From Liolophura sinensis (taxonomy: Eukaryota; Mollusca; Polyplacophora; Chitonida; Chitonidae), in contig NC_088307.1 of NCBI RefSeq assembly GCF_032854445.1, forward strand, positions 4,838,001 through 4,902,000: a DNA stretch of 64,000 nucleotides, written 5' to 3'. Positions 1-64,000 of this stretch are shown here, one piece after another. A program made the translations under genes and the position numbers. Each line of letters starts with the position of its first letter. Position 1 is the first letter of the stretch. The notes below the pieces were generated by a model. That model was not told the DNA's origin. It ran no database searches and saw only the letters and a list, made by a program, of their open reading frames with translations.

Positions 1-375
1 ATTAGGTTGCATGTACGTGTAATGTGCCTCCTTGTTGCAGGACGGATTTCCACCGCTCTTTTATTTAGTGCTGCTTCACTGAGACGACTTACCGAAGGTA
101 AGTAAGCCGCCCCGCCCGAGCCATTATACTGATACGGGTCAACCAGTCGTTGCACTATCTCCTTCATGCTGAACGCCAAGCGAGGAAGTTACAACTTCCT
201 CTTTTAAAGTCTTAGGTGTGACTCGATCAAGGATTGATCCTGGATCTACCAGTCCCGAAGCGGACCAGGCAAGGAAGTTACAACTTCCTCTTGTAAGGTC
301 TTAAGTGTGACCCTGGATCTACCGCTCCCTAAGCGGACGCTCTAGCAACTGTGCTATCGGGGCCGGTGATATCTA
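1..375 (-). mobile_element. tRNA-headed SINE (type 2), minus strand, with internal duplication
   Basis: The reverse complement matches the type 2 SINE at 18484-18830: GGCGGCTTACTTGCCTTCGG, AGTGGTGGAAATCCGTCCTG. The tRNA-like head near 300-370 has an A-box-like ATAGCACAGTTGCTAGAGCG. The block AGGAAGTTACAACTTCCTCT occurs twice (184-203 and 272-291 region), showing an internal tandem duplication of about 90 bp. Confidence 0.7.
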
Positions 376-869
376 ATCGAAATCAACAATGCACATTCAT
401 TTCACAAATGATGTAGGCCATGCAGAACCGTGTAGGCCTATCTATTTTAGCCGTTGGCTAAGAAGAGTTTGAGTTATACATGCAGGATATTTTTATTTAT
501 CTCTAAAGTGTTCATAAGAAAGTCATAAGTTAGCTATAGTTTATTACCTTGTTAGACTTAGCAAGGTGTAATGTGTTAGCTAGTTAGGACGCGAATTAAT
601 TTGTTAGTTAGTTACTTTCTTTTGAGCGCAAAAAACTGCCCCAGAAAAAGCCAACGCGGGTATACCGGACTCGAACCCACGCCATCTTTATGAGCGATCA
701 CCTATACTAGCGACCGGGTTATAGCTGAGTGCTTAAAGCGTTTGAAAACGAAGAAATCTGTAAGTCTGTAACTTACACAGACTGTGTACAGTTAACTTGC
801 CAAAGATCGGTGGTTTACCTCTGCGAATTTCGGTTTACTCCGCTTATTATACTGACAGCCTTTGTAGAA
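376..869. other. Non-coding stretch, nothing recognised
   Basis: AT-rich sequence without a supported exon. Short phrases near 660-720 (TATACCGGACTCGAACCCAC) look like the end of a tRNA-derived SINE head on the minus strand, but no whole element can be drawn. Confidence 0.4.
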
Positions 870-1760
870 GTCGCAAAAAGATACAAGTGGCAATGACCTT
901 ATTCGCTAGGTTTGGGTGATGATATAAATAAAGAAGATACAAGTGGCAATCTTATTCGCTAGGCCTGGGTGAAGATATAAATTAGGAAGATACAAGTGGC
1001 AATGACGTTATTCGCTAGGATGATATAAATAAAGAAGATACAAGTGGCAATGACGCTATTCTCTAGGCCTGGGTGATGATGTAAATAAAAAAGATACAAG
1101 TGGCAATGACTTTATTCGCTAGGTCTGGGTGAAGATATAAATTAAGAAGATACAAGTGGCAATGACTTTATTCGCTAGGTCTGGGTGATGATATAAATAA
1201 AGAAGATACAAGTGGCAATGACGTTATTCTCTAGGCCTGGGTGATGATATCAATAAAAAAGATACAAGTGGCAATGACTTTATTCGCTAGGTCTGGGTGA
1301 AGATATAAATTAAGAAGATACAAGTGGCAATGACCTTATTCGCTAGGTCTGGATGATGATATAAATAAAAAAGATACAAGTGGCAATGACTTTATTCGCT
1401 AGGCCTGGGTGATGATATAAATAAAAAAGATACAAGTGGCAATGACTTTATTCGCTAGGCCTGGGTGATGATATAAATAAAAAAGATACAAGTGGCAATG
1501 ACCTTATTCGCTAGGTCTGGGTGATGATATAAATAAAAAAGATACAAGTGGCAATGATTTTATTCGCTAGGCCTGGGTGATGATATAAATAAAAAAGATA
1601 CAAGTGGCAATGACTTTATTCGCTAGGCCTGGGTGATGATATAAATAAAAAAGATACAAGTGGCAATGACTTTATTCGCTAGGCCTGGGTGATGATATAA
1701 ATAAAAAAGATACAAGTGGCAATGACGTTATTCGCTAGGCCCGGATGATGATATTAATGT
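870..1760. repeat. 56-bp satellite, 16 copies
   Basis: GATACAAGTGGCAATGAC recurs at 880, 936, 989, 1037, 1093, 1149 and then every 56 bp to 1709. Units differ by CCTGGG/TCTGGG and GATGATATAA/GAAGATATAA variants. Two early units are shortened to 53 and 48 bp. Confidence 0.95.
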
Positions 1761-2411
1761 TACGGCCGACATTTATAACTCGTTACCTCTGATCACACAA
1801 ATAAAGAGATGAATATCAGTCGCTGCTGTCTATGTAGTTTGTGTTTGCAGACTTGAATACCAGTATACGTATAGACTTCACGTAGAGTCCAATATAACTA
1901 ATGACGTACAGTGTAGAGAGTAAAACAAGAGCAGCGACAACAGTATGATAGCTGGCAAATGATCTCCCGTAACCCTCAGGGGGTAAATTGAAGCCCCTGT
2001 CAATTTACTTCTGTCAGGGTTTTATTCTAACTTCAAGTAAATTTTTAAATAGTAGCATATTACACACCTTCTACATATAGCACCATAGCTTAAGCAGAAT
2101 TAGGTAAAAGAAATTGCACTGATGTTTACTGCAAGTTATTAGATATAAGTGGTAAAAAAAAATCACATTTAATACACAATAACATGAAAACACTCATCCA
2201 CTATTCACACTATTGCAATATTGCCTGAAGCAAAGAGATAAACATCTCCGTGCAACATCCAGTGTGAAACATTTCTAGTACGACAAACGTGGCCTTATAC
2301 AATTTTAATTTTAAAAGTTCATGGAAGCGGACGTCAAAACAGAGGTCGGAGAGTAATTTATTCAGTAAAAAAGGCAATGGTAGCTATATGGGTCTAATTG
2401 GTACAGGCACA

Positions 2412-2530
2412 TTTCTGTCCTCTGCTTACACACCGTGTCTAGTGTAACTTCTGTCGTCTGCTTACACGCCGTGTCTAGTGTAACTTCTGTCGTCTGCTTA
2501 CACACCGTGTCTAGTATAACTTTCTAGTAC
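2412..2530. repeat. 39-bp tandem repeat, about 3 copies
   Basis: TCTGCTTACACACCGTGTCT with AGTGTAACTTCTGTCG repeats three times; a single further unit lies at 2683-2710, 150 bp away. Confidence 0.8.
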
Positions 2531-3204
2531 GGTTGCAAGCAGCTTCATTTCTTGAGTCTTTTTTTAGTTTTGTTAATTAATTTGTGCATTTGTTTATTCA
2601 ACCCCGTATAGAATAATATAGTATATATATACATAAAGCAGGCGGAGGGGGGAAGGCGTTGGGGTATCTGACATGTAAACTTCTGTCGTCTGCTTATACA
2701 CCGTGTCTAATATTATGCACCTTTCAGTTTGCTTGCACTCCGCTTTGTTATACTGGATTTTTTTCTATTTCAATTAATGTCTTACTTATTATTCAGCTTT
2801 CGTTAAATTGCTGTATTCAAGAATATTGTATATGCCTTAGTAGCTTGCCGTGGGGTATTACTGACAAAACCTGGCTGACTAGTTATACTCAGAAGTACTA
2901 TAAAGTTAAAGCTTGATGCTTGACGCTGACGTCTGAAGTCCCAATGGTTTATTATTAGCTAGAATTAACGGTTCTGCCAACATCGACCACCCAAACACAC
3001 CCAACAACAAACGCACGCACATACGGGTCAAATACAAACTTCAAAGTACATAATTTATAGCAGATGCTGATAAAATTGCTACACCATTTTTATTTGTCAG
3101 TATACATGTACAGCCTTAGTACTATTTATATTCATCGCCATACACAGAAAATGTAGGCATGCATATCGCCCCCAAAGGCTGCCAATTTCTTTTTATATGT
3201 ATGT

Positions 3205-3545
3205 GTGCTTGGGGTTTTACAGGCTGTACTTAACAATTCTTCAGTTATAGGACGACGAGAAATCCTCAGGTGTGTGTACATGTGTCTTCTTGTGGCAGGG
3301 CGAATCCATGCCGCCAAAGTGCTACCGCCACTGAAGTATCATACCGAAGACACCAGACATGACACCCAGTCCCATTATACATTGACACCGGGCCAATCAG
3401 TCCTGTTTCCTCTCAGTGGTGAGGCGGCAATAAGTACTACTTTTGAAGTCTTTTTGGTATGACCCGATCCGGGTTTGATCTTCGGTCTCCCGGCTATGAG
3501 GCGGACGATCAAACCATTTGGCCACCGAAGCATTCAGTCTATAAT
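3205..3545 (-). mobile_element. tRNA-headed SINE (type 3), minus strand
   Basis: On the minus strand a tRNA-like head reads CGGTGGCCAAATGGTTTGAT then GATCAAACCCGGATCGGGTC. It pairs with the plus-strand copy at 30275-30620 (CCGGTGTCAGTATAATGTGA and the TGGTGTCTT phrases). Short ORFs here on both strands are element sequence. Confidence 0.6.
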
Positions 3546-3687
3546 GAGTGTATTTCAGTATACTGAGAACCTAGTGCAGTTACTCGTACTTGTACTGTAC
3601 TTTTTCTTGATCTACTCCATTTGTATTTTGTCAAGTATTTATAGTACTTGTTATTTATCTTTATAGACATGGCCTATTGTAGTAGCG

Positions 3688-3828
3688 TCTGTCAGCAACC
3701 TGTGGATGGTCGTGGGTTTCCCCACTCAGCCCGGTTTCCTCCCACCATAATGCTGGTCGCCGTCGTATAAGTGAAATATTCTTGAGTACGGCGTAAAACA
3801 CCAACCAAATAAATAAATATTGTAGTAG
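3688..3828 (+). mobile_element. SINE type 1, 3' module alone, with perfect target duplication
   Basis: It begins TCTGTCAGCAACCTGTGGAT and ends in the family tail GTAAAACACCAACCAAATAA. ATTGTAGTAGCG flanks it at 3676-3687 and 3829-3840, a perfect 12-bp target-site duplication, so the half element inserted as such. Confidence 0.85.
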
Positions 3829-3879
3829 CGATCTAGAAGACATTTCATGGCCCTGAATTTCTAGTATCGTACTACTTAC

Positions 3880-3931
3880 CTGCCTCTAAAGCTGTGGCTG
3901 GACCGAATAACACGATCCCCATGTAAAATGT
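3880..3931 (-). CDS. SLC5 symporter exon 3
   Basis: 52 nt, phase 0 in and phase 1 out, with acceptor tttgcag and donor gcag|gtaagta. It encodes TFYMGIVLFGPATALEA, the membrane segment that follows exon 2 in the family. The intron before it is about 4.6 kb and holds one full SINE. The SINE beside it at 3688-3828 lies just past its donor. Confidence 0.85.
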
Positions 3932-6900
3932 CTGCAAAGAAGCACAACAAAATCTGTCATAAAGCTTTATATTTAAAGGTGGTGAAACATTAAGATTATA
4001 AACAGCTCAGGTGGAAGAATTAGTTGTGAACATGGTCTTGAATATTTTTTTCGATTTTTCTTAAAAGAAACTAGGACACATGAAAAAAATTTTTTGTATG
4101 GTGGGTATTTGGGACCAGCGTTTAGTATATATAGTTGTTATACATGTATATAGTTGTTTAATGAATATATGTACCCTGGAATTTAGTATTTTCAGCTAAA
4201 AATGTGTTCACCCTAATTTTTATCAAATTTATATTTTTGATATAGTCTTAAATATTATCATAATTCAGATTAAATGCATATGTTTAGATGTAAGCAACAA
4301 ATATAAATTCAAACAAATTGATGAGACACGCGTCACGTCCTTATTTAAAGCATTATTATGCAACGACGATAAATACCAAAAGGTGGTACCAAATACCCAC
4401 TGTACAAAAATAGTTTCAAATACCCTTTTCTCCTGAAAAAAACGAAAAAAAAATATTAAAGACCTTATATGCAAATAAGTTTTGACGCTCTTTCATCTAA
4501 TTTTGGCATCATTTTATATTTTATTGAAGTGCTCCTGGGAGCAAGATTGAAAACCATTGTTTAAAGGCTTTATAACCCGGTAAAAGGAGAACAAAGAACA
4601 ATTTTTTTTCTATTTTATGTGAAAAGATCAAATCAAAAGTATTCATTACGGGGCTGACATTATGACGTCATTTTGACATTATGACGTCAGGCCATCAGGA
4701 CTGATAGACATGGGTGCTGGAAAATGCGTCTGAGTGCTAACGCACGTGCTGAAGTAAACATTTTTTTTTTAAGTTTTCTAGACAAGAAGGAATAAATATA
4801 CATTTTAAAAAGTGGTTACACGACATTCCGACCTATTGTAAGAGGATAATGGAAAGTCAATGATAAATGGAGTCATCTTTATGCCCATGGTTGGGGGGCC
4901 AATATACAGGCTTGTGTGAGTAAACAAAGTGTCAATGTTTTTGGGGGTGTTTTTTTTTGTGACATATATATGCATGTGTGTATGTATGTATGTATGTATG
5001 TATGTATATATGGGGTTTTGGCCACTAGGTTATAGTCTCAAAAGAGTCTGAGTACGGCGTAAAACACCAATTAAATAAATAAATAAATCAAAGGAATCAT
5101 TGCTTAGCAACCATAGCAGATTTCCATTCTAGTGATCTCATTTAATATTTTTGTTTTGCACCCAAGGAAGTGAATGTTATTTATGCAAGCGGACATCGGG
5201 GTAAAGAGAGTAAAGTAAACTGACACAACAACTTGCGTTGTTTTCATTCCACGCAGAAATGTGTTACTCTAGCACAAACGTGTTAAATAATTGTGAAGTA
5301 CATACATGTTTGTGTTACAAATTAATGAAACACAAACAAGACCCTTGTGTTGATTCAACACAAGATATTGGGGGTGGCCAGAGCACAAGTTTGTGCTCAT
5401 ACAACACAGGTGTTTTTTGTGTGTACGGTATTATCAGAATACAATTCACTAATAAGAATAGCTTAACTGTTATATGTCACTTTTCTTATCACATTATCAA
5501 TAGTACATGACTAGTTGCAATGACCTTTGACCTTGACTTTATGTCACATTATTCTTACAAAATCTTACACACATGTATTCTACTGGGAAACTGAGACCAA
5601 GCAATTCCAAACACTGCCGTCAGTGTTAAGTTTTTGTGCAGCCTGCGTGTTTTATGAGAGTGCGCGTCCCAAAATGTGATGTACAACACCAAAGAACAAA
5701 AGAGCACATACAAACGTAGCTTCCAAAAGCTATATAAAAGGTCGCAAGGAATTCTGCAGATACCCAATGAGTTAACACAGTGTCCAACACTACATATATA
5801 TATCTAAAATACTTATTTGTTAATTTTCCATTACCCTTTTTTGTCTATGCTGCTCAGCCATAATTATTTTTCACCAATCATGAATTGATATTAATTTACT
5901 TTCATTAGTTCACTTTCAACAAGTCGCAGCCGAAACATCGAGACCTGGATTCGAACACGCGATCTCACTGGACAGTGACCCGATAGTCATAGCAAGCCAG
6001 AGTTTTAATCGCCTTCAGCCAGTGATCTCCACCTCTCTACCCCTTGTCATCACAAAAAAATTATCAAAATTAATTTCCATAATTCACCAGTAAAATGATC
6101 AAACTGGGCTTTACTGTCTAAACACGTATTAGGTTTAATACGTTGTGTTATGTAATATGCCGGCTGTTATCTACGTATATATGTCTGTCATACATTGGCA
6201 TACATGAATACAAGTATATACGCCCGTGTTCATACCACCTTTAGATCTTCACCATACATGTCACAACTGATAAAACAAATTTAATCCAGCTAAAGTGTAT
6301 TGGGCCAACGTAGAGCAAGCTGTCGGCACACTATTTCATTTTATTTGCTAGTACTGGATGTATCCAGTTTGACTTGTTTAACGTTATACTCATGAGATTT
6401 TATACGAAGGGGATCACTTTAATGGATACAGTCAGTCCGAGTGCCGGAGAAAACCAGCGGCCTTTGGCATGTTACTGACAAACTTTCCCACTTTTGACTT
6501 GCGTGTATAGACTGGAGAAAAACGAGCTGTCTTCAGTGAACGTCCATGTAAGTCCATGTAAACGGACACATGTCACAAGGGCTCTTTTTCCAATGGACAC
6601 AATGCGGAGTAGACACATATATTGAATGTCACAAAATGAGCATCACTGTAGCGCAATACCGAATGACACGATTCTCGTCCATAGCGCATTGTTAGATAGC
6701 ATGTCGCAATTCTGAATGGTATAATCCTGCGCTATGTCGCAGTGCTGAATGGTAAAACACTGGGCTACAGCTCAATGATGAATGGTACAACACTGGGTAT
6801 GGAAACAACTCACGCTTGATTGGTTAAAACTGATAACATGGCGGCGCTCTCGACTAAAAAGGTGCTTACTTTGAACTGCGATATCTGGGTAAATCAACGT

Positions 6901-9407
6901 AACAAGAATAAAACGATTTACTTTTTAAACTTTATGTGGGATACTTTATCGAGGCAAATATACACTTGGTCCAGCTTTGTCTTTTCTTTTACAATGGCGT
7001 CGCCCAAGGTCGAGTGTTGCCATGCTGTAGAGTATAACAGAATGGTCGTCTCTGTATACACAGGGGCGAAAACGTCGCATTATGGAAACAAACCTATTCA
7101 CATGCAGGGCAGGTGTTCTGGGTAAATATGACCCAGAATATGAAAATTAGGCGAGCATGACACAGCGAACCCGAAGAATAAGGAGTTATTATTGTAATTG
7201 TGATATCCTCAAATATTTGAGGTTGGCGCGTATATGTACTTGTTGAGCTTCGTTTGATACCCATATACCTACTTATGTGTACTGACCATGGAGTAAAACC
7301 ATAGATAAATGTAAGCAAGGCTAACATCATTGCGCCTACCTCATAATAACGAAGGGTTTTATTCAGCCCTGTCCTACATCTCCGCATAACAGCATGTTTT
7401 GCCAGTTTATCTGAGAGCTTGTAATACTTCTCCCGAAAGCTCGCCCCAGGTCACCCTTGTCCTCATACATGCTCAGACACGGCCTATGTGATGAGTACAG
7501 GTATCCCCCGCCCTCCCTCCTACTACCTATACGAGTGAGGAATGTCCTTAAATGGGACATTCCAAATCTAAGGCAACCTTGATTTATATGCCAACTGTGT
7601 TTGGCAGGTAATAGATATTTATTTGTTGACGCTATTTGGAGCAAATGAAGCTTGGTTGCACAGAGTAAAACTCTCAATCCCAATAAAATCTCAAAAGTAA
7701 CTGAAGATCTCTCTTACATGTCGAGTATAAATGTTGTCAGGGGCCTCTATGGCTCAGTTGGTTAGCGTGCTAGCGCAGCGTATTGCCCCAGAAGCCTCTC
7801 ATCAATGCGGTCGTTGTGAGTTCAAGTTCAACTCATGCTGGCTTCCTCTCTGGTCCTAAGCGGGAAGGTTTTGCACCAACCTGCGGATGGTCGTAGGTTT
7901 TCCCACCATAATGCTGGCCGCAGTCGTATAAGTGAAATATTCTTGAGTACTGCGTAAAACACCAATCAAATAAATAAATAAATGTTGTCAAATATGTTAA
8001 AAGACACTGTCATTCTGACCTTGACAACCCCCACGTTAAAGTGAAGCCTGCATGCTATAGCGGCGTAATAAGCATAATGAAACAGGGTTTCCTCATTTCG
8101 ATGGCAGAAGACGGGCTGCAACTGAACAGCAATGCACAACCATACTCCTGTCCCAGTGCCCTCTGCGGGATTTCATTTAGTTGCAAATGTCACCAAACCA
8201 TTAGATAAAAAAAAAATTCACCAAGTAGACAAAATGCACTGATCATTTCAATAAATTATGCAGGCGTCACTTTAACGTAAGGTCGTCTTGTCTCTCCCTC
8301 AAGGTCAGAATGACGTGTCCTTGACAAACATGACAACGTTTATACTTTACATGTAAGAAAGAAAGATCTTACTTGTAAGAGAGAGGTTTACTCTAGGGAC
8401 CCAAGTTGGATGTTCTATGCTAAAGAATTTAATCAGTATACACATCGTGCACTACGCTAGTTTATATAAGTCATCGATAAAAGCAAAATATGTATTCGGT
8501 GTAGATTGACTCCTTACCTGATTCAAGATACCCAGAATGGAACCCAAAATGCGGACAGCACGCGAGTTGTAACGAAGTTCCAGATACTGTGATTAGAAAA
8601 AGAAATAGGAAAATGCACATGTAAGATTGCTCAACGCTCAAGAAATTTCCACTTATATAAAGGCTACCACGTTTTACGGGTGGCGTAAACCTGAGTGACC
8701 GGAATGTACCACCGACCTTCGGTAGATATCTGAGGAACTTCCTGACTAAGAGCTGCCCTCTAAACAGCCAGATAACCACAGGATATAGTTCTATAACGAA
8801 TATTTATTTATTTATTTGTTTATTGGCAGACCTTCCCAAGCACGGTCGGAGAAGAAGCCAGCAGGAGATGGACTTGAACTCAGCGAAATCACAATGCTTT
8901 GGTGAGAGGCTCTTGGGCCATTGCGCCGAGGTGGTGTGCTAACCACCTCGGCCCCCCTCTATAACGAATAGCCGCTGACAATACACAATACCGAATGCGT
9001 GCGAAAACGTGGTTAAAATATGGAAGCATGCTTTGATTTATTGATCTCACCTCGTAGGCACTGGTAACGCCTAGTGGGTGGATTAGAGGGACGAACACCT
9101 GTGCGATGAAGAGTATGGAGAAGGCCAGTCCAATATGCCACATCCAGAATTGAGTACCGTAGCCATACATCTCGGCGGGAAATCCCAGCATCAACACAGA
9201 TGACTCAAACGACACAATCAGAGACAACGCCACCGGCCCGATCTTCATCTTCCGATTCCCCACCAGGTATTCCGACGTCGTCTTTTGACGCCCGCCAGCG
9301 ACGGCGAAGTAAATCCCAACGCCAGAGGAAATGGCCACCGTCAGCCCGAATATGACGTAATCGGCTACGTGGAAGGAGGCTCGCTCCCGTAATTCCAGTT
9401 TATCCAT
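3880..9407 (-). CDS. SLC5-family sodium/solute symporter, 5' part (3 exons, partial)
   Basis: This gene encodes the N-terminal part of a plasma-membrane sodium-coupled solute transporter. Coding exons are 9051-9407, 8518-8586 and 3880-3931, joined in phases 0, 0 and out at phase 1; all junctions are GT-AG. Visible features are the first transmembrane segment (HVADYVIFGLTVAISSGVGI), the SSS-family stretch TSEYLVGNRKM, a second membrane segment, and then TSAYE running straight into YLELRYNSRAVRILGS across the intron. YE(Y/F)LE.R(F/Y) is typical of SLC5. The third exon continues with FYMGIVLFGPATALEA, which resembles SLC5A8/A12/A6-type symporters (monocarboxylate or vitamin carriers). The start ATG has a good context (AACAATGG). 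Only about 159 of roughly 600 residues are present. The substrate cannot be decided from this part. The next exon was not found below 3880 and probably lies beyond the window. Confidence 0.88.
4654..4690. promoter_or_regulatory. Two consensus CRE palindromes (TGACGTCA) in a 19-bp direct repeat
   Basis: TGACGTCA at 4663-4670 and 4682-4689, each preceded by GACATTA. This is the CREB/ATF consensus. It lies in intron 2 of the symporter gene; regulatory function is only a possibility. Confidence 0.3.
4978..5010. repeat. TGTA microsatellite
   Basis: About seven tandem TGTA/TATG tetranucleotides, followed by TATATATGGGG. Confidence 0.8.
5042..5090 (+). mobile_element. SINE type 1, 3' end fragment
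   Basis: TCTGAGTACGGCGTAAAACA then CCAATTAAATAAATAAATAA: the last 50 bp of the SINE only. Confidence 0.75.
6628..6800. repeat. Degenerate ~36-40-bp tandem repeat
   Basis: Four diverged units around the phrase GTCGCAGTGCTGAATGGTA with ACACTGGGCTA; ends near 6800. Confidence 0.6.
7739..7984 (+). mobile_element. SINE type 1, full length
   Basis: tRNA-like head with A-box TGGCTCAGTTGGTTAGCGTG and B-box GAGTTCAAGTTC, body GGCTTCCTCTCTGGTCC and CAACCTGCGGATGGTCGTAG, tail GTAAAACACCAATCAAATAA repeated TAAA. It lies in intron 2 of the symporter gene. Confidence 0.9.
8518..8586 (-). CDS. SLC5 symporter exon 2
   Basis: 69 nt, 23 codons, phase 0 to 0, with acceptor atcacag and donor cag|gtaagg. It encodes YLELRYNSRAVRILGSILG, the conserved segment after TSAYE in SLC5 proteins. 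No open reading frame tool would list it because it is short. Confidence 0.9.
8791..8958 (-). mobile_element. SINE type 1, 5' module alone with tail, in symporter intron 1
   Basis: Minus strand: head GGTGGTTAGCACACCACCTC, B-box GAGTTCAAGTCC, then GGGAAGGTCTGCCA directly joined to an AAATAAATAAATA tail; the whole 3' module is absent. TCTATAACGAATA occurs at 8790-8802 and 8958-8970, a perfect 13-bp target duplication. Confidence 0.85.
9051..9407 (-). CDS. SLC5 symporter exon 1 (start codon exon)
   Basis: 119 codons from ATG at 9407 to the donor GAG|gtgag. It carries TM1, the YLVGNRKM loop and TM2 (VALSLIVSFESSVLMLGFPA), then the start of TM3 with HIGLAFSILFIAQVFVPLIH. It ends in phase 0 after TSAYE. 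Reading on past the donor gives an artificial tail ending in SINE sequence. Confidence 0.9.
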
Positions 9408-9569
9408 TGTTTTACCTTGCTGTTACCCTCAGTCAGGTGCCACTGTGAACCTGTAAATTGTATAATGTAAGGAAGACTCCCTTATGAAAACAGTGTCGTA
9501 CGGAACCTTAAAGAGGCAACTGAGGAATCCTTTTTGGTTACAAATACTGTCGTTCCAAGATTCATTACG

Positions 9570-9646
9570 CAAACTATTTGAACTAGCAAATCCTTTGAAT
9601 TAGCAAACCTTTTGAATTAGCAAACCTTTTGAATTAGCAAACCCTG
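9570..9646. repeat. ~19-bp tandem repeat, 4 copies
   Basis: TTTGAATTAGCAAACC and variants in a row. Confidence 0.75.
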
Positions 9647-10469
9647 TAGCCATTTAAGAACCATTTGTGGCTTTAATCTGTCACCTACTATTTCGGTTCA
9701 CTTTAAATAATTACCATTAATGGTCAGGGTTCCTTATTCAATTCTTAGAAAAGTAGCCCTTTTGTTTTCCCTGTGGGTAATCCGGGTTTCCTCAACCCAT
9801 GACATTAACCGCCATAAAAATTCTTGTATGTGACAAAAATTCTTGTATCAACAATGAAATAAATAAATAAACACCTTGAATAGTTCCAGTGACAATCACA
9901 TGACGAATCACGTGAGGAGTGATGAAACCAATGTGAAGCTCCCCTACCCCCCTCCGTAAATAAACCCATATCATATACGGTTAACAGCTATAAACCATCC
10001 AGACATTACACAGGTGATGCCACAAGAGTTCTTCTGAGAGAAACATAGGTATATAAATCTGGTTCCACTTCTAAAATGGTTTTCTGCTGTATCACAGGAG
10101 GCATCAGGCGCAAAGAAAAAAAAGAAAACTACATACGCTGTGGAACTCGCCTGGCGTTCCATATGAGTAGGGTCTTGATACAGAACTGTAGCTAGCGTAC
10201 TGTTATAAACTATAGACCGGTAGACGGAGCGGCAAAAAGTGCCTTATATTAACACTGAAATAACCAGTCTTATTTGCCTGGACGCAAAATGCTATTAGTC
10301 TATGTAACATACAGATCTCATAAAATATATACGCTGTTTAAAATCCAACTGAAAACAGATCGAAAAGTGGAAAGTATTACATGTCAAGCCTGACTAAATT
10401 CATTTAAAGAATCTAAAGAGTACAGGTTTAAAATATATGTGCGTTTTCTAACTATACACGCAGTTCGTA

Positions 10470-10719
10470 CACTCAAAAACTGTTAATTTTAACATACAGT
10501 CTGTTGCTTGAGTGATACTAGAATGTATTCAGTTATAATTATAGCACAATATTCTGCCTTATTCAGCATAACATCCTGTTAGTTTAAAAGAAGCTTTACG
10601 GTGAATTAATTGAATATGTGTGTTAGATTTGACAATCTACTGCAATAGCAGCATACATTCTATAGCATCACTCAGACAACAGATTTTCTGTTAAAATTAA
10701 CATTATTTTTTTTTTAGTG
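10470..10719. mobile_element. Foldback (MITE-like) element, 250 bp
   Basis: The left end CACTCAAAAACTGTTAATTT is matched by the reverse complement of the right end; inside, GAGTGATACTAGAATGTAT on the left pairs with ATACATTCTATAGCATCACT on the right. The inverted arms are about 60 bp. Confidence 0.7.
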
Positions 10720-12589
10720 TAAACCATATACACACGAGCTATCTTAAAAGATGTTTAGATGATAACTCTCCTGCAGACAACACGCATTGTTAGATAACCA
10801 CACTGGCCTACCTTAGTGCAAACAGTAAGAAGAGTTTGTTATTCCACCTATAAGCCTTCACTACAAAATCGTCAAGTATAATTGCGCTCTGCCTCAACCA
10901 CCGGTGCTCAGCCAACAAGGCTATGTGTAGCCGCCCTCTCGTACTTTTAAATAGAGTAGAACTGCCTATGTACTTGATGCTTTTCTACAGTTAAAGGAAC
11001 AAGTCATCAGAATCTCTCCACGCTGAACAGCCTACATGGCCCGTGCTCACCACGGCCGTTATCGTACATGTATCACAACCGCTGATTGGACAGCGTTTAC
11101 ACACACACACTTAAATATATAGGACAATATAAGGTATCGTACATAGTCTACTTATTAGTACATAGTTATATGCATGGATGTACAGCCTTCGAAATCTACG
11201 GAACTTCGTTTTGGCCAAACATGCAGTATATACTTACCCGTATATACTGAACATAAAGGCGTCGGCTTTCTCATATTTATTTATTTATTTATTTAGTATT
11301 ACTTATCTGAGCATCGCTTAGCGCCACAGTCTGAAGAACTTTAAAGTATACGTATTATACGTGTATATTCCAGGTAAATACATCTACAGAGATGTCGCAG
11401 AGTTAAAAACTATGGACGTGAATTGCTAAAAATCATTATCTTTTCTTCTTTGTCTGTCTTTCTGTCTGTCTGTCGAATAAACATTTAGTTTTTCTTTTGT
11501 ATCCCTTTGTCTATAGCCTCAGGATAAAGTTATCTTCTTCAGTAACCGATCTGTGTGCTCCTTTCATCTTTCGACTCCAAAACTGCAGGAATCCCTGAAA
11601 AAAAAGAAAAGCTGGTACATAAGTAGCAGCACGCTGGAGACAGATTCTTAGCAGAACGCTGAAGACAGATTCTCAGAGGTCGGCGTTCTTCCGTATATTA
11701 CCTAACTCGGGCAGAACTTTGTTGTTGTCCCAGTTGTGATTTGAAAAACCACTTTCAACACGATATGCACAGGGTATGAAGAGTAAGCCAGTGTGGATCT
11801 TGTCGTATTCTCTCGCGACACCCCGACATGATACACGCTTCCCACATTCTGGTGAAAGGCCGCAAACCAACTGTATATAAAGCACAAGTATGACACACGC
11901 ATTCCGCATTCCCTTGTAAATGGCTACATAAATGTGAGAAAATGAAAAACGAAGCACGAACAGAAATTGTATGTGCACAATTTTAATGTCCTGAATGTAA
12001 GGAGGGCTTTTAACATCCTTGGAAATGGATCTTGCCATTATCGACTTGGAACGCCTTTACGGACTTCGAATGGTATATGAATGGTGGACATGACGCTTAT
12101 ATTTATGTGCCATCCCAGAAAAGTTTTCTCCGCAGCGTAAACATTTTCTCAGCGCTGAAACCGTTTGGCTAGGGAACAGAGTTGACGGATTTTTTCGTCC
12201 GTACAGGCGTATTTTATGAATTTCTGAGAAAAAAAAATTCGCTTGTATCAAGCATGTATGATTCTAGCGAAGAAATACACCGGTGATTTCTACCCTGTCC
12301 CGCGCGTACTGTGTTCACTCCAGCGAATTTCAGCGCTAGAGACGATCAAGATGACCAATCAAACACCACGGAATTATGTTGACCTCTGACATTTTGTTTG
12401 TGTCACATTATTTACTAGGTCACATGATATGACCTACACTGACCAAGGAAAAAGCTGCCTAGTGTGTCTGCAACTATTGCACACACACCAGTTCCCGACT
12501 TTTTCCCCGAGGAAAAACGGTTTCGCCGATAAAAATCGGCCTGTGTGCGCTGAAATAATCCGCCGATTTCTGTTCGGCGATCGAGTCCG

Positions 12590-12910
12590 CAAATATCATT
12601 TCTGTGGAGAAAACCATCCTATTACACGACATACCTGTTTGACCGCGGATGAAAGCCTCAGAGGAAACGTTTATACCGCGTATAGAACGCCTTTCCACCG
12701 CAGAGAAACGTTTTGCATTGTGAAAAAAAATTTCCATAGCAGAGAAAATATTTACATTGCAATAAAATCGTTTTCTCCGCGGACAAAAGTATTTCCACCG
12801 CCGAGGAAACCTTCTTGGTGAAAAGGTATTTACACCGTGGGGAAATTGTTTCTATCACAGAGGTAACTACATTTTAATTGCAGAGAAAACCTGTACATCA
12901 CATAGAAAGC
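12590..12910. repeat. Degenerate ~20-bp repeat with GAGAAAAC core
   Basis: Units such as GCAGAGAAACGTTTTGCATT, CAGAGAAAATATTTACATTG and CCGAGGAAACCTTCTTGGTG follow at about 20 bp for a dozen copies. The overlapping ORFs on both strands are products of this array. Confidence 0.65.
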
Positions 12911-13127
12911 CTTCAAGGCAAAGGCTGATTTATTTGAGTTTTATTTAACTGAAGAAGTCAAGTGGGTGGAGGAAACCACCGAAAATTGAAGTGCAGGTTA
13001 ATTCCAATCAAGTTTGCTTTAATTTTGTTACAAGTTGCGGTTTTATAGGTCATAATGCCTTTATCACTATTGGCGCTACACTATATAATATTTCACATAT
13101 AAATACGACGAGTGGGTTTCATAAGTG

Positions 13128-13252
13128 GAGTTAAACGGTGCCCGAAGGAAATCTTTGAACGGAAAAAACCAGTTTCCTCCAGGTGCCCGGAGGAAACCGA
13201 TGGGCGGAAGAAATCTGTGAACGGAGGAAACCGGTGCCCGGAGGAACTACCG
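13128..13252. repeat. ~20-bp GGAGGAAACC repeat
   Basis: GGTGCCCGGAGGAAACCG-like units, about six, some with GAACGGAGGAAACC. Related in core motif to the array 250 bp upstream. Confidence 0.7.
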
Positions 13253-13966
13253 ACTTTTAATTATGAAATAACTGGCAAACTTTCCACATGTGTGTGTCAT
13301 ATATTGGTTGAAAGCGAGGGGTATCACCATCGATCTTTAAGTGCAAGGCCATAGAAATGCCTACTGGGTCACATACGTTATACAGCCGAGGGGTATACAG
13401 ATATGTGATCGATCACTTGATAAGGTAAATGATCTCTTCCTATTTTCACAGTAACACATGTAACGGTAACAGATTATGTCTATTCCCGTTAGCCTGATGG
13501 GGAACTAGTATAAATTAAGAATTGAAAATTGAAAACTTGCCAAATTGAAACCAAAATATTGATCCTGGGGAACCAATATAATAATTGAGAACAAAAAATT
13601 TGGCTAATTAAGTATTTTTTTGAATGGTGTTTAACGCCATAATCAAGAATTTTTTCAGCGTACAGCGTGGTTAGTTTTATGCATAGGGGGTATAAGAAAC
13701 GATGAGTGGCCGGGTTAATTAAACTACACAACGGATGACGTACTGACCGACATGTGACGTATACTGACGTGTGACGAACTGATGTGTGACGTAGGCCTAC
13801 TGATGTGTGGTGTACATCACCTCAGTGATGGGAACAAGCGGTCTTCAACGTACGTTACACTGAGCGAGTGGCCACAAGTACAAAATCCCTAGCCAATTCC
13901 GGGATTGAACTCTCACGTCCGTGTCCTATACAGCGATCACCAAAGTAAAAACAAAGTATTTATTTA

Positions 13967-14065
13967 TTTATCTATTTATTTATTTGATTGGTGTTTTACG
14001 CCGGGCTCAAGAAAATTTAACATGAGTTGGACTTGAACTCACAGCGACCGCATTGGTGGAGGACC
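13967..14065 (-). mobile_element. SINE type 1, internally deleted, minus strand
   Basis: Tail and end (TTGATTGGTGTTTTACGCCG) are joined directly to the head (GAGTTGGACTTGAACTCACA); the middle 100+ bp is missing. Confidence 0.7.
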
Positions 14066-14788
14066 ACCATTTGAAAAAAATTCCAAACATGGCAAACGTT
14101 TATTTGAGTTGTCCGATTCGAAAGTTTAAACGGCTGGATTACTGTTGAAAGGTGGTTTACCAATGCTGGCTTTGACATATAACATTTCGGGAGTTTTAGG
14201 GAATCGGTGAATAGCAAAAATAAGGCAGGGTTCGAGCCAGTGAAACTGTCCACGTTGAAGTTCATATGACCTGAGACTATTGTATACATATAGAATAGTC
14301 CCCGATATTCACCGAAGCTGGGCGTTACGGTAAGAACGTCCAGCTTAGCTTTCGGGTAGGCCTACATGTGCTTCTCAAGACAGGATTCGTGCTCGATGAA
14401 CTTACATGTGCTATAAATACACAAGACATTAGGACGCTGCAGCGCTGTTGGAGTGCGCGTGCGGGTGCGCGTGCGCGAGCTGAAACGCGTCAGCAGCAGA
14501 TGAGGAAGTTTACTTCTTAGCCCTTTCATCGATCATACAGGACAGATCATACTTTTATATGAGTACTGTGTTTATATAAAGAAGGATCTTCTTTATATAC
14601 ACAGTAGGGTGGCCGCGCCTGTAGGGTCGATACCAGGGCGTGTGGTTTACCGCATATCTTCATTTACATGAAGGCCTACCGATCTCACGAGCGGTGAAAA
14701 ACTTGAGCGCTGCCTGGGGAAAGGGGCGTAACTCTGACCGGCTTGTCCACTATCACTCCTGAATGCCCGACGGCCGTAATCAGACAAA

Positions 14789-23484
<8,696 letters not shown>

Positions 23485-24234
23485 CATGGTAAACTGGGTA
23501 TAACAAGAAAATGTATTCCTTTAAGGTAGTATTATCTGTACGCACTCTTTTTATTTTGACTTTTTGTATTAAGAATCAAACAAAACATCAGGTACTACTT
23601 TCATCAAAAAATTGCGCTATCCATCGCATCCTAAATGGAATCATCTTGTAATGTATTAATTATCTGAATTCTGTTTTTATGTTTTTCTTTTGAAAGTGAC
23701 TTTAAAGAACCCAAGTGCCAATCATGGGCTCTTAAGGTTTATATCTTGCGTTTGTATTTATATCTTGTATTCACAGATGTTTTAGCAGCTGTTTTACATT
23801 TATGACCTGTGCGAGATTTGAACAATGTATAATGTTGAGCAGCTCTTAGGCATTTATTGTTCGTCTTCATAATGTCAAGGTATATATATATATATTTACA
23901 TGTAAATACCTGCATACTGCATTTATCACAGCTTTTTGCAGCAGAACTACTAAAAAGTGTTCGGAAATAGGAAACTTCACGCTATCAAATCCTAGCATAC
24001 CTACAATATTCATACTGAATATTGCTATATTCACCTATATTTTACCTTTTTAAACATTTTATATAAAGGACTGTTACATTTTAGTGCTGATCTAATATGG
24101 ATCAGTTGTGCAGTGTTTTAGCTTTCTTGTATGTGGCATTCTTCCAAGTCACATACATGTATTAATGTACATATTTTCAAATTTCTGAGGTACATCTGAG
24201 TTGATTTTTTCAGTATTGTTGAGGTGTATTTGTG

Positions 24235-24540
24235 GTACATTATCTCATATTCAAACACTGCTCAAAATTCCTGAGGTATATCTGAGGTGTACGCATATGG
24301 CTGAGGTGTAATTGTGGCAGGATAATATAGGTGGGGTGTACACCTCATCTATACCTAAGGTGTGCATGAGGCATACACCTCACATACACCTCATCTTTAT
24401 GTATACTTTACACTAAGGTGTGAATGAGGCGTTCGTCCCATATACACCTCATCTATATCTCGCACTAAGGTGTGCATGAGGCATTTACCCCATGTATACC
24501 TCATCTATACCTCGCACTGAGGTGTACACCTGATGTCTGT
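24235..24540. repeat. ~66-bp diverged repeat of GGTGT/ACACC motifs in the 3' UTR
   Basis: About three units with CACCTCATCTATACCTA, AAGGTGTGCATGAGGCAT and ACACCTCA. GAGGTGTA and TACACCTC alternate, so the RNA could form stacked hairpins. Confidence 0.7.
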
Positions 24541-25218
24541 AAGGGGTATTACTGCATATTACTGACCTAAATTTGTGCTCATTTTGCCCGATTCAATGGG
24601 TTTTCTTCATCTTAAAAAGGTATCTTAAGTATCAAAAGGGAATTGTGATGACATGTATTTGCCATTTTCAAGGGGAAGGCAGGGGGTGGGGTGGAGTACG
24701 GAGTGGGGGGTGGTGAGTTCGCAGTCATTTACCCTTTTTCCTACATGTCAGTGTCAACCAATGGTCAAAGTCGGGGATCTGGTAAATGAGAAGGTCAAAA
24801 TTCTTCTCATGTGCCATTATGATGTGTTACTGTAAAGGTTACTAACCATTTTACATGAATATATGTATACCATATTTTGATATGTTAAAGATTCTAATGA
24901 TCTATAATTTTCGGAATCTGTGAAACAAGCCAACAGAACAACACACTCTTTTTATTGTGTCATCTTGGCGACACAGTGACATCACCTGTTACTTTGATCT
25001 CACTGATTTATGAAATGGCCGAACCATCTCACCTTTCATATTATATGTTAAAAGGCCTCTTGCCACTTCCTTATACTATTTCGCGAATTAATTTTTTTAA
25101 TTTTTATGTACTTTAGTTTCAAAATCCAAACTTCAAAGGTAAAATTCTCTGTGCAAAATATCTGGTACAGTTAGACCTGACCACCTTCAAACAGATACCA
25201 CAGCCCACCACACTAACT

Positions 25219-25250
25219 CTGCACTCCCCCCCCCCCCCCCCCCCCCCCTC
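25219..25250. repeat. Poly-C tract
   Basis: A run of about 25 C. Length is unreliable in assemblies. Confidence 0.8.
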
Positions 25251-25780
25251 CACACCTCTTCCCTAGCCCGTACCATTTACAACCCATCAAACCTTAAGCT
25301 TGCCAAAGTGTCGTATGCCTACCCAAGGGTAAAAGTATTACTATGGTAATTTGTAATTACTTTCATACCTGTATCCAAGATTGTTTAAAAATATATTTCA
25401 TCTGGTGAATTTTATGGTTGTGAAGTTGAGACACTGTTGTTTTAGGACAATTGTTAACAGTGTTTTGTAGAAAAGGATGTACGTGTTGTCGTAGAGATAT
25501 TTAAGAAAAGTCGATCAAATGCTGACCAGAAAAAAAACAATGAACAAATTAGATGAACAAACATTTGATGTTGGGTAATATGTTAGTGATATTATTATAC
25601 ATGTAATAGTTCAAGCTTTTTTTTTTTTTTTTTTTTGGTGAGGCACTGTATGTAAGTATATAAGACGGTATATTCTGTCAGTAGATAGGTGTGATACAAG
25701 TTCTTATACCTATGATGCTGACTCAGATTTCTTCTTGAATTATATGGTACATTTGTTCAATAAAGCTACAAGTGGAGGTG

Positions 25781-26994
25781 AAATTCTGAGGCAGCACATT
25801 CTCTGGTAAAAACTGGTTTTATGAAAATTCAGGGGTGGTTTAACTACTGGATTGAAATTCATGTTTTAAAGCAAGATTTGCATGTTATCATACAGACTGG
25901 TGTTCATGTGTCAGATTATTTTCAAAAACTTCATGTTGAGAAGAGGAATGAAACCCATTTTCATAAAAGTGGCAAAGGCCTTTTTGAACTATGGTTGACC
26001 TTGAACAGAGCAGTAGAACCAATCATAATTCTCACAGTCATGCATATTGATCAAAAATGCTGTGATCATGATTATTTATTTTTATTTTATTTTATTTTTT
26101 TTTTTTTTTTTTATTTCATTGATTAGTCAGTTACTAGCTGTGAACAGGGAGGAAACTGTAAAATAACCTTATATTTTTTTATCCATAACTTTCTCCTTTT
26201 ACCTTGCCTTTACAGGTTTGATCTTAGAAATATACCATTTTGAGGGCATTGGAAGATATAGGATGATATCCAACCAAAAACGTTTCAGCTTCATATAAAA
26301 ATATTTCTTGACATTTTTATGCCCCCAGAAATGGACTTTCAGGGGCAAAAGTTACCTGTTTAAATTTTTTTCAATTACTTGAATTTCAAGAAATGTTATA
26401 TTCCGTGTTATTAACCTCTTGAAAAACACTGATCTTAAGGAAAGTTTTGTTTGAATGAAATGTTTTGTTGGTGTCCTTGTATGCATTAGGAGTATGTCCC
26501 AAAATGGTTTCCTTATCTTGAAACATAGGTGTTTTTCTGAAGTGTCTATTTGCTGCCTTCTACATATATATGTATATTACATGTATAATGTGTAACCTAT
26601 CTATGTTTTCTTTTCACTGCTATTTTGCTCAAACTTTAGGCCATGGTGCTGTGATCTGTATAGTCACTTTCTGTCATGTTTCAATCTTCCAAGACTACAC
26701 AATTTAAACTGCCTGTTAAATCAGTAACATATTGGCTTTTTAGTGACATAGAATCATGCATAATTGATGCATTTGTTTACTTCCTTCCTTTTTGTCTCTT
26801 ATTTACACATATATTTAAATCAACTGTGATGAACTTGGAGGTATATTTTATTACGCAATTAAGCATGGCGGTGTAGAAAGTTTCCACAAATTTTCCAAAA
26901 CAGTGCATAATTTACAACTCTCAAAGTTCACTAAGACTTGTATATTGTTCCCAGTTTTAGCCCCAAGGATCAAAAAATAGCTCCCGAAGCTGAG

Positions 26995-26999
<5 letters not shown>
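25781..26999. other. AT-rich stretch, nothing recognised
   Basis: T-runs and short open frames without splice-site support. The 101-codon frame at 25821 ends in a T-rich low-complexity run and is not credible as a gene. Confidence 0.45.
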
Positions 27000-27050
<51 letters not shown>

Positions 27051-27052
27051 AT
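27000..27052. repeat. TA microsatellite
   Basis: About 24 TA dinucleotides. Confidence 0.95.
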
Positions 27053-27631
27053 ATATCATCACCTGGAAAAGACAAATTTGTACCAAGTCATGCATGTTTT
27101 TTAACTATACATATTTTTTTAAATTTAATAAATTGATGTTATCAATTATCAATTGACGTTTTACTTGCACTCAATCTATTACTGCTGATGCATTGTTTTT
27201 AAAGTACATATTGTCATCATTTTATGCCTACATATTCTTTATCAGTGCCTTGTTTTAATTTGGAAATTTTAGACATTTTGAGTTATTGTTATATATATAA
27301 AATGCTACACTTTTTCACCAGCACTTGTATTTAGTTATAATGGTGCATTTGACAAATTTCATGGATATACTTGGTAGAATTTCATTTTTGGTTTGTGTAT
27401 GTAGTGACATGAGCTGAACTGAAACTCCGATTTGTTTGAAAATTTTTTTGATACTACATTTATGTGTATATTATATTTTAAATTGTTCCGATGCAAACTT
27501 GTTCTTGATATTTATGGATATGTTTGTAGGATTTTCTTCAGGGTAAGCTCCAATGCTAGGGTGAACCATTTATACAGAGCATAAAGAAAAGCTGTCTGTG
27601 TAGATATGAGGCTAAATCTTATTATACTCGT

Positions 27632-28735
27632 TCACGTAACTGCCATGGTGACGTAATACCCACAATACTGGTCGTCATGGAAGTAACACGTAACTGCCAT
27701 GGTGACGTAATACCCACAATACTGGTCGCTGTGGAAGTTACACATAAACTGCCATGGTGACTTGATACCTACAATACTGGTCGCCGTGGAAGTTACACAT
27801 AACTGCCATGGCGACGTAGTACCTACAATACTGGTCGTTGTTGAAGTAACACATAACTGCCATGGCGACGTAATACCCACAATACTGGTCGTGGAAGTAA
27901 CACGTAACTGCCATGGTGACTTGATACCTACAGTACGGGTCGTCGTGGAAGTTACACATTACTGCCATGGCGACGTAATACCTACAATACTGGTCGTCGT
28001 GGAAGTTACAGGTAACTGCCATGGCGACGTAGTACCTACAATACTGGTCGTCGTGGAAGTTACACATAAACTGCCATGGTGCCTTGTACTGGTCGTCGTT
28101 GAAGTAACTCGTAACTGCCATGGTGACTTGATACCTACAATACTGGTCGGCGTGGAAGTTACACGTTACTGCCATGGCAATGTAATACCTACAATACTGG
28201 CTGCCATGGAAGTTACATGTAACGTGATACCTACAATGCTGGTCGCAGTGGAAGTTTCACATAACTACCATGGCGATGTGATACCTACAATACCGGTCAC
28301 CCTGGAAATTACACATAACTGCCATGACGACGCGATACCTACAATACTGGCCGCCATGGAAGTTACATGTAACGGCAACGTGATACCTACAATACCGGTC
28401 ACCCTGGAAATTACACATAACTGCCATGACGACGCGATACCTACAATACTGGCCGCCGTGGAAGTTACACGTTACTGCCATAGTGACGTAATACCTACAA
28501 TACTGGCCGCCATGGAAGTTACATGTAACGGCAACGTGATACCTACAATACTGGTCGCCATGGAACTTACACGTAACTACCATGGCGACGCAATGCCTAC
28601 AATACTGGTCACCATCGAAATTACACATAACATGGCGATGTGATACCTACACTGGCCACCGTGGAAGTTACACATAACTGCCATGGCAATGTAATACCTA
28701 CATGATTGGCGCCGTGGAAGTTACGTATGCGTAAG
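27632..28735. repeat. 54-bp minisatellite, about 20 copies, open on both strands
   Basis: Unit core TGCCATGGTGACGTAATACC, CACAATACTGGTCGTC, TGGAAGTTACACATAAC. Unit length 54 keeps frame, giving a 293-codon plus frame (IPTILVVVEVTHNCHGDV) and 123-145-codon minus frames (CNFHDDQYCRYYVAMAVT). Some units are shortened. No start context, splice sites or domain support a gene. Confidence 0.95.
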
Positions 28736-29186
28736 GTTACGTGCACTTTATGGAATGGTCCCCAGGTGAAAATTAGAACCTTCCTTGTTTCAGTGTATGA
28801 TTAAGCTATGCGTATGTAGTTGTTTAGTGAATTCTTTTCTCATACCAGTCACATACATATGATAAAATCTGTGCATCTTCTTGCATAGTGCTACTTGTCT
28901 TTAACCAAACGGCAAAGCTAAACTGCAGATGCTGACAGACTACAGTGTTTATTGTCTGTCTGATTAGAAAATTAGACAACGAATATAGCGCATGTTTGGG
29001 TGTGGTTGAGGAATATTATCTTATCTGGACTGGAGTTATTGTCTAATCGCTGTACAGTTCATATGCACACCTACCTGAACAATACATTTTAGCCACAAAA
29101 TGCTATGAATTCTGTTTTCAAATTGTTCTAAATGTACACTGGTTGAATGTTTGCTTAAGTGGCGTTTAGAAGTCGGTGAGGGGATA

Positions 29187-29312
29187 CACTGGACAAGGCA
29201 TTCTTATGGATGTACAACTTCTTGGTTTATTTAACACAACGTTTCGATGCAGATACTAGCATCGTTATCAAGTGAATGACATCAAAAATTACCACTGCGC
29301 TTATATATGGCA
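29187..29312. repeat. Left 126-bp inverted arm of a Penelope-like element remnant
   Basis: CACTGGACAAGGCATTCTTA to CTTATATATGGCA. It matches the reverse complement of 29541-29666 with a single difference (AACACA/AACACG). Confidence 0.92.
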
Positions 29313-29451
29313 TTGGAAGAAACGAAAACTACAGGAAGCCATCCAGATTAAGAGATTAAAGCCCAGCCTGAACAGAGATCACGGCACCTACCTCCCCTCA
29401 GCTTATGATCTGCTAATCCTCCAAACTGCTCAGGAACCCCACCGAGCCTAG
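29313..29451 (+). pseudogene. C-terminal remnant of a Penelope-like element GIY-YIG endonuclease
   Basis: The plus frame reads HWKKRKLQEAIQIKRLKPSL then NRDHGTYLPSAYDLLI and stops at TAG. (R/Q)EAI.I....PSLNRD.GTY.L...YD is the typical end of the GIY-YIG endonuclease domain in Penelope-like retroelements (family knowledge). Reverse transcriptase and the endonuclease N-part are absent. Confidence 0.7.
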
Positions 29452-29540
29452 TCAGTACCCCAACACTCACCCCAGGACACCTTAATCCCCTGAGGACTGT
29501 TTACCCTCTTTTTGTTTTATCTGTTGACATTTGCTTCTCT

Positions 29541-29666
29541 TGCCATATATAAGCGCAGTGGTAATTTTTGATGTCATTCACTTGATAACGATGCTAGTAT
29601 CTGCATCGAAACGTCGTGTTAAATAAACCAAGAAGTTGTACATCCATAAGAATGCCTTGTCCAGTG
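29541..29666. repeat. Right 126-bp inverted arm with hammerhead-like fold
   Basis: It contains CTTGATAACGATGC, a 7-8-nt loop, GCATCGAAACGTC: a stem CGATGC/GCATCG followed by GAAA, as in hammerhead stem II. The CUGANGA core is changed (UUGAUAA), so activity is doubtful. Penelope-like LTRs are known to carry hammerhead motifs. Confidence 0.6.
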
Positions 29667-30274
29667 GTTGAATGTTTTGAGGATTTAGGGCACTGGTAGG
29701 TGTTCTTTTTTATTTTTATTTTTTCGATGAAGACTCCATGATATATTTCACTATTGTGTAGTATGTGATTGCATGATGTACAAGTTACCAGGGGTACCAT
29801 CATTGTCAACCCTGTACTTGTATGTACATCTCTGCCTGCTTTTCTCTGTTGATATGACATGCTGTTTTTCTTCTTTCTGACCTCCTTTGATCTGTTGACC
29901 TATTCTACCATTGATTGCAGCTGTGATGTATTCATAAGGTGTTAGAATGTATTCCGACTATAATGGTTCAGCATTATCTCAGCTAAAGCGACTGGAGCGT
30001 GAAATATAGCACCATCACTATTTTGTTTACATATTTTACATTTATAATGTAATCTCTAGGTTAACATCTACATATAAACACTTATTTATGCACTTTTGGA
30101 TTGTTGAACTTTAGACCAAAGATACAAGAAATTCTTTATTTCAGAATATGCCTTGTCTTCCTTTATGTCTTGTCCACATTTGCTTTATATCTCAGAGCAT
30201 TAATTGCCCACTTCACTCATTGGCTAAAACTTTCACTAATAAGCTAAATGATAATCCCTTCCAAATCATAACGC
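29667..30274. other. Non-coding stretch, nothing recognised
   Basis: AT-rich with no supported exon, RNA or repeat. Confidence 0.45.
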
Positions 30275-30620
30275 ACTGCTTCAGTGGCCTAATGGTAAGA
30301 GTGTCTGCCTTGACGTCGAGAGACCTACGCTTAAACGTGAGACAGGTCATACCAAAAACCTTTAAAATGGTTCTTTTTGCTGCTGCACCAAGAGGTTGGA
30401 ACCAGGAAACCGGACTGGTTGGGCCCGGTGTCAGTATAATGTGACTGAGTGGGGTGTCCTATCTGGTGTCTTCTGCATGATGCTTCAGTAGCAGCGGCAG
30501 TTTGGTGGCATAGACTCGCACTGCCACGAGAAGTGTATGTACACATACCGAATGACTCCTTGTCATCACAGGACCTAAAAATTGTAAAGTAAATGTACGA
30601 CATAAAACTCCAAGCATACA
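30275..30620 (+). mobile_element. tRNA-headed SINE (type 3)
   Basis: Head CAGTGGCCTAATGGTAAGAG, B-box-like CGCTTAAACGTGAG, body CCCGGTGTCAGTATAATGTG, end AAAGTAAATGTACGACATAA then AACTCCAAGC. Partner of the minus copy at 3205-3545. Confidence 0.7.
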
Positions 30621-30767
30621 TCCACAACAGGACTTAATTTTGCTAGTCAAGCAAATATTAAAGATTGTTTTATCTTCTTGCATGATGCCTATCATTTAGG
30701 GCAGGAGCAAGAATGTCCGCTTTGTCAGCCTGATATACAGGGCTCTTGAAATCACAATGATACTTAT

Positions 30768-30930
30768 ATGATGCACCGCATGTGGGAAGGTCTTGGAGCA
30801 ACCTGCGGATGGTCGTGGGATTTCCTTGTGCTCTGCCCGGTTTCCTCCTGCCATAATGCTGGCCGGCGTTGTATAATTGAATATTCTTGAGTACGGCGTA
30901 AAACACCTATCAAATAAAGAAATAAATTAT
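30768..30930 (+). mobile_element. SINE type 1, 5'-truncated
   Basis: CGCATGTGGGAAGGTCTTGG, CAACCTGCGGATGGTCGTGG, end GTAAAACACCTATCAAATAA. Confidence 0.85.
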
Positions 30931-31112
30931 ATCATGCACAAAATGACCTGCATTCTAATTGATGATAGAATTAAGGCCAAACCAATTTTAATTGTTGTTT
31001 CATGGGTAGAATACATCTTTTATTAATGTTGGAGGAGGGTACAAAAGAGAAAATATAACTTGAAAGTCATCTAAGTTGGGATTATCCTGGGCAATTTTCC
31101 TATTGATTACAG

Positions 31113-31185
31113 GTTTACATGCTTTTGGAAAGCCTTGAAAAATATGAAAACCATAACAAATATCGAGATCAGAGAAAAGAGGAAG
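31113..31185 (+). other. Unassigned exon-like segment
   Basis: Acceptor ttgattacag and donor GAAG|gtaactt bound 73 nt encoding VYMLLESLEKYENHNKYRDQ and RKEE (phase 0 in, 1 out), a charged, probably helical peptide. No neighbouring exon in matching phase was found. It may be chance. Confidence 0.25.
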
Positions 31186-31339
31186 GTAACTTTTCAGTTT
31201 TATTCTTAGTCCATTTTTTATACGTCCCCACCGTTAGGCGAAGCGTATAATGTTATAGCAATTTGTTCATCTGTCTGTCTGTTCATCTGTGTTTGTGTCC
31301 AGGCTATGTCTCCAATTGTTTTCAAAGAGGAGTTTTCAT

Positions 31340-31840
31340 TTTTAGTGGACACATGCACAGATGATGTGTTGTGACTCACATTTGTCCATTGGTGCGGTTG
31401 TCATGGTTACCCGATTGCCATTTTCCCTATATATACTATATAAATAGATATGATTTCTTATGAACTCCAACTGTTTTCTTATGAACTCCAACTGTTTTCT
31501 GCGTAGAAATTTAATGTTTGGTAAATACATATATACACATTTGATGATGTGTGGCAACTCGCATTTGTCCATTTCTGTAGTTGCCATGGTTACCAGATTG
31601 CCTACATATATACTGCATAAATAGATATGAATTTGTGTCAGGGCTATAACTGTTTTTTGGTGGATACATAGATAAACACGACAATGTGTCACAACTACCC
31701 ATTTTTGCAGTTGTCATGGTTTCCTTATATATACTATAAAAATATGTATGATTTTGTGTTCAGGGTTTTAATTTTTGGTGGTTACATAGATACACAGATG
31801 ATGATGTTTCACGACTCGCAATTGTCAATTTCTGTGGTAG
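31340..31840. repeat. Diverged ~130-180-bp repeat, 4 units
   Basis: ACAGATGATGTGT, CATTTGTCCATT, GTTGTCATGGTTACC and TATATACTATATAAATAG recur in order four times. A weaker continuation at 32080-32160 (TTTGTCCATTTGTC) suggests the SINE at 31918 inserted into the same array. Confidence 0.7.
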
Positions 31841-31856
31841 TCATGGTAACCAGACA

Positions 31857-31858
<2 letters not shown>

Positions 31859-31902
<44 letters not shown>

Positions 31903-31916
31903 TAGATAGATAGATA
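31859..31916. repeat. TA / GATA microsatellite
   Basis: About 20 TA dinucleotides running into four GATA units. Confidence 0.9.
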
Positions 31917-32075
31917 TGCTGGCCGCATGTGGGAAGGTCTTCCAGCAACCTGCGGATGGTTGTGGGTTTCCCCTGGGCTGTGCCTAGTTTCCTCCCACCA
32001 TAATGCTGGCCACGGCCGTATAAGTGAAAAATTCTTGAGTACAGCGTAAAACACTAATCAAATAAAATAAATATA
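31917..32075 (+). mobile_element. SINE type 1, 5'-truncated
   Basis: GCTGGCCGCATGTGGGAAGG, CAGCAACCTGCGGATGGTTG, tail GTAAAACACTAATCAAATAA. Confidence 0.85.
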
Positions 32076-32412
32076 AATAGACATGATTTCGTATCCGGGC
32101 TATAACTCCCAAGCGTTTTCCGCATAAAGTTTTCATTTTTGGTGGACATATTTGTCCATTTGTCTTCAATTTCAGTCTCTATTTCCTGACTCCACAGTTC
32201 TTGAGGCTTTGGCAGCATGAAGCAGTCAACAGCACCTATCAGGCCATTTTAGGTGATGGTGCTTGAAGTCTGTTAGCCTCCCTCTCATATAACATACACA
32301 TAGGGCTTGTTCTGCTTGTGTACAGTCATAGTACGCCATACACTGTGTGCCAACAAGCGCAAATTTGCAATAGCTTTGACTTCTCACAAAAATTTGATGC
32401 CTTTCAGTTAGG

Positions 32413-32728
32413 GGCTTTGTTGAAAGAAAAGACAATTTAATGACTTATTTAACCGTAGTTACATGTATATCGGAAGAGAGGACAAAACATACCAAAATGG
32501 CCACAATGGGCAGTCAGGTGCCTGGTTGAAAGGAAAGACAATTTAACCACTTATTTAACCTTAGTTACCTGTGTATCGGAAGAGAGGACAAAGCATACCA
32601 AAATGGCCACAATGGGCAGTCAGGTGCCTCGTTGAAAGGAAAGACAATTTAACCACTTATTTAAACTTAGTTACCTGTGTATCGGAAGAGAGGACAAAGC
32701 ATACCAAAATGGCCACAAGAATTATGTT
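32413..32728. repeat. 106-bp tandem repeat, 3 copies
   Basis: GACAATTTAA recurs at 32431, 32537 and 32643; units share CGGAAGAGAGGACAAAGCAT and ACCAAAATGGCCACAATGGG. Copies 2 and 3 are nearly identical. Confidence 0.93.
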
Positions 32729-33119
32729 CTGACTAGCTTGATAACTCTGTAAATTAACTTGGAATTCATATAAAACCATATTAGAGAAACTAGAGACATT
32801 ATATCGTGTCATCCGTATCACAGGCATGCCAGGTAAGTGGATTCAGAGACCGATGAATGAATGAATGAATGATTATGGTTTAGCGCCACATCGGCACTGT
32901 CTCAGACATATCATGGCAAGACAGAAACTGGTGAGTTCTCGGGTTATATATATATATATATTTACATAACATGGCAGCACTTTCAGTTGTCTTATTGGTT
33001 ATGATTTTGATTACTTTACTTGTTGCCATATCTCATTTATGCAACATCACAAAAATAAAAAGCTTGCTTTTTAAACTTTTTGTGGAATACATTATGGATG
33101 CATATATACATATATTGTT

Positions 33120-33252
33120 GCCTTTCTTTTATTTATTTCATTGATTGCAGTTTTATGCCGTGCTCATACGACATCGGTCAGCATTATGGTGGGAGGAAAC
33201 CACACACAGCCTGGGGGAAACCCATGACCACACACAGGTTGTTGGCAGACAC
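33120..33252 (-). mobile_element. SINE type 1, inverted 3' module
   Basis: Minus-strand copy from a short tail through TTTTATGCCGTGCTCATACG to ACAGGTTGTTGGCAGA, stopping at the TCTGCCA junction as at 21020. Confidence 0.8.
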
Positions 33253-33261
33253 ACTTATGAC

Positions 33262-33478
33262 CCACTCGGTTAGCCCACTAGAGCGGCACAATGACCTAGG
33301 AGACTCTCTCCAATGCAAGTTCAAGGGAGTTCTCCTGCCATATGTGGGAAAGTCTGCCAGCACCCGTGGATGATCATGGGTTTCCCCCGGGCTCTGCCTG
33401 GTTTCCTTCAGCCACAATGCTGGCCCCCGTCTTATAAGTGAAAAATTATTGAATATGCCGTAAAACACCAAAGTAAAT
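33262..33478 (+). mobile_element. SINE type 1, nearly full, paired with the inverted module
   Basis: CACTCGGTTAGCCCACTAGA, GGAAAGTCTGCCAGCACCCG, end GCCGTAAAACACCAAAGTAA. Confidence 0.85.
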
Positions 33479-34221
33479 ACTGGCTGATGCACATGCATTA
33501 ACACTTCACATTACGGGAGAGAAAAAGTGACTGAGAAGAGCAAAGGTTTGATTTCTTATTCTTTATTATTTTGGCTGATCATGACCACCATGGCATTGAA
33601 ATGAAAGGAGACACAGTTGTACAGACAGCGATAGGAAAGGCGGCATGTCTATAGAAACATGTCTATACCAAACACACTGGCCATAAGAATTAGGGTCACG
33701 ATACAGAGCAAAGACAGCAGTGGACAAGTTAGGCTTATATATACTCATTTAAATAGGGAATTGGAATATGACTGCCTGCATACATAGAGCCATGAAGGGT
33801 TTGATACCTCACAAATACATACATCCAATCACACAATCAGAAAAAAAAAGGGGGGAAAAAATCCCAAAACAAAAGCAGGCGATCATATTTTTCTCGATCA
33901 TATCTACACAATCTGCAGGGTGAAAGCAAAACAATCATAGCAAGTGACCACATATCTTTGCTATAATCTATACACACGTCTTTACACAAGGTAAAAGAAA
34001 TATTGGACAATGAAAAAGTACACGGCTATATATATGTGTATGTATATATATATATATATATGAAATCTTGAATTAGGCAGATACGTGTAGTAGTATTGAA
34101 CTAAAAGCACACATCCATATCATGAAGCTATGACTTGTGCACACGTAACAGTCAGTCCTTCCTTACATGTACATTAGAATATATACATGAGCCGGATTCT
34201 CACCTGTTGTTTCAGTCGAAT

Positions 34222-34457
34222 GACCAGGTGTTCTCAATGTTGGCTGACCAGGCGTTCGCAAAGCCGGCTGACCAGGTGTTCGCAAAGCCGGCTGACCAGG
34301 CATTCGCAAAGTCATCTCACCAGGCGTTCACACGGTCATCTGACGAGGCCTGCGCAAAGTCGGCTGACCCGGTGTACGCAAAGTCGACTGACCAGGCGTA
34401 TGCAAATCCGGCTGACCAGGCGTATGCAAATCCGGCTGACCAGGTGCAGCTCAGAGG
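34222..34457. repeat. 24-bp minisatellite, 9.5 copies, open
   Basis: GACCAGGCGTTCGCAAAGCC plus GGCT and variants. Two plus frames stay open (DQAFAKPA and RRSQSRLT types) only because 24 is a multiple of 3. Confidence 0.95.
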
Positions 34458-35859
34458 TTAATAACATTAATCAGGCCTATTTCAATGTGAATAATCAATT
34501 TGGCCATGAAGGTAAACACACTGTAGATTTCTGGAGTGCTTTAGTATATCACACTCAGCCATTTCACTAAACAAGCTGAGCACAGACTCCTGATGCTACA
34601 TTAACAAACTTCTTGCCAGTGGAGTGGATACAACAATTACATGTACTAATTAATACTACCTGTATACAAATAATCACCTGCCCTGTCACCCAGGCAACAA
34701 GATCAATAAACACACTATTGCAAAAAAAAAAAGAATGTGTTTGATGAAAACAATTAAAATATACATATGGGAAACTAAAATGGCATTGAATAATGGTTTG
34801 TATACAAAGGTTATGCTCGCATTCGGAATTGGGTCGCTATTTGTTACAATAATACTGGATCTATAGTCATTTAAAACTCTGGCTGTATCTAAAATTTATA
34901 GAAGTAAATCAAAGCTCTTGCAAGGCTAGCACACGATGAGCCACATTCAGTTGCAAGGTATCAAAGACAAATATTAACTTATATAAAACAAGTGAAAATA
35001 TGGAATATGCAGTAAAGAAACGACTATTTTGCACAGGTACCTTCGAATTAAACACAACATGGTGGGTTCCTCAAAATTTGGTCTCGTAGATCTCTTTGAG
35101 CGAATGAAAAGATTGTCCTACAACCGGGTTTTTATAGTCAACACACAGGAACCCAAAATTAAAAATAAAATTATAATAAAAAAAGAGCACAAAAAAAAAA
35201 AAAAAAATTAAAACAAATCGCACTTTACATTAATAGCCAAATTCAGACTCTAATCAAGACACGTTTGTGGAGCAATTTTATCATTGGTGACTTTCAAAAC
35301 TGGTTAGAGGATACTGTACTTGACATGTAAATTTCTAGCGGGTTTTTGTACTGATATGCACATATGCACACATTATACATGTGCATACAAAAGAGACTTG
35401 ACATCACACGATGCTGAGGGCATGTCCAACTGGACTCCCTCAAGGACATTGGTTCCAGGTACGTGCATTTTCTCGGTCAATTAGGCTACGAAGAAATACC
35501 CTGATTAATTTAACTGCCAAATAAACCTTTCTTCTGTGTTACTAATTGTACAAGCAGAATCAATGTTAGTCAACAAAGGAGACAAAAAAAAATGAGTTTT
35601 GGAAGTCAGAAGTTTTGGCCAGAGAGACTTTTGGGCTCTGGCATGATTTAAGTTTAAAAAGTTGTAATCAAAGCTTCTTGTTTTCACTGCTTTAAATACA
35701 AATTAAGTAATTTTTCAAACAAACCTAAGCTCTATTTTCATTCAATGGATTATCTGGGTGAAATTGCACTTTGATGGACTCAGATTTGAAGATTTCTATT
35801 CACTTCGCAAGGAATTATGCAATGGAGAAATCGATCTTGAACAATGAACTACACACCTG

Positions 35860-36175
35860 GACATACCAGTTCAACACAATGTGACCAGTATATGCATATG
35901 AACAGAACTTGTCTGTTCACATCAATGAACATGTTCACAAACATGCACATCTTGTTCAATGACACAATGACACATCAACATTTCGTTCACCGTTACAATG
36001 TCTTGTTAGTGAACAACATCAACATTATGTTCACGCAACCCACAAATAAACGTTTTATTCACACACACATGTATCAATGTTGTAGCGAACAACATGTGCA
36101 TCTTGATTACAGCACAAATGAACATTCTGTTCACCAAAACTGACGTGAACGTCTCATTCACATAAATGTACACAA
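35860..36175. repeat. Degenerate short repeat with GTTCAC / GTGAAC motifs
   Basis: Phrases such as AACATGTTCACAAACATG, CAACATTATGTTCACG and ATGAACATTCTGTTCACC recur irregularly at about 30 bp. ORFs on both strands reflect the repeat. Confidence 0.55.
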
Positions 36176-36179
36176 AGTC

Positions 36180-39100
36180 GGCCTCAAATGTTAACAAAAT
36201 GATACAGCATCTTTGCCATAAGACTACTTAACGAGGCAGATAAATATAAATCACTAAATCGCCTAAACATTCATTTCACATAGCAGGTACAAACTTTGTA
36301 TTTACAAGGTACATACAATCATCCACGCTTCAAATAGTGTATTATCAAGTTCACACAAAAAGCTTTCACACTTAGCAGTTTCTTCTGGAACACATGTGAA
36401 ACAATTGTTTCACTTGATAATCTGATCATGAATGCATCACAATCATAAAACCACTACAGTTAGCATCACTGACATGACAGCCAAGGGAAGCACTCCTGGA
36501 ACCTTGTGTAATTTAAAGTGTTCACAACACTTATGGAGTACATGTGTCTATTGAGAGGTTTTTGCAACAGCAAGTGTTAAGGACTAAAATATTTTAAGTG
36601 AATGTAATCAGACAAAGTCATATAATTTTGTTCTGACTTTGGACCACAAAATGTTTTGTGTTTTTATGCATGTTAGAGAGCATTTATCAGTCCAATTTGG
36701 TTTAATAGGCTTTAGAGGTTGGCAGTCCTCATACGGGTGGGGTGGGGGGGGGGGGATATATGTATGTGTAACTTTTTAGTTCAGAATATAGCAAAATTTT
36801 ACTGCTGGTTTTAGTGACATTTTGGTGAAGAAACAACACTGACAAAGAAATATTGCTTTGTTATATTTGTTTGGCCACTGAACCACTATTATGTGATGAT
36901 GTAAACCTATATCTGTTAGACTGATCAAAGGTCACAGCCTAAAGTCAAAAGATCAGCAACCAAAAGGTCACTATTCAATAGTCTATTGCCAGCACTATGT
37001 ACAGTCGAACAGATTAAAGCCTCAATACCTTTCACACAACAACTCAAACTCGAACCATATTCGTCTCCTCAAGAACAGAAACTGATATGAGTTCCCATAA
37101 AACTTCGAAGTATTATTTCTCGAATCATTATGCACAGCTAGGTAGCATTTTCTGTGAAAATGTTATTTCTCATCATGACAAATAAAATAATATATTTATT
37201 TTATTTTCTATTCATTTATTTTGATGCTTAACGCCACAGTGAAAAAAAATTTCCCTTAAACTATGGTCATTACTTACAACTTATTTATTTACCAAAGAAT
37301 TTTTCACTTAAAGGATGGTAGCCAGGATTTTGGATGCGAGGGTGATAAATAAAGAGTGGGACTGTACTACAAGGACTTTTAACTACTGAATATAGCTGTC
37401 AGCCTGTGACTGAAGTAGGTTCTGCTTCATAGCCCCTTCACCAATACAAAACCTACAAATCAGGGCTCTGAGATCTAGGACACCAGTCACAGAAGAATTA
37501 CTCTGGGTAAAAGAAATTTCACAGGAATAACCCACTTTTTAACTATCACTACTGGAAAGTTAATATGCCATGTAGTTGAATAAACTGTCATTAGCTATTG
37601 GTTTTACATATATACATGTAACTGTACAAATGTGCATTGAGCAGTGTGTTGTGACATCAGTAGTGTTCTTACCGCCATGTGAACATGTGCAGTGCTGTTA
37701 GTGCACTGAACAGTGGGGGGTTGAGGAGAGGCACATACTGTAGGCCTGGCTCAGTACAGTCAATATAGGTAATCATCCTAAAACACCAAACATTAACAAT
37801 TCTTCATGTATAGCATATGATCACCCAAAAGCTGGTATACAAAAAAGCCCATCACATACATCCATACTACAAGCTTTTTCTTTCAGCTCTTCAAAAATAT
37901 ACACAGGCAACTTGAAGGACCTCAAGCTCTTCAAGAGAAGCAATGAAGCAAGATTACCAGAAACAAATGTGAGATTTTGTCAGCAAATATCTCTAGCCGA
38001 GACCAGCAGAAGGAATCTGATCAAAGTGCAGTACAATGAACCATTCAAAAAACCCTTTCACTTTCCCTGGCATTACCTCTAACAAGGTGAAACTCATAAT
38101 CCTATACAGGTGTTGGATCTCAAAAACGATTAAGCAGGTAGATACAATTTGCAAGCTGAGAAAGAACAAAGCTCCAAGACTTTTGGAGACCTGGAGCATT
38201 TTAATCAAATGTGAAAGCTTGGAAGATATAGCACATTCATACCATGGCTACAAACAAACATGTATACCTCTCACAGAGAGAAAATTTGAAAGTCTGTCCC
38301 ATGTACAGACGTGTGGGTCATGATACACAAATAAACTGAAGCATGAAGAGTTAAAACCAAGGGAAATAACTACAGTAAACAACAAAATTTCATCAAAAAC
38401 ATGGCAATTTTAGAAGCAAATACATGTTATAAAATATTGCTGTTGTTGCCGAAACTTACCTTTTTCTAGTAGAATATCATTCTACCTTCTAAACAAGCCT
38501 AAAAACACCTCTCACCCATCAATAGATCTCTCAGAATCATTCCAGAAGAGCAGCTTCATCAAGGGAGAAAGTGGAGGTCATTCATCGTACGGTATATGGA
38601 TATTCAAACATGGGGAGCATTGTTGAGACATTAATAGTCTGCCTCACACTTACACGAAACCTCCTACATGTAAGTCTAGTCTTTAAGAACGACACGAATC
38701 CCTGTATTAACATTAATCATGGGTTTGTAGCCTAGAAAACTTACAAAGTGTCTCCCAAAAGGAAATTCTGCATGTGTGAAAAAGGCGGGCGCAGAACCAT
38801 AAAAGGCTGATATACACGTTCTGTCAATCAGGTACACTGACTGACCACAAAGCAGTATGTTGTAAGCCCGATAAAGACTGACCATCAAAAGTGTTCAGAA
38901 ATGTAACAGGCAAATTACGTGAGCGTGTTAATGCAACATCGCACATGGATTTAGTCATGAATAACTGTGTGACAATGGCACTTCAGTAGAAAAAACATTC
39001 TCACCTTAAACACAGATGAGTTTTCACCTCTCCACTACTAAACACGCTCTGTGCAAGTGTCTGAAAGTCAAGCTATCAGGCATGCCTATAACTGCTGCTG

Positions 39101-40228
39101 AACACATACTTACATGTGTTCCTATGATCCGTATCTGGATGTGAAATGTTTTATATCTCAAATTTGACAGGTGGTCTCCCTTCCCAATTGCGAATATAAA
39201 GCACCACCTTTTTAGAATAGTGTGGACAGAAATAAAATTTCAATAGTAGCATATGTCTTTGTTGACAATGTGAATCTGATTCAGGTTATTCAAACACTAT
39301 ATAAAATGTTGTCTTATATTGTTATCGTCCTTCCTAGAACCCATGTAAATGTGAAACGCTGGCAAAACCATTTCAAAGGTGCATGAAGAGAAATTAAACA
39401 AAACAATCTGAAACAGTCACAAAAGAAAATGAACAGGACAGGAAGGGTTAAATATAATCTTTTGGAATTTCTGACATATGTTTTGACTTAATTACTTAAC
39501 TTTCATAGAACCGAAGTATTCCCCAACCAGACACTGTAACTGTATGGTTGAGGGAGGTTTTAGCATATTGTATTTAAACAGCCAAAAAAAAAAAAAATAA
39601 CAAAAATAATAAAAATAAAACTGAACCAAAAAAAAAAAAACAGTTCAGAAATCAACAAGTAAGAGTTTTTCAATTAAATTCAAATTTGTGAGGAAATCAT
39701 CAACTTTCTCCCAAACCAATACAAAACAGGATACATTCCGTCAGCAATGTCTTCAGTAATCATACGATTTAAAATAAATTATCATCGTGGAAAAAATGTA
39801 CATGTACACGGGGGAAATTTTGCAGTATAAATGATGGCAATACATGTACTCAGAAGCAGACAGACGACACTACTCACTGTTAACTACAGTATTTGGGGAG
39901 TAACCACATTCAGTGGCACTGAAATCTCTCTCACACAAATTCAAATATTTCACACTCAGAACGGATTAAAAATTTTTAAGGAAAGAGACAATTTCCAAGT
40001 GTCACTTTTCCTTATGTTGAATAGACATAGCATTGTCTCGTAAAACACAGAGCCCTAGGGAATAGGCACACCGAAGATCATCCTCAAGACTGGCCCTTAT
40101 CATACCCTGCCCTGTGGAGCCTCGCATTCGCTCTTGCACATCTGTAGAGACGTCCTGATATACTGACAGCAGTCTTGTGCTGAAGCGAGGGTGCGATGGG
40201 GTGGGTATCAGAATGCTGAGTGTTTCTC
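36180..40228. other. Region downstream of the F-BAR stop
   Basis: SINE-free, AT-rich, with short open frames lacking support, except the exon-like segment at 37673-37777. Part may be the F-BAR 3' UTR. The open frame at 40002-40232 on the minus strand begins over the F-BAR stop in another frame and is not a recognised domain. Confidence 0.4.
37673..37777 (-). other. Unassigned exon-like segment
   Basis: Acceptor ggtgttttag and donor TGGCG|gtaagaa bound 105 nt, phase 2 in and 2 out, encoding MITYIDCTEPGLQYVPLLNP then PLFSALTALHMFTW. Exon-like GC content in an AT-rich background. I do not recognise the protein. It could be an exon of an unknown minus-strand gene or chance. Confidence 0.35.
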
Positions 40229-40392
40229 TCACACCTGATCTTGATCGTACAGATGTATTTCTATGTAAGACGTAGGTACGAATCCCTCATCATCATTTGC
40301 TTTCCGAACACGTGTCCAGCCATCACCCTGGTCTGTTTCTATCACAAGGACATCTTCAAACTCATCTATGTGGACCGAGGAGTCTGTCGTAG
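40229..40392 (-). CDS. FNBP1-like: F-BAR gene, last coding exon (SH3 and stop)
   Basis: 164 nt including TGA at 40229-40231. It encodes [40 protein letters not shown] and [12 protein letters not shown]. The SH3 Trp of GDGWT and PTSYIE are intact. CAG|gtgtga at the stop looks like a weak donor, so an alternative C-terminus is possible. Confidence 0.94.
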
Positions 40393-43300
40393 CTACAGAT
40401 GAAAAACAACGTCATCGTTAATTAATATTTATTCCTAAGGTGACATCAAAATCCATCTTTATATTTCATCCAGTCTTGAGAGTTCATGAATTTCCTGTTT
40501 TTTTAAGACTTTCTGATCACATAAACATGTTATCAACAGGAAAAATTGGGGGGCATGGTCCATATTTTCCACAAATTAGATGCTTTTCAAATCTTACTTC
40601 TAGTTTTAGACCCTTCTTCGATAATGAAAAAGAATTATTCCACTCATAAAACAATTTAAACTGGTGTGGCATAAAACTCATTTATACCCGAAGAGCAGCA
40701 ACACTCAGACAAAAATAAATTTACGACATGTTTTTTTAATATATCATGTATATCAGCATCCATCTAATCATCTAATTTGCTTTATGTTTTATTACGCTAA
40801 CAATCAATATGAAGCTGCACAAAGCATCTCAAAATGGTCTAAACTTTCACCAATTTCACCAAAAATATATAGAGAGATAAATAATTAAAACTTTTAGTCT
40901 TAAAACTTACATTTTCCCACTTTTTCTAACTTTCAAACAAACCCCAAAAAATGACTTATATCAACAGAATTTTTTGGTTGTTTACAGTAATCACAAACTG
41001 GACACACACTTAACCAGTATACACAAGTGGGGCGGTTTCATGAAGCTCACTTAGCTAAGTTTGCCCTTAGATACCATGACAACATATGTTAAAGAGATAT
41101 AAGGTTCAGTTAGCTAAGGGCGACTTAGCACTAAGTATGCTTCATGAAACCGGCCTCTGTCCAGTAAGCACATTTTGCTTATGAGCCAAACATAAAGCTC
41201 CTACCCGACAGAGTAGGTCAAAAGTCATCTGATGAGACTGAATTTATTAAAACAACGTAAGTAAGTATGTCAGGGGCAGACAATCAAATATATGGGTTTA
41301 GGCTTACGTTCAAATGAATACAAAGCCCGCGCTGTGCCAATGACAGGGAACTGGTCATCAACTTCTTCAAACGAGTCATGGTCGACATACTGTATCTCTG
41401 GGTGGGAGGAGCCTTTGTCCACAGCGTCTCCGCCTTCCTTTATGTGTCTGTATGAAGAAACATCAGAGCCATGTGGTAAATCACTGCAGCAGAAAACATG
41501 GTTCAGATGAAGCAGGGATGGGGAAGACTCCAAGTTTATAGCTCAAAAAGGCTGAGGGGAACCTCCGTGGCTCAGTTGGCTAGCGCTCTGGAGCAGCGTA
41601 ATGACCTAGGAGTCTCTCACCAATGCGGTCACTGTGAGTTCAAGTCCAGCTCGTGCTGGCTTCCTCTGTGGCCGTATGCGGGAAGCTCTGCCAGCAATCT
41701 GCGGATAGTCGTGGGTTTTCCCCGGGCCCTGCCCTGATTCCTCCCACCATAATGCTGGCTGCTGTCCCATAAGTGAAATATTCTGGAGTACGGCATAAAA
41801 CACCAATCAAATAAATAAATAAATCAAATAAGCTGAGGTCGCTAGCACAAAGTTATCGTAGTCTACGCTGGTGGTAATTACCATGGTAACATAAGTTAAA
41901 GACATATGTTGCCATGGTTGTTACAATAGCTTTGCCCCAGGTCTATAACTAGCATTGTCAGAAGGCCAAACACTTTGAGATTCCATCTTTTAACAGGTCT
42001 TAACACTTAACAAGGGGCCTGAATGCAAGATGACATCAACTTTTGCGGGATGATGCAGTTATTGAAAATTTGTCAGCTAACACATTTTTGCCTGAGAATA
42101 AACAACGCAACATGATCCATAATACTTACTTTAGAAATAACACACTTGATTACAATGAATTTGTGAGCATAATATGAAAGAAATAAACATAAAATATACG
42201 AATTTTTCGGGGGTTATTACAAAATATATAATGTCACACATACTGTAATCCAAAATACTTGTTTACAGCATTATACAAAAAGGTTGACACTGAACCTCAT
42301 TCAATTTGCTGGGCAGATTGATTGTTGGTTGGTTTGAGGCAACCAAAGTGCGTGGGATAAACAACCAAGCTTTGAACAAGTAACTTTCATGCCATATTGG
42401 TTAAACATGAATGATCCTTCAACTACGCAAACGTGTCCCTTCTGGTGTCATTTACTGCTTACTGTCACCATGTTTCCTATCAAAAGTAAGAAGGTGGGAG
42501 AATCTAAAACTTCCTTGTCTCGTCTGGTGGGGTTGGAATTGAGCCTCCACCCCTTGTGCTTTGGCACGGACTTACTCGTAGTGAGACTGTGTGTTGGGTG
42601 TTCCAGGTGCTGAAGAGCGGCCTTTCACGCTGCCGTCCGACGTGCTGTGTGACATCGAGTCGTCCGAAAAACTGTGCCTCTTCTGAGCGTCCCCACGTCC
42701 TTCCGCATCTGCCAGGTATGCCTGACAACACAGCAATTACAGGTTATCTTGTTTCTCATCTTTTTTTACTTCTACCGTGGTGGTCAGGCAAGAAAAATCA
42801 CCACCATTTGGGCAATTACTGAACAACTTCCTCGTGTGTAACAATACAGCTATGCACACCATACTTGTTAAAGACAAGTCTTTGAGTAACCACATACTCT
42901 CACCAAAGCCTACTACAAACATTAACAATGAAATGAGGGCTAATCTACAAATTCCCTGTCATAGGTCGGTATTGAACCTGCTCCACTTCTCGTTGGTGCT
43001 ACCTTAGAATAAGTCCCTGTTACGCACTAAGCTCCGTGTTTATCATGCTCCCTGCACAGAATGACACAAGATACATGTGACTGGCACATTGACACCATTA
43101 TAATGAGGATGCAATGTCAGTATTTTCTTATTTATTTATTTGGTCACGGCCCATGATGACAAGCTACCCCTCTGACAGGAAGGAACCTTCACCTCATGGG
43201 ACCTTGTAATTTATTGGTCAGGGGCCTCTTGCAAAAAGTAATTGTAGACAAAGGCGAATGTAACTACAATGGCTGCATGCCTTTTTTAAGACAGTAGTTA

Positions 43301-46300
43301 CAATCTACTTAGTCTATGATCGCTTTGGCCCCAGCAGTTTGCCATTAGGCCATGACATGCTCTCTACATGCACTTTCCAAATGATAGGTCGCTGGAGACA
43401 CTCACCTCAAACTTCCTCATTTCTTGTTGTAAACTGTCCAACTTTACTGCATTTTCCTCAATCTTCTTGTCCAAGCTGGCTGGATCACCCAGAGCATTAT
43501 TATCATTGTACACCTGCTTCATCTTCAGCAATCCTTCCCTGTAACCAGAAAATATCACCTCCTGTACCATGATATCGATGTCACAACTTCTCCCAAGGGG
43601 TGAATATGTCACGAGCTGTAGCAAGATGGGTATGTCACAACTTGTACTGAGAGATATATAATCTATCATTTCTACCTCCAGATACTGAGATAAGGTATAT
43701 TTCTCTTAGCTTACAAGATGTGCTACCTGACATTTCTGCAGTTTCACATGTAATATTTCTGTTCATACTTTCTATAATTTCTACCTCCATTGTTTAAGGC
43801 CTGACAAGTTGTGTTTCCTTTCTGTGGTGTCATATCACTATTTATACTCTCTATCATTTCTATCTTCGCTACAGAAGAGCTGACAAGATGTGTTACCTTT
43901 CTGCAGTTTCCCGTGTAATATCTCTGTTTATACTCTCTATCTTTCCTAATAACCGTTTCTTCCGCTGGTTGGGAGGTAAGTCGCTGAAATCTTCCTTCTG
44001 TTCATCCACCTGTAGAGCAAAAAACAGAAAAATTACATCCATGTGCAAGGAAAACAAAAAACAAACAGAAAAAAAAACACCGACATTATTACTATTTCAT
44101 GGGAAAACTGGATATTGAATATTGGTCTTTTGGTTATAAATGATTGCAAAATCTTTCTAGCTATTCCAGTTTCCTCTCTGGCCATATGGGGGAAGGTCTA
44201 TCAGTAACCTGCGTATGTTCGTGGGTTTCCTCCATGGTCTGCCTGGTTTCCTACCCACCATAACACTAGCCGCTATCGTATAAGTGAAATATTCTTGAGA
44301 ACGGCGTAAAACACCAATCATATAAATACATAAATTTAGGCACATGCACACAGAAGACTTGCTTTGTGTTACGATTAGTTAACAGAACAAGACAAAAAGT
44401 TTAGTTAAAGTTAAGTGCAGTTCCTTCAATCACATCAACTGAGAATTTTTTCCTTTTAGACAAAAATATTAATGGCAATTCATCACAATGAAATAAAGCC
44501 TTATTCTGTCACAATCTGGCACATGTAACAACTGGTATAATGTACTCGTTTCACATTCTTTTGTCTCTTTCAACAACAAACATGACCTTGAAATGGTACC
44601 CTTTCCACACAGGAACTATTTTCATTGGTCTGTGAGTTTTTCATCGTATGCATGTTTCTATCACATTTTATAATATATGTAAAAGTACACTCTGGATGAC
44701 ACCCATCAGCATGAACAACAAATATCATATGTACAAAAAAATGAAACCTCACATATCAAAAATTTATGCAGAAAGAATTTCACCAGCTCATGGACATTCA
44801 CTTAATAACAGTTATTGAGTATTAATCTTTTTCATGCTCAGGACTATTCTGTACCTAAGTCAGCAAAAACCACTTCACTGAAATAAGTATTTATTTATTT
44901 CACTGGTACTTCATTCAACACTGAAACACACTTCACCCCAACAGGTAGGAGACTGGTCAGGTTTGCTGGTGGAGGAAACCAGTCAGGGTAAAGAGGAAAC
45001 CAGTCAGGGTAGAGAGAAAACTAGCTGTAGTCAAGAGGAAACCAAACAGGGTAAAGAGGAAACCAGTCAGAGTAAAGAGGAAACCAAACAGGAGAGCAAC
45101 TGACGGGTGACCTGACAAACTTTTATTTACGCTTTAGAATATGTTCTGTAAAATAAAATGTGGACACAAAAGACACCATGTATATAATGCAGTGCACTTG
45201 TACTGTACATATATAGTTTCACCTCACACCATGTGGATATAAGGACTATAAAGGCATACTCAATGTTAACTACAATAAACATGCATATATACAACACAGA
45301 ATAATGGCAAACAAAACATCAACAAATAAAATATTTTTAAAAAATTTATGATGAATAATTCATAATTCTGAAGAAAAAAAATCAAAGTAATTCTGGCGTT
45401 CCAATAACATGGCCCATAACTGCTGTAGACATATCAAAGACATACTTAACTGTCACATTCTCCACATAAATGAAAATGACACGCTTAATAATGACAGAGC
45501 AAAATAAGATTATAAATGTAATCTGAAAAATAAAGTCAGTGAGCTTCATGCTTTGAATACAATGGTTTCAGTATCGCTACATGTATAAGTCAATCTAGTC
45601 CAGATTAAAAGAGGAAAAAAAAAAAGGGGAGGACCACCACATTCATCTATGATGATAAAAGAAAAGGTTAAATGGGTGCTGAAGGTATAAATCCTAAACT
45701 TCCAGACAGCAATGTTTGCCAGTTCTGCAATATTTGGGAGTTTCCAGGTGCCTATAAAAAACATCTTGTATAAAACGCTCATGCCATAAAGATACGGTTT
45801 ACATGCTAATATACAAATCTGTCTGGACTACTAGTCAGGCGATTTTCTGAATATAGTCTATAGCACTATTTCTCAATGGCTTTGGCCAGTTTTCACTTGA
45901 ATGCATTTGAAGAAACATTAATGTAGTTTTCTCTTCAAGTTGTCCGAGACTGTCCTAAATTTTCATAACATAGACGTACCCTAATTCTTCAACCTTTTCA
46001 GCTGCCTCTGCAACCAATATTTTGAAACGTCCTGAGAACGAGGTAAATACTTGGCACAGTTTTATGATGCTTCCATCTTTAATGCCACAAACTTATCATT
46101 ATCAGCGTCATTTTCGTAATGACTGCGAGCATAAATTCTACTGATAAAAAGTCCTTTAGTGGTTGAAAAGGTTCAAGATTTACAGTAAGCAGAGCAAGCA
46201 ATATGATCATACCAGACTTTTTTTTTTACAATTATTCTTTCTTTCATTTTACATACATGAGAGGATTGTAAATTACAAACAAATCAGGGAAGAACTGGCA

Positions 46301-49300
46301 GAGACTGCTGATGGAAACCATAAATACGTATCACGTGTAATGTAACACCAATCATTCAATATGTTTGGAGAAAAAAAATCTACCAGTCATTCTTACATGG
46401 GGACATTTATTTCAACCTGTGCATGAATTCACATCAGAACTATTTCTCCTACATTTTGACAATTTCTACAACTTGAATGTCGTCAAACTATCCATCAACA
46501 TGACCTTGGCGACAACAACTTTATTTTGCGTTTCATAGGTGCGAGCCCACATTGAAAAATCTAAAAATGGAATAGAAATAAAATTAAAAGTCCACTTTTA
46601 TATTTTGCCTGATCTAAATGTTGCTTTTTCTTTCAAGATTTTCCTGTTTTTCAAGACTTTTTGGTCACATAAATATGTCTATAACAGAAACAATAGCTGA
46701 GACTGTCACCAATTCCCACAAATTGGATAGGTATTCTGTTTTTATTCCCTCATCCTACATTAAAAAAGATTCACAATACCTGTAAAACAAAAATATTGAC
46801 TGAGATTTGCCCTAAAGTATTACTGCTGAAATAGTGAGATTGTTAGACCAGCATACAGCCATTGTTGTCTACAACTTTACTGCATTACATCTGCATTAAA
46901 TATGCTGGAAAACTTCACGTGAAACATTCAAACAACTGACATAAATGCATACTCTTACAAAAACAGGCTACTTTTTAATAAGAATTTCAGCATGAAACTT
47001 TGTCAGGTTTTCTGAAATTTCTAGTCTAGGTTTAAATTCAGACATATCGGAAATAAATGTCCCCAATTTTCTAACACGTCTATTAAAGACAGTAAAAGTC
47101 TGTGCCTGTAATGACATGGGCATCAGAATTTTTGGCCTGCTCAATAAATAACAAACTGCAAGGACAGGTAAACACCACTGAAGGTAAAATGAATCAATTT
47201 AAAAATAATATTTCAAAACTGTCTAAAAAAAATCCAAGGAAAAAGCGAATGGAAGAAAATCTGAATACATATTTTTCAAAATGAGGTGTAATAACTTCAA
47301 AAACACAGTAATCCTGGACTCAAATGAAATTATCTGCATATATTCCATATTCAAAACCAATTGTGTGTAATTTTTATAACAAATCATAAATTCATGAGAA
47401 AACTTCCATTTCTGATGTACTTGGCATTACAGGCCTAAGGAATTCCACGTTATCGTCGACCATACAACGTTCTAATGTGGAGGAAGTCAAGGCATAAGGG
47501 GAGACAACTGAAAAAAAGGTGTCAGGGGACCAGACTAGTCCATGCGGAAGTTAGTGGTTAGAGTTACCGAGGCGCGGTCGGGACCGGGCAGCGAGTGACT
47601 TCTCTGTTGCTAGCAAACAAAATAAATGCAACACTGCCATGAGCGAGGTTCCCACTGGTTAAGACGGTTACTCATTTGCATACACTGGAAGCTTCATTTA
47701 CAATGTATTCATGCAGAATGCACAACTGCAGGATCTTTCAATGGTAAACATGGCAAATAAACCAAAAGGCAGACAATTGCTTTTATTCTTTTCTCTCAGG
47801 TCATTCATGTCTGTTACGCTGAGCTTGTTACCAAACAAATTCATACGTAAGACAGGTGTTCTAAAGTACAAATGCTGATTCAAAACAACAACTTTAAGCT
47901 TGAGATTTAACTTAACTAAAATTTGAAAACATCAATACATGTGTGGGCATAATTGTATGCAAAACACATACAGTGTAGACTGATATTTTAGAATTTTTCA
48001 AGCCTTCTTAAAATTGGTACTTTTGAATAGCATGGTTTTACATCAACTTTCATGTACAAGGAGTGTATGTACTACATGTATGTTTATTCCATGTTTCCTA
48101 ATCCACATACATGCACATGTACATTTGTCACTGGAAGAGAAACTGAGTAAAAGTTTTAAACCATACACAAATCTGTTAACAAGCATGTTATTAAAAATAC
48201 AAACAAACAAAAGTTAATTCAAAAACTGACTTCTTCCACAAAAGATTAGACATTAAAACTGCTTTCATTACAAGACTACACTTCTGTAAGAAAGGGGATA
48301 ATTCAAACTATTTGCCCTCTATCATGCCTTTCAGAAGGGTTTGCCTCTTACCCAAAGAAAACATTAAGGAGGAAACAAAAATAGAAAGCACCATCTGTAA
48401 GATCTTTGAAAACTGTATCTAAAAATATGTGTACTCATTTTTTTCACCCAGAAAAATGTTCAGATTGTAAGGATAGTTTCCTCGGCCTTATTTCTATATA
48501 CTGATAGTTTCATGAATTTTCATCAACATTTCCTTTTCACTTTTTCTTTTCGCTGTAATATCTCTAATAATAGCAGATTACATGCAGTTGTTTTGTAGGT
48601 TTGGGTAATATAACACTACCGTAATTCGTTGACCTATCGATCAACTGAGCAGCACTAGTGGTCGAATTGCTCGCAGGAAAGTTGACAAAACAGGGTCAGG
48701 GGCTGAAGGGGAATCTGATCAGAGAAGTTGACTAGCGTACAACTTGTGGTTGATGGTTCTCACCATATGACTATGGACAATATAGAAAGTCGGCAGGTGT
48801 CAATTGGTTAACAATATGCATGGATACACTCCCCAGTGAAGGGGCAGTGTAGGCTCTGAGTAAATACGCAAGCCAAAAATGTAGGCCCCGAGCCACACTG
48901 TCTTTTGTGTACTGTCCACTACGGGTAATGACGTATGCCAAACTGTTCAATAGCCTATTATACAACTTACTTTATTATACAAGCTCATCTGTATGAGTTT
49001 GTGCAGCAAATCAACAACACGCGTGTAGGTATGGCGAACATGTTAGTGAGGCACTAAATTTCTTGGTTGTTCTCAGCCGATTCAACGCGATGTGACATTA
49101 GTTGTCTGATGCGTGTAATCCGATCGATCCACTATAATCAGTCCAACTCAAGGACTGATTTTTTTTTTCTTCCAGTATGATGAACACAACATTGTTACAA
49201 ATGAGCCCCTGCTCTGCTGGGCCTTTACATACAGACATTACACTCAGCAGGTTTCTTCTCATAAACAAATCTATTTTCACCCACTTTGTTTGCATCAATA

Positions 49301-52300
49301 CATATGTACGTCTTCACACCTTACCAATGCAGGCTTTCATGATCTAAAAAATCTTTCTTTGTGTGGACATTTTTGGGGAGGAAGGGTTAATCTAAAACTG
49401 ACAGTGTATTCAAATATAAACAGTGGAGTTGTACTGATACGCAAATCGCAACTTCACCCAGCTCTGGGTATAGCCTTTAAAGTTCCATCTTTGTTCGTAA
49501 GACCCGTCAATTACAGAAGAGATCCGATCAGATCACCTGTTGTTTGGTAATTGTTTGAATTCTACCCGTGGTAAAAAGATTACATGTAAGTGTTGTGACT
49601 ATGTTTGTAATACACTTATACTGTCACATGACTTTATGATGGCTTAACGGAAATGGTTCAGAAACAAAATCAAACCTATAAGTCCAAATTAAAATCCACA
49701 GGCTCTTCACAAGGCAGGTGACGGTATGCAAAATTCTGAGCCTCCATCTACTAGTCTACATTTGGCAGCAGATTTCACAATCTGGTAGACTTTTTTCCAA
49801 GGGGCGGGTCAATGAAAATAAGTTTGTCTATTTGGGCAATGTTGAATTCTGTAAGCTGTCTGCTTTCTGTAAGACTTACACAGTGACTGAGTTCCTAAAA
49901 AATGTGATTAGGAATAGATTTAGCCTTGCATTACCACAATGTTTACAACTGTTGCAATATGAAGCTGGTAATGGGCATCCAACAGACAACACTGTTCCCC
50001 ATATAATGTATTCGAGGTAAAAGTGGCAAATTTCACAGTTTGGCACACAGATGTGGCTTGACACCTGTTGGTCGAAAAGGTCCATGAATTACGGTATATG
50101 AAAAATGATTTCACCAAATATGCAGTTTGGGTTGAAAAAAAAAAGAAAAAACCGAAAAAGCCACCACATTATACTAAAATAAGACAAAAAAAACCCTTCT
50201 TTTAATGTGAACATTTAACTGCACTTTTCCTGGTTAAAAAATCTTTACAAAATGAGTCCACATACTGCAAAGTACAGCTTACTTCAAGGTCCTTCAGGGG
50301 ACCTTACTTCACTTTTTGTTTTCTCCTTTTTCTCAAAGTTAAAACAATGAGTAAATGTCTATCAGAATACCACAGAAAAATAGGATCTGTTAGTCATAGC
50401 TTACTTAATCTGTACAGAGACACATGATTTCTCACAATAAAGAATGTCTATGTTATTAATATGAGCAAAATAAATAAAAATAAAGTTAAGACTAATGAAA
50501 TAAACAAGAAGAAAAAAGAACAGAATTAAAATTATAAAACAAAACAAAATGAAGCCAATCTGCTCACAACATCAAATAACAAAATCAACCATATTGCAAA
50601 AAATTTACTTACCAAAAATGATAGAATGTAGGATTCCATGATGAATGATAGAGAAGAAATATAAACTACAGGTTATTTCCACAATTCACCAGGGCAGAAC
50701 TATGGTTATCTCCCTTTATCTCATAACTCTTCTATACCACCTGAGTAGGGCTCATGGCAGGTTGAGAAAAGCAACTAAAATGGATAGCACTGTGATGTAC
50801 AGAAGAATTCCTCCGTTTTGTTTTGCTTGTTGTTGATTCTGACAGTGATCAAGAATCTCCACTGCTGATTACAAGCGCTTTTAGAATGATTTTGCAAACC
50901 AGAAAGAGCCATAAAAAGGAAGATAACATACTAAATGTACCTAACTGCGACCATTTTAGTCCAAGTAGGTGTACTAAGGCAGATAAATACTGTGTAAACG
51001 GTAATTACAGGACAGGCACACATACCACCCCCTGACAACAACAACAAGACAACAACAACATATCTAGCACAATCCACCTCCAGCACCATAATTACCTCCC
51101 TTTATCCTTGCAGATACTACAAGATCTCACGACCATTATAATTATCATCATGTTCTGATACAACACCTGCCTGCTATGACAGCCGAATCTACAACAACCT
51201 AGAGCCAGCCTCTGGGAATGCTTCAGTGCTGTCTTAACATCAAGGATTATCTCCCCTGTCCTATTTATGGCTGCTGTTCAGACTTGTACAATCTGATTAT
51301 TAAACTTGATCATGTAGGTACAAGAGTATGTTGAGTTCTTGGCCCAGATTGATTTCATGCCGAAGGTAAATTACATGTACATGGATATGTACATGACGTG
51401 TCTCAAATTTGTCCACAAGGCTTTCACTGTCTATTGTAAAAGTTATGTACATCTAAAAATGTCCAAGTTTCTCAAGACATACTTTCTCTAATGTTTCCTA
51501 TCCACACACCCCTCCCCACTTCCTGATAAAATACACAAGTTGATTAAAAACCTGAAAATCTGAAAATCAAACTTTACACCCTAGTTTCTATGGAAAGATC
51601 AGAAATCTTCACGAAATATCTCTGTCAGATTAAGATGTGAAGGAGGTTCTTTCTGAAATTAATGCAATCTTGTGGTGAGTGTGATATGAACAAAGGGAGG
51701 TAATCAGGTGTCTAGGGATTGGGCCAATCACAGAGAAACTGAAGCCTGAGGGATTATACCTACCATTAGGCCTATCACACTTTTCACGGGTGTTAACTTA
51801 AAGGTAAAATTACAGTCAGTAAGAAAACAGAAGAGATTCAAAACGAGATGAAACACAGACTGTCTATCTCATAAGGCAGGTACAGAATAACAGTAAATTT
51901 TAGATGTTTTGTACAAAATACAAGTAAGAACATTAAACATCAGTAGGTAAAATAAAACACTTATGATGCCCAGAAATACATTTTGATCCACTTTATGTCC
52001 CAATGAATGACATAATTGTGTGACAGAAAAAAAAAGACAAAATGGGGAGGTATGAAGTGATCATGCAAAATTCAATACAAACAAACAAATCCACAAAACA
52101 CTTTTATATTGTAATTCCTCTTGACTGCCATAAAAGGAAATATACAACTCCTGCAACTTGATGTCTAACCTGATTTAAAATCATAATACAAAAAAATGCA
52201 TTTATCTTTTCTCGTAGAATCAGCCCACTTTCAAACATACTGCAAAACACCTCTCTAAGATCAACAGAACTTATTACGCAAAATGAATAACTTAGTCACG

Positions 52301-55300
52301 CAGGAAGTTTTAGGTCAAATATAGCATTGATTCCTGGCTGAATGGAAACCACTGTACCTTGGGAAGTACCTGACAAACCCTCCGACTTAAGGCTGTAACC
52401 ATGCTGCAGTCTGACACAAAATTCAACCTCACCGATTGTATATAACTACTGTAAATCTTCAACCTTCTCAACCAGTAAACCACTTTTTTCAGCTGAATTT
52501 GCAGTGCAGGAATACAATTATTAGGAATATGCTCCTAAAAATGACCTGTTTGTGTCATTAAAGATGCAAGCTATGAGTATAATTTCTCTATACCGAATAG
52601 TTCTCTCAAAATGCTTCAAAATATTGGTCGCAGTAGTGGTTGAAAAGGTTGAAGAATTACGGTACATGTACCAGCATGAAAATAATACAGGCTCTATTTG
52701 TATTTATCTATTTATTTGATTGGTGTTTTACGCCGTACTCAAGAATATTTCACTTATACGGCAGCAGCCAGCATTATGGTGGGAGGAAACTGGGCAGAGC
52801 CCGGCGGAAACACATGACCATCCGCAGGTTGCTGAAGGACCTTCCCACGTACATGTTTTATTTCCAAAGATTCTATCAGAAACCTGTTGACAGACTGTGA
52901 TTTTGTGGTGTGTACATGCTTCCACTGGACACCTCCAGCACATGAAAGGAGCTTAAGGAATTAGAGTATATCAGACACGCCTACCCCTACTGAACGTAAT
53001 ATGTACACACACTCATATTTACGTGTACAAATCGAATTTTACATGTACAAAATTGCCACAACAATGTGGGAGATATATTTTTAAGCCTTCTTAAAAATCA
53101 CTTCAAATGAAAACACCAATCCAAAACAGTTTTAGTTACGGTAACCTTTTACTTATGTCACCATGACTAAGAGATGTCAGGAATTTCCAAAAATGGGGGC
53201 TAAGGTACACTAGAGGGAAACAGAAGACTTTGGTGTGTTAGTTTGGGTCATTAAGAGGAAAATTCTGCATGTTCTACTTCAAGATAATGAAGTAATTAAG
53301 GATTTAACATGTTTAGCTGGTGTATAATCTTTGATATGTCCTGTATATTTTCTGTGATCAGGTTTTTTATGAAGGCTTATTGTAAAAAAGAAAATGCAGA
53401 TCTGAACAAATGTCACACATATGGATACCCTAAAATATCTGTGAGAGAAGCAATATTAAATTCATTGAGTTTGATAGCCGCTCTAGGCAGGGGACCTGTA
53501 CTGATCATGTCATGAAGTGGATTTTTCAGTTATGAGACTGTAATTCTGAAAATTAAGGGTGCTTGTATAAGAATTTCTCCCTGTAAATGACTTGGTGATT
53601 TTACATCCGCTTTCCTCTTACACATCACCACCAGGCATTTGATCACCAAACATTTTGCCAGGAAAAGCGTGCTCAGTGACAAGGGTTGACATTAAAAGAC
53701 GGAATAAAAGGGTCACCATTCAGAAACCCTTTGCATGCTACGTTTAAGCCAGAGTAATTTGCAAGTTGGGGGTTTCCTGCAAAATCCTCATTGTAATCTG
53801 AATGCTAAAATAGTGTATCTGATACTAAAAATGGACTTGTATAGAAACAAAACATGAAATCAGACTTTGAATCTTATTTTCTTCCGTGTATGTCGTCTAA
53901 GCGTATTTCATACTTCTTGGGCATACAGTCGTATTTTCTACATGTTTGGCGTGGAAAATACGCCCAAATTGTACAAGTAGGCAGGTCTGGTAAATGATCT
54001 ATTACTTCAGGGAATTTTTCATCAACTTATCAGCCTGCAGAATGAACTGTACTGCAGAATAGTGATAAGTTTGTGAACAATCATGTGCAGTAATTGGTAA
54101 TTTACCATTAATCAGGTAAAATTTTCATGAACTTTCTTGAAAAATTCTGTGAAATTTAACGCAGACTATTCTACCACAAATTTACAAGACACATACTGGC
54201 ATTTAGAGCTTGGAACTGAGGTTCCCTATACACATATGCACGTAGTACAAGAGAGCCAATACTGACCTTTGACACGCTGAACAGACCAAAAATTCCTGTT
54301 CGCTTCTTTGATTTGTTGGTCGTTGTTCCCTTGCCCGCGCTTGAGTGATTAAACTGCCGGCTGGGCGTAGAGTTCTCGCGATGAAGGTCTTGTGAGCTTC
54401 CCCCAGAGCGGAGGTCTTCAAACGGAATGTCGGTGGGGATTTGGAAGCCCGATTTATACTTATCTATAACAATTTTAGAATCCTACAAAAAAAGACACAA
54501 GTAATGTAAGCTTACAGCAAGAAATTTCACATGTAAAAATTTTGTCCAAGAGTTCATGGGCGAACAAATGTCACAAAATATTACTTTTAGTGCTGAAACT
54601 CACAAAATGCATCAGTTTAACACTTAAACTAACTGCAAAATCTGATTTATTGCATCAAGATTTGTCTATCCCCTAAAAAGGAAACCACACTGACTATTGA
54701 GACTAACTGGTTGTTTGAAGAGACAGCCAATTATCATGTGACGCTTTCAGCGTTAGTGATTGGCCAAGTTCATAAGGGCTTCCACAGCATGGCTACTTGG
54801 AGTGAATACCCAGTAGCATATCATGTTAACTTGCAAACAAATCTCTATGATCAGTAATTCTCAGAACCAGGCAAAATGTGCAACTCAGTCATTAGAGACA
54901 TATTAAGTCATTAACTGCATCCATAAAATATGATCACTTCACCATTTTGATCCTTCTCAACCCTGTAACTTCATCTTCACATCTCTAATTCACCTTTAAA
55001 AGCTCCCTAACTTTATCATTTAACATTTCTTCATTACCTCTCCCCACCCCCATTCCCCCACCCACTACCACCCACACAAAGACATTACAAACAACAAGCA
55101 AATTCAGAGTCTGTGGCGTACCTGCGCAGGGTCGACGGCCTCCCCAGCTTTTAATACTCCATCAATACAGGTGTTAATTATTGGGACTACATTGCGCTCT
55201 ATTTCAGCCGTGGCTTTTATAAACTCCCCTATACGCACTATCCTCCTCTCATCCATGTCTTGTAATTGCTGCAAAAATAAAAAAATAAAAAAAAAATAAG

Positions 55301-58300
55301 GAAAAAAAACATTTTAAAGTCACATTTTTGAAACCATCTAAAACAACGTCAGTAATAATACTAAAATATAACTGTCGAAGACAGCCATTCCAGGAAATGG
55401 GCTCTGCACATTCTGAGAAAAATGTGGAAAAAGAAATTGAAAAAGGATGACCTGGATTGGAGACAGGTATCACGTACAATGGAACTAGTACAATGGGTCA
55501 GCACAGAGATTGGTCTGGGGTAAGAACGTGGTGAGCCTGTGGCATGAGGACTGCGTGGGGTAAGGATGTGGCCTGAGGGCTGTGGCATTGGACTGTGCAG
55601 TGCTCTTTATGTGTGTCGTTGGCCTGCATCAGAAGCTGGTGTGATGTAAACACGTTGCCATAAGGGGCACTCACCTGGAAGCCTGTGGCATGAGGACTGT
55701 GTAGTGCTCTTGCTCTGTTGTTAGTCTGCATCAGAAGATGGTGTGGGGTAAGGACATGGCCCTAAGGGGTACTCACCTAGAAAGCCTGTAGCATGAGGGC
55801 TGCGTGGGGCAAGGACGTGGCAATGAAAGGCACTCACCTGGAAAGCTTGTGGCATAAAGACTGTGTAGTGCTCTTGCTGTGTGTTGTTAGTCTGCATCAG
55901 AAGATGGTGTGGGGTAAGGACATGGCCCTAAGGGGTACTCACCTAGAAAGCCTGTAGCATGAGGGCTGTGTGGGGCAAGGACGTGGCCCTGAAAGGCACT
56001 CACCTGGAAAGCTTGTGGCATGTAGACTGTGTAGTGCTCTTTCTGTGTGTTGTTAGCCTGCATCAGAAGATGGTGTGGGGTAAGGACATGGCCCTAAGGG
56101 GTACTCACCTAGAAAGCCTGTAGCATGAGGGCTGTGTGGGGCAAGGACGTGGCCCTGAAAGGCACTCACCTGGAAAGCTTGTGGCATGAAGACTGTGTAG
56201 TGCTCTTTCTGTGTGTTGTTAGTCTGCATCAGAAGATGGTGTGGGATAAGGACATGGCCCTAAAGGGTACTCACCTAAAAAGCCTGTAGCATGACGGCTG
56301 TGTGGGGCAAGGACGTGGCCCTGAAAGGCACTCACCTGGAAAGCTTGTGGCATGGAGACTGTGTAGTGCTCTTTCTGTGTGTTGTTAGTCTGCATCAGCT
56401 GGGCAGCATACTCATTCTTACACTCGTCACAATGTTGAGTCTTGTTCAAAGATATATTCTTATGCTGGAAAGGAAAATAGTTGAAATCCTAATCATTGTA
56501 AGACAAAATGCAAACAGTTGATTCTTGTACTCTTAGTATGGAAGCCCAATGGCAAGGGCTCATTCCACAAAGCCAATTTTTCTTAATGTCAAAATTGACA
56601 AATTATCATGTGCAATTTATGGCCCTAGGAGTTCTACTTGTGACATACAAGTATTCATCTTGACAAACCATTACTGAGTGTCAAAATTCAATTTAAAATT
56701 TTGACTTAAGTTAAACTGGCATTGTAGAGCTGGTCCCAGATCCTTATGTTCTTATGTTAGAGGGTAAACAGCCAATTCCATCATTTTTTCAAGAATTGTT
56801 ATTTACTGGAACACTATCCCCCACCCAAACATTTTGTTAAAATGACACTTTTTGCCATATTCTAAAACCTTTCACACTAACAAGAAGATTCCAGAAAAGA
56901 TACCTCAGAGCCCAACAGATTCTTTGTGCCCCACGTGGTACCTAACAAACTGTCTGACAGAAAAATGCTGTTGATGCAGCACCAGCTGGATGTGAACTCA
57001 CAGCCTTCCACTAAGGGCAAGTGGTTTGAAAAGTTTGAGTCCTTGTAAGAGAGAGTCTCCATGATTTGTTATGAAGGCATCCACAATGACTGTCCCATTT
57101 GAGGAACACCGTAATGAACATACATGGAAAAGTTAAACAACTCACCTTTTCTACCTCTGCTCTAGATAAATTAATATCATCGTCTGCTCTTTTATAAGCA
57201 TCCTTTGCTCGTTCTGCATCTCCAAATGCCTTTTCATATTTCCGCTTACTCTGAAAGAAGAAGCGATTGGATAAAATAAAAACTCTAGAGAATTCAGAAA
57301 CTCCCCAATATATGTTAATTTCCCTCTTGCTTTAATTCATTTATATCACTGGTGTTTTATGCCTAACTCAAGAATATTTCACTTGCACAACGCGGCCAAA
57401 TGGAAAGAAAACGGGCAGAGCCCGGGAAACCCACACCCTTCTGCAGGTTAGATGGACTCAATGGACTTAATGTAAACCAGCAAGCAAAGGAAGATTTAAA
57501 TGAATGAATAAAAAATTTACCATGATCTGATTTATTGTATTTCTATGCTGGAATTTCAAACCTTTGAAACACATTTCTGCAAGGACAGCGGTTATCCCCC
57601 TTTCAAACAGATTTGATTTCCACAAAAAAACGCTTCCACTATGTTTGTTTCTACATGTATGCTTGGCTTCGAATGCAGCTTTCATAATCACTTGGGTCAT
57701 ATATCACAATAGTGTTTTCCCCATGGACAAAATGCTGCCTCACTCAAATGCCATTGCCAATCAAGACACCACATGACACCCCACCCAATCACAGCATACT
57801 GACATCTTGTGCAGAGTACCAAGCCAGGAAAGCGCCTGCTACTGACCCGACCTTGAATTTACGGTTTAAAGCATGACCCGAGTCTCTGGTTCGGACCAAG
57901 AAAAACCCAGTCCACAGAGTTTTACGGTGTACTCACTCTATCTAACAATTCAACAGAATTCCTCATCTGCTGTTGAAGTCTCACACAGTCTTGTAAATGC
58001 TGAAAAACACAAGGCAAGGTCAATGTATATTTATCATGCACACTGTCATGCTCCAAATCACTTCTGTCCCCGCAACATGCATTCAATGTGATACAGTCTG
58101 TACGTGAAAACTTTAATATGCATTTTATTTATTACTTTACTGATATCATATAAAACCTTCAAGATTAAACCTTGTATAATTCCTATTGATTACTGAATAT
58201 TATGTTATGTCAGATTAAGTGCCTCATATTACTGATTCTTGTATGATCGTCTTTCAAACAATAAAATTTAATGAAATCAACACAACTGGATTTTTTTGTG

Positions 58301-61300
58301 TCAAAAATTTGACAGAAACCAACGTGACATGAATGTTGAGAGGTGTGCTATGAATGGCCTGAGAAGTTATCAGCAGACAAAATATAACACACCAACCTTC
58401 TTCCTCTCTTGTTTCAGCTCCTGAATTAAATTACTGAGGTCCTTTATTATGTTGGACTGTATATTCTCTGCGATGACCTCATGTTGGCCCGCGCTGTCGT
58501 GCAGCTCCTTCAGCATGTCTAAAAACCCCTTGGTACATGTGAAACTGAAAGAGGATACCAATGTGTGATGTATTCTTTGAGTTATTTGACCATGTAATAC
58601 ATGTACATCCAGTCAAGACAGACATCACATGGTTCATACTGCCATGCCTGATATATCACTCCATTTACTGCCTTGATTCGATGGTAACTTGTCAGTCTTC
58701 CTACTACCTCACTGCTATACAACCAGATACTTAACTCCATCAGCCGACAAAGGATTTATGCAAGTAGAAGATTTCAGACATGTCTATCAGATACACTGTT
58801 TAGTGAACACATGGTGGACTAAATTTAGCTTCAAGAAATATTTTGATGCCACATTTATGACAGCAAACCAGTAACTTACTCTTTCTGCCTATTTTGCCCT
58901 CACAATATCAAATTTTACCTAACATCGGCTCTAAATGTGGACAACTTCCTGCTTTCTGTTGTTTTGTCCTTGCTGTCCATCATTAATGACACTACCGCTT
59001 GATTGGATACAGTGCTTACTGATATTTATGAGTTACTGAGTTGGGTGGATTGGTTATTTCTGCATAGCACAAAAAGGTATGCGAAAATGGCTCACCTAAT
59101 AAAGAGATACCTTTGTTCAAAAATGTTTCACTTACAATGTACATGTACCTGAAAGCTGTCTGGTTTGAAGCTAGAGGAAGCCTAAGGGAAACCACTGCCC
59201 AGTTACATGTACATGTAGATGTACCTGACAGCTGTTTGGTTTAAGGCTAGAAGACGCCTAAGGGAAACAACTGCCCAGTTACATGTAAATATACCTGACA
59301 GCTGTTTGGTTTGAAGCTAGAGGGAGCCTAAGGGAAACAACTGCCCAGTTACAAGTAGATGTACCTGACAGCTGTTTGGTTTAAGGCTAGAAGGCGCCTA
59401 AGGGAAACCACTGCCCAGTTACATGTACATGTAGATGTACCTGACAGCTGTTTGGTTTGAAGCTAGAGGAAGCCTAAGGGAAACCACTGCCCAGTTACAT
59501 GTACATGTAGATGTACCTGACAGCTGTTTGGTTTGAAGCTAGAGGAAGCCTAAGGGAAACCACTGCCCAGTTACATGTACATGTAGATGTACCTGACAGC
59601 TGTTTGGTTTGAAGCTAGAGGAAGCCTAAGGGAAAACACTGCCCAGTTACATGTACATGTAGATGTACCTGACAGCTGTTTGGTTTAAGGCTAGAAGATG
59701 CCTAAGGGAAACCACTGCCCAGTTACATGTACATGTAGATGTACCTGACAGCTGTTTGGTTTGAAGCTAGAGGAAGCCTAAGGGAAACCACTGCCCAGTT
59801 ACATGTACATGTAGATGTACCTGACAGCTGTTTGGTTTAAGGCTAGAAGATGCCTAAGGGAAACCACTGCCCAGTTACATGTTTATGTAGATGTACCTGA
59901 CAGCTGTTTGGTTTGAAGCTAGAGGAAGCCTAAGGGAAACCACTGCCCAGTTACATGTACATGTAGATGTACCTGACAGCTGTTTGGTTTAAGGCTAGAA
60001 GATGCCTAAGGGAAACCACTGCCCAGTTACATGTACATGTAGATGTACCTGACAGCTGTTTGGTTTGAAGCTAGAGGAAGCCTAAGGGAAACCACTGCCC
60101 AGTTACATGTACATGTAGATGTACCTGACAGCTGTTTGGTTTAAGGCTAGAAGACGCCTAAGGGAAACAACTGCCCAGTTACATGTAGATGTACCTGACA
60201 GCTGTTTGGTTTAAGGCTAGAAGACGCCTAAGGGAAACCACTGCCCAGTTACATGTACATGTAGATGTACCTGACAGCTGTTTGGTTTGAAGCTAGAGGA
60301 AGCCTAAGGGAAACCACTGCCCAGTTACATGTACATGTAGATGTACCTGACAGCTGTTTGGTTTGAAGCTAGAGGAAGCCTAAGGGAAAACACTGCCCAT
60401 TAACATGTAGATGTACCTGACAAACTTGGTGTGCAAAGCTCCTTGGGACGAGCAAGTGCACTGATTAGATAAGCCGGGTGCATGTACATGTACACGTAAT
60501 TTTATTATGTCAATGGTGGCTTATAAAGAATTAAAGGCAACTGAGATGAATGTCTAACATTAACACATTGCCATAGAAATAAGTTTATTAATTTATGTAT
60601 TTATTTTACCATTCCTTTAAAAACAACTTGAGAACACTAACTTAAATGATGTTAACCCACTGTTTCAGCCAAACGAATCAACTATAGCTTGGAACAAACG
60701 GAGCATTTCACTAAGTACATTGTACCTGATAACCTAGAACCCTGCAGCCAATCCAACGCAAGCTGGGATAAGCATGTGACAGCAAATAGTACACCAAAAA
60801 ACCTTATAGTTATTAGATATAAGCCGGTTTAATGAACTTGTCTGCATATATATGAACTGAATTGTCATGTACAGAGAAATCCTTAAAAAAGATGAATTAA
60901 ATTCACTTACACATAGTCATCCTCTTCTTTCTTCTTCGGCTGATAATTTTTCACCAGTTTTCTGAAATAAACAGGAATTGATTGATTAGGGTTTCAAAAA
61001 ATTTTCATTTATAGGACACTGGTCAGGTTTATAGGTGGAGAAAACCAGACAGCCCGACACACATCACCCACCTTTGCCAGGTACGCATATGACAAATGTG
61101 TTCACTTGATGCCAAAAAGGGAACAAAAAATAATTACATGCATCAGTTAACATTTATTAATAAGTACAGAAAAATGATATACATGAATCCAGAATTATGA
61201 AATCATCAAATTCTTGATTACTGCTGGTACATGTTTTGTTTCGTGACACCTAGAAGGCAATAATAAGTCTTTTATCTTACATAATCCCCAAGATGAGAAA

Positions 61301-62339
61301 TCAGTCAAACACTTGGGGAGGGGGCCTCTGTGGCTCAGTCGGTTAGCGCGCCAGCGCAGCGTAATGACCCAGGAGCCTCTCACCAATGCGGTCGCTGTGA
61401 GTTCAAGTCCAGCTCATGCTGGCTTCCTCTCCGGCCGTAAGTGGGAAGGTCTGTCATCAACCTGCGGATGGTCGTGGGTTTCCCCCGGGCTGTGCCCGGT
61501 TTCCACCCACCATAATGCTGGCCGCCGTCGTATAAGTGAAATATTCTTGAGTACGGCGTAAAACACCAATCAAAAAAAAAAACACACTTGGGGATGTTTT
61601 TTTTTTTTTTTATAAATGAAAATATGTAAAACCACTTGTGTACACAACTTGCATCTACACTGATCTACATTCGACACATATACATGCATGTACATCCGTG
61701 TTACCTGTGGCTGTATCCGTGTACAGCCTATGGTTAATTACAGAAGCAAGCCATTTCACACATTTCATGGTAAGTCAGGTACAAACACAGGTAAACTCGA
61801 AAGAACAAGCGTCAGTGGCTGAGCCTTTTAAACTGACAAAAATAATGAATGCAGTTCAAACATGTATGTCTTGTAAAAACAGTTATTTGATATTAAACAT
61901 TATTATTTTTTTGCAACAAACTAGAAAACACTTAACCTTCATGTAATTCATCATACTTTTAACACATCTTAGAAATACACGCATGTGTACACAGATTTAT
62001 AGCCCTTCATCGCAGGGTCTATTTCTCACCTGTGCAAGCATTACATGTACATATACATGTGTATGAAGACGCTGTATACAGTGTACATGTACCCGACCAG
62101 GCAATCTAATGGCACAGACAAACATTCTCATACAGATCTCTACATCGAGAAAATAGATTTTTGGTGTTTAAAATGAAGAGCCTAGATATACACATACATG
62201 TGTACAGTGCATGAAGAACTTACTTGAGCTTAGATGCATATTCATTCTCAATGGCACATCTCTCTTTGTAGAAATGGGTGACCTTTTCGCAGAAGTCGAT
62301 GCCTTTTTGGGTATGTTTCTCTAGGTTATCATACTGGTC
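40229..62339 (-). CDS. FNBP1-like: F-BAR / HR1 / SH3 adaptor of the CIP4-FBP17-Toca-1 family (5' exon missing)
   Basis: This gene encodes a membrane-curving adaptor that links Cdc42 to N-WASP/actin and to endocytosis (family knowledge). Coding exons in order: 62224-62339, 60911-60961, 58397-58544, 57937-57999, 57146-57250, 56336-56464, 55122-55268, 54267-54482, optional 47568-47609, 43897-44009, 43406-43538, 42576-42721, 41308-41483 and 40229-40392. All phases agree and no frameshift is seen. [92 protein letters not shown]1 (Cdc42-binding): [20 protein letters not shown] to [22 protein letters not shown]3: [48 protein letters not shown] and stop. 568 residues visible, 582 with the 42-nt exon. 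The first exon (MSWGTELW-like in relatives) was not found. Confidence 0.95.
41029..41155. mobile_element. Small foldback element with GGTTTCATGAAGC ends
   Basis: GCGGTTTCATGAAGC at the left is mirrored by GCTTCATGAAACCGG at the right; inner CTTAGCTAAGTTTGCCCTTA mirrors TAGCTAAGGGCGACTTAGC. It lies in the last F-BAR intron. Confidence 0.8.
41308..41483 (-). CDS. FNBP1-like: F-BAR gene, acidic linker and start of SH3
   Basis: 176 nt, phase 2 in, 1 out. It encodes [20 protein letters not shown] and ALYSFE, the first SH3 strand, after an acidic stretch like DDEFDDE in vertebrate forms. Donor GAAC|gtaagcc. Confidence 0.93.
41558..41823 (+). mobile_element. SINE type 1, full length
   Basis: A-box TGGCTCAGTTGGCTAGCGCT, B-box GAGTTCAAGTCCAG, tail ATAAAACACCAATCAAATAA. 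Imperfect target duplication TCAAAAAGGCTGAGG / TCAAATAAGCTGAGG (13 of 15). It lies in an F-BAR intron. Confidence 0.92.
42576..42721 (-). CDS. FNBP1-like: F-BAR gene, Ser-rich linker exon
   Basis: 146 nt, phase 0 in and 2 out. It encodes [20 protein letters not shown] and a Ser/Thr/Gly-rich tail ending [11 protein letters not shown]. The opening matches AWLAEAEGR of CIP4/FBP17. Confidence 0.92.
43406..43538 (-). CDS. FNBP1-like: F-BAR gene, second HR1 exon
   Basis: 133 nt, phase 2 in, 0 out, donor TTTGAG|gtgagtg. It encodes [20 protein letters not shown] and [20 protein letters not shown]; .MKDVY..NP.MGDPASL.. is the family pattern. Confidence 0.94.
43897..44009 (-). CDS. FNBP1-like: F-BAR gene, first HR1 exon
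   Basis: 113 nt, phase 0 in, 2 out. It encodes [20 protein letters not shown] and [18 protein letters not shown], matching EDFS.LPPEQRRKKLQQK.DEL of the family. Confidence 0.93.
44166..44335 (+). mobile_element. SINE type 1, 5'-truncated
   Basis: TTTCCTCTCTGGCCATATGG, CCTGCGTATGTTCGTGGG, tail GTAAAACACCAATCATATAA. Confidence 0.85.
44955..45100. repeat. ~22-bp AGAGGAAACC repeat
   Basis: GGTAAAGAGGAAACCAGTCA-type units, about seven. The core GAGGAAACC equals that of 13128-13252 and of the antisense SINE (GTGGGAGGAAACC). Confidence 0.8.
45977..46187 (-). mobile_element. TTCAACC foldback family, copy 2 (reverse)
   Basis: It begins TACCCTAATTCTTCAACCTT, has CCAATATTTTGAAACG, and ends GGTTGAAAAGGTTCAAGATT then TACAGTA. 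Reverse orientation to the other two copies. Confidence 0.78.
47568..47609 (-). CDS. FNBP1-like: Probable 42-nt cassette exon of the F-BAR gene
   Basis: Acceptor tttgctag and donor TCG|gtaactc bound 42 nt encoding [14 protein letters not shown]. Phase 0 to 0 fits exactly between exons 54267-54482 and 43897-44009. It is GC-rich inside a very AT-rich 10-kb intron. Vertebrate relatives vary by splicing in this linker. No transcript evidence here. Confidence 0.5.
52447..52664 (+). mobile_element. TTCAACC foldback family, copy 3
   Basis: TACTGTAAATCTTCAACCTT to TTCAAAATATTGGTCGCAGT, AGTGGTTGAAAAGGTTGAAG, AATTACGGTA. Both ends are TA-flanked, consistent with a TA target. Confidence 0.82.
52695..52852 (-). 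mobile_element. SINE type 1, 5'-truncated, minus strand
   Basis: TTGATTGGTGTTTTACGCCG, ATTATGGTGGGAGGAAACTG, ending GGACCTTCCCACGTACATG. Confidence 0.88.
54267..54482 (-). CDS. FNBP1-like: F-BAR gene, exon end of F-BAR and basic linker
   Basis: 216 nt, 72 codons, phase 0 to 0. It encodes [40 protein letters not shown] and a basic Ser/Thr-rich linker ending [16 protein letters not shown], comparable to KGKLWPF.KK in vertebrate FBP17. Confidence 0.92.
55122..55268 (-). CDS. FNBP1-like: F-BAR gene, exon [12 protein letters not shown]
   Basis: 147 nt, phase 0 to 0, acceptor tttttgcag, donor GCGCAG|gtacgcc. It encodes [20 protein letters not shown] and [20 protein letters not shown], the fourth F-BAR helix. 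Confidence 0.93.
55685..55735 (-). pseudogene. Duplicated half-exon copy 4 (51 nt, shifted)
   Basis: 51 nt with small deletions; length stays a multiple of 3 but the middle is read in another frame ([17 protein letters not shown]). Acceptor and donor remain. A fifth, more decayed copy without a donor lies at about 55570-55640. Confidence 0.6.
55838..55891 (-). pseudogene. Duplicated half-exon copy 3 in the F-BAR gene
   Basis: 54 nt, again 166 bp on, encoding [18 protein letters not shown], open, with acceptor and donor kept. Confidence 0.7.
56004..56057 (-). pseudogene. Duplicated half-exon copy 2 in the F-BAR gene
   Basis: 54 nt, exactly 166 bp from copy 1, encoding [18 protein letters not shown], open, with the same acceptor and donor. 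Confidence 0.7.
56170..56223 (-). pseudogene. Duplicated half-exon copy 1 in the F-BAR gene
   Basis: 54 nt encoding [18 protein letters not shown], one residue different from the parent exon. It has acceptor ttctgatgcag and donor gtgagtg, phase 0 to 0, so it could be spliced in. The 5' half of the parent exon is absent. Use as an exon is unproven. Confidence 0.7.
56336..56464 (-). CDS. FNBP1-like: F-BAR gene, exon with KNEYAAQL (parent of the duplicated half-exons)
   Basis: 129 nt, 43 codons, phase 0 to 0, acceptor ctttccag, donor TTCCAG|gtgagtg. It encodes [20 protein letters not shown] and [20 protein letters not shown]. Its last 54 nt recur in tandem just downstream. Confidence 0.93.
56556..56737. 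mobile_element. Foldback (MITE-like) element with GGGCTC..CACAAAGCCA ends
   Basis: The left GGGCTCATTCCACAAAGCCA and CTTAATGTCAAAATT are mirrored by the right AATTTTGACTTAAG and CTGGCATTGTAGAGCTGGTC. It lies in an F-BAR intron. Confidence 0.65.
57146..57250 (-). CDS. FNBP1-like: F-BAR gene, exon [13 protein letters not shown]
   Basis: 105 nt, phase 0 to 0. It encodes [20 protein letters not shown] and [15 protein letters not shown], equal in pattern to SKRRFERDCKEA...DADINVTKADVEK of the family. Confidence 0.93.
57341..57450 (-). mobile_element. SINE type 1, decayed 3' part, minus strand
   Basis: CACTGGTGTTTTATGCCTAA, CTCAAGAATATTTCACTTGC, GGGCAGAGCCCGGGAAACCC, CTGCAGGTTAGATGG. Confidence 0.75.
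57937..57999 (-). CDS. FNBP1-like: F-BAR gene, exon [11 protein letters not shown]
   Basis: 63 nt, phase 0 to 0, acceptor tttttcag, donor gtgagta. It encodes [19 protein letters not shown] and DR. Confidence 0.9.
58397..58544 (-). CDS. FNBP1-like: F-BAR gene, exon with [10 protein letters not shown]
   Basis: 148 nt, phase 2 in and 0 out, donor AAGAAG|gttggt. It encodes [20 protein letters not shown] and [14 protein letters not shown], the central F-BAR helix. Confidence 0.93.
59143..60425. repeat. 76-bp satellite, 17 copies, A/B unit types
   Basis: Unit: TTACATGTACATGTAGATGT, ACCTGACAGCTGTTTGGTTT, then GAAGCTAGAGGAAGCCTAAG (type A) or AAGGCTAGAAGACGCCTAAG (type B), GGAAACCACTGCCCAG. Order by my count: A B A B A A A B A B A B A B B A A. 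Some units lack the ACATGTACATGTAG part. It lies between F-BAR exons 58397-58544 and 60911-60961. Confidence 0.95.
60911..60961 (-). CDS. FNBP1-like: F-BAR gene, exon KNYQPKKK
   Basis: 51 nt, phase 2 in and 2 out. It encodes [16 protein letters not shown], matching the KKYQPKK lysine-rich loop of FBP17/CIP4. It is too short to appear as an open frame. Confidence 0.92.
61320..61583 (+). mobile_element. SINE type 1, full length, youngest-looking, 11-bp target duplication
   Basis: A-box TGGCTCAGTCGGTTAGCGCG, B-box GAGTTCAAGTCCAG, GTATAAGTGAAATATTCTTG, GTAAAACACCAATCAAAAAA. ACACTTGGGGA at 61309-61319 and 61584-61594. Poly-A tail rather than TAAA repeats. Confidence 0.93.
62224..62339 (-). CDS. 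FNBP1-like: F-BAR gene, coding exon 2 (first visible)
   Basis: 116 nt, phase 0 in and 2 out. It encodes [20 protein letters not shown] and [18 protein letters not shown], the first F-BAR helix. Acceptor ttgacag, donor CTCAA|gtaagt. Confidence 0.93.
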
Positions 62340-64000
62340 CTGTCAACACATCAAAGAACAAAGATTTGAAAAATCTAGTCACAAGTAAGGATATATAAAT
62401 ATATGTATATATATCAAGCTTTTACGAGGAGTAGGAAGACATAAAAATATGATCACCAGACTTGTGACATGAATCAAAACAAATTATCGTGTGCAACCTT
62501 AAAATCTGCTTGCTAGATTATCTGGAGGGTCAGACAGAGAGAGGGAGGTGGAGAGAAATATAAACATGTAACTGTGGTTAGAAACAGATTGAAAGATTAA
62601 CATGTAAGTACATGTTCGTACATGTAGGTACTTCTTCTACAGATTGTATGTACATTGATGTATGAACTGCCAGAAAGTCCTTCCAGAAAAAATGGCAGTT
62701 TTGATTTGTAAGTGATCTGCAACAACCAGAGATGCTCAAGAATCTTTCACACTGCAAGTCCAAATGAAGAGTAAAATGTTCTTGCCAAACGCAAGGACAT
62801 TTTGACACCAATGTGGTGTGCCCAAATCAGAGGATACCCAAATGATGATGACTATTGCCTGATATATTTAACTCTTTGGAAAAATGCCTTTTACACTGTA
62901 TTCATTTGTAATGAATGTGCAATGTTTTATAAGTAATTTTGACATTAAAATGTGGTATATAAGACATTGATTTTGGTTTCTCACTACCCTGAAAATATTT
63001 AGCCCAAATTAGCCTAATAACAGGGTGACCAATTAGAAAGCTGTACTTGGCCCTAAATGTTATTACTGGGTACTTTAACATACTGTACTTGGCACAGTTA
63101 AAACAGTACAAGACCGAACGTTAACATGTACATGTAAATGTAGCAGCCCTTTAGCTTGGGAGAGGGCACAAAGAGTGAGCCGCAAACCCAAAATATTTAG
63201 ACTGCAAATGTGGAGAAAGTAAGTCTGTGTGCGGAAATATTAACTGGGGTCTTGACGGGCCAACACAGAGGCCAGTTTCGGAAAACCTTTATAATGTCAC
63301 TATGAAAGAAAACGAACATTAAAAATAGAAGGCTGGACTAATATTGAACTACAACAAGAAAACATTTAAACAGCAAGACAACACATATTTGCTGTGCCCA
63401 TATGTCAAGTGCTATGGCTCTGCGATCATTTATCAACTGCCTGACATTTTGATTATGTTTTGCAACATGCCCTCCACAGACAAAGTGTAGCAATGTATTA
63501 ATGTACATAAAGACTGAAAAGACAAATTTTAAGACACTGACATACATGGTTGCATTTATAACATCTTTCTCATACTTATGAGTGATTACACAATTGCATA
63601 ACTGCTCCACGAGGAGCATTTTCCTTGTATACATGTACATTGGCATAAAATGCAGATCCAGGAAATACACTGAACACTGTTATTTGATGACGGCCCCTAA
63701 CTGCTTGAGTAACAGCCATGATCAGTGGCAGAACCCAATGAACAGTGACTGACAACACCAAAACAACCCATATAAATCTACATGTAAATAAACAACGAAA
63801 AGTACATGCTCTCAGCACAAGGTCATACTACATATACATGTAGCAATGCCAGATAAATTTAAACCCCTGTTCCTTGGGAAGACTTAACACTGGACTAAAC
63901 AATTCAGAGACCACTAGTGCCTGTTATTAACAATGTTTATAACCATGACATGTTATTTGTAGTTACATTCATGTGTATTCCTTGCAAAAAAACTGAAATT
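62340..64000. other. F-BAR intron upstream of the first visible exon
   Basis: AT-rich with scattered ACATGTACATGTA runs. No exon encoding an MSWGTELW-like start was found on the minus strand. Minus ORFs at 63338-63818 show no domain and no splice context. Confidence 0.5.

Follow-up and report, generated by a model that had tools for sequence, protein, structure and literature searches.

An intron of an F-BAR gene in the chiton Liolophura sinensis carries a tandem array of 166-bp units that straddle an exon-intron boundary, so that 63 nt of exon sequence are repeated together with the donor-side intron. We consider it very probable that this array is a young minisatellite of the type called "mirage" in amphioxus, born across the boundary as a by-product of repeat mutation, whose exon copies are mostly spliced out. 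The anatomy of the array, the history of its units as read from alignments, the neutral pattern of change among them and the recurrence of such arrays at other exons were observed, and from these we infer the likely mutational mechanism and splicing outcome. The array lies in the window, a 64,000-nt stretch of contig NC_088307.1 (C13:4838001-4902000), and searches covered the whole assembly of 609,464,459 bases in 632 contigs.

The F-BAR gene is on the minus strand, and 13 of its exons, between 62339 and 40229, were joined by hand into a single open frame that closes with a stop codon; the start exon of the gene falls outside or escaped recognition, and the join may lack cassette exons from the 10-kb intron (54267-44009). 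In the joined product, the Pfam profiles HR1_TOCA and FCH scored 107.2 bits (cut-off 27) and 74.3 bits (cut-off 27.8), and SH3_1 scored 22.1 bits, slightly under its cut-off of 22.9. A 127-residue part of the product aligned without gaps to FBP17 (2efl, 1.5e-28) and CIP4 (2efk, 1.4e-27). Judged from these matches, the predicted product is a membrane-bending F-BAR protein of the CIP4/FBP17/TOCA type, and the exon beside the array (parent exon, 56336-56464, minus strand, 129 nt, phase 0-0) is predicted to lie within the F-BAR domain, its final 54 nt coding for 18 residues. The next exon (55122-55268, minus strand) opens with QLQDMDERR and has the top-scoring acceptor among the 13 of the gene. 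The open frame and the domain matches show that the authentic parent exon and its splice sites are intact beside the array. A protein query against the L. sinensis assembly gave four matches, every one at the F-BAR gene locus itself, and on this result a second gene copy or haplotig was rejected. Further F-BAR loci of the chiton genome are on C7, C6 and C2.

Tandem Repeats Finder reported the array at 55666-56398 (minus strand) with a period of 166 bp, 4.4 copies and 96% matches, far beyond chance expectation. Alignment agreed, and the observation that the last 54 nt of the parent exon recur serially, donor included, which had been made in a sequence-only reading of this DNA, is thereby confirmed. 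All copies are on the minus strand. Copy 1 (56170-56223), copy 2 (56004-56057) and copy 3 (55838-55891) are each 54 nt long, free of stop codons, in phase 0 to 0 and code for 18 residues; each is preceded by cttctgatgcag and followed by gtgagtgccttt, and each retains the donor gtgagtgcc. Copy 4 (55675-55725), which was also described correctly as 51 nt long, retains the donor and encodes a scrambled 17-residue peptide. By eye it has a 2-nt and a 1-nt gap relative to the other copies, a net loss of 3 nt, and its reading frame shifts in mid-copy. Exactly 9 nt (CTGATGCAG) ahead of a latent AG are common to the parent and all five copies. This motif lies inside the parent exon at 56390-56398 on the minus strand, where its PWM score is 0.82, and it bears out the idea that a coding CAG of the parent now occupies the acceptor position in the copies.

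The array has features that go beyond that reading: the mid-copy frame change of copy 4, an internal 61-bp repeat, a 23-nt frameshifting pseudo-exon and a donor-less fifth copy. Every 166-bp unit contains the 61-bp repeat, the two versions of which are identical at 45-49 of 61 positions and which has a strong GTGAGTAC donor of its own. Exon-like stretches, here termed B pseudo-exons, end at these donors (56275, 56109, 55943 and 55777). B pseudo-exon 0 (56275-56297, minus strand) is 23 nt long, has the strong donor gtgagtacc and a weak acceptor, and would shift the frame upon inclusion; B pseudo-exons 1 (56109-56131), 2 (55943-55965) and 3 (55777-55799) lie on the same strand. Unit 4 is 102 nt long and lacks the internal repeat. 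The degenerate unit 5 (55500-55623, minus strand) retains an acceptor-like start at 55623 and has lost its donors.

The units form a homogenised core with a diverged edge. Units 0 (the parent) to 3 are 166 nt each with no indels among them, and their pairwise identities are 94-99%, against 69-84% for pairs that involve units 4 or 5. The farther a unit lies from the parent, the less it resembles unit 0: identity goes from 161/166 (97%) in unit 1 to 160/166 (96.4%) in unit 2, 156/166 (94%) in unit 3, 82/102 (80.4%) in unit 4 and 94/124 (75.8%) in unit 5. Units 1 and 2 differ at only 2 of 166 sites, a divergence about equal to the genome heterozygosity of 1.24% given in the assembly description (PMC11068029). 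At the four intronic sites where unit 0 differs from units 1 and 2, units 3, 4 and 5 match units 1 and 2 by eye wherever they can be read, indicating that the changes occurred in unit 0. When the 166-bp unit was searched against the whole assembly with very common words skipped, all five matches fell at the F-BAR array; on the result of that search, an origin of the unit from a dispersed repeat or transposon was rejected.

These features suggest the following history. An initial duplication would have taken 63 nt from the end of the exon (9 + 54) and about 42 nt of intron, giving a unit of about 105 bp; the 61-bp internal duplication would then have arisen in one of the units (105 + 61 = 166). 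Slippage or unequal exchange would have multiplied the 166-bp unit on the side near the parent, with decay of the distal units. The order, from a unit of about 105 bp through internal duplication to multiplication, is the one that unit lengths and alignments favour. In such a process the donor of every unit would be inherited from the parent, and the acceptor-like site would arise as a by-product, as the exonic CTGATGCAG was placed behind C/T-rich sequence derived from the start of the intron. Because the same architecture is found at other exons of the genome (see below), an origin by repeat mutation is the economical reading.

We asked whether the copies bear the marks of selection for coding. 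Among units 0-3, variable sites made up 4/54 exonic and 7/112 intronic positions (Fisher p 0.75), and among copies 1-3 alone 4/54 and 3/112 (p 0.22). The exonic changes amount to about five events, about four of them non-synonymous and one synonymous. Of the 162 possible exonic changes, 31 are synonymous and seven create a stop codon, and the ratio of about 4:1 is the neutral one. There was thus no signal of purifying selection on the coding copies, in which exonic sequence is not more conserved than intronic sequence, at the low power that about five events afford. The comparison of synonymous and non-synonymous change proposed in the sequence-only reading revealed no coding constraint. That reading had also found meaning in the preserved frame. 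Since units 0-3 contain no indels, and about five random exonic substitutions leave a sequence without a stop with probability 0.80, the kept frame in these units is uninformative; the exonic part is no more conserved than the rest, and the peptide of copy 4 is scrambled. A unit length not divisible by 3 (166 bp) is likewise irrelevant to the reading frame after splicing. The sole differences between copies 1 and 2 are two non-synonymous exonic changes, with none in the intronic part (p 0.10), and the residue encoded by codon 12 is, in units 0-3 in turn, S, F, Y and F. This exonic excess leans weakly against pure neutrality and toward diversification, with too few changes for such a claim.

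The splicing potential of the copies was scored with a matrix built from the gene's own 12 donors and 13 acceptors, a small set that includes the parent donor. The donors of the copies scored 12.3 bits, a value that none of 1361 background GTs reached, and the B donors scored 10.1 bits, reached by 0.15% of them. The acceptors of copies 1, 2 and 3 scored 3.2, 4.9 and 3.2 bits; the true acceptors of the gene span 3.1 to 13.2 bits when each is left out in turn, and 9.6% (copies 1 and 3) or 5.6% (copy 2) of 1131 background AGs in its introns do as well. The coding copies accordingly have strong donors paired with acceptors that are weak yet within the range of the gene, about on par, by this matrix, with the weakest of its 13. 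B acceptors were poor (-2.5 to -1.6 bits). A branch-point-like CTTAC/CTTAT occurs 24 nt upstream of copies 1-4, and the spacing of the copies would leave introns of 112 nt between them. Computed inclusion kept the frame for copies 1, 2, 3 and 4 singly and for 1+2, 1+2+3 and 1-4, in keeping with the proposed in-frame gain of 18 residues per copy for copies 1-3. Every other outcome tested led to a premature stop, namely B pseudo-exons, B pseudo-exons together with copies, exons running from a copy to a B donor, and extension of the parent exon to each of the eight downstream donors. Splicing of the copies is possible by these scores, and the earlier term "spliceable" is plausible; as a whole, that reading was confirmed in what it observed and partly supported in how it interpreted it. 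In most transcripts the exon at 55268 is probably joined to the parent donor and the array removed, and low-level inclusion of some copies may add 18 residues.

An unlikely alternative to a mirage-type minisatellite is that the copies are genuine alternative cassette mini-exons, whose tissue-dependent use would lengthen the F-BAR domain by 18, 36 or 54 residues immediately ahead of QLQDMDERR and so alter membrane curving. The stop-free frames of all seven copy combinations, the very strong donors, acceptors no worse than the weakest true one, the branch-point-like motifs and the intervening 112-nt introns would all fit such exons. However, 5.6-9.6% of background AGs match these acceptors in score, no coding constraint was detected over the approximately five events, and copy 4 is scrambled. 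The parent exon, moreover, aligns without a gap to 2efl and 2efk over the insertion point, so an insertion would be unusual in this rigid helical dimer, and the exon pieces in similar arrays elsewhere in the genome, 8 to 54 nt long, make no obvious sense as coding sequence. We found no sign of mutually exclusive exons controlled by docking/selector pairing, since 55100-57300 contains no inverted repeats of at least 14 nt and RNA folding is unremarkable (z 0.46).

The same fold and lack of inverted repeats speak against the array as a splice regulator, in which nine near-consensus donors would compete for U1 snRNP and tune the parent donor, or would yield frameshifted transcripts that are degraded. 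Nine donors do crowd into about 660 nt (56336 to 55675), their scores are almost without equal in the background, and use of any tested downstream donor from the parent exon or inclusion of a tested B pseudo-exon gives a premature stop. Against this, the B acceptors are poor and the strong donors are merely copied along with the unit, and we regard regulation of this kind as very unlikely. That the array is an assembly artefact, nonexistent or miscounted, is hardly credible. Units as much as 98.8% identical invite such errors, and a mis-assembled mirage is on record in the amphioxus draft genome in the relevant part of PMC3087553. The chiton assembly, however, was made from PacBio HiFi reads of mean length 8,347 bp at 14X, according to its description (PMC11068029), and these far exceed an array of less than 1 kb; in addition, the units can be told apart at identifiable sites, and decayed flanking units exist.

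We then asked whether arrays cross exon edges elsewhere. Loci were drawn from profile matches in the genome (the best 30 of 81 myosin-head, 30 of 132 kinesin and, besides the F-BAR gene, 3 of 4 FCH matches, plus 17 of 138 kinase matches), and every exon was compared with its own surroundings. Among the 63 myosin, kinesin and FCH loci, five had repeats that overlapped the match and four (4/63) were kept after reading, a frequency that is indicative only because loci of one gene partly overlap and few families were sampled. The donor side is involved in three. One myosin locus (L027, array at 990-1514) repeats about 16 exonic nt and the donor in 66-bp units with seven exact copies of the junction; another (L035) repeats 8 exonic nt, with the donor placed by reading, and the donor in 32-bp units with eight exact junction copies, one of them apart from the array; and a kinesin locus (L062) repeats about 54 exonic nt and the donor in 73-bp units with 12 exact junction copies. 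In the fourth, also a kinesin (L049), the acceptor and about 20 exonic nt recur in 64-bp units with nine exact junction copies. The L062 array (1605-3168) has 21.6 copies by Tandem Repeats Finder, and a pattern search found ten exon-like units of 55 nt, each with one open frame; it exceeds the F-BAR array in size, yet leaves only about 18 nt between units. A fifth candidate (L073) was dropped, as its profile match overruns a likely donor into a stop. At L019, L033, L045 and L060, arrays lie near an exon and contain no exonic sequence, and these were not counted. None of the 17 kinase loci had an exon-edge array; the long matches suggest that many of these are single-exon genes with few introns.

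Within the F-BAR gene, 2 of the 13 exons have their end copied into the following intron. The second is an HR1 exon (43897-44009, minus strand), whose 3' end recurs on the same strand as two decayed copies at 43702-43867, identical at 56/69 and 61/76 aligned positions. The first of these copies has lost the GT of its donor. The pair is an older counterpart of the 166-bp array.

Tandem arrays occupied 15.4% of 216,513 bases over 67 loci. Coverage was 0.9% inside the matched exons and rose with distance from them, to 4.0% at 1-30 nt, 8.8% at 31-100, 12.4% at 101-300, 15.4% at 301-700 and 18.3% at 701-1500. The idea that arrays favour splice sites was rejected, since coverage over the 67 loci drops toward exons and shows no attraction of arrays to splice junctions. 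Comparing the 4 of 126 edges crossed by arrays with base coverage gives p 1.8e-5; this value is rough, because the crossings were counted by hand, the edges of the matches only approximate those of the exons and some loci overlap. A high birth rate of arrays combined with removal near exons would give such a profile.

The closest known system is that of the amphioxus mirages, described in PMC3087553 as minisatellites across exon-intron boundaries that do not disturb regular splicing. In the parts of that report which characterise them, mirage units are 81-100% identical, may span a 5' or a 3' boundary, show copy-number polymorphism, were followed by RT-PCR and are suggested to act as a nursery in which new exons and introns arise. 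Those of the globins BflGb6 and BflGb9 have units of 150-160 bp, compared with 166 in the chiton, and in both animals the units span the boundary, many contain AG/GT and the edge units have diverged. The F-BAR array has the anatomical features of a mirage, in that it spans the boundary, leaves the exon intact, has a homogenised core and belongs to a type found in several genes. It differs from those described there in occurring in a mollusc rather than a cephalochordate, in its internal 61-bp repeat and in its 54-nt exon part, which has phase 0 and stays open in three of the copies.

For human genes of segmental duplications, the portion of PMC2812944 on this subject likewise describes internal tandem repeats across exon-intron boundaries, where minisatellite expansion can create new splicing patterns and boundary repeats form new introns. 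These differ from the F-BAR array in their units, which average about 30 bp, in their location in gene families of recent duplication and in being backed by transcripts. For a potato RdRp gene, the account in PMC4974935 gives a duplication across a boundary that turned a formerly exonic motif into a splice site, with proof of the new intron. There the intron-exon side was duplicated and the exon gave the donor, whereas in the F-BAR array the exon-intron side was duplicated and the exon gives the acceptor. The geometry of the motifs in the F-BAR array would allow an intron to be gained within former exon sequence. Tandem exon duplications with alternative or mutually exclusive splicing, as outlined in PMC9013439 and PMC9741552, share the adjacent exon copies; unlike those outlined there, the F-BAR array copies only part of an exon and has no signal of selection.

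These results extend the amphioxus phenomenon to a mollusc and provide initial figures for how often it occurs and how it thins out near exons. The occurrence and frequency of mirage-type arrays in a mollusc are modestly new, as judged from a literature search made without the term "mirage", and we do not claim their absence from print. If the genome-wide frequency equals that in our sample (4/63, mainly motor-domain families), the genome would hold many natural experiments, fresh to decayed, on the birth or failure of exons and introns by tandem duplication. For annotators, the warning is that intronic stretches resembling conserved coding sequence may be copies within a repeat. The copies are raw material for exons, and those of the F-BAR gene most likely do not matter to the protein. 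It is improbable that the chiton genome is a pervasive exon nursery, in which arrays across junctions mint serial splice-site copies in many genes and the three in-frame 54-nt F-BAR copies are already present in some mRNAs as modules of 18 residues that, if helical, make five turns and that diverge at an S/F/Y position.

Two other repeats were seen in the F-BAR gene region. Another intron of the gene contains, at 59137-60415, a 76-bp minisatellite of 17 copies with a donor-like CAGGTACAT in its units; no exon sequence of the F-BAR gene was found inside it. By eye, a dispersed repeat around ttgattggtgttttacgccgtactcaagaatatttcac occurs on the minus strand at about 61570-61310, 44330-44200 and 41820-41550, and inverted at about 52860-52710; it may resemble a mollusc SINE.
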